A DNA stretch of 64,000 nucleotides. It comes from Arthrobacter sp. 9V (GTDB lineage Bacteria; Actinomycetota; Actinomycetes; Actinomycetales; Micrococcaceae). Made by a program: the position numbers and the translations under genes. Under the pieces are notes generated by a model that was not told where the DNA came from, made no database searches, and was given only the letters and a program-made list of their open reading frames with translations. Below are positions 1 through 64,000 of the stretch, piece by piece (the stretch's first letter is position 1; each line of letters opens with the position of its first letter). The stretch is taken from NCBI RefSeq assembly GCF_902506065.1, contig NZ_LR732912.1, positions 466,529 through 530,528 on the forward strand. Reading direction: 5' to 3'.

Positions 1-269
1 AGGTCAAAGTGGATGGGGAGGAAGAACTCGCCAATAATCTGGAGCTTGGACTGGGGGAGCAGCACATGGATGTCCGCTACGCGTCCGGCAATGGAGTTCT
101 CAATGGGGATCATGGCCAAATCGACTTCTCCAGTGGATACCCGCTCAAAGGCATCCTCAAAGCTCGCGCACGGGACGCTTTGGAGATCGGGGAACATTTC
201 CTTGCACGCGAGATCCGAATTGGCTCCGGGCTCACCTTGGTACGCAATCTTCTGGGCCATGATGCTCAT
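1..269 (-). CDS. pheA: Prephenate dehydratase, N-terminal part (runs off window)
   Basis: Converts prephenate to phenylpyruvate in cytoplasmic phenylalanine synthesis. Reading the minus strand from the ATG at 269 gives about 89 codons starting MSIMAQKIAYQGEPGANS, with PIENSIAGRV at residues 55-64. The YQGEPGANS opening and the PIENS motif are signatures of the PheA catalytic domain. The rest of that domain and the expected C-terminal ACT regulatory domain lie outside the window. No strong ribosome binding site precedes the ATG at 269, and the ATG at 260 (MAQK) is an alternative start. The family assignment is secure; the exact start is not. Confidence 0.82.
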   Translation of the reverse strand, partial: MSIMAQKIAYQGEPGANSDLACKEMFPDLQSVPCASFEDAFERVSTGEVDLAMIPIENSIAGRVADIHVLLPQSKLQIIGEFFLPIHFD

Positions 270-370
270 GGTTGCACGCAGACCGCCCGGCCTCCCAACC
301 GCGTCCACCCTGTGACTGGACAAGTGGGTACCGCCGGACCTAGGTTCGCAGAAAGGATTGGGGGCAGCCG

Positions 371-505
371 ATGACGACTGCGACAACGTTTCAAGGAAAC
401 AAGGCAAACAGCGTCAATGAGCAGCGGGTCTCAAGGTTAGCAGGGACAGTGGTAGGACTGTTCACCCTCATCTGGGCGTTCCTGCTTACAGGCGAAGTGG
501 GCTAG
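371..505 (+). pseudogene. 5' piece of a membrane-protein gene cut by an in-frame amber stop
   Basis: From the ATG at 371, 44 codons are read up to TAG at 503-505. They contain a basic N-terminal tail and one clear membrane helix (about residues 23-40, RLAGTVVGLFTLIWAFLL). The next open frame (509-895) is in exactly the same frame, with only one sense codon between TAG and its GTG. Together they would make one protein of about 174 residues with several membrane helices. I infer a single gene broken by a nonsense codon. Two separately translated small proteins are possible, because the downstream GTG could act as a start. Confidence 0.5.
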
Positions 506-508
506 CAC

Positions 509-895
509 GTGAGGGCGCCCGGTCCGTTTCAGATGGCTTCACACGGATTGAGCTTGGTTTCAGCGCTCATTGTCTACCTCTATTGCCGACGCATGAACTA
601 TAGGACCAGCGCCTCCGGTCTGCTCTGTTTTGGGGCGGTAGGGTTCTTCTTCGCAGACGTGGCCATGGGGTTCAATTACAGCCCGTTCTTCGGCGTCGCG
701 CTCATCGCGTGGGCGGCCAGCGCTCGCCGCCCCTTGCTTGCCGGGGTCGGCGTATTGGCCCTGGGAGCCGCGCTGGTCTCCAGATTCGAGCACGAGCTCA
801 GCGCCGTCGTCGTAGGTGCGTGCGGCGTCGTCACTGTGGCCGCCGCAACGTGGCCGAAGTGGAGCACCGGGAAAGCAAAAGTAGGTGACAGATAG
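509..895 (+). CDS. Hypothetical multi-pass membrane protein (possibly 3' part of a broken gene)
   Basis: A 128-residue reading from GTG 509, rich in hydrophobic segments (roughly residues 12-25, 34-52, 54-70 and 72-88), with no family I recognise. The GTG has no convincing ribosome binding site. It lies four bases after an in-frame TAG that ends a 44-codon upstream piece carrying a typical first membrane helix, so this may be the 3' remainder of one larger gene. The last residues and the stop codon are encoded inside the left arm of the palindromic element at 883-934, so the original C-terminus may have been replaced by that element. Confidence 0.5.
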   Translation: MRAPGPFQMASHGLSLVSALIVYLYCRRMNYRTSASGLLCFGAVGFFFADVAMGFNYSPFFGVALIAWAASARRPLLAGVGVLALGAALVSRFEHELSAVVVGACGVVTVAAATWPKWSTGKAKVGDR

Positions 896-941
896 CGTCG
901 CTGTGAGTGCTCATTGCGACGCTATCTGTCACCTAGTTGGG
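883..941. repeat. Palindromic element copy 1 (19-bp perfect stem), probable bidirectional terminator
   Basis: Bases 883-901 and 916-934 are perfect 19-bp inverted repeats with a 14-base loop. On the minus strand the element opens CCCAACTAGGTGACAG (941-926), matching the end consensus CCCAACTRRGTNRCAG shared with copies at 10083-10098, 36948-36963 and 63169-63184. Its loop edge CGTCGCAATGAG (minus strand, 921-910) recurs exactly at 63189-63200. It lies between convergent genes and contains the stop codon of the upstream reading frame. Confidence 0.75.
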
Positions 942-956
942 TAGAGGGGGAGGGGG

Positions 957-2369
957 TTAGCCGTTGATGATCTGCGGGACGCCCAGGGCCTTCAGACCTT
1001 CGGCGCCGAACTCGAGACCGTAGCCGGACTGCTTGGCACCACCGAACGGGACGCGGGGATCCACTGCTCCGTGTTTGTTGATCCACACGGTGCCGGCCTG
1101 GATCCGCGAGGCGACCTCGCGTGCAGCGTTCAGGTCCGATGACCAGACGGAGGCGCCCAGTCCGACGTCGAGTCCGTTCGCTTTGGCCACTGCCTCGTCC
1201 ACGGTGCTGTATTTGATGATCGGCAGGGCCGGGCCGAACTGTTCCTCGGCAACCAACGGGTTGTCGTTATCGATGTCGGCCACCAACGTGGTGGGGTAGA
1301 AGTTGCCCGGCTGCCCGGCGTCGGGGTTGCCACCCAGCAGCACTCGCGCACCGGATTCCTTAGCGGACTCCACCAGTCGGGCCACGATGTCGTACTGCTG
1401 CCGGTTCTGTAGCGGGCCCAACACGTTGTTCTCATCAAGGCCATTACCCATGGGCATTGTCTGAGCAACAGCAACCAGCTCGGAGCACACGGCCTCGTAC
1501 TGCGATTCGTGCACGTACAGGCGCTTCAGGGCGGCGCAGGTCTGCCCGGTGTTGATGAAGGCGCCCCAGAACAGGCCCTCGGCAATTGCTTTGGGATCGG
1601 AATCGGGGAGTACGATCCCGGCGTCGTTACCGCCAAGTTCCAGTGTGAGCCGTTTGACGGTATCGGCCGAGGAGCGAATGATCGCCTTGCCCGTGGCGGT
1701 AGAGCCGGTGAACATCACCTTGCCAATGGACGGGTGCTCGGCAAGCCGGGCGCCGACGTCGCGGCCGCCCGAGACTACGGACAGCAGGCCTTCGGGAAGT
1801 TCCTGGTTGATGATCGAAGCGAGGGCCAGCACAGAGAGCGGGGTGTACTCGGACGGCTTGACCACTACGGCGTTACCCATGCGCAGGGCTGGTGCGATCT
1901 GCCAGACGGTGATCATCATGGGCCAGTTCCACGGGCCAATGGCACCCACGACGCCGATGGGTCGGTAATGCAGTTCGGCGCGGGTTTCGCCGTCGTCCAC
2001 CACGGTTTCGGGATCAAGCGGCGTGGCAGCGGTGGCGCGGAGCCAGGCGGCGCACGCGCCCACTTCGAAGCGCGCGTTAGGCCCGTTCAGCGGCTTGCCT
2101 TGCTCGCGGGAGAGGAGTTGGGCGAGCTCTTCGGCGGAACGCTCGACGGCGTCGGCGGCCTTCATGAGCGCAGCGGACCTGGCGTCATGGCCCAAGGCGG
2201 CCCACGCCGGCTGTGCTGCGGTAGCGGCAGCGATGGCGGCTTCGAGGTCTTCCACCGTGTGAACAGGTGCCTCGCCCACAGCCTGGCCAGTTGCCGGGTC
2301 AAGGATGGTACGGCTGTTCTGGCCTGTGGCCGGGGTGATCGAGGTCAGGAGGGCGTCGTAAGTCTCCAT
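957..2369 (-). CDS. NAD(P)+-dependent aldehyde dehydrogenase
   Basis: Oxidises an aldehyde to the carboxylic acid in the cytoplasm. The 470 residues are full length for the family. The catalytic Glu lies in LELGGNDAGIVL and the nucleophilic Cys in NTGQTCAALKRL; the Rossmann-type GSTATGKAI segment and PWNWPMM are also present. I start at the ATG at 2369, which has GGAGT eight bases upstream, rather than 25 codons earlier. The gene is divergent from the LysE exporter. The aldehyde is not evident from sequence. The broad group (AldA/BadH-like) includes many medium-chain and amino-aldehyde dehydrogenases; nothing nearby fixes the substrate. Confidence 0.88.
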   Translation of the reverse strand: METYDALLTSITPATGQNSRTILDPATGQAVGEAPVHTVEDLEAAIAAATAAQPAWAALGHDARSAALMKAADAVERSAEELAQLLSREQGKPLNGPNARFEVGACAAWLRATAATPLDPETVVDDGETRAELHYRPIGVVGAIGPWNWPMMITVWQIAPALRMGNAVVVKPSEYTPLSVLALASIINQELPEGLLSVVSGGRDVGARLAEHPSIGKVMFTGSTATGKAIIRSSADTVKRLTLELGGNDAGIVLPDSDPKAIAEGLFWGAFINTGQTCAALKRLYVHESQYEAVCSELVAVAQTMPMGNGLDENNVLGPLQNRQQYDIVARLVESAKESGARVLLGGNPDAGQPGNFYPTTLVADIDNDNPLVAEEQFGPALPIIKYSTVDEAVAKANGLDVGLGASVWSSDLNAAREVASRIQAGTVWINKHGAVDPRVPFGGAKQSGYGLEFGAEGLKALGVPQIING

Positions 2370-2530
2370 TGGTACTCCGCTCGGGTAGTAAGTCTTGGCG
2401 GCCAGTGAGGCACGCGGCGATGTTTCCAGTGTGGTTGGGATCACTCGCAGGGGCCTTGTCTATGCACGAACAGCGCTTGACGGGAAGCGAACGCTTTCCC
2501 CAGCGGCGCCAGTACCTGATAATCGAGCTT

Positions 2531-3181
2531 GTGACTCTTGCTTCCCTTGCCGCTTTCGCCGGCCTTTGCCTGGTCCTGTCCGTGACGCCTGGGCCGGACA
2601 CTTTCCTGGTTCTGCGCATCGCGTTGAACCGTCCCAGCGCCGGAATCGCTGCCGCAGCAGGGTCTGCCCTTGGCGCCATCGCGTGGGCTGCATTAGTGGG
2701 CGTGGGCCTCGCCGCCATCCTTGAGCAGTCCGCGGAGCTGTTCCGCTGGGTCAAGATCGCAGGTGGCCTGTACCTGCTGTACCTGGGGGTGTCTTCGTTC
2801 ATCAAGTCCCGGAAGGCGGCAAAGGCAGCCAAAGCAGTTGCAGCGGGAGCCGAAGAGAACATGCCCCTCCCGTACAGTCGACTCGCGGCGTTGGGAGCAG
2901 GGGCTTTGTCCACGCTGCTCAACCCCAAGGTGGGCCTGTTCTACCTGGCCGTGGTTCCGCAATTCATCCCGCACGGCGGGGACACCATGGGCACCTCGCT
3001 TATTCTCGGCGCAGTGGTGGCCGTCATCGCCTTCGCGTATCTCTCAATGATCGCCGTCGTCGCTTTCAAGGCGATGCGGTGGCTCAAACGCCCCAAGGTG
3101 AGCACCGTCGTCGAGCGTGTCAGTAGCGGTGTGATCGCCGGGCTGGGGGTTGGAGTGGTGGCTTCGGGCGCCACCAGTTAG
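2531..3181 (+). CDS. LysE/RhtB-family amino-acid exporter
   Basis: Inner-membrane exporter of amino acids or their derivatives. The family signature is at the N-terminus: LVLSVTPGPDTFLVLRIAL, followed by about six membrane helices over 216 residues and a basic linker around residue 95 (KSRKAAKAAKAVAAG). I choose the GTG at 2531 because it starts directly before the first helix; the frame stays open upstream to 2369 but that stretch is not LysE-like. It is divergently transcribed from the aldehyde dehydrogenase. Its 3' end overlaps the end of the decayed toxin gene on the opposite strand by four bases. The exported compound cannot be read from the sequence. Confidence 0.82.
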   Translation: MTLASLAAFAGLCLVLSVTPGPDTFLVLRIALNRPSAGIAAAAGSALGAIAWAALVGVGLAAILEQSAELFRWVKIAGGLYLLYLGVSSFIKSRKAAKAAKAVAAGAEENMPLPYSRLAALGAGALSTLLNPKVGLFYLAVVPQFIPHGGDTMGTSLILGAVVAVIAFAYLSMIAVVAFKAMRWLKRPKVSTVVERVSSGVIAGLGVGVVASGATS

Positions 3182-3482
3182 TTCAGCGAGATTCGCAGAC
3201 GCTCCACGCCCTCGGCACCTTCCGGCACTTGTTCCATGAGCTGCGGTTCATTGGCGAGGCGTCCAAGCATGTTTGCCAAGTGGTCTCGCTCGGCGGGCTT
3301 ATAAGAGACGCCCCGAAGATCGGAGGCTCGGACAACAGCGGCCAGGGTAAGAAAGTCGTCGATGTGCCGCTGCCGTAGGGAGTCGTGGATGATGGTCAGC
3401 GCTCCCGCTTTGCCGATGAGGCTGCCGGGGCTTGCCATGCTTCCTGCTGTTCGGTGAGCATTGCGGGAAGTTCAATGGGCAT
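3178..3482 (-). pseudogene. Remnant of an AbiEii-like nucleotidyltransferase toxin
   Basis: The ATG at 3482 follows a good ribosome binding site (GAGGAGCGTCC) and overlaps the end of the upstream helix-turn-helix gene, as expected for a coupled toxin. It opens MPIELPAMLTEQQEAW, but its frame stops after 28 codons. A second frame from about 3430 resumes with LIGKAGALTIIHDSL and RQRHIDDFLTLAA, which resembles the C-terminal part of AbiEii/AbiGii-type toxins (an IGKAxA segment followed by HxxD). The nucleotidyltransferase core expected between the two is absent. I infer an internal deletion with a frame change at about 3425-3440. The family call rests on recall of homologous openings, not on a search. 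Confidence 0.58.
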
Positions 3483-4155
3483 GGACGCTCCTCAGGATTT
3501 CGCGTGCAGCTTGCTGTTCACGGACGCCTGGCCGTTCGGCCAAGTCTGCCGCCACCACTAGTGGGGGAAGTTCCTCGGGGATTCGCTCGGCGGCGTGGAG
3601 GATGACATTCGGTCTCTTCCCAGGATGGGGCTCGACCAGGAACCAGTCTTTGACGACGTCTCTGAGTTCATCGCGTCGCACGTACGCTTCAACCTCCGAG
3701 TTGGCCAGCAGTCCGGAGCGCGGGTGAGAGACTCCGGAGAGGTGGATTCGCTTGTCCTCCCGAAGCTCCGCGATGTCGGACGGGCTGGAAGAGAACTCGA
3801 ACCTTTCGGCTCGATTAGCCAGCCACGCGAGAAGTTCCACCAAGTCGGGGGAGTTCTGCAGCCGGCTGATGCGCTCCTTTAAGCGATGTTTCTCAACGGG
3901 CGAGGGTTCGAGGTATTCAAGGAGGGGCTGACCCGGGTTGTCTTCCCAGAAGCAGGACATGAGTTGCCAGGCGCTGCGTTCAGACAGTGGTCGGCCTGCG
4001 GGTTTGCCAGGCCGGTACTGGGCGGCGTCAGCTTCCTCAACAATCCAGCGTCCACCGACTCGTTGTCCGCGTATACGTCCGGAGTGGACGAGCTGGCGCG
4101 CTCGGCTTTCGTTGACGTTGAGGCGCTTAGCCAGCTGGGGGATGCTCAATGCCAT
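3472..4155 (-). CDS. Helix-turn-helix protein, antitoxin-like partner of the decayed toxin
   Basis: A 227-residue protein with an excisionase/MerR-like DNA-binding segment at residues 1-45 (LSIPQLAKRLNVNESRARQL, then GGRWIVEEADAAQYR). The remainder is a mixed domain I cannot name. It is the first gene of a two-gene unit: its stop overlaps the start of the AbiEii-like remnant. I therefore infer an antitoxin/autorepressor of a type IV (AbiE-like) toxin-antitoxin pair whose toxin has been lost. The upstream region (4156-4200) is AT-rich compared with the surroundings and is a plausible self-regulated promoter. A standalone regulator is the alternative reading. Confidence 0.6.
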   Translation of the reverse strand: MALSIPQLAKRLNVNESRARQLVHSGRIRGQRVGGRWIVEEADAAQYRPGKPAGRPLSERSAWQLMSCFWEDNPGQPLLEYLEPSPVEKHRLKERISRLQNSPDLVELLAWLANRAERFEFSSSPSDIAELREDKRIHLSGVSHPRSGLLANSEVEAYVRRDELRDVVKDWFLVEPHPGKRPNVILHAAERIPEELPPLVVAADLAERPGVREQQAAREILRSVHAH

Positions 4156-4276
4156 TTCATAATCCTATCGGTAACGCTATGAATATGAAATCCATTCCTA
4201 ATTGGGATTACAGCTGCCTAGCGATGCCGCTAGCAATGTGTAATTAAATAATCCTGGCTCGGATGGCAGCAGCTAG

Positions 4277-4867
4277 CTAACAGGCAAGCAGCGCAAGGTA
4301 GTTATCCAGTTGCCCGGACAGATCCTGTGAGAAGTGCTCGGCGGGGGACAGCGCCACAACAATCTGCGCACCCAGCATCATGTTCAGCAGGTGGTCGGCG
4401 ACGGCGGCGTCCCCAATAGGGGCTTTGATCTCGCCCGCCGCCCGGGCTGCCGCGCAATGATCGGTGATGGTGGTGTGCCACTGGCTCATGGACGCGCTGT
4501 GCAATGCGGCCATGTCAGCGTCGTTGAGTGCTTTCTGCCAGAACGGAATCACAATCCGCGCTTCGTTGACGCGTTCCTCATCCAGCGGCAGGACCTCGGC
4601 GCAGAACGCGCGGAGGGCTTCAACGCCTGAGAGCCCTTCGGTCCGGGCAGTGATGCGTTGGTTGGTGCGGTTGAAGACGTGGCCGAACGCGGAGGTCAAC
4701 AGCAGGTCCTTGGTGGGGAAGTAGGGCTTCAGGGCGCCATTGGCGAAGCCGGCTTCCTCTGCGATCTCCCGCATGGTGGCGCCCTCCATGCCCAACCTTG
4801 CGATGATCCGCCAGGTTGCGTCCACCAGCTCGAGGCGTCGTTGATCGTGGTCCACAATCTTTGGCAC
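4277..4867 (-). CDS. TetR-family regulator, probably of the amine oxidase
   Basis: Cytoplasmic repressor of 196 residues. The N-terminal helix-turn-helix is typical of TetR (GMEGATMREIAEEAGFANGA followed by KPYFPTKDLLL, residues 26-60); the C-terminal ligand domain is close to BetI-like regulators. It is transcribed away from the copper amine oxidase gene starting at 4990, and the 122-base gap holds a near-perfect inverted repeat (4927-4952). I infer that it senses an amine or its aldehyde product and represses the divergent oxidase and itself. The effector is not visible in the sequence. Confidence 0.82.
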   Translation of the reverse strand: MPKIVDHDQRRLELVDATWRIIARLGMEGATMREIAEEAGFANGALKPYFPTKDLLLTSAFGHVFNRTNQRITARTEGLSGVEALRAFCAEVLPLDEERVNEARIVIPFWQKALNDADMAALHSASMSQWHTTITDHCAAARAAGEIKAPIGDAAVADHLLNMMLGAQIVVALSPAEHFSQDLSGQLDNYLALLAC

Positions 4868-4926
4868 TGGATGGGCTCCCGAAAAATAAATGGTGGACAG
4901 GTCTTGTGACCCATCTTACGTTTTGG

Positions 4927-4952
4927 TTATTCTCTACATCTATAGAAAATAA
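4927..4952. promoter_or_regulatory. Candidate TetR operator between regulator and amine oxidase
   Basis: TTATTCTCTA (4927-4936) and TAGAAAATAA (4943-4952) are inverted repeats with one mismatch and a six-base spacer, in an AT-rich patch between the divergent genes. Position and symmetry fit a TetR-type operator; binding is inferred. Confidence 0.5.
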
Positions 4953-4989
4953 ATCCTGACCCATCATAGGTCCCGGACAAGAGGCAGCC

Positions 4990-6981
4990 ATGACGCCCAC
5001 AGCAACTGAGACAGCAACCGACGCCACAGCCATTGAGGCAACGCAGTACGCCCTGGCAACGGGCGCCGAAATCTCCCGGGTGCAGGGGATCCTGCAGGCA
5101 GCCGGCCAGCTCGGCGCTGAGAAGCGGATCGCGTACCTGGGGTTGGTGGATCCATCCCGCAGCCAGGCGCAGCAGGACCGCCGATTCCGTGTTTTCATTC
5201 ACGACGTCTCCGGCGGAGCTCCCTCGGACGTCCTCGTCTCGGTAACCAGCGGCGAAATCCTGACAGCCACTGAACTCGATACCAAAGTCTCCGGCGAACT
5301 TCCCGTGCTGGAAGAGGAATTCGAGGTTGTGGAGACACTCCTCGCAACGGACGAGCGTTGGCTCGCCGCGCTCGCAGCCAGGGAGCTGGACGTCGCCAAA
5401 GTCCGCGTGGCACCTTTGTCTGCCGGTGTTTTTGAGTACGACGACGAGAAAGGTCGCCGCATCCTCCGCGGCCTCGCTTTCGTGCAGGACTTCCCGGAAG
5501 ACAGCGCCTGGGCCCACCCCGTGGACGGACTGGTGGCCTACGTGGATGTGGTCAATAAGGAAGTCACCCAGGTCATTGACCTTGGGGTCATGCCCATTCC
5601 GGCAGAGCACGGAAACTACACGGACCCGGAATTGACCGGCCCGCTCCGCGAAACCCAGAAACCCATCAGCATCACTCAGCCGGAAGGCCCAAGCTTCACG
5701 GTCACCTGCGGGAACCACGTTGAGTGGGAAAAGTGGAGCGTGGACGTTGGGTTCGACGTCCGTGAAGGAGTTGTCCTCCACAACCTTGCCTTCCAGGATG
5801 GCGAGAATAAGCGTCCCATCATCAACCGCGCCTCCATCGCGGAAATGGTGGTTCCTTACGGCGACCCTTCGCCCATCCGGTCCTGGCAAAACTACTTCGA
5901 TACCGGCGAATACCTGGTGGGCCAGTACGCCAACTCCTTGGAACTGGGCTGCGACTGCCTGGGCGACATCACCTACCTCAGCCCCGTCATCAGTGACGCC
6001 TTCGGCAACCCCCGCGAAATCCGCAACGGAATCTGCATGCACGAGGAAGACTGGGGCATCCTCTCCAAGCACTCAGACCTCTGGACCGGCATCAACTACA
6101 CCCGCCGCAACCGACGCCTGGTGATCTCCTTCTTCACCACCATCGGCAACTACGATTACGGCTTCTACTGGTACCTCTACCTGGACGGCACCATCGAGTT
6201 CGAGGCCAAAGCCACCGGCGTGGTCTTCACCAGTGCCTTCCCCGAGGGCGGCTCGGACAATATCTCCCAGCTCGCCCCGGGCCTCGGCGCACCCTTCCAC
6301 CAGCACCTCTTCAGCGCCCGCCTGGACATGGCCATTGACGGGTTCACCAACCGGGTTGAAGAAGAAGACGTGGTCCGCCAGGCCATGGGCCCGGGCAATG
6401 AGCGCGGCAACGCGTTCTCCCGCAAGCGCACGGTCCTGAGCAAAGAGTCCGAGGCAGTCCGCGAGGCCGACGCGCGCGCAGGCAGGACCTGGATCATCTC
6501 CAACCCGGAGTCCAGGAATCGCCTGGGCGAGCCTGTTGGCTACAAGCTCCACGCCCAGAACCAGCCCACGCTGCTGGCTGACCCCGGCTCGTCCATTGCC
6601 AGGCGCGCGGCCTTCGCCACCAAGGACCTTTGGGTCACCCGCTATTCCGACGAGGAGCGCTACCCTACGGGCGACTTCGTGAACCAGCACTCCGGCGGAG
6701 CAGGCTTGCCGGCATACGTTGCCCAGGACCGGGAGATCGACGGCCAGGACATCGTAGTGTGGCACACCTTCGGCCTCACGCACTTCCCGCGCGTGGAAGA
6801 TTGGCCGATCATGCCCGTGGACACCGTCGGCTTCAAGCTCCGCCCCGAAGGCTTCTTTGACCGGAGCCCGGTGTTGGACGTGCCCGCCAGCGCCTCAGGC
6901 TCGAGCTGCCACAGCGCTGTTGACGGCTCCGGCGAGCAGGGCTCAGGCGAGCACGGCGAACCCGCCGGGCACTGCCACTAG
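4990..6981 (+). CDS. Copper-containing primary amine oxidase (phenylethylamine oxidase type)
   Basis: Oxidatively deaminates primary amines to aldehyde, ammonia and hydrogen peroxide using copper and the self-made cofactor topaquinone. The 663 residues carry every key site: the topaquinone precursor Tyr388 in [15 protein letters not shown], the catalytic base Asp304 in [11 protein letters not shown], and copper ligands His437 and His439 ([10 protein letters not shown]) and His598 ([11 protein letters not shown]). The paired cysteines in GCDCLGD and NGICMHEED are also present. The key residues I recall for Arthrobacter globiformis AGAO (298, 382, 431/433, 592) all map at +6. No signal peptide is seen, so it is probably cytoplasmic. 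The C-terminal tail is rich in Gly, Ser, His and Cys and ends HCH. A TetR gene is divergent and a small membrane protein follows 21 bases downstream. Confidence 0.95.
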
Positions 6982-7002
6982 ACCCCATCCGGGAAACTGA
7001 CC

Positions 7003-7434
7003 ATGACAACAACGGCAGGACGGGTCCGCTCAGTCGGACCCGTCCTGCACCCCCGGATCTGCGCGGCCCTCACCGCTGCCTCGTGCCTGGTGCACCTCTG
7101 GCTCGCAATCACGGGACACCACGGTGCCTGGCTGGGCATCCTCATGATCGGCCTGACGGCAGTGTGCGTTCCGTGCACGGTCCACATTTGGCGCCACAGC
7201 CGGGTGGGGGCGCTCCATCAAGTGATGATTTCGGCCCTGGCAATGGTGGGACTCCACGCCGTCCTGCTGCTAGGAGCGGTCGGTTCCGGACACGCCCACG
7301 GCGGGGGACCGGCGTCGGGTGCTGTTTCATCCGGCGCTGCCGGGTTGTTGCTGGTGATCGGACTGGAAATCACGACGGCGTTACTCGCCGCCACGCTGGT
7401 GGCCCGGCTTCGGCGCTCAAATCGGAGCCGCTGA
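7003..7434 (+). CDS. Small His/Cys-bearing membrane protein downstream of amine oxidase
   Basis: A 143-residue protein with four predicted membrane helices (about 18-36, 42-60, 72-92 and 108-132). It belongs to no family I can name. It follows the copper amine oxidase after 21 bases and is almost certainly in the same transcript. Potential metal-binding groups are unusually dense for its size: HLWLAITGHHG, a CVPC pair beside HIWRH, and GSGHAHGGG in a loop. A role in copper supply or in handling amine or peroxide by-products is a guess from context only. Its end is about 90 bases from the convergent sigma-factor gene. Confidence 0.6.
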   Translation: MTTTAGRVRSVGPVLHPRICAALTAASCLVHLWLAITGHHGAWLGILMIGLTAVCVPCTVHIWRHSRVGALHQVMISALAMVGLHAVLLLGAVGSGHAHGGGPASGAVSSGAAGLLLVIGLEITTALLAATLVARLRRSNRSR

Positions 7435-7521
7435 ATTGGCCCATCTTTGCCGGTGCCAGGCCCGGTTTTCAGCTGCAGGGGGTCAACAATGGAAGCCAAA
7501 GATGGGCTGGAAGCGCCGAGC

Positions 7522-8415
7522 TCAGAGTGAAACCCGGGTCAGCTTGTCCGGGTTGGACACTTGGCGAAGTTCCCGGATGCTCCCGTCCGGGCCGGTGCTG
7601 ATCACCATGACGTCGGAGCGGCCGTGATGCCGTAGCACCAGGGCCGCCTCGCTGTTGACCTCAATGACCCAGGCACGAACCGGCTCCGCTGGGTCAAACA
7701 CCGCCGCTTTGCCGAAGATACCTGCGAAGAAGCGCGCGATCCTGGCCGCCCCGAACAACGGGTTCATGGCGCTCTTGACCCTTCCGCCGCCGTCCGCCCA
7801 GAGGACGGCGTCGCGGTCCAGCATGGCTACAACCGTGTCAATTTCACCGTGCTCGATGGCCCGCACCAGCTTCTCCAAGGCGGCGCGGTCCTTGGCCCGG
7901 GGAGCAGGTGCATCCGGATCGATCTCAAGGCGACGTTCGGCCCGTGAAATCATCTGGCGGACAGCTGCTGGGGTCTTTTCCAGGATTTCGGCAATCTCCG
8001 GAGCGGACATCGCGAAGGCCCGGTGCAACACGAGTGCCGCCCTGGCCTCCGGGGCAAGTTGCTCCGCCAAGTGCAGCAGGGTCAAGGACAGAAGCTCACG
8101 GTTGGCCACAGTGTCTTCCGGAAGCGTGGACGCATCCACGGGTTCCGGCAGCCACGGGCCGGTGTACTCCTCACGCACGGCCGCCAGTTGGCGTACCCGG
8201 TCAACAGAGCGGCGCACGCACACGGTAGTGAGCCATGCCGGCCAGGAATCCACGCGGTCTGCATCGGTTTTGCGTTCCCTCTGCACAGCATCGATTGCCA
8301 CCTCAGAGACCACGTCCTCGGCATGCCCGAAGTCGCCCAGCATTCTGTAGGCGATCCCCAGGAGGCGATTCCGTTCGCTTTGCCACGCCGAGGTGGCCGA
8401 CACCGCAAGACTCAT
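7522..8415 (-). CDS. ECF41-family sigma factor with C-terminal SnoaL-like domain
   Basis: Alternative RNA polymerase sigma factor of 297 residues. Sigma region 2 spans about residues 12-80 (RMLGDFGHAEDVVSEV) and region 4 about 110-165. It continues into a SnoaL-like C-terminal domain that in this family controls activity in place of an anti-sigma factor. All three hallmark motifs of ECF41 are visible: WLPEP in the linker, DGGGRV in the SnoaL domain, and NPDKL at the C-terminus. It lies 17 bases after a carboxymuconolactone decarboxylase-family gene, the usual partner class of ECF41, and both probably share the promoter at 8930-8956. Confidence 0.9.
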   Translation of the reverse strand: MSLAVSATSAWQSERNRLLGIAYRMLGDFGHAEDVVSEVAIDAVQRERKTDADRVDSWPAWLTTVCVRRSVDRVRQLAAVREEYTGPWLPEPVDASTLPEDTVANRELLSLTLLHLAEQLAPEARAALVLHRAFAMSAPEIAEILEKTPAAVRQMISRAERRLEIDPDAPAPRAKDRAALEKLVRAIEHGEIDTVVAMLDRDAVLWADGGGRVKSAMNPLFGAARIARFFAGIFGKAAVFDPAEPVRAWVIEVNSEAALVLRHHGRSDVMVISTGPDGSIRELRQVSNPDKLTRVSL

Positions 8416-8432
8416 GCTGCCAACGCTACCGT

Positions 8433-8891
8433 TCAGACCAGCGGATTCTTCTCATCCAAAGGCGGCTCCATCTGCGTGCTGATGGCGATCCTGTTCCACA
8501 CGTTGATGGTGGAGATGGCAAGGATCAAGTCACCCATTTGGCTGTCGTCAAAATGCGTGGCGGCAGCATTCCAGATCTCATCAGTGACAGTGTCCGGGCC
8601 AAGCTGAGTCACCGCGTCAGTCAAGGCGAGTACAGCCTGTTCGCGGGCATCGAAGAACACTTTTGAGTGCTGCCATGCTGCAACTGCATGAAGCTTGCGG
8701 GAGGGTATTCCGCGCTTAAAGCCGTCCGTGGCGTGCATGTCGACGCAGAATCCGCAGCCGTTGAGAATGGAGGCGCGGAGCTTGATGAGTTCAAACAGGT
8801 CCGGGTCCACGGACTTGCGTGCGTAGCCTTCCAAGCCGATCACGGCGGCGTAGCCGAGCTTGTTGCTGTGGCCAATGTTGATGCGGGGCAT
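8433..8891 (-). CDS. Carboxymuconolactone decarboxylase/AhpD-family protein (ECF41 target)
   Basis: A 152-residue alpha-helical protein with the AhpD-type redox pair in NGCGFCVDMHATDG (about residues 45-58), followed by REQAVLALTDAVT. Members are alkylhydroperoxidase-like or decarboxylase-like; the CxxC favours a redox role in the cytoplasm. It is the first gene of a two-gene unit with the ECF41 sigma factor, matching the known pairing of ECF41 genes with carboxymuconolactone decarboxylase, oxidoreductase or epimerase (COE) genes. The ATG at 8891 follows GAAGGGAAACATC. An excellent ECF41-type promoter lies 39-65 bases upstream. Confidence 0.88.
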   Translation of the reverse strand: MPRINIGHSNKLGYAAVIGLEGYARKSVDPDLFELIKLRASILNGCGFCVDMHATDGFKRGIPSRKLHAVAAWQHSKVFFDAREQAVLALTDAVTQLGPDTVTDEIWNAAATHFDDSQMGDLILAISTINVWNRIAISTQMEPPLDEKNPLV

Positions 8892-8929
8892 GATGTTTCC
8901 CTTCGGTGGTGGTGCCTTACATCAGGGAT

Positions 8930-8956
8930 GTCGGATGGGGCGATGAAAGTGTGACA
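8930..8956 (-). promoter_or_regulatory. ECF41-type promoter
   Basis: On the minus strand TGTCACA (8956-8950) and CGAC (8933-8930) are separated by exactly 16 bases. The family consensus I know is TGTCACA-N16-CGTC, so one base differs. It sits directly upstream of the partner gene, implying autoregulation by the ECF41 factor two genes downstream. Confidence 0.7.
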
Positions 8957-8982
8957 GGACGCAGCTTGTTAGAGTCAGGGGC

Positions 8983-10020
8983 GTGCGCGCAATGGTTTTT
9001 GATGAGGTCCGGACCCAGCCCGAAGTACGGGAAGTCGCCAAACCCTTGGCTCCCGTGGGAGGCGTTGTGGTGAAAGTGCTGGCCACAGGCATGTGCCGCA
9101 GCGACTGGCATGCCTGGGCGGGGCACGATGACATTGCTGTGCCCCATGTGCCGGGCCACGAGCTCGCCGGTGTGATCGACGCCGTCGGGGAAAGCGTCCA
9201 GCATTGGAAGGTGGGCGACCGCGTCACCGTCCCCTTCGTCTGCGGATGCGGCACCTGCGAATGGTGTTTGGCCGGCGAGGCTCAGGTCTGCCCGGACCAA
9301 CAGCAGCCTGGCTTCACCCACTGGGGGTCCTTCGCCGAGTTTGTGGCCCTCCATGCTGCCGACAGCAACCTGGTTGCCATCCCTGACGGTGTTGAATATA
9401 CGACGGCGGCAAGTCTCGGCTGCCGCTTCGCCACCGCATACCGTGCGCTGGCAGCCCGTGCGCAGGTGAAGACCGGCGAATGGGTGACCGTGGTTGGCGC
9501 GGGCGGCGTAGGGCTGAGTGCTGTGATGATCGCCAAGGCCATGGGAGCCAGGGTGATTGCCGTGGACCGGAACCCCGAAGCGCTTGCCGTAGCCGAGCGT
9601 TTGGGTGCCGAACACACTGTGCTGGCTGATGGTTCGGATATCCCTGCCGCAGTGAACGTCCTCTCCGGCGGAGGCAGCCATGTGGCGGTAGACGCCGTCG
9701 GAAGTGAACAGACCTGTGCCGACGCGATCCTCAGCCTTCGCAGGCATGGCCGGCACGTCCAGATCGGTTTGCTGCCGTCCATTGACGGCAATCCGCAAGT
9801 ACCCATGGCACGGGTGATTGGCTGGGAACTGGACGTCCTGGGTAGTCACGGCATGGCAGCTGTGGACTATCCGGGCATGATGGCGCTCATCGAACAGGGT
9901 GCGCTTCAGCCGCAGTTGCTCATTGAACGCACCATTGGCTTGGAAGAAGCAGCGGCTCTCCTGCCCGGCTTCGACAAGGCCAACCCTGCCGGCATGACCA
10001 TGGTGGACCCTGCTCTGTAG
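8983..10020 (+). CDS. Zinc-dependent alcohol dehydrogenase
   Basis: Medium-chain dehydrogenase/reductase of 345 residues that interconverts alcohols and aldehydes or ketones using NAD(P)(H). Catalytic-zinc residues are in TGMCRSDWHAW (Cys38) and PGHELAG; the structural-zinc cysteines form CGCGTCEWCLAGEAQVC (about residues 87-103); the cofactor loop is VVGAGGVGLSAV. It starts with GTG at 8983 to include the conserved MRAMVF opening; the ATG at 8992 would remove three residues. It is transcribed away from the ECF41 unit, sharing a 91-base gap. The palindromic element at 10033-10100 follows its stop. Confidence 0.88.
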   Translation: MRAMVFDEVRTQPEVREVAKPLAPVGGVVVKVLATGMCRSDWHAWAGHDDIAVPHVPGHELAGVIDAVGESVQHWKVGDRVTVPFVCGCGTCEWCLAGEAQVCPDQQQPGFTHWGSFAEFVALHAADSNLVAIPDGVEYTTAASLGCRFATAYRALAARAQVKTGEWVTVVGAGGVGLSAVMIAKAMGARVIAVDRNPEALAVAERLGAEHTVLADGSDIPAAVNVLSGGGSHVAVDAVGSEQTCADAILSLRRHGRHVQIGLLPSIDGNPQVPMARVIGWELDVLGSHGMAAVDYPGMMALIEQGALQPQLLIERTIGLEEAAALLPGFDKANPAGMTMVDPAL

Positions 10021-10032
10021 GTGCTCCGGGCG

Positions 10033-10100
10033 CCCAAGTAAGTCGCAGTTGGGGTCGTTGCCAGCGCTGGGAACGACCTGATCTGCGACTCAGTTGGGGG
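10033..10100. repeat. Palindromic element copy 2, between convergent genes
   Basis: Arms AGTCGCAG (10041-10048) and CTGCGACT (10083-10090), GTCGTT and AACGAC, and a central CCAGCGCTGG form an interrupted hairpin. On the minus strand the element opens CCCAACTGAGTCGCAG (10098-10083), fitting the consensus CCCAACTRRGTNRCAG. It supplies the TGA stop of the aminotransferase and probably terminates both convergent genes. Confidence 0.7.
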
Positions 10101-11325
10101 CGTCCACGGGGCGGTTCCGGTACGCGGCGAGGTAGGTGGAGATGCGGCGCACTGCTTCCTCAATGTCCTCCACGGCCGGCAGGATCACAAACCGGAAGTG
10201 GTCCGGCGTGGGCCAGTTGAACGCCGTTCCGTGCGAGACCAGGATTTTCTGTTCCTGCAGGAGTTGGAGGACAAACTTTTCATCCGAGGCGATGGGGTAG
10301 ATCTCCGGGTCCAGGCGCGGGAACAGGTACATGGCACCGGCCGCGGGAACGCAGGAAACGCCCGGAATGGCAGTCAACAATTTCCAGGCCAGGTCACGCT
10401 GCTCGCGGAGCCTGCCGCCGGGACGAATAAGCGCTTCGATGCTTTGATACCCGCCCAGGCAGGTCTGGATGGCGTGCTGGGCCGGCACGTTGGCGCACAA
10501 CCGAAGTGATGCCAGCAGTTCCAACGACTCCCGGTAGGCGGCGGTTACGGTACGGGGACCGGTCACGGCCACCCAACCGGCCCGGTACCCCGGCATGCGG
10601 TACGCCTTGGACAAGCCACTGAATGTCAGTACGCAGACGTCATCGGCCACGGCTGCAGTGTGAATGTGCGGAGCGTCCACGTAGCGGATCTTCTCGTAGA
10701 TCTCATCGGAGAACAGGACAAGGTCATGCTTCCGGGCCAGCGCTGCAAACTGCTCCAGAATATGCCGGGGATAGACGGCTCCGGTGGGGTTGTTCGGGTT
10801 GATGATCACAATGCCCTTGGTGCGCGGGGTGATCCTGGCTTCGACGTCGGCCATATCCGGCCACCAGTTCTCTTCCTCATCGCACAAGTAGTGCACGGGA
10901 TTACCGCCGGTAAGCGTCACAGCCGCAGTCCACAACGGGTAGTCGGGAGCCGGGATAAGGATCTCGTCGCCGTTCTCCATGAACGCCTGCAAGGTCATGG
11001 AGATGAGCTCGCTGACGCCGTTACCTACAAACACATCCTCGACGCCGATCGTCATCAGTCCGCGGGTTTGGTAGTACTGCGAGATGGCGGTTCGGGCGGA
11101 GAAAATGCCCTTGGAATCGCTGTAGCCCTGCGCGCCGCGAAGGTGGTGGATCATGTCCACCACAACTGACTCCGGAGCCTCCAGCCCGAACGGCGCGGTG
11201 TCCCCAAGGTTCATCTTGAGGATTCGGTGCCCCTCGGCTTCCATGGCCTTGGCCGCTTGGAGGATGGGCCCACGGAGTTCATAGCGGACATTCTGAAGTT
11301 TGCTGGAGTGCTGCATGGGACGCAT
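10090..11325 (-). CDS. Pyridoxal-phosphate aminotransferase (AlaA-like class I/II)
   Basis: Transfers amino groups between an amino acid and a 2-oxo acid; its closest general resemblance is to glutamate-pyruvate transaminases such as AlaA. PLP contacts are visible: NPNNPTGAVY, the SDEIYEK segment, the Schiff-base Lys in FSGLSKAYRMPG, and PGYRAGWV. The start at 11325 (MRPMQHSS) gives 411 residues; twelve further codons are open upstream but lack a binding site, and the ATG at 11316 is also possible. The stop codon and last residues fall in palindromic element copy 2. The neighbour upstream is a hypothetical gene with no functional link. Confidence 0.85.
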   Translation of the reverse strand: MRPMQHSSKLQNVRYELRGPILQAAKAMEAEGHRILKMNLGDTAPFGLEAPESVVVDMIHHLRGAQGYSDSKGIFSARTAISQYYQTRGLMTIGVEDVFVGNGVSELISMTLQAFMENGDEILIPAPDYPLWTAAVTLTGGNPVHYLCDEEENWWPDMADVEARITPRTKGIVIINPNNPTGAVYPRHILEQFAALARKHDLVLFSDEIYEKIRYVDAPHIHTAAVADDVCVLTFSGLSKAYRMPGYRAGWVAVTGPRTVTAAYRESLELLASLRLCANVPAQHAIQTCLGGYQSIEALIRPGGRLREQRDLAWKLLTAIPGVSCVPAAGAMYLFPRLDPEIYPIASDEKFVLQLLQEQKILVSHGTAFNWPTPDHFRFVILPAVEDIEEAVRRISTYLAAYRNRPVDAPN

Positions 11326-11373
11326 GGTTGATCTTTTCACGTCAGCGGCCCGTGCAAGCAAACCGTTCCGGAA

Positions 11374-12033
11374 TCAGACCCACCGAATCACCAGGGGAAG
11401 GCTCTTGGTGCTTGCTGAAACTTCCCGTTCGGCCCCATTAACCGCCACGGCGAAGTGCTGGACCTCGTCAGCCGATGCCAGGACCTCAAAGTGGCCGGTC
11501 GCATCACTGACCGCCGCGGTTGCAGAAGAGTGGGCGTGAATGTAAGCGTCGGAAATGCCTTTGTTGTGCACATCCACCAGCCGTCCTCGGATACGGCGTC
11601 CGGCAGTTGAAGCGCCCACGGCAGCCTGGGCAGGCGGATCCGACGGCTCCTCGAAGGGGAGGGATACAGGGACGCGGACCAGGAAGCCCAGCCCTTGCCC
11701 CACTGCGCCGGAGTACTCCTCCGGACGGAACTCTCCGCTGGATACTACGGAGTACTGGCCGTGCAGTTCCACGGCCAAGAGCAGGCGCTCCATGTTCTCC
11801 AACTGCTCAGGGCCGTGGCACTCCACTGCCACCCTCAGTTCCAGGTCCAGTGCCGGCCCGTCACGGCGGGACCGCCCAACCCTGTTCAGGGTTACCGCCC
11901 GCACGGTGACCGGAGCGTCCGGTGGAGGAACGACGGCGGTGGGGGAGCCGTCGTCGAACCGCACGTGCTGGGGAGAGATGGCGTCGGAAAGTACCCTCAG
12001 GAGGTCGTACAGCGACGATTGCACATGGCCCAC
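11374..12033 (-). CDS. Hypothetical protein with C-terminal carboxypeptidase-regulatory-like domain
   Basis: A 219-residue protein I cannot assign as a whole. The last third (about residues 145-219) looks like a small beta-sandwich of the carboxypeptidase regulatory-like type: RIRGRLVDVHNKGISDAYI, SDATGHFEVLASAD. The N-terminal part (residues 1-135) is mixed alpha/beta with the run LDLELRVAVECHGPEQLENM. No signal peptide or membrane helix is seen. It sits 48 bases upstream of the aminotransferase on the same strand and may be transcribed with it. The upstream gap (12034-12161) holds no gene that I can see. Confidence 0.6.
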   Translation of the reverse strand: MGHVQSSLYDLLRVLSDAISPQHVRFDDGSPTAVVPPPDAPVTVRAVTLNRVGRSRRDGPALDLELRVAVECHGPEQLENMERLLLAVELHGQYSVVSSGEFRPEEYSGAVGQGLGFLVRVPVSLPFEEPSDPPAQAAVGASTAGRRIRGRLVDVHNKGISDAYIHAHSSATAAVSDATGHFEVLASADEVQHFAVAVNGAEREVSASTKSLPLVIRWV

Positions 12034-12161
12034 GGCAGAACCCCAGCCGGACAGAGATCCAGTAATTCAACTGGAACTAGGCTACTCCCGCTGTTGCGCG
12101 TAGTCACTGGGGCGTAGGGCCGGCCGCTACCAACCACGGGAGGTCCCATGGCAGTTCCTGG

Positions 12162-12791
12162 TCAACCGGACTGGCCCAGGCTGACGACGAGGTTGATCGC
12201 CACTGCTACCACGAAGGTGCCAAAGAAATAGGACAGCAAAGCGTGCCCCAGGGCGATCCTGCGGGAGGGGGTGGATGACTGGTTCACGTTGCTCGCGTTG
12301 TATGACATGCCGATGGAGAATGCCGCGTAGGCGAAGTCGCTGTAAGACGGTTCTTCGTCCTGGTTGAAGCTGAAGCGATGGCGGTCGTCGTGGTAATACA
12401 TCCGAGCGTATTTGAACGCGTAGACAGTGTTGACCAGGGCCCACGCGATCACCACGCCCAGAGCCGCCAGGAGCGCCGCGGCCACACCGATGGGGTCCTT
12501 CTCCTGGCTGCGGATCAAGGCGAAGACCACCGCCACGAGACTGATGAATGTGGCGCCTATGATCAGGGAGTCAACGAGCCCTCGAGACTTACCCTCGTGG
12601 CGGGCGAGTTCACCCGTGGCCTCCGGGCCAGCGGGCCACGCCTTAGTCCACGCCCAGACCAGGAAGACGGAGCCGGCGACAGCCCATCCGATCAAGGGCG
12701 CGAGTTCCGGAGCGCCGAGCAACGCCGCAACGAGTGCGATAACCAGACCGATGGCGGTCGAGACCAGAGCCTTGAGATCCATATGCGACAT
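12162..12791 (-). CDS. DUF1345-family membrane protein
   Basis: A 209-residue inner-membrane protein with about five helices, of unknown function. The identifying motif is DEEPSYSDFAYAAFSIGMSY (residues 145-164) preceded by YYHDDRHRF, the most conserved region of DUF1345 proteins. It could start at residue 1 (MSHMDLK) or at the Met four residues on. It follows phoD on the same strand, but the stem-loop at 12839-12884 between them argues for separate transcripts. Confidence 0.8.
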   Translation of the reverse strand: MSHMDLKALVSTAIGLVIALVAALLGAPELAPLIGWAVAGSVFLVWAWTKAWPAGPEATGELARHEGKSRGLVDSLIIGATFISLVAVVFALIRSQEKDPIGVAAALLAALGVVIAWALVNTVYAFKYARMYYHDDRHRFSFNQDEEPSYSDFAYAAFSIGMSYNASNVNQSSTPSRRIALGHALLSYFFGTFVVAVAINLVVSLGQSG

Positions 12792-12838
12792 TGAAGAAGT
12801 TACCCACCACGTTGGCGGCTCGCTTCCGCCAATTTTAC

Positions 12839-12884
12839 GTACAGATAATGCCCCTCAAAAGCCCCGAAAGGGCATTATCTGTAC
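12839..12884. terminator. Long stem-loop after phoD
   Basis: GTACAGATAATGCCC (12839-12853) and GGGCATTATCTGTAC (12870-12884) are perfect 15-bp inverted repeats, ending six bases from the phoD stop. Its loop shares CCCTCAAAA with the loop of the copy at 36948-37013 (opposite strand), so it may be a diverged relative lacking the CCCAACT ends. Confidence 0.7.
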
Positions 12885-12890
12885 AAAAAC

Positions 12891-14483
12891 CTAGGCCAAG
12901 CCGGCGACGCCGTCGGTGATGGTGAACGACTTTTTGGTGCTGACCGGAGCGCCTGGAGTGGTGACGTAGTCCAGTACACGGAAGTCGGCCTTCAGGGCGT
13001 CCTTGGTGATGCGCGTGTTCACGTACCCGCGGTTGTCGTTGTAGAACTTCAGGTGCGGGTTCCACGCCATGGTGGGGTCCGTGGTGGATCCGGTGCCATC
13101 GCCGGTCGAGGTAATGGAAGAACACACCAGTTCCGAGCCAACCACTGCCGCCGCCGGGTCTTTGTAGTCCACTTTGAGGTCGGTGGCCCAGTGACGGTGA
13201 ACGTCGCCGGTGAGTACGACGGCGTTGCGCACCTTGGCGTCTACCCAGCCTTGGGTGATGCGGCGGCGGGACGCAGCGTAACCGTCCCAGCCATCCATGG
13301 AGACGTCGTCGATCTCCGGTGCTTTGTCCCGGTCCCGCTCGGCGAAGAAGACCTGCTGGCCCAGAATGTCCCAGCGCTGCGTGGAGTTCCTGAAGCCCTC
13401 CAACAGCCACTTCTCCTGTTCGGCCCCGGTGATGCTGCGGTTCTCGTCCAGGCGCTCGGCAACGTTCTTGCGCCAGCCGTCGCCCGCGAGCTGATCGTCC
13501 CGGTACTGCCGTGTGTCCATCATGTGGAAGTTGGCGAGCTGGCCCCATTGGATGGTGCGGTAGATCTTCATGTCGAACCCGGCTGGAACCGAGGAAGCCC
13601 GCAGCGGCATGTTCTCGTAGTACGCCTGGAACGCTGCCGAACGACGCTGGCGGAAATGCTCGGTGGTGTCATTGAGCTGAGCTGGGTCATTGTTCTCGGG
13701 GATGTCGTCCGCCCAGTTGTTGTCCACCTCGTGGTCATCCCACACCACCAGCCACGGCGCGATTGCGTGCGCGGCCTGAAGATCGGCGTCGGACTTGTAC
13801 TGGGCGTGCCGCTGGCGGTAGCCGCCCAGGCCCACGGTCTCCGGACCCTCATGATCGCGGGGGTTGCCGCCGCCGATCACGTAGCTGTCCTTCTTGTACT
13901 CGTAGAGGTAGTCCCCAAGGTGCAGCACCAGGTCCGGGTGGTCCTCGGCCAGGCGCTTGTACGCCGTGAAGTAGCCGTGCTCGTACTGGGCGCAGCTGGC
14001 GAACGCCATGGCCAGCGCCGCGGGGGTCTCTCGGGGCGCCGGGCTGGTCAGCGTACGGCCAACCTCGCTCAGGTGCCGTCCGGTGCGGAAACGGTAGAAG
14101 TATTCCCGGCCCGGTTTGAGGCCCTTGAGTTCGACGTGCACTGAGTGGGCGGTTTGGATCCCGGCATGCTCGACGCCGCGGGCTACGACCCGGCGCATCG
14201 CCGGGTCTTCGGCAACTTCCCAGGCAACCGCGACGTTGCGGGAGGGCATGCCGCCCAGGCCGTCCTCGGCCACTGGGTTTACTGCCAGGCGGGTCCAGAT
14301 GACGAAGCCGTCCGGCCACGGTTCGCCCGACGCGATGCCAAGCGTGAACGGATCGGTGCGGAGGCCGGCGTCGTCCGCTGTTGAAACCGCGACGGCGGGA
14401 CTGGCGGCCGGAGCGGCCACGGCGGCGACGAGTCCGGCACCCAGACCGGCCGAGATGAGGGATCTGCGGGAGATGTTTTCCAT
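12891..14483 (-). CDS. phoD: PhoD-type alkaline phosphatase/phosphodiesterase, Tat-exported
   Basis: Releases phosphate from phosphomono- and diesters outside the membrane with a Ca/Fe centre. The 530 residues begin with a twin-arginine signal (ISRRSLISAGLGAG, then Ala-rich and ASPAVAV). An Ig-like PhoD N-terminal domain spans about 43-140, followed by the catalytic domain. Metal-site motifs seen: FASCAQYEHGYF, LVLHLGDYLYEYK, VWDDHEVDNNWADD and TGDVHRHWATD. A weak Pho-box-like pair of 11-base units lies at 14524-14545, 41 bases upstream of the start. The gene is isolated: a terminator follows, and the upstream gene runs the other way. Confidence 0.92.
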   Translation of the reverse strand: MENISRRSLISAGLGAGLVAAVAAPAASPAVAVSTADDAGLRTDPFTLGIASGEPWPDGFVIWTRLAVNPVAEDGLGGMPSRNVAVAWEVAEDPAMRRVVARGVEHAGIQTAHSVHVELKGLKPGREYFYRFRTGRHLSEVGRTLTSPAPRETPAALAMAFASCAQYEHGYFTAYKRLAEDHPDLVLHLGDYLYEYKKDSYVIGGGNPRDHEGPETVGLGGYRQRHAQYKSDADLQAAHAIAPWLVVWDDHEVDNNWADDIPENNDPAQLNDTTEHFRQRRSAAFQAYYENMPLRASSVPAGFDMKIYRTIQWGQLANFHMMDTRQYRDDQLAGDGWRKNVAERLDENRSITGAEQEKWLLEGFRNSTQRWDILGQQVFFAERDRDKAPEIDDVSMDGWDGYAASRRRITQGWVDAKVRNAVVLTGDVHRHWATDLKVDYKDPAAAVVGSELVCSSITSTGDGTGSTTDPTMAWNPHLKFYNDNRGYVNTRITKDALKADFRVLDYVTTPGAPVSTKKSFTITDGVAGLA

Positions 14484-14523
14484 AACGCCGACCCTAGGAA
14501 GCCGGGGTTGACTGAATCCAAGA

Positions 14524-14545
14524 ACGGCATGAATGAGCGGTTAAC
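14524..14545 (-). promoter_or_regulatory. Possible Pho box upstream of phoD
   Basis: On the minus strand GTTAACCGCTC (14545-14535) is followed by ATTCATGCCGT (14534-14524). Two adjacent 11-base units each starting with a GTTCA-like core fit the actinobacterial PhoP-box layout, but the match is loose. Confidence 0.3.
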
Positions 14546-14615
14546 TGTGTGACAAAAGGCGTCACCACGCTCGGAAGCCCTCAAAGCCGAATAACGGCTC
14601 GTCTATGCTCAGTTC

Positions 14616-15026
14616 ATGACTACGGGGGAGAGCCGTCAGCGGCCCGGAGTGGTGACGTTCTCAGTGGTGCTGATGTACATCGGCGGCATAGCCCAGATCC
14701 TCTTGGGGATCCTGACAATTTTCCTGCGCTACACCCCTGAGGCCCAGTCCGGCGGAATCGCCCTTCCCATCACCTTGCTCGGCGCAGGAATGATCCTGTT
14801 CGGGTTGCTGGTGATCGGGCTGGCCTCCGGTGTGGCACGCGGAAGCAGGGCGGCCCGCCGTGGTGCAACAGCTGTGATGCTGCTCGGCTTGGCCTTTGCA
14901 GTGCTGGACCTGATCATTGCCGCCGATGCAGACTGGTCAGCTGTGATTTCTCAGTCGGCCGCCACGGTTGCCGTGGTGGTGCCGCTGTGGACAGGAAGGG
15001 GTCGCCGCTACTTCGAGGCAGGCTGA
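14616..15026 (+). CDS. Small four-helix membrane protein
   Basis: A 136-residue integral membrane protein with four hydrophobic segments (about 14-36, 45-68, 82-100 and 104-122) and a short basic C-terminus (GRGRRYF). It resembles the general-purpose tetraspanning proteins common in actinobacteria; I recognise no specific family. The ATG at 14616 follows a poor ribosome binding site. Its last 19 bases overlap the end of the convergent P-type ATPase gene. Function unknown. Confidence 0.65.
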   Translation: MTTGESRQRPGVVTFSVVLMYIGGIAQILLGILTIFLRYTPEAQSGGIALPITLLGAGMILFGLLVIGLASGVARGSRAARRGATAVMLLGLAFAVLDLIIAADADWSAVISQSAATVAVVVPLWTGRGRRYFEAG

Positions 15027-17467
15027 TTGGAGGCCCGGTCATTTGAGGGCCGGTGATGCAGTGCGTCCTGGGCATCCCGGTAGGCCACGCGGCGGTGAAC
15101 GAAGCGGACGATCTCGATCAGTGCGATGCACGCCACGGACGTTCCCAGGACCAGTAGTGCCGTGGGCAGCGTTGGGTCGGTAAATTGCAGGAAGTCGCGG
15201 GCGATCGGAACGGAATACACCAGTATCAGCCCGATCATCATGGCCCCGATGACCAGCCCCTTGAAACGTGTGACGGGGCGTGAAAGCACCACCAGGATCC
15301 AGATGCCGATGATGGCAAGGATGAGGGTTGACCCGGTGCGGATCTCGGCTTCGGGGATCTGCAGGTTCGCGGCGAGGCGGGCGTAGGAGGCCAGCCCCAA
15401 GGTCACGGACACGCCGGCCGGCACTGCAAAGGTCAGTGAGCGGCGCAGGAAACCGGGAATGTAGCGCTGGGCGTTAGGCAGCAAGGCCAGGAAGAACGCC
15501 GGTATGCCAATGGTCAGGCCATCGGTTACGGAGAGCTGCCGTGGAAGGAACGGGAACGGCAGCAGGAGGATGCCGAACGCGATGGCCAGGAAAGTGGCGT
15601 AGGCGGTCTTTGTCAGGAACAGCATGGAGACGCGCTCAATGTTGGCAATGACCTGGCGGCCCTCGGCCACCACACTGGGCAGGTGGGAGAACTTGCCGTC
15701 CAGGAGTACCAACCGGGCCACTGCTTTAGTGGCAGCGGCCCCGGAATTCATGGCCACCCCGATGTCGGCTTCCTTGATGGCCAAGGCATCATTGACGCCG
15801 TCCCCGGTCATGGCCACTGTGCGGCCGGCACCCTTGAGCGCTACAACGATCCTTTTCTTCTGGTCCGGCGTCACGCGTCCGAAGACCACGTTGTTGTTGA
15901 TGACCTCCAGAAGTTCCTGGTCGTCGTCGGGCAGTTCCCGGGCATCAAAGCCGCGGGGCGCATCCAGACCCACTTCCCGGGCAATTGCGGCCACCGTCTG
16001 GGGGTTGTCACCGGAAATGATCCGGACCTCCACGTCCTGAGCCGCGAAATACGTGAGTGTCTCGGCAGCGTCGGGGCGGATGTTCTCCTTGAACGTCAGC
16101 AGCACCACCGGCACGGCATCGGCCGGAACAGTCTCGTCATCAGTGGGCGTGCCATGTGCCAGCACCAAAGTGCGACGCCCTGTTGCTGCCAACTCCAGGG
16201 CTTGGGTGGCAAGTTGCTGGAGCACGGGATCACTGGGGTTGCCCGCCGGGAACACCATTTCCGGTCCGCCCAGGATCCACATGCCGTCGTCGAAGATTAC
16301 CGCGCTCCACTTACGGGCCGAAGAAAAGGGAACACGGTCAAGCGGTTGGCCGGCCGGTTCGTTGAAGTGCCCGTTGAGGCTGCGGGCTGTTGCGTTGGCA
16401 TCTTTCTGCACGCCATACCAGGAAAGAACGGACTCCCAGCCGGGGCGGGCCGTCAAAGGGTGTGCGGCGTCGAAGACGATGTCGCCTTGGGTGAGCGTCC
16501 CGGTCTTGTCCAAGCAGATGATGTCCACGCGGGCCAGCCCTTCCACGGCCGGGAGCTCCTGCACCAGGACCTGTTGCCGGGCCAGTTTCACTGCACCGAC
16601 GGCGAAGGTAATGCTGGTCATCAGCACCAGGCCCAGGGGCACCATGGCGACGACGGCGGCAATGGTCGCCGTCGCCGCGTCACGCCACGCGCCGCTCGCC
16701 GAAGCCTCGGCCCACCCGCCCTGTGCCATCATCTGTGCGTTCAAAACCAACAACGCCACAGGACCAACGAACCAGGTCACCCACTTCAGGACGCGGTCAA
16801 TCGAGGAGCGGAGCTCGGAGGCAACCAGCGAGAATCTTTTGGCTTCGGCTGCAAGGGAGTTGGCGAAGGAGTCTGCGCCCACCCGGTCCACCACCGCTGA
16901 GCCTTCACCGGCCACTACAACAGAGCCGGACAGCACCCGGTCCCCGTCTTCCTTTTCAACGGCATCGGATTCACCTGTCAGCATGGACTCGTCCACTTGG
17001 AGCCCGCGCGAGCTGGTGACTACCCCGTCAGCGGGCACCTGATCACCGGCCCTCAGGACCAGGGTGTCGTCCAAAACCACGTCATCCAAGGCGATTTCTG
17101 CCTCGGAACCGTCCCTCATCACCCGGGCGTGCGGCGCGTTCAGAAGGGCCAAACGATCCAACGCCCGCTTGGCCCGGTACTCCTGGACGCTGCCGATCAC
17201 GGCGTTGGCAACAGCACTGAAACCAAAGAGGGCATCCTGCCAGCGGCCTATCGCGAACAGGACAATGAAGCAGGCCAGGATGATGCCGTTGAACAGGGTG
17301 AGCACGTTTGCGCGGACGATGCTCCACACACTGCGGCTGGTGTCCTGGACGAACGCGTTGGTTTTCCCCGCGGCCACCCTCTCGGCAACCTCGGCGGTGC
17401 TCAATCCCTGCGCCGAGGACCCCACCGTACGGAGGGCCGCCCCTGGTAAGTCCTTCTCGTTTGGCAC
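15008..17467 (-). CDS. Cation-transporting P-type ATPase (CtpE-like, possible calcium transporter)
   Basis: An 819-residue membrane pump driven by ATP. It shows the phosphatase loop TGES (about residue 164), the phosphorylated Asp320 in CLDKTGTLT, the hinge motif TGDGVNDALAIKEAD, and about ten membrane helices. The M4 ion-site motif is VPLGL (276-280) rather than the heavy-metal CPx motif, and there is no N-terminal metal-binding domain. This layout matches actinobacterial CtpE, which has been linked to calcium uptake; the ion here is inferred only by that likeness. It starts with a GTG at 17467, just inside an out-of-frame ATGAGTG. Its 3' end overlaps the convergent gene by 19 bases. Confidence 0.85.
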   Translation of the reverse strand: MPNEKDLPGAALRTVGSSAQGLSTAEVAERVAAGKTNAFVQDTSRSVWSIVRANVLTLFNGIILACFIVLFAIGRWQDALFGFSAVANAVIGSVQEYRAKRALDRLALLNAPHARVMRDGSEAEIALDDVVLDDTLVLRAGDQVPADGVVTSSRGLQVDESMLTGESDAVEKEDGDRVLSGSVVVAGEGSAVVDRVGADSFANSLAAEAKRFSLVASELRSSIDRVLKWVTWFVGPVALLVLNAQMMAQGGWAEASASGAWRDAATATIAAVVAMVPLGLVLMTSITFAVGAVKLARQQVLVQELPAVEGLARVDIICLDKTGTLTQGDIVFDAAHPLTARPGWESVLSWYGVQKDANATARSLNGHFNEPAGQPLDRVPFSSARKWSAVIFDDGMWILGGPEMVFPAGNPSDPVLQQLATQALELAATGRRTLVLAHGTPTDDETVPADAVPVVLLTFKENIRPDAAETLTYFAAQDVEVRIISGDNPQTVAAIAREVGLDAPRGFDARELPDDDQELLEVINNNVVFGRVTPDQKKRIVVALKGAGRTVAMTGDGVNDALAIKEADIGVAMNSGAAATKAVARLVLLDGKFSHLPSVVAEGRQVIANIERVSMLFLTKTAYATFLAIAFGILLLPFPFLPRQLSVTDGLTIGIPAFFLALLPNAQRYIPGFLRRSLTFAVPAGVSVTLGLASYARLAANLQIPEAEIRTGSTLILAIIGIWILVVLSRPVTRFKGLVIGAMMIGLILVYSVPIARDFLQFTDPTLPTALLVLGTSVACIALIEIVRFVHRRVAYRDAQDALHHRPSNDRASNQPASK

Positions 17468-17574
17468 TCATGCCCCCGTTATTGCTCGGTTCCAAGGTTC
17501 GGTGGAGCGATGGGTCTGAGTATGCCAGCCCCGGGCCGTTATGTCGCCGTCGTCGGTGTCTTGGGGAGTGAAAG

Positions 17575-18588
17575 TCAGGCCGTGAAGGCGAGGTCCTTCG
17601 CGTGCAGCCTGTGGAGAAGCGGTTCGCCACGGGAAACGCGGTGTGCTTCCTCGATGGTGCTGGCTGCCATGCGCTCCAGTTCCATGCCCAGCGAACCGGC
17701 CAAATGCGGTGTGAGCAGCACGTGGGGGTGGGTGTAGAAGCCCGAATCTGCAGGAAGTACCCAGGGAGTGGTGACGTCCAGGACGGCGTAAAGGTCGCCT
17801 TGCTCGATCCGCCGAAGCAGCGCGTCCTGATCCACCAGCTCGCCACGTGCGGTGTTGATGAAGGTGGCTCCCGGCTTGAATGCGGCCACCAGCTCGTGGT
17901 TAATGAGGTTGCGGGTGGAGGGCAGCGACGGCGCGTGGAGGCTGACCACGTCGCAACTGCCCACGAGCTCCTCCAAGGAAACACGTTCGACGCCGAGGTC
18001 CACTGCCGCGGCTTCGTCCAGGAAAGGGTCTGCCACCACTACCTGAACGTCGTAGGACTTCAGGAGCCGGATGACGTGTTTGCCGATCCTGGACGCTCCG
18101 ATGATGCCCACGCGTTTGCCAAAATTGCCCATGTCCGGGAACACCTGGTCCGGCTCAATCTCGGTTTTCTCCGAATGCAACTTCCGGGCGATCTGGAGGA
18201 CACGCTTATTGGCCAGCAGGATCATGGCCACCGTGTATTCGGCAACGGGGATGGAGTTGGCATCGGCAGCCGTACTGATCTGGATCCCCCGGTCCCAGCA
18301 TTCATCGCCCACGTGGTGCTTCACAGTACCGCCGGCATGGAGGACGTGGGTCAGTCGCGGAGCCGCTGCCAGGGCTGCCGCGTCGAGCCTGGGGCAGCTC
18401 CAGCCTGTAATGAGGATGTCCGTCCGGGCAAGGAGCTCCAGCGAACGCGGCGTGGTGAAGTCTTCCATGGGCTCCGGACTGAGCAGCCGCAAGCCGGGGG
18501 ACAGGGTTTCCAATCTGCGGGGCGGGAAAACGCGGGACACGACGCCGGGCCCCATGGCCAGTGCGACGTTCAGTTCAGTGGTGGTCAC
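17575..18588 (-). CDS. D-2-hydroxyacid dehydrogenase-like protein, module A (catalytic Glu replaced)
   Basis: A 337-residue two-domain protein of the NAD-dependent D-2-hydroxyacid dehydrogenase fold. The cofactor loop is RVGIIGASRIGKHVI, the substrate Arg lies in FINTARGELVD and the catalytic His in LLTPHLAGSLG. The acid residue is missing: the position normally read as E in EPLP is Trp here (LDVTTPWVLPADS), whereas the module C paralog has DVTEPEPLP. The GTG at 18588 overlaps the preceding permease stop as GTGA, indicating translational coupling. It is the last gene of the binding protein-permease-permease operon. It may act on a sugar-derived acid, or may bind NAD without normal dehydrogenase chemistry. 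Confidence 0.82.
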   Translation of the reverse strand: MTTTELNVALAMGPGVVSRVFPPRRLETLSPGLRLLSPEPMEDFTTPRSLELLARTDILITGWSCPRLDAAALAAAPRLTHVLHAGGTVKHHVGDECWDRGIQISTAADANSIPVAEYTVAMILLANKRVLQIARKLHSEKTEIEPDQVFPDMGNFGKRVGIIGASRIGKHVIRLLKSYDVQVVVADPFLDEAAAVDLGVERVSLEELVGSCDVVSLHAPSLPSTRNLINHELVAAFKPGATFINTARGELVDQDALLRRIEQGDLYAVLDVTTPWVLPADSGFYTHPHVLLTPHLAGSLGMELERMAASTIEEAHRVSRGEPLLHRLHAKDLAFTA

Positions 18589-19550
18589 TTGACGCTCCCT
18601 GCGGTAAGGCCGGACTTCCAGAAGCGCTGCAGCATGATGAACGCCAGCAGCAGCGGAAGGATGGAGAGCAACGAGCCCGTGATGACCATGGGTGTGAACT
18701 CGGGCTGCGGTACCGAGTACCCCTGCCAGATGGAGATACCGACGCTGACGGGCAGGAGTTGCTGATCTTGGAGCATGACCAGCGGGAGCATGAAGTTGTT
18801 CCACACACCTACAAACTGGAACAGGGCGATGGTGATGTAGCCGGGCATCATCATGGGCAGGCCCAGGGAGAAGAAGGACCGGATGGGCCCGGCACCGTCC
18901 ATGCGGGCGGCTTCGAGTGTTTCGGCCGGGACGTAACTCGCGGAGTAAACGCGGGCCAAGTACACGCCGAACGGGTTGCACAGGACAGGGATGAGGACCG
19001 CCCAGATCGTGTTGGTCATGCCCACCAGGGAGGCCAGCAGGTACATGGGTAGAACCGTGGCTGTGTTGGGGATCAGGACGCCCACCAGGACGAAGCCGAA
19101 GAGCGAGTCCTTCCAGCGGAACTGGAACTTGTCGAACGCATAGCCTGCCATGACCGAAATCAGGCTGCCCAGGACAGCGCCTACTCCGGCGTACATCACG
19201 GAGTTGCCCAACCAGCGGAAGAAGAGGCCGCCGTCCTGGTTCGCCACGGCCGCGATGTTCTCAAACAAGGAGAAGTTGCCCAACGCGTAGGCGCTGGTGC
19301 CGTAGAGGTCAGCTGCGTTCTTGGTGGAAGCGAACACCAGCCACAGGACCGGGACCACCATGTAGGCGGAGCCGATGATGAGCAGGCCATTGACGGTGAA
19401 CTTGCTGGCCAGGCCGCCGCTGCGCTTGGAACTGCTGCGTTTTGAACTGCTGCCATTGGAGTTGCCGCGGTTGGTACGGGACCCCGTGCGGCGGAGATCC
19501 TGCTCCGAAGGGTCTTTGCTGCGGGAACTGGAAAGCGTTGGGGTGCTCAT
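18585..19550 (-). CDS. Sugar ABC transporter permease, MalG type (module A)
   Basis: Second channel subunit of a CUT1-type sugar importer. It has 321 residues and six membrane helices, with the ATPase-contact EAA loop at about 213 (EAARMDGAGPIRSF). An unusual Ser/Arg/Lys-rich cytoplasmic extension of about 50 residues precedes the first helix (GSSSKRSSSKRSGG). Its start overlaps the partner permease stop as ATGA, and its own stop overlaps the hydroxyacid dehydrogenase GTG. No ATPase gene is present in this or the other two sugar modules, so a shared MsmK/UgpC-like ATPase elsewhere must power all three. Confidence 0.9.
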   Translation of the reverse strand: MSTPTLSSSRSKDPSEQDLRRTGSRTNRGNSNGSSSKRSSSKRSGGLASKFTVNGLLIIGSAYMVVPVLWLVFASTKNAADLYGTSAYALGNFSLFENIAAVANQDGGLFFRWLGNSVMYAGVGAVLGSLISVMAGYAFDKFQFRWKDSLFGFVLVGVLIPNTATVLPMYLLASLVGMTNTIWAVLIPVLCNPFGVYLARVYSASYVPAETLEAARMDGAGPIRSFFSLGLPMMMPGYITIALFQFVGVWNNFMLPLVMLQDQQLLPVSVGISIWQGYSVPQPEFTPMVITGSLLSILPLLLAFIMLQRFWKSGLTAGSVK

Positions 19551-20479
19551 GATTTGTTCATCCTGGAGCTGAGGCGGGTGACGGTCAGGGACAGAACTGC
19601 TGCCAGCCCGGCGATGATCACGGAGGCGGCGGCCGCCTGGTTGAGGTTGTGGCGGATGAAGGCCGCGTCATAGGCCCACAGGTTGGGAACCCAGGTACTG
19701 GTGACCGAGGCTGTGGCCTTGGAAATGATGGACGGCTCGGTGAACAGCTGCAGAGTGCCGATGATGGTGAAGAGCATGATGACGCTCAGCGCCGGGAGGA
19801 TCAGGGGGAACTTGATGCTCACCGCGGCCCGGATCTCGCCCGCACCGTCCACTCTGGCGGCTTCCAGGATTTCCCGGGGAACAGCCTGCAACGCGGTGAA
19901 CAGGATAATGACGTTGTAGCCGGTCCACTCCCACACGCCGATGTTCACAATGGACGGAAGGACCATGTGGGCATCCAAAAAGTTGATCTGGATGCCGCCA
20001 CCTTGGAGGGCCTGGACCAGCGGGCTGATGCCCGGTGTGTACAAGTAGGCCCAGATAAGCGCCGCAATGACGCCGGGGACTGCGTGGGGCAGGAACACCA
20101 GGAGTTGGAACAGTTTGCGTGCCTTGGCCACCGATGCATCCAGGAGGAGCGCAAAGACCACAGCGCCACCCACCATGCAGGGAATGTAGATCAGGCAGTA
20201 CAAGCCCAAGCGGGCGATGCCTTCCATGAACGTTTCGGACTGGAACACCTGCACATAGTTCTCAAGTCCAACGAACACGGTTTTGGCTTCCCCGAAGCCC
20301 AGACCCGACTTCTGTTGGGAGTGGAAACTCAGCACCAGGGAGTAAACCACCGGTGCGATCATGGCGATGGCGAACACCGCGAAGAAAGGGATCAGGAACA
20401 GTGCAGCAGTCCGTCCGCCGGTTCCCGCCAGGGCGCGGCCTCGGCGGCGCCCTGTGGTGGTGAGGGCCTGGGTGGCCAT
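19547..20479 (-). CDS. Sugar ABC transporter permease, MalF type (module A)
   Basis: First channel subunit of the module A importer, 310 residues with about six membrane helices. The EAA loop is at about 206 (EAARVDGAGEIRAAVSI). The N-terminus is short and basic (TTGRRRGRALAG). The ATG at 20479 follows TAGGAGAATCCC, a good ribosome binding site placed just after a 16-bp tandem duplication that ends the binding-protein gene. The downstream permease overlaps by four bases. Confidence 0.9.
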   Translation of the reverse strand: MATQALTTTGRRRGRALAGTGGRTAALFLIPFFAVFAIAMIAPVVYSLVLSFHSQQKSGLGFGEAKTVFVGLENYVQVFQSETFMEGIARLGLYCLIYIPCMVGGAVVFALLLDASVAKARKLFQLLVFLPHAVPGVIAALIWAYLYTPGISPLVQALQGGGIQINFLDAHMVLPSIVNIGVWEWTGYNVIILFTALQAVPREILEAARVDGAGEIRAAVSIKFPLILPALSVIMLFTIIGTLQLFTEPSIISKATASVTSTWVPNLWAYDAAFIRHNLNQAAAASVIIAGLAAVLSLTVTRLSSRMNKS

Positions 20480-20491
20480 GGGATTCTCCTA

Positions 20492-20523
20492 CTACTCTTT
20501 GACGGAACTACTCTTTGACGGAA
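20492..20523. repeat. 16-bp tandem duplication at the 3' end of the binding-protein gene
   Basis: CTACTCTTTGACGGAA occurs at 20492-20507 and again at 20508-20523. On the coding strand this duplicates the last codons, SVKE plus TAG, so a second non-translated copy follows the real stop. Confidence 0.9.
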
Positions 20524-21821
20524 AGGCCGGCCTGCTTCAGGCTCGCGACGGTGGCGTCCTGGGCAGTATCGACGGCGTCGTGAATGGTTCCGCCGGTGGT
20601 CAACTTGCCGTAAGCATCCTTCAAAGCTGTGTTGGTGATGTCCCAGTTGGGTCCCCACTGCCAGCCCGGGGTGATGGTGCCGTAGGCCTTGTTGAAGACC
20701 TCGTAGATGTCGTTGCCGAAGTAGCTGGCGTCATAAGCCTGCTGTGCAACCGGCGTCAGTCCGGGGAAGGCAAGGAATGCGGACCCGGTATTGCCGCGGG
20801 CTTTGATGGCTTCCTGGCTGGTGGTCAGGAACTCGACGAACTTGGCCGCAGCGGCCGGGTTCTTGCTGCTCTTGGTCACGTTGAAGCTGGATCCGCCATA
20901 GAAGGCGCCGGACTCATCGCCCCACGTGGGCAGTTCGGCTGCAATCCACTGACCCTTCTGGCCGCTGGCTTCCGTACGCTTCTGGATGCCGGTGGCACTC
21001 CAGTTAGCGCCCAGCACACCAACAACGTTGCTGTTGGCCAGATCCAGGCTCCACTCGTCGCTGTAAGCCTGGCTGACCTTGACGATCTTCTGGTCAATCA
21101 GCTTCTGCCAGTAAGAGGCAACCTTTTGGGTAGCTTCGTCATTGACGCCCACCTTCCAGCTGTCACCCTCGGTGCCGAACCACTTGGCGCCCGCCTGCCA
21201 GGCCAGCCCGGCGCTCGCCGCTACCTCGTTGGGGTTGAAGCTGGCCAGGTAGGAGTTGGGGGCTGCTGCCTTGAGCTTCTTGCCCGCTTCTTCGAATTCG
21301 TCCCAGGTTTTGGGGACCTCGACGCCGGCCTTGGCCAGCATGTCTTTGCGGTACCACATGAGCATGGGGGCTGCGTCGTACGGAAGTGCGTAGGTCTTCT
21401 CACCAAACTGGACCAGGGCCTTGGTCTCGTCCGTCAGCTTGTCCACGGTCTCGGCCTTGTTGATCAGGCCATCGAGGGGAACAACCTGGCTGTTGCTGAC
21501 GAACTGCGGCAACTGCGGGTATTCGATCGTTGCGACATCGGGGCCGTTGCCTGCCGTGATGGCGGTGGAGAGTTTGGCATACCCACCGTTGGCGCCGTTG
21601 GGGATGGTTTCGAAGCTGACCTTGATCTTGTCCTGGCTGGCGTTGAAGGCTTCAGCCACCTTGTCCATTCCGGCCAGCGAGGACCAGAACGTAATGGAAC
21701 CTGAGGGGTCTTCCGTGGGTGTGGGCGCTGCTGCGGGGGTGGGGCCGGTGCCGCAGGCGGCCAGCAACAGAGTGCTGGCGGCCAAGCCAGCTACTCCGGC
21801 GAAGAGGTGACGACGCTTCAT
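20508..21821 (-). CDS. Sugar-binding lipoprotein of ABC importer (module A)
   Basis: Membrane-anchored extracellular receptor of the importer, 437 residues. The signal peptide is MKRRHLFAGVAGLAAS with lipobox LLAAC (Cys23) and a Pro/Thr-rich linker, followed by a type 1 solute-binding fold (ITFWSSLAGMDKVAEAFN). I start at 21821, which has AAAGGAGAACACC upstream; the open frame extends 19 codons further but without signal character. It is the first gene of the module A operon and is divergent from the propeller gene at 22099, with three TTCRAACAT-type repeats in the gap. Ligand unknown. Confidence 0.92.
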   Translation of the reverse strand: MKRRHLFAGVAGLAASTLLLAACGTGPTPAAAPTPTEDPSGSITFWSSLAGMDKVAEAFNASQDKIKVSFETIPNGANGGYAKLSTAITAGNGPDVATIEYPQLPQFVSNSQVVPLDGLINKAETVDKLTDETKALVQFGEKTYALPYDAAPMLMWYRKDMLAKAGVEVPKTWDEFEEAGKKLKAAAPNSYLASFNPNEVAASAGLAWQAGAKWFGTEGDSWKVGVNDEATQKVASYWQKLIDQKIVKVSQAYSDEWSLDLANSNVVGVLGANWSATGIQKRTEASGQKGQWIAAELPTWGDESGAFYGGSSFNVTKSSKNPAAAAKFVEFLTTSQEAIKARGNTGSAFLAFPGLTPVAQQAYDASYFGNDIYEVFNKAYGTITPGWQWGPNWDITNTALKDAYGKLTTGGTIHDAVDTAQDATVASLKQAGLSVKE

Positions 21822-21904
21822 GGTGTTCTCCTTTGAAGACTTGCGATGCGAAGAAGGGGAGTGTGGTTGGGGCCACATGCGATGGGTCCATGTAATCGCG
21901 CTAC

Positions 21905-21941
21905 TTCGAACATCTACAAGATTTCAAACATTTTCAAACAT
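21905..21941. promoter_or_regulatory. Operator-like repeats TTCRAACAT between binding protein and propeller 1
   Basis: TTCGAACAT at 21905-21913 and TTCAAACAT at 21923-21931 and 21933-21941; the last two are exactly ten bases apart, so on one DNA face. TGTTTGAA, the reverse complement of TTCAAACA, also occurs at 22012-22019 and at 24216-24223 upstream of the DeoR/LacI regulator gene. A nearly identical pair lies at 39168-39186 upstream of propeller 2. The rest of the 277-base gap shows no gene. Confidence 0.6.
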
Positions 21942-22098
21942 CGAAACCACGCACTCATGAACCGCTGTGCGAGTTTGACCGAACTCAAGGCAGAAAGGTT
22001 TTGTTTGAACGAACAGAAATGCTGGACCTCTCCGGATCGCCGCTGCTATGAATTTTGGACTAACAAACCAATTCCACTACTGAAAAGCAGGCCTTCCC

Positions 22099-24120
22099 AT
22101 GGAGAAATCGAACATCAGCAGGCGCGCAGTCCTGCAGGTCGGTGGAGCCGCATCGCTGGCAGCCGCCTTCGGTCTCGCAGCCAGCCACCCGGCGTCGGCG
22201 TCTACCGTGCCGGGCACCAAACCCAAGGCCACCGAAGTCCTGGACCTGGGCCCCGGCGTCGTGCAGTTCTCCCTCATGAGCGGGCTGCTGGTGGGTGAGA
22301 CGCTGTACATCGGTTCGCGGAACCTGGATCCGGTGCGCGTGGTGGCGTTCCACGTTCCCAGCGGCAAAGTGACCGGAGTGACCGAGCTGGAGAACGGCTA
22401 CGCCATCCAAACTCTGGCAGCCGACGCCGCGGGCCGGTACCTGTACGCCGGCGTGCTGCAGAACACCACCGGCCCCAAGCCGAACCTGTTCCGCTGGGAC
22501 CTTTCCAATCTGGGCGCCAAGGCCACGCCAGTGGGTCGGATCGGTGACCGCGACGTTCGCGACATGAGCGTAGCCCCCAACGGCCGCCTCTACGCCGTGG
22601 GCGGCGGCAGCGGGACGGCACCGGCGTTGTGGGAATACGACCCCGCCACGGGGACGGTTTCCAACCTTGGTACTCCGGACTCCGGCGCAACCCTGGCCCG
22701 AGCAGTCGCTGCCACGGACTCCACCATCTTCTTCGGCGCGGGCAGCACACTGGGCGGCGGAGGCAGTGCCAGCCGCGCCTGCCTGTACGCCTACAACCAT
22801 GCCGCCAAGACCTTCACCAACGTGACGCCGGCGGAGATGGTTGCGGACCCCAGCATCAGGGATCTTGCAATCGTTGGCGACAAGGTTCTGGTGAGCTCTG
22901 CCGCTTCAACCTCCACCTCAAAGATTGCAGCCGTGAGCGTTGCCAATCCGTCCTCCTATGCCGCGGCTGCATCTGTTGGGAAGACCGCCAAGAATTTCGC
23001 AGTGATCGGGGACAAGGTCTACTTCGCCAACGAGGCCGGGTTGTTGGTCTACTCGATTTCAGCCAACACAGTTTCAGCGGTGCCGTACCAGGGGCCTTTC
23101 CTCGGCGAAATCTGGGGCGTTGATGCCCTGAACGGCAAGCTGTTGGTCACCTCCGCGTTCGGATTCGTGGCCGAAATCGATCCGGTCTCCGGGACGTTCA
23201 AGACCACGGACCTGGGCGAGGCCGGGGCGCCGTCTGACGCGCAGGAAGCCATGGGGCTGGCAGCCGGAGGTGGCCTGGTTTACGTGGGCGGCAACGGCGT
23301 CATCTCGCGGCGATCGCTGAAGGACGGGCAGGTCACCAACATGACAGTCCCGGGCGAAGCGAAGGACGCTGTGGTGGTGGACCAGGTTTTGTACACGGGC
23401 CAGTACAGCTCCCAGGGCATCTGGAGTTACGATCCCCGCAGTGGCCAGCCCATCAGCCAGGTGGCAAAGTTCTCCTCCGAACAGAACCGGCCCCTGGACG
23501 TCCACTGGGACGAGGTCAACAAGCTCGTGTTGGTGTGCGCACAGGCCGACACTGAGGGCGGCGGCTCGCTCTGGACCTATGACCCCGCTACGGGCAGGTC
23601 CGGATTCTTCCTCAACCCCGTGGACAAGGTGCAGTTGGTGCGGGCAGTAACAGCGCACGACGGCGTCGCTTACCTTGGCGGAGGACGGCCGGGTACTGAA
23701 GGACCCGGCACGGTTGTGGCGATGAACCCTTTGACGGGCAAGGAACTGTGGCGCCTGGATCCGGGTCTGGGCGCAGGTATCTCCGCCCTCGCCGTGCAAG
23801 GCAAGTACCTTTACGGGATCGTCCGGACCGGGCGCTTGTTTGTCATTGACCTGTCTCGGCGTGTGGTGGTGCACCAAGCAGACATCAGCTCGGTCTGCAG
23901 GGGATTCGCGGCCCTGGTCACCAACCGCGGGGCTGTTTATGGCGTCTCGGACACGGACGTCTTCCGCTTTGATCCGAAGACCTTCGAGCTCGCCACAGTG
24001 GTGGCTGACATCAACGGCGGCTGGTACAGCGGCTCGCACATCACCAACGACGATGACGGTTACCTTTACACCATGCGCGGCCGCAACGTAGTGCGGATCA
24101 ACGACCACCCACGGCGGTAG
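22099..24120 (+). CDS. Tat-exported beta-propeller protein 1 (module A)
   Basis: A 673-residue secreted protein. It has a twin-arginine signal (NISRRAVLQVGGAASLAA, cleaved near ASA at about 34) followed by roughly 14 beta-propeller blade repeats of 40-48 residues (for example PSGKVTGVTELENGYAIQTL, GRYLYAGVLQN, LWEYDPATGTVSNLGTPD). That length suits two seven-bladed domains. It would usually be labelled a PQQ-like or quinoprotein propeller; I see no convincing enzyme motif. It is strongly similar along its length to the protein at 37041-39053, with shared stretches such as VVQFSLMS, NRPLDV and VADINGGWYSG. It is divergent from the importer operon and probably under the same regulator. Glycan binding or lyase activity is a hypothesis. 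Confidence 0.75.
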   Translation: MEKSNISRRAVLQVGGAASLAAAFGLAASHPASASTVPGTKPKATEVLDLGPGVVQFSLMSGLLVGETLYIGSRNLDPVRVVAFHVPSGKVTGVTELENGYAIQTLAADAAGRYLYAGVLQNTTGPKPNLFRWDLSNLGAKATPVGRIGDRDVRDMSVAPNGRLYAVGGGSGTAPALWEYDPATGTVSNLGTPDSGATLARAVAATDSTIFFGAGSTLGGGGSASRACLYAYNHAAKTFTNVTPAEMVADPSIRDLAIVGDKVLVSSAASTSTSKIAAVSVANPSSYAAAASVGKTAKNFAVIGDKVYFANEAGLLVYSISANTVSAVPYQGPFLGEIWGVDALNGKLLVTSAFGFVAEIDPVSGTFKTTDLGEAGAPSDAQEAMGLAAGGGLVYVGGNGVISRRSLKDGQVTNMTVPGEAKDAVVVDQVLYTGQYSSQGIWSYDPRSGQPISQVAKFSSEQNRPLDVHWDEVNKLVLVCAQADTEGGGSLWTYDPATGRSGFFLNPVDKVQLVRAVTAHDGVAYLGGGRPGTEGPGTVVAMNPLTGKELWRLDPGLGAGISALAVQGKYLYGIVRTGRLFVIDLSRRVVVHQADISSVCRGFAALVTNRGAVYGVSDTDVFRFDPKTFELATVVADINGGWYSGSHITNDDDGYLYTMRGRNVVRINDHPRR

Positions 24121-24127
24121 GTGCCCG

Positions 24128-24192
24128 GCGTTGCGGGGCCCGCTCTGCGCTCTCTGGCGAGTATTTAACGCGCAAAGCAGGCCCCGCAACGC
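24128..24192. terminator. Stem-loop after propeller 1
   Basis: GCGTTGCGGGGCC (24128-24140) pairs perfectly with GGCCCCGCAACGC (24180-24192). An imperfect inner stem (CTCTGCGC with GCGCAAAG) extends it. It lies seven bases after the stop codon at 24120 and separates the propeller from the regulator gene. Confidence 0.65.
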
Positions 24193-24249
24193 ACGTGCAT
24201 ACGGTCACCTATGCTTGTTTGAACATCAGGACTTGCGGAGAGGGTGGGC

Positions 24250-25329
24250 ATGCTCAGCGGCGAACGCCACGAGAAGATTCTGCGTGAGCTTGAAATGCGG
24301 GGAACCCTGACGGTCAACGGGTTCGCGGAGAAGACCGGCCTGTCCACCATGACCATCCGGCGGGACCTGACACAGCTGGCCGCCCAAGGGCTTTTGCGCC
24401 GAGTGCATGGCGGGGCCGTCCCAGTGCCGTCCGAACGCTCCGGGGACACCGTCCATAGGAGATCCCGCCAGCCGCTGGCCACCCTGGGGCTCATTGTCCC
24501 CACCACGGGTTACTACTTTCCGGAGGTTATCCGGGGTGCCGAAGCAGCAGCCAGGGAGCTCAACGCGCGGCTGATCCTGGGCGTCAGCAACTACTCCCCC
24601 GAGGATGAGCACCGGCAGCTCCAACGCATGGTGGCCAACTCCGTGGACGGGATCCTGCTGGCAACCGCAGGGTCCCTTGAACCCGGTTCGCCCACTTTCG
24701 AGTTGCTGTCCGGGCTAAGGATCCCGGTGGTGCTGGTTGAACGGTCAAGTCGGGTGTTCGAATCCGTGATGTCCGATCACAGCCATGGCGCCGAGCTTGC
24801 CCTTGAGCACTTGGCATCCTTGGGCCATCGCAGGATAGGACTGGCCGTTGCCACCAGCCCCACAGCACCCTGGCTCCGTGAAAGCCATGAGCGCATGGTG
24901 GCCAAGCTCGGCCTCGAAACAGATGCGCCGATCATGGAATACGTCCGGTCAGTGGTGGGAGCCGGCAACAACCAAAAGGAGTTCGCGAAGTTCCTCAGAG
25001 ACTGCAGGCGCACTGAAACGCACGCCGCCTTGGTGCTTCCGGACGAAGAGGCCATCACCTTGATCAACCTTGCTGAGGAAGCGGGCCTGGAGGTACCCGA
25101 GGATTTGGCGATCGTTGCCTATGACGACGAAGTGGCGGACCTCGCCCCGGTACCCCTGACCTCCATCGCCCCGCCCAAGCGCGATGTGGGGCATGCCGCC
25201 GTCGCCATGTGCATGGAAAGGCTGGGAGGGAAGACCGGCTCGACGGTGTCTCCAGCGCTGCGGCGCGTAAGCCTGGCCCCGAAGCTGATCATCCGCGAGT
25301 CCACGGTGACGGGGGAGGACGCGGAGTAG
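24250..25329 (+). CDS. Hybrid regulator: DeoR-type helix-turn-helix fused to a LacI-type sugar sensor
   Basis: A 359-residue transcription factor. Residues 1-58 form a DeoR-style winged helix (RHEKILRELEMRGTLTV, STMTIRRDLTQLAAQGLLRR, VHGGAV). From about residue 78 onward it is a LacI-type periplasmic-binding sensor (LGLIVPTTGYYFPEVIRGAE, LAIVAYDDEVADLAPVPLTS). I start at the ATG at 24250, which sits at a proper distance from GGAGAGG; the GTG two codons earlier is too close. TGTTTGAA at 24216-24223 upstream suggests autoregulation through the TTCRAACAT repeats. It probably controls module A and perhaps the propeller of module B. Confidence 0.85.
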   Translation: MLSGERHEKILRELEMRGTLTVNGFAEKTGLSTMTIRRDLTQLAAQGLLRRVHGGAVPVPSERSGDTVHRRSRQPLATLGLIVPTTGYYFPEVIRGAEAAARELNARLILGVSNYSPEDEHRQLQRMVANSVDGILLATAGSLEPGSPTFELLSGLRIPVVLVERSSRVFESVMSDHSHGAELALEHLASLGHRRIGLAVATSPTAPWLRESHERMVAKLGLETDAPIMEYVRSVVGAGNNQKEFAKFLRDCRRTETHAALVLPDEEAITLINLAEEAGLEVPEDLAIVAYDDEVADLAPVPLTSIAPPKRDVGHAAVAMCMERLGGKTGSTVSPALRRVSLAPKLIIRESTVTGEDAE

Positions 25330-25382
25330 GGGTTTGCTTGGAGAAATGTCAGTGGCGGCCGGCTGACGGAAATCTCTTTTAT

Positions 25383-26171
25383 ATGCGGGGATTCGCAACG
25401 GCCTGGACGGATCCAATTGTCCAACAAGCTGTTGGACAATTGCCGTGGGGTCACATCACAGTGCTCTTAGACAAACTGGACAACCAGGTGGATCGGGATT
25501 GGTATGCGGCTGCCGCAGCTGAACACGGCTGGTCTCGCAACGTCCTCCTGAATATGATCATGAACCGGACGCAGGAAAGGACAGGTGCGGCGCCATCGAA
25601 CTTTGTCCAACGGCTTGTTGGACAAGATTCCGAGCTGGCCCAGCAGGTCGCCAAGGACCCTTACAATTTCGAATTTCTTGGCTTGTCGGGGGAAGTTGCC
25701 GAACGGGACCTGGAACTGGCCCTGACCAGCCGGATCGCCGAAACCTTGAGGGAACTCGGGCCGGGATTCTCGTTCGTTGGCCGGCAGGTCCACTTCGATG
25801 TCGACGGCGACGACTTCTACATCGACATGCTGTTCTTCCATATGGACCAGAACCGGTATGTGGTTATCGAGCTGAAGACGGGAAAGTTCCAGCCTGAGTA
25901 CGCCGGCAAGCTGAACTTTTACGTTGCCCTTGTGGATGACATGCTTCGCCGGGAGCATCACAACGAAACGATTGGCATCTTGGTCTGCGGCACTAAGAAC
26001 GACCGCAGCGTCAGGTACAGCCTCGGGCGGTCAACCTCACCCATGGCAGTCGCCGCCTATACATACGACAAGCTCCCGGCCTCCGAACAGCAAGCCCTGC
26101 CCAACGAAAGCCACCTTGTCGCTGCCCTCGAATGGGCAGAACCTGACGAGGGACAGGCCGAGCCCACTTAG
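25383..26171 (+). pseudogene. 5'-truncated YhcG-type PDDEXK nuclease (DUF1016)
   Basis: From the ATG at 25383 the frame gives 262 residues matching the C-terminal two thirds of YhcG proteins: AVGQLPWGHITVLLDKLDN, HGWSRNVLLNMIMNRTQ, then a PDDEXK nuclease core with DGDDFYIDMLFFH and VVIELKTGKFQPEYAGKL. The N-terminal DUF1016 domain of about 100 residues, which normally precedes NLFYMR, is missing. Only NLFYMRGFATAW survives, about 40 bases after the regulator's stop, so the junction lies at about 25330-25370. A shortened protein might still be made, but I treat it as a remnant of a mobile defence-type nuclease gene. Confidence 0.65.
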
Positions 26172-26192
26172 GCGGTATGGCAACAATTTCGG

Positions 26193-26699
26193 TCACTCCC
26201 GCCACGGCGTGAGCCGAGGCCACCACCCCGGGACATTGCGCCGGTAGTGGAGGTATTGCTCGCCGTAGGTCTCGGTGAGGGTTGGTTCCTCGTAGCCCTT
26301 CACAAACGCGAACACCGCGGCGAGGACAATTACTGCGTAGATCACTAGTCCCCAACTGCCGAACAGCAAGGCCTGGCCGAGGATCATGCTGACGACGGCG
26401 ATGTACATAGGGTTGCGCACGAAGCGGTAAGCCCCCGTCACGACCAGCGTTTCGCTGGGAGCCACCGGAGCGGGCGTTCCACCGTGCAGTGCGAACAGGG
26501 CAAAGGCGTGCAGGAGGAAAACCACCCCAGCAGCGATAGCGATCCACGCAAACATCACCACCATCCACGCTGAGCCCCAACCAAACCATCGCCAGCCGGA
26601 GATCAGTCCGGGAATGAGTCCCGCCACGATGCCGGGCGCCAGGAACAAGAAGAGAACCGTGCCGATCCACGCACGCGCAGGCGAGGTTGCCTTGGCCAT
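26193..26699 (-). CDS. Isoprenylcysteine methyltransferase/phospholipid methyltransferase-like membrane protein
   Basis: A 168-residue protein with about five membrane helices and the C-terminal SAM-binding signature of this superfamily: GAYRFVRNPMYIAV (residues 89-102), EEPTLTETYGEQYLHYRRNV and PGWWPRL. Members methylate small lipid or thiol substrates at the membrane; the substrate here is unknown. I start at the ATG at 26699; the longer open frame to 26924 runs antisense to the neighbouring gene and has no membrane character. It is convergent with the YhcG remnant and divergent from the reductase gene at 26829. Confidence 0.8.
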   Translation of the reverse strand: MAKATSPARAWIGTVLFLFLAPGIVAGLIPGLISGWRWFGWGSAWMVVMFAWIAIAAGVVFLLHAFALFALHGGTPAPVAPSETLVVTGAYRFVRNPMYIAVVSMILGQALLFGSWGLVIYAVIVLAAVFAFVKGYEEPTLTETYGEQYLHYRRNVPGWWPRLTPWRE

Positions 26700-26828
26700 G
26701 GGCGCCAGAATAGTCCCATTCCCTGGACCCCGCGACCCTCCCGCCAGCTCTTTGGCCGGACTAGGATGTCCGCGGAAGCGCACTCCACACTGACAAGACC
26801 TGAGCCTAACCTCTAACAGGAGCACACG

Positions 26829-27437
26829 ATGGGAATTTTGTCCGTAGACCTTTTCATCACTCTGGACGGCGTGTACCAAGCGCCCGGCGGTCCGGACGAG
26901 GACCGCTCGGGCGGTTTCGATCACGGCGGTTGGCAGGCCGCCTATTCAGATGAGGAAAGCGGCGCCGCGATCGTCGCCGGAATTGACCGGATGGACGCGC
27001 TTCTGCTGGGTCGACGAACCTACGACATCTTTGCCGCGTACTGGCCCAACCAGAGCGATCACATTGCCGAGACCCTCAATGGACTGCCCAAGTTCGTGGT
27101 GTCCCGCAACGTGAACGATCCCCAGTGGGAGGGGACAACCGCGCTGGCGGATGTTGACCGGATCGCGGCGCTGAAGGAGCGGTTCAACGACATTCATGTG
27201 ATCGGCAGCGGCGAGCTGGTACGGTCGCTCCTCGAAGCGGACCTCGTGGACCGGCTCAACCTGTACCTCTACCCGCTCACCTTCGGTACGGGCAAGCGCT
27301 TGTGGGCCGATGGGGACGGCGTCCCCGCGGCATTCCGGTTGGCTCAGCCGCCGCAGGGCTTCCCAAACGGGGCGGTTTCGCTGGTTTACGAGCGTGCCGG
27401 GGCGCCAATCACGGGCATCGATATCGGTCAGTCCTGA
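26829..27437 (+). CDS. RibD C-terminal/dihydrofolate-reductase-like protein
   Basis: A 202-residue cytoplasmic protein of the dihydrofolate-reductase-like fold used by the RibD reductase domain. Characteristic pieces are LDGVYQAPGGPDEDR near the start, DALLLGRRTYDIFAAYWP, HVIGSGELVRSLLEADLVD and LYLYPLTFGTGKRLW. Members of this orphan group are common in actinobacteria and presumably reduce an NADPH-dependent substrate, but none is assigned here. The ATG at 26829 follows AACAGGAGCACACG. A strong terminator lies 25 bases after the stop. Confidence 0.85.
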   Translation: MGILSVDLFITLDGVYQAPGGPDEDRSGGFDHGGWQAAYSDEESGAAIVAGIDRMDALLLGRRTYDIFAAYWPNQSDHIAETLNGLPKFVVSRNVNDPQWEGTTALADVDRIAALKERFNDIHVIGSGELVRSLLEADLVDRLNLYLYPLTFGTGKRLWADGDGVPAAFRLAQPPQGFPNGAVSLVYERAGAPITGIDIGQS

Positions 27438-27462
27438 ACCTGCAGCAGGGTGCCGCAAACGA

Positions 27463-27514
27463 AAACAGAAGCGTTCGACGGCGGGTGCGCATCCGCCGTC
27501 GAACGCTTCTGTTT
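27463..27514. terminator. Strong bidirectional terminator (22-bp perfect stem)
   Basis: Bases 27463-27484 and 27493-27514 are perfect 22-bp inverted repeats around an eight-base loop. The stem begins AAAC and ends GTTT, giving an A/T-rich base in both directions, between convergent genes. Confidence 0.9.
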
Positions 27515-27521
27515 GCCTGTT

Positions 27522-28370
27522 CTAAAGTGCGGCCGGTACGGCCAGCGGGGCGCGCTGCACATGTCCCCGCACCACAATGAGGGCCACCACTGCGATCAGC
27601 ATGTAGATCATGTTGGCCGGGCCGGCCAGCAACAGCAACGGGCTCTGGGGGCCCGTGGCAGCTTGGTCAATGCCGCCCGTGGACAAGAAGAGCGTGGGGT
27701 CGTACAAGGCGTGCAGGATCATGGGCCAGATCAGGTTTCCGGTGACCCTCAACGTCAGGTACATGCAGATGCCGAAGCCGAACGTAAACAGCACAGTCAC
27801 CAAAACGGTGACTATCGGCATGCCTGACAAGATGTTGGCGGAGTGAAGCAGCGCAAAGACCAAGGAAGACAGCACCATGACTACCCACTCGGACTTCCCG
27901 GAGTCGCGCAGCATTTTCACCACAATGCCACGGGTGAGGATTTCTTCGGCAAAGCCGATCAGCAAACCGGTAAGTAACGTCACTACCACCACGGAAGCTT
28001 GGTAGCTGCTGTAGTTGATGCCCAGGAAGCGCAGCGCGATGGCGGCCACCAGGAAGAATGGCGCTGCCCACATCCACCAGCTCCCCTTGACCGGCTGCGG
28101 AGCGAACAGCGGTTTGAACCACTTCACCGAATACACGAATGCGGCCAGTGCCGCACTGCCAATGATCAGCGACAACGTGAGGCCGATGAAGACGCTCTGA
28201 GGTGTGCGGAAGATGTCCTCGGCTACCACCTGGTCGCCCGCAATCGGCCCAATCACCAGGCCGGCACCAAGGTAAATCGCCATGTAGAGCACGGCCAGCA
28301 GGATTGCCCGCCACCAACCACCCTTGTCCCAGAACGTTTTCCACGCTGATGAACGGACGGTTTGGTCCAT
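27522..28370 (-). CDS. CPBP-family intramembrane metalloprotease
   Basis: A 282-residue membrane protease of the CAAX/bacteriocin-processing (Abi) family with about eight helices. The family's catalytic motifs are visible: EEILTRGIVVKML (about residue 157), FALLHSANILSG and MILHALYDPTLF. Members cut membrane peptides or modify self-immunity; the substrate is unknown. I start at the ATG at 28370, preceded by AAGGGGGCACTAC; the frame is open 27 codons further upstream with no support. It lies 41 bases after nagB on the same strand but has its own good ribosome binding site and no obvious link to sugar use. Confidence 0.85.
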   Translation of the reverse strand: MDQTVRSSAWKTFWDKGGWWRAILLAVLYMAIYLGAGLVIGPIAGDQVVAEDIFRTPQSVFIGLTLSLIIGSAALAAFVYSVKWFKPLFAPQPVKGSWWMWAAPFFLVAAIALRFLGINYSSYQASVVVVTLLTGLLIGFAEEILTRGIVVKMLRDSGKSEWVVMVLSSLVFALLHSANILSGMPIVTVLVTVLFTFGFGICMYLTLRVTGNLIWPMILHALYDPTLFLSTGGIDQAATGPQSPLLLLAGPANMIYMLIAVVALIVVRGHVQRAPLAVPAAL

Positions 28371-28411
28371 GTAGTGCCCCCTTGAGTCTGCGGGATGAAG
28401 GATGGTCCCGC

Positions 28412-29203
28412 CTAGAAATCTACTGCACGCAGATCTTGCGCTGAGTGCCATGCGTGCCGGTAGTACTCCACATGAGCAAGTCCGGCGGCGGCGTCCTCGT
28501 CGATGATGACCGTAGCCCGCGGGTGTTGTTGGATGACCGAGCCCGGAACTGCTGATGACACTGGTCCTTCCAACGCAGCTGCAACAGCCTGTGCCTTATT
28601 GGAACCGAAGGCCAGAAGGACCAACTGCCTGGCCCGGAGGATGGTGCCAAGCCCTTGGGTAATGCAATGGGTAGGGACTTCTTCCAAGGAACCAAAGAAT
28701 CGGGCGTTATCCCTGCGCGTTTGCTCGGCCAATGCCTTGATGCGCGTTGTGGATGCCAGGGAAGATCCGGGCTCGTTGAAACCCACGTGGCCGTTTGAAC
28801 CGATGCCCAGGATTTGGAGGTCAACGCCGTCGGCCTGCTCAATCAGGCCTTCGTATTCTGCTCCGGCCCGGGTGACGTTGGCGCCCGTTCCTCGTGGGGT
28901 GAACACTTGGTCCGGATTGAGCCCCAGCGGTTCCACCACTTCGCGGTTGATCACGGAGCGGTAGCTTTCCGGATGCTCAGGCGGGATACCGAGGTACTCG
29001 TCCAAGGCGAAGCCACGCACGCGGGACACATCAATGCTGTCCTCCCGGACGGCCTTGGCCAGTGCCGCATAGGTGGACAGGGGAGTGGAGCCGGTGGCGA
29101 GGCCAAGAACGGTGGAGGGGTTTGTGATGATCTGCTGTGCGAAGATCGCCGCGGCAACACTTCCAGCCTCGCTTTGATCGCGGACAATGATGACTTCTGC
29201 CAT
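28412..29203 (-). CDS. nagB: Glucosamine-6-phosphate deaminase
   Basis: Converts glucosamine 6-phosphate to fructose 6-phosphate plus ammonia, feeding amino sugar into glycolysis. The 263 residues match the family length and carry LGLATGSTPLSTY (phosphate loop), the catalytic Asp68 in GFALDEYLG, and GIGSNGHVGFNEPGS (about 132-146). A good ribosome binding site (AAAGGAAACCC) precedes the ATG at 29203. It is at the end of the module B operon after the Gfo/Idh gene (33-base gap). Its presence indicates that an amino sugar, such as glucosamine freed by the sulfatase, is among the imported products. No NagA or kinase is encoded nearby. Confidence 0.93.
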   Translation of the reverse strand: MAEVIIVRDQSEAGSVAAAIFAQQIITNPSTVLGLATGSTPLSTYAALAKAVREDSIDVSRVRGFALDEYLGIPPEHPESYRSVINREVVEPLGLNPDQVFTPRGTGANVTRAGAEYEGLIEQADGVDLQILGIGSNGHVGFNEPGSSLASTTRIKALAEQTRRDNARFFGSLEEVPTHCITQGLGTILRARQLVLLAFGSNKAQAVAAALEGPVSSAVPGSVIQQHPRATVIIDEDAAAGLAHVEYYRHAWHSAQDLRAVDF

Positions 29204-29236
29204 GGGTTTCCTTTGGGTAGTGGAAAAGAACGAATG

Positions 29237-30151
29237 CTATTCGGCCACGATCGCCGCGCCGGCTTCCAGGCTCTTATTGGCGGCTTCCACGATTGCCACA
29301 ATGCAGAGGATCTCCCGCAACGGCACATTCGGTGTCCCGTTGCGGATGGAGTTCACGATCCCGTCAAGAAGGCCCGCCAGCATGGGCGGACCCGCTTCGA
29401 TGGAGAACTCGGAACAGCCGCGATCGGTGTCGATGCGTCCTGACGTAAAGGCGCTCCATCCCGCTTCGCCCGTCAACGAGACCACGCGGCCGTCTCCCCA
29501 GCGGACTGTCACGCTGGTGGCGCTGGCCGGTGACCCCGGCCTAACGGCGTCGACCGTTACCGTCTCCGGTCCGGCCCCCAAGGCGGCCACTGCGAGGTCG
29601 ACCAGATGCACGCCGTACCAGGACAGGCCCGGGTGGCCGGGCTGGGTGGGGAGGGGACCTTCCAAAGACACGGATTGCCCGGTCCCGCGGGAAAGGGCCT
29701 CCTGGAACTCAGGCGTGAACCGCTTGGGAGAGCCGGCCAGGACCAAAGTTCCGGAAGCCTGCGCCTGGGCGAGCATGGTGCGGGCCTCAGCAAGGGTAGG
29801 AGCGAACCGCGTGTCCACGTAAATCGGCTTGCCGAACCGCACCACGCGCTCAAAAAAGCGTGGGTGCGTCCGTGCATCGGAGGACACGATCAGCAGGGCA
29901 TCGCAGGCTTCGGCCACGGCTTCCGGCGAATCGCACATGGTGACGCCCAACCCGCTCACCTCGGCCGCGAAACTATCGATCCGGTCCAGGCTCAACGGAA
30001 AGTCCGACGCCGCTTCCCCCTTCCAAGCGTGGGTCACCGTGCCGCCGGGGACCACGCCGTCGGAACCGTTCCCGAAGAGCCGGGTGAACGACGGCGCGTG
30101 CGGGGAGTCGACGCCGATGAGGCCGAAGCGGATAGGCGCCACGGACGTCAT
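29237..30151 (-). CDS. Gfo/Idh/MocA-family oxidoreductase (module B), unusual cofactor loop
   Basis: A 304-residue two-domain NAD(P)-dependent sugar dehydrogenase-like protein. The N-terminal Rossmann opening is IRFGLIGVDSPHAPSF, where the usual GxGxxG glycines after the first are replaced. The EKP-like region reads GKPIYVDTRFAPTLAEA, with Asp replacing the usual Glu-Lys pattern. The ATG at 30151 overlaps the permease stop as ATGA, so it is translationally coupled to the importer. It probably acts on a sugar or sugar acid brought in by module B. With the two departures from consensus, NAD(P) use should not be assumed. Confidence 0.78.
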   Translation of the reverse strand: MTSVAPIRFGLIGVDSPHAPSFTRLFGNGSDGVVPGGTVTHAWKGEAASDFPLSLDRIDSFAAEVSGLGVTMCDSPEAVAEACDALLIVSSDARTHPRFFERVVRFGKPIYVDTRFAPTLAEARTMLAQAQASGTLVLAGSPKRFTPEFQEALSRGTGQSVSLEGPLPTQPGHPGLSWYGVHLVDLAVAALGAGPETVTVDAVRPGSPASATSVTVRWGDGRVVSLTGEAGWSAFTSGRIDTDRGCSEFSIEAGPPMLAGLLDGIVNSIRNGTPNVPLREILCIVAIVEAANKSLEAGAAIVAE

Positions 30152-31020
30152 CCCTTCACCCCGCTGTGCGTGATGCTGGCGACGATGTGCTTCTGCAGGA
30201 GGGCGAAAATCACCAGGCACGGGATGAAACTGACCAGTGTTGCAGCCATGACGTTGGACGTGGAGGCCGTCTCGGTGTTCAAGGTTGCCAAGCCCACGGT
30301 AAGCGTCCGGGCAGTGTCGGATTGACCCACCACCAGTGGCCAGAGGAGGTCGTTCCAGTGCCAGAGGAAGACGAAGATGGCCAGCGTGGCCAAGACAGGC
30401 CGGATCAGCGGGAGCACAATCTGCCAGAAGGTCCGCCATTCGCCGGCACCGTCAATGCGGGCGGCGTCGAAGAGTTCCTCCGGCATGTCCCTGACGAACT
30501 GGCGGATGAGGAAGATCGCCTGGGCGTTGGCCAAGGTGGGCAGGATCAAGCCCCACAAGGTGTTCACGCCCCCCATCTTGGAAATGAGGATGAACGTGGG
30601 GATCAACGTGGCCTGAACGGGCACCATCATGGTGGCGATGATGGCCCATAGCAGAGCGTTCCGTCCCGGGAACCTCTTACGGGCCAAGGCGTAAGCGGCC
30701 ATGGAGGCGGTCAGCAGCACCACAACAACGGATACCGCAGAGTACAGGAATGAGTTCCAAAGCCAGAGCGGGAATTCGCCTACGTTGAAGATGCGGACAA
30801 TGTTGTCCAACGTCAACGACGACGGCAACGCGTAGGGCAGTGTGGGGGCATCCTCCGGGGAGAGCGCCAGAACTGCCACTGCAATCAGTGGCGCCACGGT
30901 GAAGAGTGAGATCACCGCAAGTACCCAGGTCAGGGTGCGCTGGCGGCGCTTCTCCGTGTTGCGGCGGGGGCTTGTGTTAGGCCGTTGCCCAACGGTGGAA
31001 GCAGGCAGAGTGGCAGTCAC
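30148..31020 (-). CDS. Sugar ABC transporter permease, MalG type (module B)
   Basis: Second channel subunit of the module B importer: 290 residues, six membrane helices, EAA loop at about 185 reading DAARIDGAGEWRTFWQI. A 35-residue cytoplasmic leader rich in Arg and Thr precedes the first helix. The C-terminus ends HSGVKG, typical of CUT1 MalG-type subunits. Both ends overlap neighbours by four bases (MalF-type partner upstream, Gfo/Idh gene downstream). Confidence 0.9.
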   Translation of the reverse strand: MTATLPASTVGQRPNTSPRRNTEKRRQRTLTWVLAVISLFTVAPLIAVAVLALSPEDAPTLPYALPSSLTLDNIVRIFNVGEFPLWLWNSFLYSAVSVVVVLLTASMAAYALARKRFPGRNALLWAIIATMMVPVQATLIPTFILISKMGGVNTLWGLILPTLANAQAIFLIRQFVRDMPEELFDAARIDGAGEWRTFWQIVLPLIRPVLATLAIFVFLWHWNDLLWPLVVGQSDTARTLTVGLATLNTETASTSNVMAATLVSFIPCLVIFALLQKHIVASITHSGVKG

Positions 31021-31973
31021 TTGGAGTCCTTACCTTCGAAGAAGCGCTGCTGGATGAGTGACAGGATGAGCACGATGACGAACAGCACCACACCGATGGC
31101 TGATGCGTAGCCGAAATCGAAGAACTTGAAGCCTTCATCGAACAGGAAGTAGATGAGGCTGTGGCTGGCCCGGGCGGGCCCGCCGCCGGTCATGACGTAG
31201 ATGGTGTCGAAGACCTGGAATCCGACGATCGTCTCAATGACCAGGACAAAGAACACCACGGGCTTCAGCAGCGGCAATGTGACGTACCAGAACGATTTCC
31301 AGGCGCCGGCCCCGTCAATGCGGGCGGCTTCATGGACTTCCGCGGGCTGGGCTTTGAGTCCGGCCAGGAAGATCAGCATGGAGTAGCCGAAGCCTTTCCA
31401 CACTGACACCACGGCCAGGGACAACAGGACCAGGAGTTGGGGTCCTGAAGTGAAGGGCACGGGGCCCATGCCAAGACCAACCAATGCTGCATTCAGCGGA
31501 CCATCCGTGGAGAAGATCCACGTCCAGATAATGCCGGCCATGACGAACGAGCTGAGGTACGGGATGAACAGCAGCGCACGGAAAGTCCCGGTGAACCGAA
31601 CCAACTTGTCCAAGAGGACGGCCCCGGCCAGGGACACAGCAATGATGAATGGCACAAAGATCGCCACGTACAGGAACGTCACCTTGAGGCTTTGCCAGAA
31701 GTTGGGATCAGCAGCCAGCCGTGTGTAGTTGTCTGCGCCCAGGAATTCGAAGTCGCCGTTGAGGCTGTACTCGGTCAGGCTCATGGCTCCGGCCCCAAAG
31801 ATGGGGAGGAATTTGAACAGACCGAAAATGACCAGGGTGGGCAGGACGAAGAGGATGCCGGCCAGTGCCTCCCGGTTACGGGCCTTCTTGGCCCCAAACG
31901 GCTTGAGCGGGGGTGCCGTCAACTCGGGATGTCGACCGGCCAATGTGTTTCTGGTGCGGGTGTTTACAGACAT
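31017..31973 (-). CDS. Sugar ABC transporter permease, MalF type (module B)
   Basis: First channel subunit of the module B importer: 318 residues, six membrane helices after a basic 35-residue leader, EAA loop at about 215 reading EAARIDGAGAWKSFWYV. The conserved GGGPARAS segment follows the fifth helix. It lies 29 bases downstream of the binding-protein gene with no hairpin between them, and overlaps the MalG-type partner by four bases. Confidence 0.9.
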   Translation of the reverse strand: MSVNTRTRNTLAGRHPELTAPPLKPFGAKKARNREALAGILFVLPTLVIFGLFKFLPIFGAGAMSLTEYSLNGDFEFLGADNYTRLAADPNFWQSLKVTFLYVAIFVPFIIAVSLAGAVLLDKLVRFTGTFRALLFIPYLSSFVMAGIIWTWIFSTDGPLNAALVGLGMGPVPFTSGPQLLVLLSLAVVSVWKGFGYSMLIFLAGLKAQPAEVHEAARIDGAGAWKSFWYVTLPLLKPVVFFVLVIETIVGFQVFDTIYVMTGGGPARASHSLIYFLFDEGFKFFDFGYASAIGVVLFVIVLILSLIQQRFFEGKDSK

Positions 31974-32002
31974 GGGGTGACCAATCAGTGGTTGGGCTGG
32001 AC

Positions 32003-33289
32003 TCAGGATGCCGAGCGCTGCAGGATGCCGCGAGCCTCTTTAGCGGCACGGTCCAGGGCTTCCTTGGCGGTGACATCGCCACGAAGCGCTGCCTGGATAT
32101 TCGGTGCAAGGGCACCCATGACCTGACGTGCCGCGGGCGACGGTTCGCCGGGGTTGGCGGATTTCAAAGCTTCTGCCATGGCGAGCGAATCGGCATCGGT
32201 GCCCAACACCGCGGCGTCGGTCCGGGTGGGCAGGTTGCCTGCGGCGGCGTTGAGGGCCTTCTGGGACTCCGCCGAGCTCAGGTAGCTCATCACGGTGTAC
32301 GCGGCTTCCCGGTTTTCCTTCTTGTTGATGGAGGTCAGTGCGAGCAATCCGGGGTTGCCGTACGTTGCCTGTACCTTGCCCTGCAAGGGGGCGCCCAGGG
32401 CAACATTTTCGGCACCGAGGGCGGTCCTCATCTGCTTTAGCTCAGGCAGGGATGCGGTGGCACGCATTGCGGCCTTTCCTGTGGCGATCGGCGCACCTTC
32501 AACCTTGGGACCATCGGTGGCGGCATCCGCGGGGAGCCCACCGAGCTTCTTGAGATCGATCAGCAGTTGCAGCGCCGAAACACCGGCTTCGGAGTCGAAA
32601 GCGATGTCCTTGGCATCATCGGTAAACACAGTGCCGCCTGCCTGCCACAACAGAGGATAGAAGGACAGGTTCAGCGTTTGTTCAGGGCTGCCGGCGTAGT
32701 CCATGACGGCGACGCCCTTCTTGGCCAGAACCGGCGCTGTCCTGCGGAGATCGTCCCAGGTCTTGGGCAGCGGCAAACCTGCTTCAGCGAAGATTTTGGT
32801 GTTGTACGCAGTGGTGTTGATGTTCTGGAACAACGGAACGCCGAACACCTCTTTGTCGAACGTCGCCGCTTCCAAAGTCCCGGGGTAGAAGCTGTCCTTA
32901 TCCTTCTCCACGGCTTTGTCCACTGGCAGCAGACCACGAACATTGCGGTAGGTGGCGGCTTGGTCCGGCGTAATGAGTACGACGTCGGGTCCCGAGCCAG
33001 CGGCCAGCGCTGCCGAGATCTGGGCGTCCCGCTTGTCGAACGTCTGGAGCTCAATGGTCAGGTCGATTCCCGGATTGGCCTTCTCGAAGCTGGCCTCGGT
33101 GTCCTGCCAGAATTTCTTGCTGGCCGTCTCGTCCTTGATGACGGGGTACATCCAGAGCGTCACCTTGCCGGTGGCCTGGCCGCCGTCGGAGGTTGAAGAA
33201 CCGGCGGGACCGCAGGCGGTCAGCGTCAAAGCGGCGGTCACGACGGCGGCAGTCGCCAAGGTGGCGCGGCCCAACTTACGTGTAAACAT
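32003..33289 (-). CDS. Sugar-binding lipoprotein of ABC importer (module B)
   Basis: A 428-residue extracellular solute-binding protein. The signal MFTRKLGRATLATAAVV leads to lipobox LTLTAC (Cys26) and a Ser/Gly-rich linker, then the type 1 binding fold (KVTLWMYPVIKDETASKKFW). It is only distantly like the module A and C binding proteins, so the ligand probably differs. It starts five bases after the sulfatase stop, an arrangement that ties desulfation to uptake. No ligand can be named from sequence. Confidence 0.92.
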   Translation of the reverse strand: MFTRKLGRATLATAAVVTAALTLTACGPAGSSTSDGGQATGKVTLWMYPVIKDETASKKFWQDTEASFEKANPGIDLTIELQTFDKRDAQISAALAAGSGPDVVLITPDQAATYRNVRGLLPVDKAVEKDKDSFYPGTLEAATFDKEVFGVPLFQNINTTAYNTKIFAEAGLPLPKTWDDLRRTAPVLAKKGVAVMDYAGSPEQTLNLSFYPLLWQAGGTVFTDDAKDIAFDSEAGVSALQLLIDLKKLGGLPADAATDGPKVEGAPIATGKAAMRATASLPELKQMRTALGAENVALGAPLQGKVQATYGNPGLLALTSINKKENREAAYTVMSYLSSAESQKALNAAAGNLPTRTDAAVLGTDADSLAMAEALKSANPGEPSPAARQVMGALAPNIQAALRGDVTAKEALDRAAKEARGILQRSAS

Positions 33290-33294
33290 GGTGG

Positions 33295-34641
33295 CTACTT
33301 TCGGGTGAGGGTGGCTTCTTGGATCGCGTTGAGCGCGAGGTGATGCCGGCTGGCTGCTACGGGGGCGGCGAGGAGGGGATCATCGCACTCCCGCATCCAG
33401 TCGAAGAGGGCAACGGAGAGATTACGGAGGATCCCCGACTGCTCCGGATGGGCGGCAATGTTGTCCAGTTCCTCAGGATCTGTTGTGAGGTCGTAGAGTT
33501 CCATCGCCGGGCTGGTACCGATGGTGGGGCCGCCGAGATCTGCCGGCAAGCTGCGATGGATCCAGGATTGCGTGGGATCCATGGCGCGTGGTGCGTTGGA
33601 GAAATTAACGATCAGCTTGTGCGTGGATGTCCGCACTGATCGCTTGGGATCGTAATACGTGTGGTAGCTCAACTGGCTGAAACAGTGGTTGCGTGGTGCC
33701 TCCCCTGCTTCGACCGCCGGCCGCAGGGTGGTCCCGGCGAGGCCTTCCGGTGTTGGCAGTCCTGCCAGGTCCAACAGGGTGGGCAGGACATCGACGTGAC
33801 TGACGATGTCCGCCACGCGTCTCCCGGACCACGCCGGATTGCCGGGGTGGCGCAGCATCAGCGCAACGCCGAGTCCGGCGTCGTACAGGGTGCATTTGGC
33901 GCGGGGCAGCGCAAGTCCGTGGTCCGTGGTGAACAGAACCAGCGTCTGATCGCGGAGGCCCAGTGCATCCAATTCGGCTAGGACACGCCCCACGCCTTGG
34001 TCCATGTGCTTAACAGCGCCCTGCAGCTCGGCGATTTCCTCGCGGGCGCCGTCGTCGTCCACCAGGTGGGCAGGAACGGTGTGCCCCAGAGAAACGTCCG
34101 GGTTCACGCCGTCGGCCAGGAAACCCATCACCCCAGGGCGGTCCCTTTCGGAGGGCACCCGGTGGGGCTCCGTGAAGCCGACCTGCAGGTAGAAGGGACG
34201 GTCGCTGCCGGACATGCGACGCAAAGCGTCAGTGGCGCGATCCACGACGACGTCCCGGGTACCTCCCGTACGGGCGTGGTCGAAACCGAGCCGGCTGGCC
34301 ACAACGTCGTCCGCCAAAACACGCGATTCGTGGTGCACGCCAACGAGCTCGGTTTGGTAGCCGACGGACTTCAACCTGTGGGCGATGTGGTCCGTCGGAT
34401 CTTTGAGATCCCAGCTGAAGGGCTCGTGCGTCAGCCCGAGGACACCGTTGGTCTGGGGATAGGTGCCCGTGAAGAGTGAGGCCCGGGCCGGGCTGCAGTG
34501 GGGAGCGGTGGCGAAGGCTTGCTCAAAGAGCGTGGATTCGTCGGCAAAGGCATCCAGATTCGGTGTGGAGACGGTTTCCACTCCGTAGGTGCCCAGGAAG
34601 CGGCCGAGGTCGTGGCAGTGGATCAGGAGAATGTTCTGCAC
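33295..34641 (-). CDS. Type I sulfatase without signal peptide, N-sulfoglucosamine-sulfohydrolase-like
   Basis: Hydrolyses sulfate esters or N-sulfate using a formylglycine made from Cys49 in the signature HCSPARASLFTG (C-x-P-x-R). The 448 residues include metal and active-site segments NILLIHCHDLGRFLGTYG at the N-terminus and FTTDHGLALPRAK in the middle. The stretch after the signature (TYPQTNGVLGLTHEP) recalls heparan N-sulfatases (S1_8 group); this subgroup call is from memory. With no signal peptide it acts in the cytoplasm on imported sugars, and a formylglycine-generating enzyme must exist elsewhere. It is tightly packed between hydroxyacid dehydrogenase (two-base gap) and binding protein (five-base gap). 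Confidence 0.85.
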   Translation of the reverse strand: MQNILLIHCHDLGRFLGTYGVETVSTPNLDAFADESTLFEQAFATAPHCSPARASLFTGTYPQTNGVLGLTHEPFSWDLKDPTDHIAHRLKSVGYQTELVGVHHESRVLADDVVASRLGFDHARTGGTRDVVVDRATDALRRMSGSDRPFYLQVGFTEPHRVPSERDRPGVMGFLADGVNPDVSLGHTVPAHLVDDDGAREEIAELQGAVKHMDQGVGRVLAELDALGLRDQTLVLFTTDHGLALPRAKCTLYDAGLGVALMLRHPGNPAWSGRRVADIVSHVDVLPTLLDLAGLPTPEGLAGTTLRPAVEAGEAPRNHCFSQLSYHTYYDPKRSVRTSTHKLIVNFSNAPRAMDPTQSWIHRSLPADLGGPTIGTSPAMELYDLTTDPEELDNIAAHPEQSGILRNLSVALFDWMRECDDPLLAAPVAASRHHLALNAIQEATLTRK

Positions 34642-34643
34642 GG

Positions 34644-35690
34644 TCAGCCCATCCGTTCGAGGTCGGTGCGGATGAGGGCGTGTTCCATGGGTTGGCCGCT
34701 GATGAAGCGGCGGAGTTCGTCAACCACAATGCCGCCGGCCCTGCGTCTGGAGTCGATGGTGGCTCCGCCGAGGTGGGGAGTAAGGAGCACGTTCGGCAGC
34801 GAACGCCAGGGGCTGTCCGCGGGCAAGGGCTCCTGGTCGAAGACGTCCAGTGCGGCATCAATCCGGCCTGAGTGGACCTCTTTGTACAGGGCTTCCATGT
34901 CCACGATGGTGGAGCGCGCCGTGTTCACGAACGCTGCCCCATCCGGAAGCAGCGCGAGTTCGGCAGCACCGATGAGCCCTTCGGTTTCGTTGGTGGCCGG
35001 TGCATGAACCGCAACCACGTCACTGTTTGCCATCACGTCTTGCAAGGAGGCGGAACTGGTCGCGAGGGGATCGCCTTGGGGAATGTAGGGGTCGTAGACG
35101 GACACCGTGGCGCCGAGTGCCAGGCAAGCGTCAATGTAGCGGCGGCCCGTCCGTGAAGCGCCGACTACGCCGATGCGGGCGCCGGAGACTTCACGGGCCC
35201 TGGGTACTGCCCGGGCATCGTCCCAGTTGGTGCCGTTGCGGAGGCTGTGATCGAGCTGGTGCACGCGGCGCAGCAGGCTCAGAGTGAAGGTGAGCGAGAG
35301 CTCCGCAACGGCCGGGGCCATGGCTGCTCCCGCTTGGGAGATGGGGATGCCGGCGGCCCAAAATGCGTCGCTGACAAGGGCGTGCAGCGATGACGCGGCG
35401 TGGACGACGCATTTGAGGTTCGGTGCCGCTGCCAGGTGTTCGGCATCGAGGCGGGGGAAGCCCCACGCTGTGATGAAGATGTCTGTCCCAGCTGCCGCGG
35501 CGGCGAAAGCGTCCAATGACTGGAGCTGGGCCGGTGCGATGGCGGTAACCTCGCCCAGCTGGTTCAGTGCAGCGTGGGTTTCCGGGGAGATGAAGGCCGC
35601 CCGTTCCACGTCCGGGATGCTCAGGAGAATCCTCAGTCCGGCGGCGGTGGGTGGTGGTGGTGTCGATGCAACGCCGTTGTTGATGTTCAT
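34644..35690 (-). CDS. D-2-hydroxyacid dehydrogenase-like protein, module B
   Basis: A 348-residue NAD-dependent two-domain protein and first gene of the module B operon. The cofactor loop is RIGVVGASRTGRRYID, the substrate Arg lies in FVNTARSTIVD, the acid in LDVFDQEPLPADS and the His in LLTPHLGGATID, so the full catalytic set is present. The cap regions resemble the module A and C paralogs (ILLSIPDVERAAFISPE, IFITAWGFPRLDAEHLAAAP). It is divergent from the ROK regulator, with the AT-rich promoter zone around 35691-35760. The substrate is unknown; a sugar-derived 2-oxo acid is plausible. Confidence 0.85.
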   Translation of the reverse strand: MNINNGVASTPPPPTAAGLRILLSIPDVERAAFISPETHAALNQLGEVTAIAPAQLQSLDAFAAAAAGTDIFITAWGFPRLDAEHLAAAPNLKCVVHAASSLHALVSDAFWAAGIPISQAGAAMAPAVAELSLTFTLSLLRRVHQLDHSLRNGTNWDDARAVPRAREVSGARIGVVGASRTGRRYIDACLALGATVSVYDPYIPQGDPLATSSASLQDVMANSDVVAVHAPATNETEGLIGAAELALLPDGAAFVNTARSTIVDMEALYKEVHSGRIDAALDVFDQEPLPADSPWRSLPNVLLTPHLGGATIDSRRRAGGIVVDELRRFISGQPMEHALIRTDLERMG

Positions 35691-35823
35691 GGGTTGAGAT
35701 TGCCAGTTTCACTATCTTTTGTCAATGACTAAAGTAAGTATGATGGAGAGTGTGAAAGCAATAGCGCTACGGATGCCAGAATGGGTGGGATCCTTTGCCG
35801 CGCAACAACAGGAGCCACCAGCA

Positions 35824-36960
35824 ATGAAGCCACGTGCAGGCAGCAAGGCCCTGATCCGTGAGATCAACGAGGCCCTGGTGCTCGACGTCGTGCGGACCAA
35901 ATCGCCCGTCTCCCGGGCCACCATCACGGTTCAGACCGGCCTGAGCGCTGCCAGCGTCACCGGAATAACGGGCAAGCTCATCAACTCGGGCCTGCTGGTT
36001 GAGACCGAGATTGCGCCCAGCACGGGTGGAAGGCCCGCGCGACTGCTTGAGCTCGGACGCGAAGGTGTTTTCGCGGCGGGGGTGAGGCTGTCCGCTACGG
36101 AGGCCCACGCCGTCGTCGTCGATTTGCGCGGTGACGTGGTGGCCACCCACAGCGAGCCGTTGGCGTCCACAGGCCCGGACGAAGCGGCAGCGGCCGTGGC
36201 CCGGGCGGTCCACACAGCCTCCGGCAACCTGGAGTCCAGGCTTATTGGAGTGGGTGTTGCCGTTTCCGGCGTGGTTGATCAAGCTAGCGGCTTGGTGCGG
36301 CACAGCGGGGCGATGGGCTGGGCTGACATCAAGTTCCAAGTGCTCCTGGAAGAAGTTTCCGGGCAACCGGTCATCGTTGACAGTTACGTCAATGCCTACG
36401 CCCGCGGGCTGCTGTTCGACGACGTTTTCAAAGGCCGCGAGATGCTCATCTTCAGCGTCGGCACCAGTCTGGGCGCCGCCGTCGTGATTGAAGGCCGCAT
36501 CCAGCGCGGCTTCAACGGTGCGGCCGGGGGCTTCGCCCATTCGCGGGCGATCACCGGACCAGGTCCGGCCAGGCCCTGTCACTGCGGCGCGGACGATTGC
36601 TTCGAGACCCGCGGCAGCCTGTGGGGGATGCAGCGTGAGCTGGAGCGGAGCGGCCAGGACCGGGGGATAGACCCCGACGCCGATTCCAGCCTGATTGCCG
36701 ACGCCGCCCTGCACCTGGGCATCGGAATGGCGAACACGGCCAAGGTCCTGGGCCCCGGGCAGGTGGTGGTCGGCTTCGCGCCCGAGGCCGATCTGGGGAC
36801 GTTTGCCGAGCAGACCAAGGCCGCGTTCGTGCGCCAATACGACCACGCGAATACTCCGCCTCCATTGTTTGATACTTCAGTTGCAGATCCGGTAGCGCTG
36901 GCCCGAGGTGCTGCATGCTCGGTGCTGGCGGGATTGTTCACCGCCAGCCCAACTGGGTAG
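35824..36960 (+). CDS. ROK-family transcriptional repressor (module B)
   Basis: A sugar-responsive regulator of 378 residues. An N-terminal winged helix (residues 10-70, SRATITVQTGLSAASVTG, ETEIAPSTGGRPARLLEL) is followed by a ROK ligand domain with IGVGVAVSGVVDQASG and the zinc-type motif CHCGADDCFE (about 252-261). I start at the ATG at 35824, which has AGGAGCC upstream; the frame is open from 35719 but that stretch overlaps the promoter zone. It is divergent from the module B operon and probably represses it. Its last codons, SPTG plus TAG, are supplied by palindromic element copy 3. Confidence 0.88.
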   Translation: MKPRAGSKALIREINEALVLDVVRTKSPVSRATITVQTGLSAASVTGITGKLINSGLLVETEIAPSTGGRPARLLELGREGVFAAGVRLSATEAHAVVVDLRGDVVATHSEPLASTGPDEAAAAVARAVHTASGNLESRLIGVGVAVSGVVDQASGLVRHSGAMGWADIKFQVLLEEVSGQPVIVDSYVNAYARGLLFDDVFKGREMLIFSVGTSLGAAVVIEGRIQRGFNGAAGGFAHSRAITGPGPARPCHCGADDCFETRGSLWGMQRELERSGQDRGIDPDADSSLIADAALHLGIGMANTAKVLGPGQVVVGFAPEADLGTFAEQTKAAFVRQYDHANTPPPLFDTSVADPVALARGAACSVLAGLFTASPTG

Positions 36961-37013
36961 CAGCAGATGCCGTTTTGAGGGCTCAGAACGGCATCTGCTG
37001 CTACTTACATGGG
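36948..37013. repeat. Palindromic element copy 3 (18-bp perfect stem)
   Basis: Opens CCCAACTGGGTAGCAG (36948-36963), fitting the family end consensus. GTAGCAGCAGATGCCGTT (36957-36974) pairs perfectly with 36987-37004 around a 12-base loop. It carries the ROK stop codon and lies between convergent genes, so it likely terminates both. Confidence 0.8.
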
Positions 37014-37040
37014 ACCGGAGGGCGCTTGGGTGTGACGGGG

Positions 37041-39053
37041 CTATCGCCGCATGGTCTGCATTGCCTGCTGATCGTCAATGCGCACGAGATTGGGCCCGCG
37101 GAGTGTGTACAGCAGACCGTCCTCGTCGGCTGTGATGTGGGGTCCGCTGTACCAGCCGCCGTTGATGTCTGCCACAACAACCGACACTGCGAAGGTGATG
37201 GGGTCAATGCGGAACACCGTGGTGTCGGAGACGCCGTAGATGATCCGGCGGCTGACCTGGAGGGCGCCGAAGTCGGTGCACACGCTGCTGAGGTCGCCGT
37301 GGTGAACCACTTGACGGGTGTCAAGATCGATGACGAACAGACCGGCAGCTTTGCGGGACATGCCGTAAAGGAATTTGCCGTGGATTGCCATTGCTGCGAT
37401 GCCCTGCGGCTGTCCCGGATCCAGGCGCCACAATTCCTGGTTGGCCACGGGATCCCAGGCCACCACAGTGCTCCGGGGACCTGTGGCGTAGATGTTGTCA
37501 CCGCCGAGGTAGGCCACGCCGTCCTTTGTGGACACGGCGCGGACCATCTGGAGGTTGTCGATGGGGTTGACCTTGGAGATGACCTGCGTTGTCACCGGGT
37601 TGTACGCGGCGAAGCAGCCCCCACCGCCTGTGTCGTTCTGGGCGCCGGCAATCACCAGCCCGTTGACGGCATCCCAGCAGACATCCAGGGGACGGTTCTG
37701 CCCCGCCGGGAGCGCAGCCACTTGATAGGGGAGCTGCCCGGTGTTGGGGTCGAAGGCGTAGATTCCCCGTGAGTTGTACTGCCCGGTGTAAAGAATTCCT
37801 CCCACGATTACAGCGTCCTTGGCCTCGCCGGTTGCCCTGAGGTAGGAAACCTGGTTCGCAGCCAATTGGTGACGGGCTATGGTCCCGGTGCCGCCCACGT
37901 AAACATCCCCGGCGCCAGCCGCCAGGCCCATGCACAACTGTGGTCCGCCAGGAGCGCCCGCCTCCGTCAGATCATGCTTGACCGCGGTCTTCGCCACCGG
38001 GTCAACCTCAATGACGTCGTAGGAAGACACCGTGATTGCTTTGCCTCCGTAGACGTCCAACCCCCACATTGCGCCAACATCTTCGGTGAGGATCTGGGTG
38101 ATCCGTTTGGTGGCCATGTTGTAGGACCAGACGCCCGGCTCCTTGACGAAGAAAACGTCATTGCCAAGCTGCCTGAACATCACACCGGTCTTTGCGATGA
38201 TCACATACTTGCTGTGGTCTGCCAGGTTGATCAGCACGGACTTCCCCGGGCCCTTGATGCCCACTCCGAGTTGGCCGTTCAGGACGCTAAGGGAAGTAAC
38301 GGAGACGCCGGTAGCCACCTCGGCTGGAAGGATGTTGGTGGGCGTTTTGCTTGTCCGATCGAACGCAAACAAGCGTGCCGGACTGGATCCGTTGCCGCCG
38401 CCCAAGGTGCTGCCGGTGCCGAAGTACACGTGGCTGGCAGTGGCTGCCACTGCCTGGGCGATTGTTGCTCCGGGATCCGGCACGCCCCAGCTGGTCATGG
38501 CATTGGTGGCGGGATCGTATTCCCAGAGAGAGGGAGCTTTGGTGGTTTCACCGCCACCGGCTGCGTAGACCTTGCCATCAGGAGCAACGGCCAGGGCCCG
38601 GATGTCGCGGTCCCCGGTTTCGCCGACGCCCACTGCTGGAACGTTCGGTGTGCTCAGATCCCAGCGGTACAGGTTCGGTTTCCCATCCACGCCGTCGCGC
38701 AGTACGCCCGCATAGAGGTAACGGCCGGTGGAGTCAGCGGCCAGAGCCTGGATGCTGTACCCGGAACCGAGATCGGTGCGGGACGTAACTTTGCCGGTGG
38801 GCAGATGAAATCCAATGACCCGCACAGGATTCAGATTGCGCGAGCCGATGTACACGGTGTCGCCCACCAGCAGGGAACTCATCAGGGAAAACTGCACGAC
38901 GGCGGGTCCCAGGTCGGTAATTACCGGCACCGAGGTGTTGAGGGGGCGGGCGGCCTGGGCTGCCTCGGAGGTCATTGCTGACAGCGCTACGGCGAGGCCG
39001 CCGATGCCCCCGGTCTGCAGCAATTGACGGCGATTGATGGCGAAAGTGGGCAT
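37041..39053 (-). CDS. Tat-exported beta-propeller protein 2 (module B)
   Basis: Paralog of the 22099-24120 protein: 670 residues with a twin-arginine signal (FAINRRQLLQTGGIGGLA, Ala-rich, cleaved near AQA) and about 14 propeller blades. Conserved positions are shared throughout, for example VVQFSLMSSLLVGDTVYIG, GRYLYAGVL, LWEYDPAT, GQNRPLDV, GGNDNIYATG-like loops and VVADINGGWYSGPHI. I start at 39053, which has the strong site GAGGAGATCTTCC; five codons upstream are open. An operator-like pair at 39168-39186 almost matches the one upstream of propeller 1. Probably secreted and anchored or free; function unproven, possibly glycan binding or cleavage. Confidence 0.75.
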   Translation of the reverse strand: MPTFAINRRQLLQTGGIGGLAVALSAMTSEAAQAARPLNTSVPVITDLGPAVVQFSLMSSLLVGDTVYIGSRNLNPVRVIGFHLPTGKVTSRTDLGSGYSIQALAADSTGRYLYAGVLRDGVDGKPNLYRWDLSTPNVPAVGVGETGDRDIRALAVAPDGKVYAAGGGETTKAPSLWEYDPATNAMTSWGVPDPGATIAQAVAATASHVYFGTGSTLGGGNGSSPARLFAFDRTSKTPTNILPAEVATGVSVTSLSVLNGQLGVGIKGPGKSVLINLADHSKYVIIAKTGVMFRQLGNDVFFVKEPGVWSYNMATKRITQILTEDVGAMWGLDVYGGKAITVSSYDVIEVDPVAKTAVKHDLTEAGAPGGPQLCMGLAAGAGDVYVGGTGTIARHQLAANQVSYLRATGEAKDAVIVGGILYTGQYNSRGIYAFDPNTGQLPYQVAALPAGQNRPLDVCWDAVNGLVIAGAQNDTGGGGCFAAYNPVTTQVISKVNPIDNLQMVRAVSTKDGVAYLGGDNIYATGPRSTVVAWDPVANQELWRLDPGQPQGIAAMAIHGKFLYGMSRKAAGLFVIDLDTRQVVHHGDLSSVCTDFGALQVSRRIIYGVSDTTVFRIDPITFAVSVVVADINGGWYSGPHITADEDGLLYTLRGPNLVRIDDQQAMQTMRR

Positions 39054-39167
39054 GGAAGATCTCCTCATTGAGTGTCCCGTGGGGGTGATTGGGTGCTTTT
39101 AGGACGTTCCGGATACGTCCCGTGCGCACTTCCTCAGGGTTTCAGCCCAAGACTGCGAAATCCATGA

Positions 39168-39186
39168 TTCGAACATTTTCAGACAT
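39168..39186. promoter_or_regulatory. Operator-like repeats upstream of propeller 2
   Basis: TTCGAACAT (39168-39176) and TTCAGACAT (39178-39186) are ten bases apart, as at 21923-21941. The 20-base stretch agrees with the module A site at 18 positions. It overlaps the stop codon of the downstream-facing epimerase-like gene. Confidence 0.6.
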
Positions 39187-40102
39187 CCGACGCCCGCCAC
39201 CACGCCACCGTGGCCGCAGCCGCTTCGGTAAGGGGAGTGGGTTGCAGCCCCAGTAGCTGCTGGCTTTCGGCTGAGTCCATCACAAAGGGACGCTCGAACT
39301 GATAGAGCATCTCAGCCAGTTCACGCATGTCAGTGGAGAAGATGCCGGCCGCCCGCAGTACCCAACCGGGCACGGCGCTCACTTTCGGGACGGAAACTCC
39401 TGCCGCATCGGCGTAGGCTGCGGCCAGTTGGCGCTGGGTCATCGGCAGGCCGGTGGGCGCGTGCAGCACGCTGTTCCATAACTGGGGATTCAATGCTGCG
39501 GCGATCATGGCCGCGGCGAGGTCCGGAACGTAAGTGAAAGAGTGTGGCTGATCTGCGCTGCCGATCGCTTGGATGCGCTTGCCCGACAAGACCAAGGGGA
39601 CCATCCGTTCGCCGGCGTGGGCCATTTTCACCCGCGGACCAAAAAAGTCTCCAGCTATGACGCTCACGGTATTGGCCAGGTGCGCCCGGCGGGCCTTCAG
39701 CAGCTGGACACGAATGCCGCGCTTTCCTCCGGAAGCTTCCCGCGGGCTCGTTTCAGCCATGATCCGGTCCGGCTCGCTGTACGAATACAGGCTTTCGGGG
39801 AAGACGACGACGGCGCCCGCGGCTGCCGCTGCGTCCATCACCACTTGCTCGGTTGGGGGAAGTTCGGCGGCCCACGTTGTTGCCCGGTAAGCGGAAGCGT
39901 GGATGCAGTGGAAGACTGCGCTGGCTCCGGTGATGACTTTGCTGAGCTCTTCGCGATCCGACACGTCCACCTGCAGCCGCTCCACCAAGGGATGGTCCGG
40001 GCCGCTGCCCGAGCGGGTGAGGACCCGTACATGATGTCCTTGCTCTGCGAGTTGTTCGGCGACTGTGTAACCAACGGGCCCTGCTCCGGTGACGACGTAC
40101 AT
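39179..40102 (-). CDS. NAD(P)-binding epimerase/reductase-like protein (atypical SDR)
   Basis: A 307-residue cytoplasmic protein of the extended or atypical short-chain dehydrogenase type. Its cofactor loop is YVVTGAGPVGYTVAEQLAE at the N-terminus, with SAVFHCIHASAY and IAGDFFGPRVKMAH further on. The canonical YxxxK pair is not clear, so it may be a reductase, an epimerase-like protein or a sensor. It is divergent from a TetR gene, with three copies of a GAGAGCGCTGCTCTC-like operator in the 142-base gap, so it is very probably the regulator's target. Substrate unknown. Confidence 0.8.
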   Translation of the reverse strand: MYVVTGAGPVGYTVAEQLAEQGHHVRVLTRSGSGPDHPLVERLQVDVSDREELSKVITGASAVFHCIHASAYRATTWAAELPPTEQVVMDAAAAAGAVVVFPESLYSYSEPDRIMAETSPREASGGKRGIRVQLLKARRAHLANTVSVIAGDFFGPRVKMAHAGERMVPLVLSGKRIQAIGSADQPHSFTYVPDLAAAMIAAALNPQLWNSVLHAPTGLPMTQRQLAAAYADAAGVSVPKVSAVPGWVLRAAGIFSTDMRELAEMLYQFERPFVMDSAESQQLLGLQPTPLTEAAAATVAWWRASDV

Positions 40103-40142
40103 GGTGATTCCTTCTTTCGGTCTCTGTCAGGAAATTCAAAGC

Positions 40143-40226
40143 GAGAGCGCTGCTCTCTCAATAAGACTCAATCATGAGATGCTCAAAGTCAAGAGCACTG
40201 CTCTCCTTTGTTGACAGCGCTCTCTG
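40143..40226. promoter_or_regulatory. Three TetR operator-like palindromes
   Basis: GAGAGCGCTGCTCTC at 40143-40157 is a perfect palindrome of 6+3+6. AAGAGCACTGCTCTC at 40191-40205 differs by two bases. On the minus strand GAGAGCGCTGTC is read at about 40225-40214. They sit between the divergent epimerase-like and TetR genes. Confidence 0.65.
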
Positions 40227-40244
40227 TTATGGCAAGCTGGGACC

Positions 40245-40988
40245 ATGACATCAGTCGAAACCACTTCCGCGAACACCAAGGAGAAGCCCGCCACGCCCCG
40301 CGAGAGAGCCCGTGCTCAGACCATCGCGGACATCATCCGGCTAGGCAGGGAGCACTTGGCTCTTCACGGCGCAGCCGCCCTGTCCCTTCGCGCCGTGGCG
40401 AGGGATCTCGGCGTCGTGTCCTCAGCGGTCTACCGCTACGTGGAGAACCGTGACGAACTCCTCACGCTTCTGCTGATTGACGGCTACAACCAGCTCGGCG
40501 ATGAAGTGGACGCGGCGGTGGATGCCGTGCCGGAGGACGATTTCGCCGGACAGTTCACGGCGCTCGCAAAGGCGGTCCGCGCCTGGGCAATCCGTGAACC
40601 CGCCAGCTACTCCCTGCTTTTCGGCAGTCCCGTTCCCGGGTATCAAGCGCCGGGAGAGCGCACTACCGTCCCCGGAACGCGGGTCATCGTTCGTCTCGTC
40701 GGGATCTTCGATGCCGCCTACCGGGCAGGTGCGCTTAACGCCGAGGTGAGTCCCGCCGTCGTGATTCCAGAAAAGCTTGCCAAGGACCTCGCGGCCATCC
40801 GTACTGAACTGAACCTTGCCGCCCCGGATGCGTCCCTGGCGCGTGGCGTGTTGCTATGGACGTCCCTGTTCGGAGCAGTCAGTTTCGAGGTATTTGGCCA
40901 GTACGGGCCGGACACCTTCACTGCTCGGGATGAGTTGTTCGAGCATCAACTGTGTGTGCTGCTGGGAGTCATAGGGCTCCAAGGCTAG
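40245..40988 (+). CDS. TetR-family regulator
   Basis: A 247-residue repressor. The helix-turn-helix is at residues 25-72 (ALSLRAVARDLGVVSSAVYR, YVENRDELLTLLLIDGYNQL) and the C-terminal ligand domain includes REPASYSLLFGSPVPGYQAP, typical of the TetR C-terminal type 13/WHG group. The Ser/Thr/Lys-rich first 18 residues are probably disordered. It is divergent from the NAD(P)-binding protein at 39179-40102 and likely binds the repeated GAGAGC-type sites between them. Seventeen bases separate its stop from the DUF2236 gene, so it may also share a transcript with the two downstream genes. Confidence 0.86.
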   Translation: MTSVETTSANTKEKPATPRERARAQTIADIIRLGREHLALHGAAALSLRAVARDLGVVSSAVYRYVENRDELLTLLLIDGYNQLGDEVDAAVDAVPEDDFAGQFTALAKAVRAWAIREPASYSLLFGSPVPGYQAPGERTTVPGTRVIVRLVGIFDAAYRAGALNAEVSPAVVIPEKLAKDLAAIRTELNLAAPDASLARGVLLWTSLFGAVSFEVFGQYGPDTFTARDELFEHQLCVLLGVIGLQG

Positions 40989-41005
40989 GGCGCTACAGTA
41001 TTCAG

Positions 41006-41797
41006 ATGGCTCGGGGACTTGCAGATATTGGTGCGGAAGGTGTTCTTCTGGCCGGCGCGGGCCGCGCGATCCTCCTGCAGATTGCCGATCCCCGCGTTGG
41101 CCACGGAGTTGCGGACCACAGCGACTTCGCTCATAGGCCGCAAGACAGGCTCCGCGCCACGCTGACCTACGTTTACGCCGTGGTTTACGGCACGGATGAG
41201 CAGGTCGCCGCTGTGCGCCGCGCCGTCAACCGCGCCCACGCGCCGGTTCGCCGGACCGCTGACGATGCGTCGGCAGGCTACAACGCTTTCGACGCCGATT
41301 CGCAGCTGTGGGTTGTCGCTACCCTTTACGACACCGCGATGACCGTTTATCAGCAGGTTCACGGACCCCTCGACGACGAAACCGCGGACCTCATGTACCG
41401 TGACTACGCGCGGATCGGCACGGCATTACAGCTCCCGCCGGAGAAGTGGCCCGCTGATCGTGCCGCGTTCGCCACATACTGGGACGGGCACCTGGCGACG
41501 TTGCGGCCTGATGATAAGGCGCGCAAAATCGCCCGGGACTTGCTCTACCCTGCGGCAGGCCCGGCCATGATGCGCCTGGCCATGCCGCTGGCCCGCTTCC
41601 TCACGGCGGGCCTCTTGCCTGAGCATGTTCGTGAAGGTTTCGGATTCGACTGGAGCCCACATCATGCGCGGCGCTTCGAACGGACCATGCGCATGGCAGG
41701 ACGCGTTTACCCGCGGCTGCCGCAGCGGCTCCGCCACTGGCCGAGGGATTACTACTTGAGCCAACTCAAGACGGGTGAGGCATCCCATGGCGCGTAA
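41006..41797 (+). CDS. DUF2236 (MpaB-like oxygenase family) protein
   Basis: A 263-residue protein of the latex-clearing/MpaB-like group, predicted heme-associated oxygenases. Recognised by GVLLAGAGRAILLQIADPRV, the following HSDFAHRPQDRLRATLTYVY, and NRAHAPVRR with YNAFDADSQLWVVATLYD. The family's conserved His and Arg appear in those segments. I start at the ATG at 41006, right before the conserved opening; upstream codons overlap the TetR end. Its stop lies inside the start of the DUF817 gene (11-base overlap), so the two are co-translated. Substrate unknown. Confidence 0.82.
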   Translation: MARGLADIGAEGVLLAGAGRAILLQIADPRVGHGVADHSDFAHRPQDRLRATLTYVYAVVYGTDEQVAAVRRAVNRAHAPVRRTADDASAGYNAFDADSQLWVVATLYDTAMTVYQQVHGPLDDETADLMYRDYARIGTALQLPPEKWPADRAAFATYWDGHLATLRPDDKARKIARDLLYPAAGPAMMRLAMPLARFLTAGLLPEHVREGFGFDWSPHHARRFERTMRMAGRVYPRLPQRLRHWPRDYYLSQLKTGEASHGA

Positions 41798-42734
41798 CTT
41801 CACCTCGGTTGAGCAGTCCATCGACGACGCCGCTCACCGCTACCTGGACCGCGCCCGCAGTGGTCGGATGCGTGAGCGGCTCACCGAGTTCGTGGTCTTC
41901 GGGCTGAAGCAGGCATGGGCCTGCGTGTTCGGGGCGGCGTTACTCGCAGTGATCATCGCGGCGCGGCTCTGGTATCCGGACAACGCGGGCCTTGCGCGGA
42001 ACGACTTCCTCACGCTCGCCGCAGTGGTTATCCAGATTCTGATGATCAGTTTCAAACTTGAGACCCTCCGGGAGTTGCGGGTGATCCTGCTGTTCCACGT
42101 GGTGGGAACGGTGATGGAGCTGTTCAAGACTGACGTTGGCTCGTGGGCTTATGAGGCTGAAGGCGTCTTGAGGATCGGGGCCGTCCCTTTGTTCAGTGGA
42201 TTCATGTACGCCGCGGTTGGCTCCTATATGGTGCGCGTTTTCCGGCTCTTCGACCTTCGCTTTGACCGGTACCCGCGCCGGTGGATCACGGCCGTTGTTG
42301 CCGGTGGGATCTACGTCAATTTCTTCTCGCACCACTACATCTTCGATGCGCGCTGGGTGCTGCTGGCCGCCGTCGTGCTTGTTTACGGAAGGTGCGTCAT
42401 GCACTTCCGGGTGTTCCGGCGTCGCTTCCGTATGCCCATCCTGGTGTCCTTCCTGCTGGTGGCGCTGTTCATTTGGTTTGCCGAGAACATCGGCACATGG
42501 TCGCGCGCGTGGCTGTACCCGAACCAGCTGGAGGGCTGGCAGGCCGTCTCCATCGACAAGCTTTTGGCGTGGTTCCTGCTGATGATCATCTCCGTGGTGC
42601 TGGTGGCCTGGGTGTACAAGCCGCAGCCGCCGGCCCGGGATGCTCAGGCCCGGGATGCTCAGTTCACCGTAGGCGAAACCAGCCCTTCAGCCCCGGAATT
42701 CCGGCAAGTTTTTAAGGGTGAGAAGCAAAGTTGA
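41787..42734 (+). CDS. DUF817-family membrane protein
   Basis: A 315-residue protein with about eight membrane helices, function unknown. It is identified by FGLKQAWACVFGAALL, VMELFKTDVGSWAYEAEG and VPLFSGFMYAAVGSYMVRV. It starts at the ATG at 41787 with GGGTGAGG upstream, overlapping the DUF2236 gene. The hydrophilic C-terminus carries a perfect 15-bp tandem duplication (42633-42647 and 42648-42662, encoding ARDAQ twice). Its stop codon lies within the first HAIR box of the dnaK promoter, so the heat-shock operon begins directly behind it with no terminator seen. Confidence 0.85.
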   Translation: MARNFTSVEQSIDDAAHRYLDRARSGRMRERLTEFVVFGLKQAWACVFGAALLAVIIAARLWYPDNAGLARNDFLTLAAVVIQILMISFKLETLRELRVILLFHVVGTVMELFKTDVGSWAYEAEGVLRIGAVPLFSGFMYAAVGSYMVRVFRLFDLRFDRYPRRWITAVVAGGIYVNFFSHHYIFDARWVLLAAVVLVYGRCVMHFRVFRRRFRMPILVSFLLVALFIWFAENIGTWSRAWLYPNQLEGWQAVSIDKLLAWFLLMIISVVLVAWVYKPQPPARDAQARDAQFTVGETSPSAPEFRQVFKGEKQS

Positions 42735-42803
42735 GCGCAGTCGACTCAACTTTGGATTGACATCTTTCCAAGGCTGAGTACAGTTGAGTGCAGAACGCTC
42801 AAC
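42730..42803 (+). promoter_or_regulatory. dnaK heat-shock promoter bracketed by two HAIR boxes
   Basis: HAIR 1, gTTGAGC-N7-ACTCAAc, at 42730-42750; HAIR 2, gTTGAGT-N7-GCTCAAc, at 42783-42803 (consensus CTTGAGT-N7-ACTCAAG). Between them are TTGACA (42757-42762) and TACAGT (42779-42784) with a 16-base spacer. HAIR 2 overlaps the -10 box and the start region, so HspR bound to both boxes would block RNA polymerase. Confidence 0.9.
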
Positions 42804-42817
42804 TAGCCGATTGTTGA

Positions 42818-44761
<1,944 letters not shown>

Positions 44762-44763
44762 CC

Positions 44764-45423
44764 ATGCCTCACCACGGCAACGAAGCAGAGCACTCAGAAG
44801 GCAACGAGCCGCGCAAGCCTGTCATTCGGGACAACCGCAAGGTTGACCCGGAGACCGGCGCGGCCCGTCACCCGGACAGCGAAGCTGCGGCCCCGGCCGA
44901 AGGCAACGCTGCTCCCACGGACGGCGACGCACTCTCCCAGGCTGAGGAAATCCTCAACGGGGTAGAGGTGCCGGCCGAGGAATCGGTAGCCTCCGGTGCC
45001 GCGGCGGAAGCCCAGGCAGCGGAGCTCCGCAACGATCTCCTCCGCCTTCAGGCTGAGTACGTCAACTACCGCAAGCGCGTTGAACGCGACCGCGCCGTAG
45101 CAGGAGAGATGGCCGTCATTGGCGTCCTGAACTCGCTGCTCCCGGTGCTGGACGACGTCGACGCCGCCCGCCAGCACGGTGACCTCGAAGACGGCCCCTT
45201 CGCCGCGATCGCCACCAAACTGGAAAACGCGCTGAAGACGTACGGACTGGAACGCATCGCAGATACCGGAGTCGAATTCGACCCCACCATCCACGAGGCA
45301 CTCATCCAGCAGCCCGGCGAAGACATCGAGGTTGACACTGTCAGCCAGGTGCTGCGCTCCGGATACCGCTCCGGCGAGCGGGTCCTGCGTGCAGCCCAGG
45401 TCATCGTCGCGGTTCCGGCTTAG
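44764..45423 (+). CDS. grpE: Nucleotide exchange factor GrpE
   Basis: Releases ADP from DnaK. The 219 residues comprise an acidic, disordered N-terminus rich in Glu, Ala and Pro (1-75), a long coiled coil (AAELRNDLLRLQAEYVNYRK, about 81-110) and a beta domain with EFDPTIHEALIQQPGEDIEV and LRSGYRSGERVLRAAQVIV, the GrpE signature. It starts two bases after the dnaK stop. A 15-bp inverted repeat lies between it and dnaJ, which may reduce dnaJ/hspR expression relative to dnaK. Confidence 0.97.
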   Translation: MPHHGNEAEHSEGNEPRKPVIRDNRKVDPETGAARHPDSEAAAPAEGNAAPTDGDALSQAEEILNGVEVPAEESVASGAAAEAQAAELRNDLLRLQAEYVNYRKRVERDRAVAGEMAVIGVLNSLLPVLDDVDAARQHGDLEDGPFAAIATKLENALKTYGLERIADTGVEFDPTIHEALIQQPGEDIEVDTVSQVLRSGYRSGERVLRAAQVIVAVPA

Positions 45424-45432
45424 TACACCTCT

Positions 45433-45489
45433 CGAGATGGCAGTTCGTGACAGTGTTTGAGTAAAACATTGGCGCGAACTGCCATCTCG
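45433..45489. repeat. Inverted repeat between grpE and dnaJ
   Basis: CGAGATGGCAGTTCG (45433-45447) and CGAACTGCCATCTCG (45475-45489) are perfect 15-bp arms; the loop holds a weaker AGTGTTT/AAAACATT stem. It starts ten bases after the grpE stop and is a likely attenuator inside the operon, or a diverged member of the palindromic element family (no CCCAACT end). Confidence 0.65.
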
Positions 45490-45517
45490 TTCCGCCCCCC
45501 AACGAAAGGAAACGCTC

Positions 45518-46498
45518 TTGGCCAGCCAGGACTGGGTTGAAAAGGATTTTTACGCGATCCTTGGTATTGCCAAGGACGCGTCCGACGCGGATATCAAGAA
45601 GGCTTACCGCAAGCTGGCCCGCGAGCATCACCCTGATACGAACTCGGGCGATGCTGCTGCGGAGAAGAAGTTCAAGGACATCTCCGAGGCTTACTCGGTG
45701 CTGTCCAACCCCGAGGACCGCCAACAGTACGATGCCATCCGTGCCATGGGTGGTGCCCGGTTCGCTCCGGGTGCCGGTGCCGGCCGCGGTGGTGCCGGAG
45801 CCAACGGCGGGTTTGAGGATCTCTTTGGCGGTCTGTTCGGCGGCGGACCGGGTGCCCGTCAACCTGCAGGCGGCGGCATTCCCCCCGAGTTTGCTGACCT
45901 GTTCGGCGGTGGTTTCGGCGGAGCGGGCCCCACAGGGTTCCAGCGTGCGCCGCAAAAGGGCGCAGACCGTACGGCCACCACGTCCATCTCGTTTGCCGGT
46001 TCCATCAAGGGCACCACTGTGAGCTTGCGTGAGAGCAACGGCAACGTGATCGACGTCAAGATTCCCGCCGGCATCAAGGACGGGCAGAAAGTCCGTCAGC
46101 GCGGTAAGGGCAACGCCGGACCTGCCGGCAATGGCGACCTCATCATCACGGTGAGCGTAAAGCCCCACGACTTTTTCCACCGCGACGGCGACAACATCCG
46201 CATCCATGTGCCCGTCACGTTTGCCGAAGCGGCGCTGGGCGCCACTATTGAGGTGCCAACGCTCGACGGCGACACCGTCAAGGTGCGTGTACCGGCGGGA
46301 ACCCCCTCGGGCCGTACCCTCCGGGTGAAGGGCCGTGGCGTGAAGACGTCCAAGTCCAGCGGCGACCTCCTGGTGACAATCGACGTCGCGGTTCCGCAGA
46401 ACCTGAACAAGGAAGCAGAGGAAGCCGTGAAGGCTTTCGCCGCGGCCACCACTGACGCCAACCCGCGTCACGACCTGGCCGCAAAGGCCCGGTTGTAA
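45518..46498 (+). CDS. dnaJ: DnaJ-type co-chaperone without zinc finger
   Basis: Stimulates the DnaK ATPase and delivers substrates. The 326 residues open with a J-domain at 9-73 containing HHPDTN, then a Gly/Phe-rich linker (FEDLFGGLFGGGPG, 96-145). Two C-terminal beta domains follow (TTVSLRESNGNVIDVKIPAG, LGATIEVPTLDGDTVKV). The four CxxCxGxG zinc-binding repeats of classical DnaJ are absent, so the layout is CbpA-like. It starts with TTG at 45518 behind GAAAGGAAACGCTC. HspR follows after ten bases. Confidence 0.93.
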   Translation: MASQDWVEKDFYAILGIAKDASDADIKKAYRKLAREHHPDTNSGDAAAEKKFKDISEAYSVLSNPEDRQQYDAIRAMGGARFAPGAGAGRGGAGANGGFEDLFGGLFGGGPGARQPAGGGIPPEFADLFGGGFGGAGPTGFQRAPQKGADRTATTSISFAGSIKGTTVSLRESNGNVIDVKIPAGIKDGQKVRQRGKGNAGPAGNGDLIITVSVKPHDFFHRDGDNIRIHVPVTFAEAALGATIEVPTLDGDTVKVRVPAGTPSGRTLRVKGRGVKTSKSSGDLLVTIDVAVPQNLNKEAEEAVKAFAAATTDANPRHDLAAKARL

Positions 46499-46508
46499 GG
46501 AGGCGGTC

Positions 46509-46937
46509 ATGGCAATCGACGTCAACCAGCCGATCTTTGTCATCTCCGTGGCTGCGGAGCTTGCCGACATGCATCCGCAGACGTTGCGCCAGTACGACCG
46601 TTTGGGCATCGTGTCGCCCAGCCGTGCTCCCGGCAAGTCCCGCCGCTACTCGCAGAACGACGTCAACAAACTGCGGGAGGTCCAGCGCCTCTCGCAGTCC
46701 GGCGTCTCCCTTGAAGGCATCAAACGCATCCTTGACCTCGAAAACCAGGTTGCTGCGCTGCAGTACCGGGTGGCCGAGCTGACGGAGGAACTATCGCGCC
46801 GCCGTTCACCGGTGGATGCGCGGATATTCGCGGCCGGTGCGGCCGGCGACGTCGTCAGCCTTGCCCGTGGGCAAAGGCCCCGCGCGCGATCTCAGGCAGT
46901 TGTGGTGTGGCGGCCGCGGCAGGGCGAGAACCTTTAG
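46509..46937 (+). CDS. hspR: Heat-shock repressor HspR (MerR family)
   Basis: Represses the dnaK operon by binding HAIR boxes, with DnaK as co-repressor in related actinobacteria. The 142 residues include a MerR-type winged helix at 9-80 (FVISVAAELADMHPQTLRQ, RLGIVSPSRAPGKSRRYS, GVSLEGIKRILDLENQ), a short coiled coil and a basic C-terminal tail (RGQRPRARSQAVVVWRPRQG). It closes the four-gene operon and faces a convergent gene 18 bases downstream. Confidence 0.95.
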   Translation: MAIDVNQPIFVISVAAELADMHPQTLRQYDRLGIVSPSRAPGKSRRYSQNDVNKLREVQRLSQSGVSLEGIKRILDLENQVAALQYRVAELTEELSRRRSPVDARIFAAGAAGDVVSLARGQRPRARSQAVVVWRPRQGENL

Positions 46938-46955
46938 GGCCCTGCGCCCTTTCGG

Positions 46956-47459
46956 CTACGGCAGAGTCCTGTCCCAACTGACCACTACCCGGGCAGCGCC
47001 TGCTTCCGTCCGTTCCACGTCCACCACAATTTGCGACTCCCTGGCTCCCATGTCCCGGATCTGCTGCTTGTAGTTCTCCACGTGTTCCAGCAGTGACGCC
47101 TCAGTCCATTCTCCCGGGCGCATCCTGGTGGAGATTTCCACCGGCTCTTCCGGGACCAGGATTTCCGCGGGCTGTTCCACATGGGGCTGTGAAGCATCGT
47201 CTCTTTGCGCCCGGGAAGCGCCTGTTGCCTCACGGGGACTTGCTTCGCGGGGACTTGCTCCGCGGCGACTTGCTTCACGGCGACGGTCCGTCGCTGGCTC
47301 GGGCTCTCCCGGCGGCACCAGCATGCGGAAGCCGAAAACTCCACCGGCTATCCCAGCGACGAGACCGGCCGCGATAAGCCAAATGGCCCTTCCAGGTCCG
47401 CGGCGCCTGGGAACCGCCTGGATGGTGTTCGTTGCTTTCTTAGCGCTTGGTCGTGCCAT
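46956..47459 (-). CDS. Single-pass membrane protein with GRAIW-helix-PPGEPEP module
   Basis: A 167-residue protein with a basic cytoplasmic head, one membrane helix (about 25-47) and a long outer tail. The helix is framed by GRAIW and PPGEPEP, exactly as in the protein at 48028-48450. The tail carries a low-complexity stretch of short S/P-R-R/E-G/E-A units (REASRRGASPREASPREAT) encoded by four 15-bp repeats, then a folded-looking part with ESQIVVDVERTEAGAARVVV. Function unknown. It is convergent with hspR. Confidence 0.65.
   Translation of the reverse strand: MARPSAKKATNTIQAVPRRRGPGRAIWLIAAGLVAGIAGGVFGFRMLVPPGEPEPATDRRREASRRGASPREASPREATGASRAQRDDASQPHVEQPAEILVPEEPVEISTRMRPGEWTEASLLEHVENYKQQIRDMGARESQIVVDVERTEAGAARVVVSWDRTLP
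47227..47286. repeat. Four 15-bp tandem repeats inside a coding region
   Basis: Units at 47227, 47242, 47257 and 47272 with consensus GCTTCGCGGGGACTT (last unit diverged). Being a multiple of three, they add a five-residue repeat to the encoded protein without changing frame. Confidence 0.8.
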
Positions 47460-47668
47460 GGGAGTTCAACTTTCCATTCGGCGGGTGGGGGTTCCATGCT
47501 CGTGGTGTGTCAGAATCGTGCCCCTCCATCGTAAGCATGCTTAGGACCTTTGGTAAGAACGGGGCATCGGGAAGATAATAAAGGCATGGCACGGCAAGCA
47601 GCGCTCGTGCTGATGTTCCGAGCATCGACGCAACGTTGGCGGCCCTGCTCATGTGGTGAGGAACTCCG

Positions 47669-47971
47669 ATGTCGTTGTCGGAAGAAGAACGCAGGAGCTT
47701 GGAAGAGCTGGAGCGGGATCTCGCTTCGACGGATCCCGACCTCGCCTATGAGCTGAAGTCCGGCCGGCCGCGAGGAGCCGTGGCACGTACCGTTCTTGGC
47801 ACTGTGGCCGTTATTGCCGGCTTCGTCATGGTCATCGCCGGGATCATCACCCAAGTGGTCATCCTGGGCGTGGTGGGGTTCCTGTTGGCAAGCGGAGGAG
47901 CTTACTGGCTCTTCGCCGGGACGTCGCTGCGGAGACGATTACTACCGCACGACGACGACCCGGCGCCTTAG
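47669..47971 (+). CDS. DUF3040-family small membrane protein
   Basis: A 100-residue protein with the actinobacterial DUF3040 layout: an acidic helix at the N-terminus (SLSEEERRSLEELERDLAST, residues 2-21), the motif DPDLAYELKSG, and two membrane helices (about 40-60 and 64-84). Function unknown. The ATG at 47669 has GAGGAA upstream. The 209-base gap upstream (47460-47668) separates it from the divergent GRAIW protein; I see no gene there. Confidence 0.75.
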   Translation: MSLSEEERRSLEELERDLASTDPDLAYELKSGRPRGAVARTVLGTVAVIAGFVMVIAGIITQVVILGVVGFLLASGGAYWLFAGTSLRRRLLPHDDDPAP

Positions 47972-48027
47972 CTTCTTCGGTACGTTAGCGCTTCCGGAAC
48001 CTGAATCGGTCCGGTGCGGCGGCGGTG

Positions 48028-48450
48028 CTACGGAACCGGGGGCACCGGCGGTTGGACAGGAGTTTCCGGCTGCTTGACCGGCTCAGGTTCCCCCGGAGGC
48101 AGCATGGTACGCCAAGCAAATACCGCGCCGGCTCCCAGCAGGGCAGCAGCAATGGCGGTGAACCATATGGCCCGTCCGGAACTGCGCTGCGTGGTCTTTC
48201 GGCTAAGAGCCTGCGTGGTCCTCTTAACTGCCCTCTCGGCAGTGCGCCTTGCTTCCTTGGCGGCCTTCTTGTTCCCGGTCAACGTGAGCATTACGCCTTG
48301 AACCACGGACGGGACGTCGGCGTGGTTGATCCGGCCTAAAGCCCACCTCACCACTGCATCTGTCTGCGCGGATGTGCCCTCCGTTGCATGCGATACCCAC
48401 TCCCGTGCAAGATCCTGGGCGGCGGGAATGATGCTTTGCGCTTTGTACAT
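48028..48450 (-). CDS. Single-pass membrane protein with GRAIW-helix-PPGEPEP module, paralog
   Basis: A 140-residue protein with a cytoplasmic part (1-90) of helical character (AAQDLAREWVSHATEG, NKKAAKEARRTAERAVKR), one membrane helix (about 95-115) and a short Pro-rich outer tail ending PVQPPVPPVP. Around the helix it repeats the GRAIW and PPGEPEP motifs of the protein at 46956-47459; the rest differs. The ATG at 48450 follows GAGGAGTTCAGC. Function unknown. Confidence 0.65.
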   Translation of the reverse strand: MYKAQSIIPAAQDLAREWVSHATEGTSAQTDAVVRWALGRINHADVPSVVQGVMLTLTGNKKAAKEARRTAERAVKRTTQALSRKTTQRSSGRAIWFTAIAAALLGAGAVFAWRTMLPPGEPEPVKQPETPVQPPVPPVP

Positions 48451-48546
48451 GCTGAACTCCTCACGTAGGAAGACGACTTGGTTGCCAGCCTACGCCGGAG
48501 CACCTGCGACCAACAGGTACCCCAGCGAGGCGAAGCAGCTGGAAGG

Positions 48547-49197
48547 TTAGTTCCGAACCACTGATGCCAGTTCCACCGGGTTCTCCAGCCCGGCCCAGTG
48601 TCCGTTGAGAATCAGGTCCCCGTGAAGCTCCGGGGCTGCGGCCGTATTGGCTGAAGCATCCGCTGCCACGTCCAGAACCCGGGTGACCTTCAACCGCAGC
48701 TCGCCTGCATCAATGATGGTTACGCCGCTACCGGATACCGGCGCCGAAGCACTCAAGGCGGGGACGCCGCCGTCGAGCTTTCCGCTGCCTTTCACCGTGA
48801 CGGTGCTGGGGCGGGGCTCGGGCTCGCCGTCCACAATGAGCTCGGCTTCTTTCTGGCCGGTGAGGATGGCGGTGGCGAGGACCTTGACGTAGACGGGGTC
48901 GGCGCAGGCGTCGTAGACCCAGCGCTTGCCCAGGACCGAGTGGTCCATGGTGCCGATGAGCCACTCCTCCGCCCCGGCCAGCTCGTAGCCGCGGTAGCTG
49001 AGGGGAACCTGGTAGACGCGCTCTCCGGCGGTGACAACGTGCGTTTCGAGGCCCACCTCACCGGCAGGATCATCAAAGCGGTAGGCGCCAATGAGCTCCG
49101 GTGAACCATCCTGGATGAACCAGGGCTGCTTCGGGAGGTAGTCGGCGATGAGTTCGAGCTTGGACGGGGACAGGGTTGCCTTGTAAATGAGCGCCAT
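48547..49197 (-). CDS. Protein with maltokinase N-terminal cap-like domain
   Basis: A 216-residue protein resembling the N-terminal cap domain of actinobacterial maltokinases but without the kinase domain. Recognised by ALIYKATLSPSKLELIADYL, LIGAYRFDDPAGEVGLET, LIGTMDHSVLGKRWVYDACAD and DPVYVKVLATAILTG. Such stand-alone cap proteins are common in actinobacteria; the role is unknown, perhaps sugar-nucleotide or glycogen related. I start at the ATG at 49197, the conserved beginning; upstream open frame is antisense to the TetR gene. Confidence 0.8.
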   Translation of the reverse strand: MALIYKATLSPSKLELIADYLPKQPWFIQDGSPELIGAYRFDDPAGEVGLETHVVTAGERVYQVPLSYRGYELAGAEEWLIGTMDHSVLGKRWVYDACADPVYVKVLATAILTGQKEAELIVDGEPEPRPSTVTVKGSGKLDGGVPALSASAPVSGSGVTIIDAGELRLKVTRVLDVAADASANTAAAPELHGDLILNGHWAGLENPVELASVVRN

Positions 49198-49259
49198 GCT
49201 CCCCAGCCTAGGGCAGGGGGAGCGCGGCACCCTCAAGACCAGCGGGCTGGTGGGCTTTG

Positions 49260-49898
49260 CTACGCGTCCGGATTGGTCACCAGGGAGCCTCGTGCGGCGC
49301 CCACCATGCCTTCGACGGCGTGGGCCAGATGAGTGCCGCGATCGTTGACGCCGTCCCAACGGACCAGTGCTTGTGCATTCAGGCCGTCCACCATGCCGAG
49401 GATCTGCCATGCGACGGCGGCAGGATCGGAAACGCTGAAGGCGCCGGTCGCATTTCCCTCCTCCACCACTCCTTGGAAAACCTTCTGCCAGGCATCCATC
49501 TGCTCGCGGACTGAAGCAGCCAACGTTTCGTTGCGGCGGCCCAGCGTCCAGGCTTCCACCCAGATTGCGGTGACGTCCAGCCTGCTGTTGTCCAACAGAG
49601 TTTCCACCAGCAGGGCCAAGCGTTCGGATGGTCCGGGGAGTTGGCTCAGGAGGGCCGCAACTTCTTGTGTTTCTGCGGCCACGATGGTGGCGAAGGTGCT
49701 TGAAACGAGCGCGTCCATGGTGGGCTGGTAGTGCGCCACGAGCCCGGAAGCTACGCCCACGCGGGCGGCGACATTGCGCAACGTGAGCGCTGTGAGGCCG
49801 GCCTCGAGGGCTATTTCGCGGGCGGCTTCGGTGATTTCCGCGGCGCGCTCTGCCGGTGACTTGCGGACTGCGCGTTTCTGCTGGGTGCTTGACATCAA
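49260..49898 (-). CDS. TetR-family regulator of the agmatine deiminase locus
   Basis: A 212-residue repressor with the helix-turn-helix at about 20-62 (GLTALTLRNVAARVGVASGL, VAHYQPTMDALVSSTF) and a BetI-like C-terminal domain (TAIWVEAWTLGRRNETL). It is divergent from the agmatine deiminase-amidase pair, with a perfect 9+4+9 palindrome in the 89-base gap. It probably responds to agmatine, a polyamine or a related amide. The ATG at 49898 and the one at 49895 are both possible. Confidence 0.85.
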   Translation of the reverse strand: MMSSTQQKRAVRKSPAERAAEITEAAREIALEAGLTALTLRNVAARVGVASGLVAHYQPTMDALVSSTFATIVAAETQEVAALLSQLPGPSERLALLVETLLDNSRLDVTAIWVEAWTLGRRNETLAASVREQMDAWQKVFQGVVEEGNATGAFSVSDPAAVAWQILGMVDGLNAQALVRWDGVNDRGTHLAHAVEGMVGAARGSLVTNPDA

Positions 49899-49925
49899 GG
49901 ACCAGTCTAGATTAAGTTTTCACCA

Positions 49926-49947
49926 TTGTTGATCGAGTGATCAACAA
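49926..49947. promoter_or_regulatory. Perfect palindromic operator between TetR gene and agmatine deiminase
   Basis: TTGTTGATC (49926-49934), spacer GAGT, GATCAACAA (49939-49947): a perfect 22-base palindrome with spacer, centred between the divergent genes. Confidence 0.75.
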
Positions 49948-49987
49948 GAAGATTGCTACAACGTGTCAGAAGACAAAGGAGTCACCC

Positions 49988-51046
49988 ATGGCTTGGAGAA
50001 TGCCGGCCGAAACCGCACCGCATGAGCGCACCTGGATGGCGTTCCCCCGCACCGGCCTGACCCTCGGCGACGACCCCGCCTCCGCCGAAGAGGCCTACGG
50101 GGCGTGGACCGCCGTCGCCCATGCGGTAGCCGAATTCGAACCGGTCACCATGGTGGTGGACCCCAGCGAGCGTGATCGTGCTGCCCGCATGCTGGGCAGC
50201 GGCATCGAGCAAGTTGAAGTGCCGCTGGATGAGTTCTGGATGCGCGACGTCGGACCCACCTTTGTGCTCGACGACGAACGTCCCGGCGTGCTTGGCGCGG
50301 TGGACTGGATCTTCAACGGCTGGGGCGCGCCTGCATGGTCCGAATGGCAGAAGAGTGCCGGCATGGGCCGTTTCGTTGCGGAACAATCCGGCGCTGAACT
50401 GGTCAGCTCCCTTCTGGTTAATGAGGGCGGCGCCATCCACGTAGACGGCGAAGGCACTGTGCTGATCACCGAAACGGTACAGCTTGATCCGCGCCGAAAC
50501 CCCTACGCGGACAAGGCTGCAGTGGAGGCTGAATTAGCTCGCACCATCGGGGCCACCAAGGTCATCTGGGTTCCCCGCGGCCTGACCCGCGATTACGAGG
50601 ACCTGGGCACCCGGGGCCACATCGACATGGTGGCCACCCTCCCCACCCCCGGCCGGATCCTGTTGCACTCCCAAACCAACCCTGAGCACCCGGACTACCA
50701 GGTCAGCCGCACTCTCCAGTCATTCCTGGAAACCCAAACGGACGCGGCCGGCAAACCGTTCGAGATCATCCCGCTGCCCGCGCCGGAAACGCTGCGCGAC
50801 GAAGACGGCTTTGTGGACTGGAGCTACGTCAACCACCTCGTGGTCAACGGCGGCGTCATCGCGTGCGGCTACGGCGAAGAACGTGCCGACTCCCTCGCGG
50901 CAGAAATCCTGGCCGAGGCCTACCCCGGCCGCCGTGTTGTCACCGTGGACGCACGCCCCATCCTCGCCCGCGGCGGCGGTATCCACTGCATCACCCAGCA
51001 GCAGCCCCTTCTCGTTCCAACACAAACCAGTGGAGGTGCAGTGTAA
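49988..51046 (+). CDS. aguA: Agmatine deiminase
   Basis: Hydrolyses agmatine to N-carbamoylputrescine plus ammonia in polyamine metabolism. The 352 residues belong to the guanidine-modifying superfamily. The nucleophile Cys334 lies in GGGIHCITQQQP, and substrate-site segments FWMRDVGPTF, NEGGAIHVDGEG and GHIDMVATL carry the Asp and His partners. The start is the ATG at 49988 with AAAGGAGTCACCC; the in-frame GTG at 49937 falls within the operator. The stop and the amidase start overlap by one base (TAATG), so the two products are made together. Confidence 0.93.
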   Translation: MAWRMPAETAPHERTWMAFPRTGLTLGDDPASAEEAYGAWTAVAHAVAEFEPVTMVVDPSERDRAARMLGSGIEQVEVPLDEFWMRDVGPTFVLDDERPGVLGAVDWIFNGWGAPAWSEWQKSAGMGRFVAEQSGAELVSSLLVNEGGAIHVDGEGTVLITETVQLDPRRNPYADKAAVEAELARTIGATKVIWVPRGLTRDYEDLGTRGHIDMVATLPTPGRILLHSQTNPEHPDYQVSRTLQSFLETQTDAAGKPFEIIPLPAPETLRDEDGFVDWSYVNHLVVNGGVIACGYGEERADSLAAEILAEAYPGRRVVTVDARPILARGGGIHCITQQQPLLVPTQTSGGAV

Positions 51047-52764
51047 TGGCCCCCTTCGACGTCGTTGAAGCCTCCATCGCGCAGTTGCGCGCGGCGCTGG
51101 AAGCCGGAGAGGTGACCAGCGAACAGCTCACGCAGGCGTACCTTGACCGCATTGAGGCTTACGACCACAACGGCATCAAACTCAATGCGCTGGTGGTCAT
51201 GAACCCCCATGCTTTGGACGACGCCAGGGCATCTGACGCTCGGCGGTCCAACGGGACTCTGAGGGGCCCGTTGGACGGCATACCCTACACAGCCAAGGAC
51301 AGCTACCTGGCCAAGGGCCTTACTGCCGCAGCCGGATCACCGGCGTTCGAGCACTTGGTGGCGCAGCGTGATGCCTTCACCATCGAGCGCCTACGGGATG
51401 CCGGTGCGGTGCTGATCGGCCTCACCAACATGCCGCCCATGGCCAACGGCGGCATGCAACGTGGCGTCTACGGACGCGCCGAAAGCCCCTACAACGCAGA
51501 GTTCCTGACTGCAGCGTTCGGTTCCGGTTCCTCCAACGGGTCCGGGACCGCGACAGCGGCAAGCTTCGCCGCTTTCGGTCTTGGCGAGGAGACCTGGTCA
51601 AGTGGCCGCGCACCGGCGTCGAACAATGCCCTGTGCGCTTACACGCCCTCCCGAGGCGTCATCTCCGTGCGCGGCAACTGGCCGCTGGTCCCCACCATGG
51701 ACGTGGTGGTCCCGCACACCCGCACTATGGCGGACATGCTGGAGCTGCTGGACGTGATCGTGGCCGACGACGCCGAGACCCGCGGCGACTTCTGGCGCGC
51801 ACAGCCATGGGTTCCCATCCCGAAGTCCTCCGAGGTCCGGCCGGAGTCATACGTGGCTCTGTCCGTGGAAGACGCCGACGGCGGACAGCTGGCGTTGCGG
51901 GGAAAGCGGTTCGGAGTGCCGCGCATGTACATCAACGCAGACCCCGACGCCGGAACCAGCGCTCAGCCGGGCATCGGCGGACCCACCGGGCAGCGCATCG
52001 AGACGCGGGCTTCCGTAATTGCCCTGTGGGAGGCGGCGAAGCGGGACCTTGAAGCAGCCGGTGCTGACGTTGTGCTGGTGGACTTCCCGGTGGTCTCAAA
52101 CTATGAAGGCGACCGGCCCGGCGCACCCACTATCGCCACACGCGGCCTGGTCACCCCCGAATACCTCAAGCGCGAAATCGTGGACCTTTCCGCCTGGGCG
52201 TGGGACGACTTCCTGCGGGCCAACGGCGATCCCGCACTCAGCAGTCTCACGGACGTGGATGGCGCTTTGATTTTCCCGCATCCTGAAGGTGCCTTGCCTG
52301 ACCGCTACGACGGATTCGACGACGACATTGCAGAGTATCCGGGGCACGTCCGTGAGCACGGAGTATCGCTCTTCACTGAGATTCCCGAGCTCGAAAGCGG
52401 AGTGCAGGGGCTCGAGGAGACACGGCGTGTGGATCTGGAGGAGTGGATGGACGGGCTTGGATTGGACGCTGTCCTGTTCCCGGCTGTCGCGGATGTTGGT
52501 CCTGCCGACATGGACGTCAACCCTGATTCCGCGGACCTCGGCTGGCGGAATGGTGTGTGGGTGGCCAACGGGAACCTTGTCCCGAGGCACTTGGGCATTC
52601 CCACGGTGACTGTACCCATGGGAACCATGGCGGATATCGGCATGCCCGTGGGCCTCACCTTCGCCGGCCGCGCTTACGACGACAATGCCCTGCTGGCGTT
52701 GGCCGCCGCCTTCGAAGCCACCGGTTCACGGCGAACGGCACCACCCCGTACGCCTGCCTTGTAG
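51046..52764 (+). CDS. Amidase-signature family hydrolase coupled to agmatine deiminase
   Basis: Hydrolyses an amide bond through a Ser-cisSer-Lys triad. The 572 residues contain the catalytic Lys in PYTAKDSYLAKG and the Gly/Ser-rich signature GSGSSNGSGTATAASFAAFG. Both Ser residues appear, though the exact GGSSGG form is changed to GSGSSNGSG. WMDGLGLDAVLFPAVADVGP and MGTMADIGMPVGLTFAGRAY close the domain. The TAATG junction with aguA suggests that it works on the deiminase product or a related amide. The usual next enzyme, AguB, is of a different (nitrilase) family and is not seen here, so this amidase may replace it. Confidence 0.86.
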   Translation: MAPFDVVEASIAQLRAALEAGEVTSEQLTQAYLDRIEAYDHNGIKLNALVVMNPHALDDARASDARRSNGTLRGPLDGIPYTAKDSYLAKGLTAAAGSPAFEHLVAQRDAFTIERLRDAGAVLIGLTNMPPMANGGMQRGVYGRAESPYNAEFLTAAFGSGSSNGSGTATAASFAAFGLGEETWSSGRAPASNNALCAYTPSRGVISVRGNWPLVPTMDVVVPHTRTMADMLELLDVIVADDAETRGDFWRAQPWVPIPKSSEVRPESYVALSVEDADGGQLALRGKRFGVPRMYINADPDAGTSAQPGIGGPTGQRIETRASVIALWEAAKRDLEAAGADVVLVDFPVVSNYEGDRPGAPTIATRGLVTPEYLKREIVDLSAWAWDDFLRANGDPALSSLTDVDGALIFPHPEGALPDRYDGFDDDIAEYPGHVREHGVSLFTEIPELESGVQGLEETRRVDLEEWMDGLGLDAVLFPAVADVGPADMDVNPDSADLGWRNGVWVANGNLVPRHLGIPTVTVPMGTMADIGMPVGLTFAGRAYDDNALLALAAAFEATGSRRTAPPRTPAL

Positions 52765-52853
52765 CGGGTTCGGCGGCGGGCAAGCAGGACCTAATGCGTG
52801 ATGCGGCCGCTGCTCTGATTACAATCAAAGGGACGTCGACCACTGAGGGAATC

Positions 52854-53195
52854 ATGAAGAAACTCACCACTGTCCTGATCGCTGCCGGGCTCATCGCCTC
52901 GGCATCCGCCTGTTCCGCCCAGCAGCAGCTGACCACCGCGGAAACCTGCGACCGCGTGGGTGTCGCCGCCGCCGGCATTCCCCAGAACGCGAGCAAGACC
53001 GCCACCAACCGCGTAGCCAACGCCATTCGGCCCATCGAATCGGTGGCTTCCACCGAGATGAAGCCGGTTGTCACCGCCATTCTGGATTTCCTGGATGAGC
53101 AGGCCAAGGAGGAGCCGAGCGAGGAGAAGCTGGGCGAGCTTTCCGCGGCCTACCAGGAAGCAGGAACGAAGTACGGCGAGCTCTGCCGCGGCTAA
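52854..53195 (+). CDS. Small lipoprotein
   Basis: A 113-residue secreted lipoprotein. The signal MKKLTTVLIAAGLIAS ends in ASAC (Cys20), followed by a helical domain with two further Cys residues (TAETCDRVG and the C-terminal GELCRG) that could form a disulfide. No family recognised. The ATG at 52854 follows GAGGGA. It stands alone, 89 bases after the amidase, and is followed by a strong terminator. Function unknown. Confidence 0.7.
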   Translation: MKKLTTVLIAAGLIASASACSAQQQLTTAETCDRVGVAAAGIPQNASKTATNRVANAIRPIESVASTEMKPVVTAILDFLDEQAKEEPSEEKLGELSAAYQEAGTKYGELCRG

Positions 53196-53254
53196 TGACG
53201 CCCGCGCGCTGAACATTCAACCGCTGAACACGCAGCGTCGCTGAATACGCAGAA

Positions 53255-53280
53255 GGGGACCGGCTCACCAGCCGGTCCCC
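53255..53280 (+). terminator. Terminator after the lipoprotein gene
   Basis: GGGGACCGGCT (53255-53265) pairs perfectly with AGCCGGTCCCC (53270-53280) around CACC; outer GCAG and CTGC extend the stem. It begins 59 bases after the stop. Confidence 0.85.
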
Positions 53281-53302
53281 TCCTGCGTCCCCAACCCTCC
53301 AT

Positions 53303-53462
53303 CACTTCCCGTGCCTTATTCCGGGACCCTCTTTCACTTCCCGTGCCTTATTCCGGGACCCTCTTTCACTTCCCGTGGCTTATTCCGGGACGCTCCATCA
53401 CCTCCCGTGGCTTATTCCGGGACGCTCTTTCGCTTCCCGTGCCTTAATCCGGCACCCTCCAT
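53303..53462. repeat. Left 32-bp tandem array (five units)
   Basis: Units start at 53303, 53335, 53367, 53399 and 53431; the first two are identical and the others differ at a few bases. The unit contains CCCGTGCCTTATTCCGGG. No unique spacers occur, so it is not a CRISPR array. On the minus strand its outer edge reads GTGATGGAGGGTTGGG (53305-53290), identical to the core of the right array at 54834-54993, which lies in the opposite orientation. With the terminator it fills the 374-base gap between the lipoprotein and the IS orfA. Confidence 0.92.
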
Positions 53463-53569
53463 CACTCCTCTAAGGAAAGTGAGCGATGGTTGCCCCTCAA
53501 GCGCGCGGGATGTGATGGAGGTGCGGTCGTATGGTTTTCTGAGACAGCTTGATGGGAGATTCGCTTCAG

Positions 53570-53875
53570 ATGACCACGCCCAGAAGAAAATATGATGCTG
53601 CGTTCCGTGAGGAAGCAGTGCAGCTGGTTTTGTCCACTGATCGGTCGGTAAAACAGGTAGCTGAGGAGATCGGGGTGAAGGAAAGCACGTTGGGCAACTG
53701 GCTTGCGCGGGCCCGTCAGCGTTCCCCTGGTGGTCCGACACTGGTCCCGGTGCCCGATCGTGGGCCCGTGGAATGGGAAGAGCACCAGAAGGCTTTGGCC
53801 GAGAACGAGCGGTTGAAGGCTGAGGTTGAGTTCCTGGGAAAAGTCAGCGCCTTCTTTGCCGCGAAGCAAAAGTAG
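53570..53875 (+). CDS. IS3-family transposase OrfA (helix-turn-helix subunit)
   Basis: A 101-residue DNA-binding part of the transposase: TPRRKYDAAFREEAVQLVL and SVKQVAEEIGVKESTLGNWL form the helix-turn-helix, followed by a leucine-zipper-like segment (LAENERLKAEVEFLGKVSAF). Starts at the ATG at 53570. Near its end the sequence GAAGCAAAAGTAG offers an A-AAG slippery site just before the stop, allowing a -1 frameshift into OrfB to make the active OrfAB fusion. Confidence 0.92.
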   Translation: MTTPRRKYDAAFREEAVQLVLSTDRSVKQVAEEIGVKESTLGNWLARARQRSPGGPTLVPVPDRGPVEWEEHQKALAENERLKAEVEFLGKVSAFFAAKQK

Positions 53876-54789
53876 AGGACTTCTACGAGTTCATCGAAGC
53901 GGAGAAGGCCAACCATTCGGTGGTGTGGCTGTGCAGGGCGTTGAAGGTTTCCCGGGCCTCGTTTTACCGGTGGCGGAATCCCGCAGGCCCGCCGCCAAGG
54001 GTGGTACGGCACGAGCAGCTCGCTGCGGCGGTGACCACGCTTTACACGAAAGAGGAAGGCCGTGCGGGCCGGGACCAGCTCACCCTCCTTTTGAACGAGG
54101 GCGGGGTGAAGGTCTCAGCCCCGACGGTGGGTGCGATCATGCGCGAGCACGGGCGGCGGGCAGTCCGCACCCGGGCTTGGAAGGCCACCACGGTCCAGGA
54201 CCCGCAGGCCAAAACAGCTCATATTGAGAACCACATGCTCGACGCTAAGGGCAATCGGGACTTCACCTCAACAGTGCCCGGAACCCGTCTCGTTGGTGAC
54301 ATCACCTACCTGCGCACCGGTGAGGGCTGGCTCTACCTTGCCACCGTCATTGACCTGTTTTCGGGCATGGTGATCGGCTGGTCCATGGCCGCACACATGC
54401 GCGCTAGCCTGTGCACCGCGGCCCTGCAGATGGCCCGGAACCATGGGCATCTGACCGGGACCTCGGTGGTGTTCCATTCAGACCGGGGAACCCAGTACAC
54501 CTCTGATGAATTCCAGAGATGGTGCGGCGATCACGGGGTCACCCAGTCCATGGGCAAGGTCGGGGTGTGCTGGGATAACGCGGTCGCGGAAAACTTCTTC
54601 TCCCACCTAAAAACCGAGTTCTACCACCACCAACGCTATGATTCCCGGCTCGCTGCCCGCACCGGAGTCATGGACTACATCGAAGCCTGGTACAACCGCC
54701 GCCGGCCCAACCGCAGAGCAGGTGGCATCCCACCAGCCAAAGCCCACACCCAATACCAAACCCACGCCCACCAACCCCTGGCCGCCTAA
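53872..54789 (+). CDS. IS3-family transposase OrfB (DDE integrase domain, read by -1 frameshift)
   Basis: Catalytic part of the transposase, frame -1 relative to OrfA; the frame is open through VEDFYEFIEAEKANHSV before the first GTG at 53920, as expected for a frameshift product. An HTH_21-like region (VSRASFYRW, GRAGRDQLTLLLNEGGVKVS) leads to the rve domain with the DDE residues in LVGDITYLRTGEGW, HSDRGTQYTSDEF and CWDNAVAENFFSHLKTEF. All key residues are intact, so the element could still be active if the frameshift works. Confidence 0.9.
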   Translation, partial: VEDFYEFIEAEKANHSVVWLCRALKVSRASFYRWRNPAGPPPRVVRHEQLAAAVTTLYTKEEGRAGRDQLTLLLNEGGVKVSAPTVGAIMREHGRRAVRTRAWKATTVQDPQAKTAHIENHMLDAKGNRDFTSTVPGTRLVGDITYLRTGEGWLYLATVIDLFSGMVIGWSMAAHMRASLCTAALQMARNHGHLTGTSVVFHSDRGTQYTSDEFQRWCGDHGVTQSMGKVGVCWDNAVAENFFSHLKTEFYHHQRYDSRLAARTGVMDYIEAWYNRRRPNRRAGGIPPAKAHTQYQTHAHQPLAA

Positions 54790-54833
54790 CCCAAAACAAA
54801 CAACGAACCTGTCTCAAAAAGTTGACGAACGCA

Positions 54834-54993
54834 AGGGTTGGGTTTTGGTGCGTGGGATGTGATGGAGGGTTGGGTTTTGGCGCGTGGGATGCGATGGAGG
54901 GTTGGGTTTTGGCGCGTGGGATGTGATGGAGGGTTGGGTTTTGGCGCGTGGGATGTGATGGAGGGTTGGGTTAAAGGGCGCGGGATGTGATGG
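54834..54993. repeat. Right 32-bp tandem array (five units)
   Basis: Units start at 54834, 54866, 54898, 54930 and 54962; the core is GTGATGGAGGGTTGGG plus TTTTGGCGCGTGGGAT. The last unit is diverged (AAAGGGCGCGGG). A sixth partial unit, AGGGTTA, supplies the stop codon of the GH35 gene on the minus strand. Its orientation is opposite to the left array at 53303-53462, so each array has the same polarity relative to its adjoining gene. Confidence 0.92.
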
Positions 54994-54997
54994 AGGG

Positions 54998-56761
54998 TTA
55001 CTTTTCGTCGGGGCCGAGATCGGGCTCGACGACGAAACTCACCTCACGCGTGGCGCTTCCGTGGAGTTCCAGGATGGCGAGCTCGTTGGCGCCTTCACGG
55101 ATCAGCGGACCGGGAACGTATAGCGTTCGCTGCGGCCCGCGGCTCCAGTAGCGGCCGAGGTTGAAGCCGTTGATGAAGGCATTGCCCTTGGTCCAACCGT
55201 CCAGGCGGAGGAAACGGTCGCGCGGGCCGTCCGCTTCAAAAGTGGCAAAGGAGATGGACGGACCGCCCACGCCGGCGTCCACATCACCTGCGGGAAGGGG
55301 CAGGGCAGTGGTCCGGAAGGCGTCCAGCGAGGCCAGGTCAACAGCACCGACTTTCCAGTCCAACACCTCCACACCATTTAGCAGTGCAGGCCCTATCAGC
55401 CCTTTGGCCTCGCCGATCCTCTGCCCGTAATTCACCCGGCCCTGATCCTCCAGAAGGACCTGGAGGCGGCCACCACCGGGGATGACAATGGCACGCTCGC
55501 CCTGTTCCCGGCTCAGGACGCCCACGGGCACGCCGTCCAGGAAGAACTGGGCACGGTCCCGCACCTCGGAGAAGGACAAGACTCCTCCGGCCGGAAGCGA
55601 GACCTCGTACAGATAAAAGCCGCGGTACTGCCCGGTCATCTCGACAGGAGGAACGGCTCCGGGCGCCAAGGACGTAGCCAAGGACGTAGCCGCAGCAGCG
55701 GAGAGCAACGGCGTGGTCGCCGAGACAGAAACGGTAGAAGCCGGGGCAGGAACCCGACCGACAGGCACCTCCGCTGGAACCGGGAAGTGCTTGGCAATGA
55801 CGTCCCGGAATGCAAAGTACTTGGCCGTGGGGTGTCCGTCTTCGGAGAGCGGTGCGTCGTAGTCGTAGGAGGTGATGGTGGGCTCGTAAATGCCCTTGTG
55901 GTTCGCACCGTTGGTGAACCCGGAGTTGGTGCCGCCGTGGAACATGTAGATGTTCACTGAAGCACCTGCGGTCAGCAGCGCGTCCAGTTCGGCGGCGGAA
56001 ACAGCGGCGTCGGTGGTGTGGTGGTGCGTTCCCCAGTTATCGAACCAACCGTTCCAGAACTCGGCGCACATCAGGGGTCCGGTAGGCTGCCGCTCCCGCA
56101 GGAAACCGAGCCGCTCAAGCGAACGGGAGCCGAACGTTCCAGTCTTGTGGAGTTCCGGCAGTGAGCCGTCCTCGATCATGGTCCCGAACGGCTGATCGCA
56201 GGTGAACAGCGGGATATCAACACCCAGACGCTTGGACAGGTCAACTAAATGCTGCAGATACGCCTTGTCGCTGCCATAAGCGCCGTATTCGTTCTCGATC
56301 TGGAACATGATCACGGGGCCGCCCTGCGTAATCTGCCGCGGCACCACCAGAGCCAGGACGGCTTCCATGTAGGAGGAAACTGCGGCGAGATAGCCGGGCT
56401 CACTGCTGCGCACGCCAACAGTGGGGTCGGTGAACAGCCAGGCGGGCAGCCCTCCGTTGTCCCATTCGGCGCAAATATAGGGACCTGGCCGGACAATCGC
56501 GTGCATCCCGGAATCGGCCACCAAGTCAAGGAACCGGCCAAGATCCAGCGCGCCGTCGGCAACAAAAGCGCCGGGAGAGGGTGAATGCTCATTCCACGGC
56601 ACGTACGTCTCGATGGTGTTCAGCCCCATCAGCCGGGCCTTCTCAATCCGGTCCGCCCACAGATCGGGGTGAACCCGGAAGTAGTGGATGGCGCCGGAGA
56701 GGATGCGGAAGGGCCGATCATTCAGGAGGAAGTCCTGATCTCCGATTTCGAACGTGTCCAA
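54998..56761 (-). CDS. GH35 beta-galactosidase, cytoplasmic (module C)
   Basis: Removes terminal beta-galactose from oligosaccharides with retention of configuration. The 587 residues contain the GH35 signature GGPVIMFQIENEYGAYG, with acid/base Glu158, and the nucleophile Glu234 in MCAEFWNGWFDNWG. Beta-sandwich domains follow the barrel (FFLDGVPVGVL, NAFINGFNLGRYWSRGPQ). There is no signal peptide, so it acts on imported sugars. It starts with TTG at 56761 (MDTFEIGDQDF), 18 bases after the DUF624 gene, and is the last gene of the module C operon. The stop codon lies in the edge of the right 32-bp array. Confidence 0.93.
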   Translation of the reverse strand: MDTFEIGDQDFLLNDRPFRILSGAIHYFRVHPDLWADRIEKARLMGLNTIETYVPWNEHSPSPGAFVADGALDLGRFLDLVADSGMHAIVRPGPYICAEWDNGGLPAWLFTDPTVGVRSSEPGYLAAVSSYMEAVLALVVPRQITQGGPVIMFQIENEYGAYGSDKAYLQHLVDLSKRLGVDIPLFTCDQPFGTMIEDGSLPELHKTGTFGSRSLERLGFLRERQPTGPLMCAEFWNGWFDNWGTHHHTTDAAVSAAELDALLTAGASVNIYMFHGGTNSGFTNGANHKGIYEPTITSYDYDAPLSEDGHPTAKYFAFRDVIAKHFPVPAEVPVGRVPAPASTVSVSATTPLLSAAAATSLATSLAPGAVPPVEMTGQYRGFYLYEVSLPAGGVLSFSEVRDRAQFFLDGVPVGVLSREQGERAIVIPGGGRLQVLLEDQGRVNYGQRIGEAKGLIGPALLNGVEVLDWKVGAVDLASLDAFRTTALPLPAGDVDAGVGGPSISFATFEADGPRDRFLRLDGWTKGNAFINGFNLGRYWSRGPQRTLYVPGPLIREGANELAILELHGSATREVSFVVEPDLGPDEK

Positions 56762-56779
56762 GAAATGGTCCTAACAGTA

Positions 56780-57490
56780 TTACGGGGTGCGGAGCACGGC
56801 GTGGAAAACGTAGGAGGCGTTGCTCCAAATCACGAACAGCAGCGGCGCCGGTGCCAGCGCGATGCCCAGGACAGGTTGCAGCACTGCCGCGGAAACGATG
56901 ATCCCCAGCAGGATCAGCATGGCCAGGCTGAGGTACCAGCGCTGAACGGCCAGATACAGCGAGGCCTTGAGGATGCCTTTCAGCCTCGCCTCAGGCAGAA
57001 GTACGACGCCGGCAATCGCCGTGACGGAAAGGGTCACCGTCACGGCGGCTGCTACTACGATCAGCGGCACCAGAAGGGCCGCGCCGGGAATCGCCGCTGC
57101 ATTGTTCTGGATGACGGCCAAGTCCACGCCGAGGAACAGCAGCATGGCCACGGCCCCCACGCCAAGCAGTGCGGCTTTGGCAAAACTGCGCTTGTATCCC
57201 CGAAGGAAAGCGGCAACCGGCTTGACCGCACCGCCGTCGTCGTTCAGAGCCTTGAAGGCGGCGAAGATGCCGGCGAGTGAGGGCGCAATGGTGACCGAGA
57301 GCGCCAGGAAGAACGGCCATGCAGCGGCGGGGTCGGCCACCAGCGAGAGGCTGAGGACCAGCGGGGCGTTGGCCACGGCGAGCAACGCGTTTCCGGCCAG
57401 GAAGGTGTAAATGAAGCCGAAAATGCTCCCGAAGGTTTCGAACCCCGGGCTGGCCCACCGCCGTCGCTTCTGCCCCGCCACAGTACTCAT
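56780..57490 (-). CDS. DUF624/YesL-like membrane protein (module C)
   Basis: A 236-residue protein with about five or six membrane helices. YesL/DUF624 proteins accompany polysaccharide-use transporters in Gram-positive bacteria, and this one has the same position, directly after the MalG-type permease. Visible features are FETFGSIFGFIYTFLAGNAL near the start, the loop FLRGYKRSFAKAALLG (about residue 105) and WSNASYVFHAVLRTP at the end. The ATG at 57490 overlaps the permease stop as ATGA. Role unknown; it is perhaps an accessory to the importer. Confidence 0.78.
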   Translation of the reverse strand: MSTVAGQKRRRWASPGFETFGSIFGFIYTFLAGNALLAVANAPLVLSLSLVADPAAAWPFFLALSVTIAPSLAGIFAAFKALNDDGGAVKPVAAFLRGYKRSFAKAALLGVGAVAMLLFLGVDLAVIQNNAAAIPGAALLVPLIVVAAAVTVTLSVTAIAGVVLLPEARLKGILKASLYLAVQRWYLSLAMLILLGIIVSAAVLQPVLGIALAPAPLLFVIWSNASYVFHAVLRTP

Positions 57491-58428
57491 CCTTTCATCC
57501 CGCTGGTGGCGATGCCCTGGATGAAGTAGCGCTGGCCGATGAGGAAGATGATGAGGATGGGGATCACGGAGATCACAGAGCCGGTCATGATCATGGCGTA
57601 CTCGGCGTCGAACTGGCCAACGAAGGACCGGAGGCCCAACTGGACAGTCCAGAGTCGGTTGGACGTGAGGTAGATGAACGGGCCCATGTAGTCGTTCCAC
57701 GTGTTCACGAACGTGAGCAGTGCCAGGCTGGCGAGGGCGGGCTTGGACAGGGGCAGGATCACGCGGGCCCAGATGCCGTACTCGCTGAGGCCGTCAATGC
57801 GGGCCGCTTCGCAGAGCTCGTCCGGGATGGTCATGTAGTACTGGCGCATCAGGAACACACCGAAAGCGCCGAACGCCTGCAGCAGGATGAGGGCGTTGAA
57901 GCTGTTGGTCAGGCCAAGGTTCTGCATCATGATGTACTGCGGCACCATGTAGGCCTGCCACGGAACGGCGATGGTGCCAATGTAGGCAAGGAACAGGACG
58001 TCGCGGCCCGGGAAGCGGACCTTGGAGAAACCGTAGGCAGCCAGCGAGCCTGTGAGGACCTGGAGGCAGGTGATGATCACGGCGAGGTAGAGCGAATTTT
58101 GCAGGTAGCCCATCATGGGGATGCGGGTCCAGATGTCCGTGTAATTGCTCCACACGAACTCCTGCGGGATCCACTGGATGGGGACGGTGAGGACCTGGTT
58201 GTTTTCCTTCAGCGAGGAAGAGAGCATCCAGATGAACGGCACCATGAGCGCCACCACCAGGACCACCAGAACACCATAAATCACAATGTTTGCGGTGCGC
58301 TTCTTCTGTTCCCGCGGGGAACGCTTGCGGTCAGTACGACGACGGTCTTCCGCACTGGGTGCCCCGGACGGAGATGAGGCTGCGTCCGTCACATGAGTGG
58401 CTTTGAGGTCTTCGGCCATGTTGGTCAT
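57487..58428 (-). CDS. Sugar ABC transporter permease, MalG type (module C)
   Basis: Second channel subunit of the module C importer: 313 residues, six helices after a charged 45-residue leader (EDRRRTDRKRSPREQKKR), EAA loop at about 207 reading EAARIDGLSEYGIWARV, C-terminus TSGMKG. Its start overlaps the partner permease stop by one base (TGATG). A start at the second Met (MAEDLK) is possible. Confidence 0.92.
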   Translation of the reverse strand: MTNMAEDLKATHVTDAASSPSGAPSAEDRRRTDRKRSPREQKKRTANIVIYGVLVVLVVALMVPFIWMLSSSLKENNQVLTVPIQWIPQEFVWSNYTDIWTRIPMMGYLQNSLYLAVIITCLQVLTGSLAAYGFSKVRFPGRDVLFLAYIGTIAVPWQAYMVPQYIMMQNLGLTNSFNALILLQAFGAFGVFLMRQYYMTIPDELCEAARIDGLSEYGIWARVILPLSKPALASLALLTFVNTWNDYMGPFIYLTSNRLWTVQLGLRSFVGQFDAEYAMIMTGSVISVIPILIIFLIGQRYFIQGIATSGMKG

Positions 58429-59354
58429 CAGCGTTCCCTCCGCTGTTGGATCTTGAACTGCAGGACGGTGACCGTCAGCACGATGATGAACAGGACCAGC
58501 GAAATGGCCGAGGAGTAGCCGAACTTACCTTCGCCAATGCCTTCCTGGTAGATCAGCTGGGACAGCACCGTGGTGGACCGCCCGGGGCCACCGTTGGTCA
58601 TGACCACAATCAGGTCGAACACCTTGAAGCTGGAGACCGTCAGCATGACCACCACAAAGAACGTGGTGGGACGCAGGGACGGGATGGTGACGTTCCAGAA
58701 ACGCTGCCACGCGCTGGCCCCGTCAACTTCGGCCGCTTCGTACAGCTCGGTGGGGATTGCCTGAAGACCGGCCAAGTACAGGACCATGTAGTAGCCCATG
58801 TCCCGCCACACACTGGTGATGATCACCGCAGGCATGGCCCAGTCCGAGCTGGAGGTCCAGCCGGGAGGATTGGCGATGCCGATTGCGCCGAGGAACTGGT
58901 TGATGGGGCCGCTGTCCGGGCTGAACAGCATGTTCCAAACCACTGCCACAGCCACCAGCGAGGTGATGTAAGGGAAGAAGATCGCTACCCGGAAGAAGCC
59001 GATGCCCTTGAGCTTGCGGTTCAGCAGCATGGCCAGCAGCAGTGCCAAAGCCATGGTGAGCGGCACATGGCCCAAGGCGTAGACAACGGTGTTCCGCAGG
59101 GCGATCCAGAAGGAATCGGAGGCGAACATGCGCTCGAAGTTGGCCAGGCCAATCCATTTGGGAGCGCTGAACGAGGTCCATTCCATGAAGGAGAGCGCGA
59201 AAGCGGCCACGACTGGAATGAGTGTGAAGGCCAGGAAGCCAAGGAAGTTCGGAAGGATGAACGTCCAGCCGATCAGCGTATTACGCCTGGCTTGCTTCCT
59301 GTTGCCGCGGCTCTGCACTGGGGCAGGTGCCTGGGGGATTGTTTCTGTAGTCAT
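58428..59354 (-). CDS. Sugar ABC transporter permease, MalF type (module C)
   Basis: First channel subunit of the module C importer: 308 residues, six helices, EAA loop at about 206 reading EAAEVDGASAWQRFWNV, in which the usual Arg after EAA is Glu. The 125-base gap to the binding-protein gene contains a 13-bp stem-loop (59417-59453), a usual way to keep binding protein in excess over channel. Confidence 0.92.
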   Translation of the reverse strand: MTTETIPQAPAPVQSRGNRKQARRNTLIGWTFILPNFLGFLAFTLIPVVAAFALSFMEWTSFSAPKWIGLANFERMFASDSFWIALRNTVVYALGHVPLTMALALLLAMLLNRKLKGIGFFRVAIFFPYITSLVAVAVVWNMLFSPDSGPINQFLGAIGIANPPGWTSSSDWAMPAVIITSVWRDMGYYMVLYLAGLQAIPTELYEAAEVDGASAWQRFWNVTIPSLRPTTFFVVVMLTVSSFKVFDLIVVMTNGGPGRSTTVLSQLIYQEGIGEGKFGYSSAISLVLFIIVLTVTVLQFKIQQRRER

Positions 59355-59416
59355 GATGACCGCTCCCGGGGGCGGGGGCGTTCCTCCATTTCAGGATCCG
59401 GAGAGTTCAGGTCCGG

Positions 59417-59453
59417 GTTCCGGTGCTGCGCCTCAAGGATGCAGCACCGGAAC
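59417..59453 (-). terminator. Stem-loop between binding protein and permease genes
   Basis: GTTCCGGTGCTGC (59417-59429) pairs perfectly with GCAGCACCGGAAC (59441-59453). It has no T-run and sits inside an operon, so partial termination or mRNA protection is likely. Confidence 0.65.
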
Positions 59454-59479
59454 CGGGGAGAGTTACTTGCCAGGCGGGA

Positions 59480-60760
59480 TTACTTGCCCAGCACTTCGCT
59501 CGTGACGCGCTTGCCCATCTCGGCAATGCCATCAGTGACGGAGCGCTCGCCCACCATGATCAGGTCGTGCTCCTGGTTGAGGATCTTGTCCGTGGCGGCT
59601 GACTTGTCGCTGACAGGCATTTCCAGCTCGGTGGTGTCCGGCGTGAAGGCCTTCTTGGACAGCTCGTCCGTGGGCATGCCATCGAGCTTGAAGTACTCAG
59701 CGGTGATGGCGTCGTTCTGCAGGGCCGGGACTACGCCGATCTTGGAGATCGCCTTGGCGCCTTCTTCTCCGGCGGCCCACTCGATGAACTTTTTGGCTTC
59801 ATCGGAGTGGCTCGCGTTCTTGTTCACGGCGAAGGCCGTGGGCGAACCGAACGTGGTGACTTTGCCGTCGTCGTTCTTCTGCGGCATCGGGGCCAAGCCC
59901 CAGTTGACGTTGGTCTTGCCGTCCTTCTTTGCCTGGAGGATGCCGGCGATGTACCAGGTACCCATGGGCATCATGGCCGCCTGGCCGGACTCGAACATGG
60001 TGCGGTAGCTGGTCTTCTGGCTCTTGGCGGTGCCGAAGTCCAAGGTGGCTCCGGACTTCTGCAGGTCCAGCGCGGTGTTGTACTGGTCCTCCATGAAGCC
60101 GTAATCGCCGCTGTTCTGGTCAGCACCGTTCTGGGCTGCTGCGATGGCCTGGACCACTGAACGCCAAATGTGGTGGTAGGTGCCGTACGTCTTCTTACCG
60201 CCGGCCTCGGTGGAGAGCTTCTTGGCGATCTCGGTGTACTTTTCCCAGGTCAGGTCCTTGGGATCTTCAATTCCGGCAGCCTTGAACAGGTCCTTGTTGT
60301 AGTACAGGAGCCAAAAGTCCTGGCGGTAGGGGGCTGCGAAGTACTTGCCGTCAATGTTGAAGGCGTCCGTGCCGGCGAGGTTGTCCTTGCCCACCTTGTC
60401 TACAACGTCATTGATTTCCTGCAGCTGGCCGTTGTTGGCGTAGCGGGAGTAGTCGATCACGTTCTTCATGGTGAGCACGTCAGTGGTGTCACCGCCGGCC
60501 AGCATGGTGGTGACTTTCTGGGGGTAGTCATCGGCCAGGATGTCCACGGGCTCAATGTCGATGTTGGGATTGGCAGCCTCGTAGCTGTCAAAGAGGGCCT
60601 TGAACTCCGGGGTGCCCTCGTAGTTCCACACCGAAACGGTCAGCCGGGTTTTGCCTTCGGCCGCCTGCGGTTCGGCGGGACCGGCAGCGCCGGCACAGCC
60701 GGTGAGTCCGAGCCCTGCAGTCACCGCAAGGGCGATTGCGGCGAGGGTTGTGCGCTTCAT
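59480..60760 (-). CDS. Sugar-binding lipoprotein of ABC importer (module C)
   Basis: A 426-residue extracellular receptor with signal MKRTTLAAIALAVTAG, lipobox LGLTGC (Cys22), and a type 1 solute-binding fold (RLTVSVWNYEGTPEFKALFD, YDFAAPYR-like DGKYFAAPYRQDFWLLYYN). The ATG at 60760 follows AAAGGAGAACGCA. It lies 75 bases downstream of the hydroxyacid dehydrogenase gene and upstream of the permeases. The ligand is probably a di- or oligosaccharide released for GH35 and the heparinase-like enzyme; this is inferred from neighbours. Confidence 0.92.
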   Translation of the reverse strand: MKRTTLAAIALAVTAGLGLTGCAGAAGPAEPQAAEGKTRLTVSVWNYEGTPEFKALFDSYEAANPNIDIEPVDILADDYPQKVTTMLAGGDTTDVLTMKNVIDYSRYANNGQLQEINDVVDKVGKDNLAGTDAFNIDGKYFAAPYRQDFWLLYYNKDLFKAAGIEDPKDLTWEKYTEIAKKLSTEAGGKKTYGTYHHIWRSVVQAIAAAQNGADQNSGDYGFMEDQYNTALDLQKSGATLDFGTAKSQKTSYRTMFESGQAAMMPMGTWYIAGILQAKKDGKTNVNWGLAPMPQKNDDGKVTTFGSPTAFAVNKNASHSDEAKKFIEWAAGEEGAKAISKIGVVPALQNDAITAEYFKLDGMPTDELSKKAFTPDTTELEMPVSDKSAATDKILNQEHDLIMVGERSVTDGIAEMGKRVTSEVLGK

Positions 60761-60835
60761 TGCGTTCTCCTTTAGTACTGGGTTTAAGTTTGCCGTAGGT
60801 GCGGCTTGGTTGGTGCCGGGTGTTCTTGAGGGGAT

Positions 60836-61849
60836 CTAGGCGCTGAGGCCGAGGTCCGCGTGGACTACTTGGGCAAGGAGGTCCTTGCCGGCGAGGTACC
60901 GCTCCAGGTCATCCAGTGCGGCATCTGACATCCGCCTGGTTTCAGTCCCGAGCGAACCTGCAATGTGCGGGGTGATGATCACGTTGGGGAGGTTGTACAG
61001 GGTGGATTCGGCGGGTAGAGGCTCGGGTTCGGTCACATCCAGCAGGGCAGTGATCCGTCCGGTGGCACACTCTTTCTCGAGGGCTTCAGTGTCCACGAGC
61101 GAACCGCGGGCGGTGTTGATGAGCGTCGCGTGGTCCTTCATGGACTGCAGCTCGGCGGTGCTGATCATGTTGCGGGTTTCCGGCAGTGCGGGTGCGTGGA
61201 TGGTCACGACGTCGGATACGGGCAGGAGCTCCTCCAACGTCACCAGCTTGCCGCCCGCGGCGGCCACTTCACGCGGATCGGCATAAGGATCACTCACCAA
61301 GCAGGTGACGTCCTGGAGTTGCTGGACCAGTTGAACCACCCGGCGGCCTATCCGGGAGAACCCGATCACGCCGATCACCCGTCCGATGTTGCCCAATTCG
61401 CCGCGGTTACCTATGTAGCTCCAGTCTTCCCGGTAGGTGCGGGCGTCGTTGGCCAGCACGTGGGCCTTCTTGCCCGCGAGGACTATTGAAGCGAACGTGA
61501 ACTCGGCTACCGGTATGGCATTGGCGTCGGCCCCGTTGGTTACGGTGATGCCGCGATCCCAGAGCTCCTCGCTGACGAAGCTGCGCACTGTTCCTGCACA
61601 GTGGAAAATTGCCCGGAGCTTGGGCATGCGCTCCAGACGCTCAGCATTGAGCTGCGGTACTCCCCAGCTGGTGAGGAGGATTTCCACCTCTTCCAGGCGA
61701 CCCGTCAGTTCCGGGGTGTCCAAGGAATCCGTCCACGGCTGATCACCGAGATCAACCATTCCTGCCAGCCGCTCCAGTCGTGTGGAGTCGAACTGATCAG
61801 CAAAGGTTCCGCTATTCATGACCAGCAGTGCCTGGGGCTTGAGCGACAT
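60836..61849 (-). CDS. D-2-hydroxyacid dehydrogenase-like protein, module C
   Basis: A 337-residue NAD-dependent two-domain protein and first gene of the module C operon. The cofactor loop is VIGVIGFSRIGRRVV, Arg lies in LINTARGSLVD, the acid in LDVTEPEPLPAES and His in IITPHIAGSLG, so the catalytic set is complete. It is the same length as the module A paralog and much closer to it than to the 348-residue module B protein (shared NGADANAIPVAEFT-type segment). It is divergent from the heparinase-family gene, with an imperfect palindrome at 61899-61914 between them. Confidence 0.86.
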   Translation of the reverse strand: MSLKPQALLVMNSGTFADQFDSTRLERLAGMVDLGDQPWTDSLDTPELTGRLEEVEILLTSWGVPQLNAERLERMPKLRAIFHCAGTVRSFVSEELWDRGITVTNGADANAIPVAEFTFASIVLAGKKAHVLANDARTYREDWSYIGNRGELGNIGRVIGVIGFSRIGRRVVQLVQQLQDVTCLVSDPYADPREVAAAGGKLVTLEELLPVSDVVTIHAPALPETRNMISTAELQSMKDHATLINTARGSLVDTEALEKECATGRITALLDVTEPEPLPAESTLYNLPNVIITPHIAGSLGTETRRMSDAALDDLERYLAGKDLLAQVVHADLGLSA

Positions 61850-61898
61850 TGAGGGATCCTCCCTTCGAAGCTATCGGTGGCCTGTTCGACCGTGATTT

Positions 61899-61914
61899 AT
61901 GTGTTGCATCACAT
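61899..61914. promoter_or_regulatory. Candidate operator between module C operon and heparinase gene
   Basis: ATGTGTTGCATCACAT is a palindrome except at two positions, in the AT-rich 163-base gap between divergent genes. The form TGTGNTGCANCACA would suit a GntR- or LacI-type regulator; no regulator gene for module C is in the window. A TTCAGAC/TCGAACA pair at about 61981-61994 weakly recalls the module A and B repeats. Confidence 0.4.
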
Positions 61915-62012
61915 CTAATAATCAGTACATACTCATAAACAAGACAGTTCATTCAACTCAATCGAGCTTGATCTTAAACGTTCAGACTCGAACAAATGAG
62001 AGAAGAATTCCT

Positions 62013-64000
62013 ATGGCAACCGGCACCGCCGCCGTTGACGCGCCACCCCTGACGCCCCTGCTGACCGCTTGGGGTGAGTCAGCAGGCGCATCCGCTTTGA
62101 AGCAGACACTTGTTGGCTCCCGTAATCGCCTCACCGTTCGTCCAGCGTCCGACGCCGGGTGGCAGCTCGCTGCTGCCAGCCCCCTTTCCGAGCTGCGTAC
62201 CCTGGCAAATGCGGATGCCGGGACGCCGTGGCCCCAGCCACTGGTCTCGCACTACGCGCGCTACTTCCGGGACGGAAACCGCACGGCGTATGAGGGACTG
62301 GTGGCGGGCCGGCAGCAGCGGCTGACGCGCGCCGTCGTGATGGCTGCCTTGGGTGGTCCCTCTGATGACGGCTGGCTCGACGAAGTGATTGATGGCGCGT
62401 ACCTCCTGTGTGAGCAGAGCTCGTGGAGTTGGGCCGCGCATGATGACGTGTTCACGCGCGACGGCGAGGTGGTCCCGGACCGTTCCCGGCCGTATCTGGA
62501 CCTCGGTGCAGGAGAAGTGGTGGCTCAGCTCGCGTGGCTGGACCATGTGCTGGGTTCTCTGCTGGATGAACGCGCCCCCGGTCTCCGTCGGCGGATCCGC
62601 CTGGAGACGAACGAACGCGTGATCCGCCCGTTCCTGGACCGCCTCGACTGGCACTGGCTGGGCTTGGACGGTGATGTCCACAACTGGAACCCATGGATCC
62701 ACTCGAACATCATTGTGGCAGCGCTATTGCTGGTGGACGACCCGGGGCTGCAGGCGGAGGTGGTTGCCCGCTGTATTGAAGGATTGGACCGTTTCCTCGC
62801 CTCCATCCCGGCTGATGGCGCCATCGACGAGGGCTTCGCCTACTGGTGGAACGGTGCCGGGCGTGCGCTGGAAGGCCTCGCTTTGCTGGAGGAGGCAAGT
62901 GGCGGTGTCCTGAATCCTGACCTGCCCGTGATCCGTGCACTGGTGGCCTTCCCGCACCGGATGCATCTGGGCAACCGGTGGTTCCTGAACGTGGCCGACG
63001 GTCCGGCCCGAGCCCACCACGGATTGCCGTGGGGAATGCTGCACCGATGGGCTGTCCGGCTGGGGGACTCTGAGGCCGCCGCACATGCCGCAACGTTTGC
63101 CGCCGTCGAGCCCGAACCCAAAGCCGCCGCCGGACTGGGCCGCGTCCTCACCCAACTCACCTCCCGCCCCCAACTAGGGGACAGCAAACGTCGCAATGAG
63201 GGCCCATTGGGACATGTGCTGTCCCCCAGTTGGGGGACGTACCTGCCATCGGTCCAGATCATGGTGGCGCGGCAAACTCCGGGCTCCTCGGATGGGCTCA
63301 CGCTCGCGGCGAAGGGCGGACACAACGGCGAGCACCACAACCACCGCGACGTGGGCTCAGTGGTGGTGGCCGTGGACGGTGTGCCGTTGCTGGTGGATGC
63401 CGGCCAGCCCACCTACACCGCCCAAACGTTCGGACCTGATCGGTACCTGATCCGGGCCATGCAGAGCGCCTGGCACAGCGTGCCGGCGCCGTTCGGACTG
63501 GAACAGGGGACCGGGCCCTCGTTTGCGGCAACCGTTCTGCAGGAACCCACCGCCGAGGAACCGACGCTCGCCCTGGGACTCGGGGCTGCCTACGGCCTGG
63601 ACCACGCCGAGCAGTGGATCCGAACCTCGCTCATGAACCGCGAGCTGGGGACTGTGGTGATTGACGACCGCTGGAACCTGCCGGCTGGCACGGAGGGAAC
63701 GCACCCGCCAGAGGGAACGCACGACGTCGACATCACCTATCTGATGTCCGGCACTGTCCGCGTCGGTTCAGACGCGACGGCAACCATCACGCCTGAGGGG
63801 ATTCCGGCCGTGGAAACCAACAGAGGGCTGCATCTCCGCTGGAAGCCGGCCACCGCCGTCGTACTGGTGGACGAATGGCTCCTGGACGATCCGCTCCTGG
63901 GAGATATCTGGGGCGAAAAGCTGACCCGGCTCCGATTCCGCATGCCCGCCGAAAACCGCGCTTCCGGCGCATTCACCCTCACAGTGGAGGCAACACCTTG
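62013..64000 (+). CDS. Heparinase II/III family protein, cytoplasmic, runs off window
   Basis: Polysaccharide-lyase-like enzyme expected to cleave uronate-containing glycans by beta-elimination. At least 662 codons are visible from the ATG at 62013. An N-terminal alpha-helical toroid contains WNPWIHSNIIVAALLLV and DEGFAYWWNGAGRALEGL. It is followed by the beta-sandwich domain with HNGEHHNHRDVGSVVVAVDG (about 437-456) and LLVDAGQPTYTAQTFG, typical of this family. No signal peptide, so it probably acts on imported oligosaccharides. Codons between about 385 and 408 are formed by an inserted palindromic element (63169-63236) that keeps the frame. It is divergent from the module C operon. Substrate not determinable. 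Confidence 0.87.
   Translation, partial: MATGTAAVDAPPLTPLLTAWGESAGASALKQTLVGSRNRLTVRPASDAGWQLAAASPLSELRTLANADAGTPWPQPLVSHYARYFRDGNRTAYEGLVAGRQQRLTRAVVMAALGGPSDDGWLDEVIDGAYLLCEQSSWSWAAHDDVFTRDGEVVPDRSRPYLDLGAGEVVAQLAWLDHVLGSLLDERAPGLRRRIRLETNERVIRPFLDRLDWHWLGLDGDVHNWNPWIHSNIIVAALLLVDDPGLQAEVVARCIEGLDRFLASIPADGAIDEGFAYWWNGAGRALEGLALLEEASGGVLNPDLPVIRALVAFPHRMHLGNRWFLNVADGPARAHHGLPWGMLHRWAVRLGDSEAAAHAATFAAVEPEPKAAAGLGRVLTQLTSRPQLGDSKRRNEGPLGHVLSPSWGTYLPSVQIMVARQTPGSSDGLTLAAKGGHNGEHHNHRDVGSVVVAVDGVPLLVDAGQPTYTAQTFGPDRYLIRAMQSAWHSVPAPFGLEQGTGPSFAATVLQEPTAEEPTLALGLGAAYGLDHAEQWIRTSLMNRELGTVVIDDRWNLPAGTEGTHPPEGTHDVDITYLMSGTVRVGSDATATITPEGIPAVETNRGLHLRWKPATAVVLVDEWLLDDPLLGDIWGEKLTRLRFRMPAENRASGAFTLTVEATP
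63169..63236. repeat. Palindromic element copy 4, inside the heparinase-family gene
   Basis: Opens CCCAACTAGGGGACAG (63169-63184) and closes with GTCCCCCAGTTGGGG. The 19-base arms 63168-63186 and 63217-63235 pair with one mismatch. The segment CGTCGCAATGAG (63189-63200) is identical to the loop edge of copy 1. It is read through in frame by the host gene. Confidence 0.78.

Follow-up and report, generated by a model that had tools for sequence, protein, structure and literature searches.

The lyase gene at the end of the window, by which we mean the whole 64,000-nt stretch of Arthrobacter sp. 9V DNA analysed here, raises the question of what a long palindrome is doing in the middle of a coding sequence. 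A sequence-only reading had claimed that such a palindrome lies within the gene and is read through in frame without a stop, and this is borne out by arms, fold and frame alike. The two 32-nt arms are 88% complementary, and RNA of positions 63165-63240 folds at -53.3 kcal/mol against a shuffle mean of -27.1 (z = -8.5; 0 of 200 shuffles as good). Within the frame the element begins at codon 386, base 2, and ends at codon 408, base 1, with no stop between. The features concerned are these:

62013..64000, + strand: heparinase II/III-like, PL33-like lyase gene, a 662-codon frame whose stop, TGA at 63999, ends one base beyond the window (read in locus L002)
63150..63157, + strand: ACCCAACT, a near-repeat of the element's end, upstream of the in-gene element
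63162..63236, + strand: interdomain linker, codons 384-408, between helix 375-383 and strand 408-411
63167..63198, + strand: left arm of the inverted repeat, 32 nt
63169..63234, + strand: 66-nt palindromic element, the in-gene copy and family unit, of interior type A (A, B and C being ad hoc classes)
63205..63236, + strand: right arm of the inverted repeat, 32 nt
876..941, + strand: family copy, intergenic, between convergent genes
10033..10098, + strand: family copy, intergenic, between convergent genes
36948..37013, + strand: family copy, intergenic, between convergent genes

The window contains these four copies of the family, starting at 876, 10033, 36948 and 63169. It had been argued that the in-gene palindrome is a true family member because it shares a 12-mer exactly with an intergenic copy placed at 883-941. 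The membership stands, and a family copy is indeed found there, with its span corrected to 876-941. The 12-mer, CGTCGCAATGAG, has two exact matches in the window, one at each site (63189-63200, + strand, and 910-921, - strand). As proof within the window, however, it does not suffice: with up to two mismatches allowed it is matched nine times where shuffles predict 7.7, a count of nine being reached by 37 of 100 shuffles, and since mismatch-tolerant matches do not rise above the shuffles, the 12-mer alone is weak evidence there. Genome-wide it has nine exact matches against none for a reversed control. Seven of the eight sites read lie within palindromes of the 66-nt family (the exception being L004), and the ninth, at 4659205, lies inside a copy found by a covariance model.

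Searches built on the palindrome itself define the family more sharply. The pattern CCCAACTNNGN{30,60}CNNAGTTGGG finds 5-32 copies per genome in 10 close genomes, with 0 or 1 per strand for the controls, and nearly all of the matches listed are exactly 66 nt long. When 26 copies are aligned, 88.7% of pair cells are paired and 19 of 31 pairs have changed on both sides, pairing falling to 30-40% when the partner is slid; the copies counted were mostly picked by a pattern that fixes the ends, and their end pairs are accordingly uninformative. The CCCAACT ends and the CA of CAG are conserved across the family. The covariance model recovers 54 full-length copies and 2 weak partial ones in this genome (hereafter G000), scores the in-gene copy, which helped to build it, at E = 3e-17, and finds matches in at least 148 of 150 same-genus genomes. 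Among other genera of the bacterial family, at least 11 of 76 genomes have a match (at least 15 of 80 overall, the other 4 being same-genus). On this sequence evidence, the in-gene copy belongs to a dispersed family of hairpins in the GTDB genus to which Arthrobacter, Paenarthrobacter and Pseudarthrobacter strains are assigned. No Rfam family matches the window at or above its gathering threshold, and identity with an Rfam family was rejected, the sub-threshold rows (four microRNA, one sRNA) being hairpin matches far below gathering scores. PF01797, the Y1 transposase family to which the RAYTs belong, has no match in any of 15 genomes (two of which are less than 85% complete), while the control rings in 5 of 14. 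The literature accessible without subscription yielded no description of this family.

The protein into which this hairpin is translated matches the solved PL33 structure 8r75 (BtPL33HA) in sequence (E 3.5e-65) and in fold (TM 0.80/0.86), its Pfam Hepar_II_III_C match falling below the cut-off. By both matches the host protein resembles the PL33 hyaluronan lyases, of heparinase II/III type. An AlphaFold2 model (mean pLDDT 88) places the element-encoded residues 386-408 where they had been expected, between the helical and beta domains: after helix 375-383, which ends the helical part, and before strand 408-411, which opens the beta part. The pLDDT drops below 50 at residues 389-398, and a short helix, 399-402, falls inside the segment, which in this model is a disordered linker from the helical to the beta domain. 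For the enzyme, it is most likely a tolerated linker, and the peptide would have no specific role beyond spacing. Translating ribosomes would keep the hairpin from ending transcription within the lyase gene. In L002, from about position 2312, the next gene starts directly after the lyase gene, and its translation, read by eye, has an apparent DeoR-type N-terminal helix-turn-helix; with a gene starting so directly, the in-gene hairpin may lie in an operon.

How the element came to occupy this linker can be judged from the homologous loci. It is present at the lyase site in 13 of 100 loci scanned (12 full length, 1 shortened) and absent in 87, with duplicates of included genomes and L138 left out and some of the 87 negatives representing the same genome twice. 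No homolog of another genus among the 100 shares it, whereas ancestral protein sequence would have been expected to turn up in distant genera. In the shortened copy (L014:2268-2303, genome G067), the element is reduced to a 36-nt hairpin with the frame kept. The idea that it creates a new interdomain linker did not survive comparison: the distance from GLGR to SVQIM is 38-50 residues in the 13 loci with the element and 34-57 (median 38) in 17 same-genus loci without it, an overlap that rules out a newly created linker. Because linkers without the element are already length-variable, the element colonised a linker and did not create one. The element does encode residues 386-408, in keeping with the roughly 22 residues that it had been credited with adding, but the net gain is well under 22 in most comparisons. 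Nor did related strains provide the empty site that might have been looked for in them; none of the loci compared has a clean one, and as 13 loci share the site, this is not a strain-level insertion. The aligned loci show a copy at one place, in one clade, within what is predicted to be a disordered, length-variable linker of a PL33-like lyase, and the simplest reading is a single entry in the clade's ancestor.

Two properties of the family bear on its tolerance at this site. The in-gene element uses the offset-2 frame, which 69 of 102 copies leave open; the other two frames are open in 14 and 7 copies, and the rate in shuffles is about 42%. Its 66 nt, a multiple of 3, preserve the reading frame, and the frame used is the one that the family usually leaves open; for these reasons the in-gene element is tolerable. 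A dispersed population of in-gene copies is unsupported: the lyase site is the sole one in G000, none of the other 53 copies lying in a gene, and the only one in the stretches examined from four relatives. The statement that such elements are seldom found inside genes holds in G000, where 1 of 54 copies lies in a gene by our own gene calls.

Elsewhere the family sits at gene ends. With genes called by a codon-usage script written for this analysis, the 53 non-genic copies of G000 comprise 33 between convergent genes, 19 between tandem genes and 1 between divergent genes, set against 189 convergent, 533 tandem and 247 divergent among 969 background junctions of at least 20 nt. The convergent share of the background is 20-29% (29% of those intergenic bases), and the enrichment has P = 4e-7. 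A gene 3' end lies within 30 nt of the element, or inside it, for 48 of the 53, and in 13 (for example at 59220, 243482 and 877958) the element's own end supplies the adjacent gene's stop, CCCAAC being followed by TRR. Judged as intrinsic (Rho-independent) terminators, the copies have the expected location at stop codons and lack the T-run after the hairpin, none of the 108 element sides having TTTT within 10 nt. From position and fold, we infer that the intergenic copies are probably two-way transcription-end hairpins without a U-tract. Strong folds are also seen at convergent junctions that lack the element (below -35 kcal/mol in 58% of 50, against 9% of 94 divergent junctions, in two stretches); a hairpin can thus form at such junctions without it, and the element is one of several in use.

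Copies are also unevenly placed along the chromosome. The terminus-proximal third holds 0 of 54 copies in G000 (KS P = 3e-8), 1 of 26 strict-pattern copies in G066 (P = 3e-5), 0 of 32 strict-pattern copies in G023 (P = 1e-4) and 0 of 26 among the matches listed for G210 (P = 1.5e-3, genome length rounded). G067, with 5 copies, has too few for the test (P = 0.2, genome length rounded). In G000 the element-free zone extends from 1.19 to 3.18 Mb, opposite dnaA, with one weak partial match inside. The test takes the G000 contig as a circle and assumes even spacing along the chromosome, not along convergent junctions. In G000, G066, G023 and G210, all or nearly all copies lie in the part of the chromosome nearer the origin.

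An unexpected property of the family is what happens to its interiors. At the lyase site the interior is of type A in G000, G048, G080, G023 and a P. aurescens TC1 record, of type B in G033, G068, G060 and cf158, and of type C in G084 and G066; strain 18067 has a mixture of C-like outer arms with an A interior. These types do not follow the gene. Trees of the gene flanks make G023 (A) and G084 (C) sisters, with support 100/99, and group G060 (B) with both (support 94/94 and 97/97). Between G023 and G084, the adjoining flanks are 97.6% and 94% identical (over 82 and 100 aligned bases) and 100-base windows further out are 88-100% identical, against 62% for the element; an 18-nt indel at ACCCAACT separates the two. 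Among 12 in-gene copies, with L014 left out, identity of the element is uncorrelated with that of the flanks (r = 0.08, 66 pairs), and at an equal flank identity of 84%, mean element identity is 87% in 17 same-type pairs and 64% in 38 different-type pairs.

The same holds away from the lyase gene. G080, G060, G066 and G023 were compared over one stretch of 340-400 kb each, and G084 was sampled through 38 distinct elements, out of a total there of at least 74. Twelve of the 38 could be mapped by both flanks into the G023 stretch, 9 with an element in both genomes and 3 with none in G023. The 9 shared sites differ at 1, 1, 2, 3, 21, 23, 25, 27 and 29 positions of 66. Outside the stretch, L041/L043 is a tenth shared site; there 14 positions of 66 differ and the flanks are about 96% identical, so the split between changed and unchanged sites is not strictly all-or-none. 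This element is orthologous in G023, G084 and G067 (L041, L043 and L050), lying where a TauD-like and an aldo/keto-reductase-like gene (both named by eye) converge, and is of type B in G084 and C in the other two. Alignment of the 3 presence/absence sites gave no clean empty site and no target duplication. At the lyase site and at others, these alignments show replacement of the interior as a block, in which length, palindrome and frame persist and the flanks are untouched.

In some lineages, the comparisons also show homogenisation. G000 shares junctions bearing elements with G080, G023, G060 and G066, with differing types. In the G060 stretch, at least one arm reads as B in 14 of 14 copies, and both arms in 12 of 14, many of their orthologs elsewhere being A or C; mean distance is 0.147 within the genome against 0.315-0.375 to orthologs. 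A G at position 11 marks 69 of 78 type-A arms in G000, 0 of 16 in G080 and 0 of 16 in G023, and stands on both arms in 34 of 54 G000 copies, the in-gene copy among them. The in-gene type is the commonest sampled type of its own genome in 5 of 6 genomes; in the exception, G084, the in-gene copy is of type C, which with 8 of 38 elements ranks second to B with 18. Of 152 distinct elements, 79 belong to one main class and 55 to the other over their whole length; a further 2 are chimeras of inner and outer parts, 16 have segments that are unclear or differ, and none joins a left half of one main type to a right half of the other. Full concerted evolution was not borne out in the type-A group, in which orthologs are closer than paralogs (distances of 0.21-0.33 against 0.35-0.40 among G000, G080 and G023). 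For 30 of the 51 copies at shared sites, the ortholog is nearer than a random paralog from the same genome; homogenisation is thus partial, and replacement episodic.

The explanation that we favour, and regard as fairly probable, is that these are terminator-like hairpins homogenised by short-tract conversion, with the in-gene copy tolerated in the lyase linker. Block replacement would then come from non-allelic gene conversion, with dispersed copies as donors and recipients; the trigger might be a cut in the hairpin at the palindrome's centre, for example by SbcCD. A break there would account both for tracts centred on the element and for the lack of half-hybrids, though the latter could also result from selection for pairing. 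The 10 genomes searched for SbcD all have it, which makes SbcCD a candidate for the cut; no donor copy was identified for the replaced interiors. A bolder version, which we put forward tentatively as possible but doubtful, envisages a self-homogenising hairpin family with no transposase of its own, in which an extruded palindrome is cut and repaired from sister copies, the ends being fixed and the interiors set by type, and which marks the origin-proximal chromosome. The differing interiors might otherwise be old alleles, imported between strains by allelic recombination in very short homologous tracts. In-gene type-A copies of several lineages have a common left/right asymmetry, which suggests that much of type A at the lyase site reflects descent or allelic exchange, and L071, with outer arms like those of L016 and an interior like that of L012, looks like a mix of two alleles of the lyase locus; for some events these observations favour recombination between strains. 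Such exchange is nevertheless rather unlikely as the explanation of the differing interiors, given that the flanks of the G023/G084 pair bear no sign of import, that the G000 change has reached both arms of 34 of 54 dispersed copies, and that every copy in the G060 stretch is B on at least one arm despite A or C orthologs elsewhere.

A defined 66-nt unit with conserved CCCAACT ends, dispersed, and present or absent between sister genomes might also be a MITE-like element moved in trans by a non-RAYT transposase and repeatedly excised and reinserted at the same sites. This we consider unlikely: the one transposase family searched, Y1, is matched in none of the 15 genomes, the 3 aligned presence/absence sites have neither target duplication nor a clean empty site, and for an element to return exactly to its former place at 5 or 6 of 10 sites, one of them in a gene, would be unusual. 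The conserved ends and CA of CAG, together with the origin-proximal bias in G000, G023, G210 and G066, would suit a binding site for a chromosome-organising or other DNA-binding protein, whose changes in specificity the sites track by selection and not by conversion. Point mutation under selection does not predict that 5 of the 10 sister-pair sites should be block-changed by 21-29 letters at about 94% flank identity and 4 nearly unchanged, though one site is intermediate, and several types coexist in one genome; we hold selection of this kind to be quite unlikely. That the in-gene copy is a chance palindrome or ancestral protein sequence is scarcely credible. The unenriched mismatch-tolerant 12-mer is the point in its favour, and chance is ruled out by the fold (z = -8.5) and the 54 model-found copies, ancestry by the 87 of 100 homologous loci that have no element match.

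Among dispersed palindromes, REPs avoid divergent promoters. PMC12306157 describes REP/BIME/REPIN elements as dispersed palindromes close to gene ends, defined in E. coli as extragenic and 14-40 nt long. The present family resembles them, so described, in dispersal and in closeness to gene ends, and differs in its 66-nt length, its in-gene copy and the absence of a Y1 transposase match in 15 genomes; membership of the REP/RAYT (REPIN) system was rejected on transposase and length. According to a review (PMC10969869), MITEs such as ERIC, BOX, RUP and SPRITE are likewise short, inverted-repeat and dispersed; possible differences are that our family has no target duplication at its 3 aligned sites and that a search for Y1 transposases turned up no partner transposon. 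The same review gives Rickettsia palindromic elements as about 150 bp, with nearly half of them in ORFs, in frame in unrelated genes. Ours is also a palindrome inserted in frame in a protein gene; compared by description rather than by sequence, it differs in being 66 nt long, mostly intergenic, with 1 of 54 copies in a gene, in having its interior replaced between species, and in belonging to a different phylum.

Long repeats such as rRNA operons undergo concerted evolution (PMC8022953). In the present case a unit of 66 bp changes within its own bounds, next to flanks that look untouched, and one target is an ORF. Should the replacements be due to intragenomic conversion, very short repeats could be overwritten throughout a genome, and a stretch of protein could be exchanged in a single step for sequence from a largely non-coding repeat; were the family self-homogenising, one type would sweep dozens of dispersed sites, coding sequence included, with nothing moved. 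The G023/G084 pair, its 10 shared sites sorted into changed and unchanged, lends itself to a direct test of the mechanism. The wider message is that the in-gene copy is one of a hairpin family found across the genus, and that copies of this family undergo in-place replacement.

Hairpin terminators without a U-tract are a class found in actinobacteria. Terminators formed by pairs of uptake sequences are mentioned in PMC2267715. Like both, the present family places a strong hairpin at the 3' ends of convergent genes; unlike them, it is a single sequence family of fixed 66-nt length with conserved ends at many sites. At G000:C137:582514 / L289, G084 has the element beside a T-tailed, terminator-like hairpin, G023 has that hairpin without the element and G080 is without the element, so the element is not the sole terminator candidate there. 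At the convergent G000 site 317900, the G023 ortholog has an unrelated long hairpin and the G080 ortholog a divergent 66-nt-like one, which suggests several interchangeable hairpin families.
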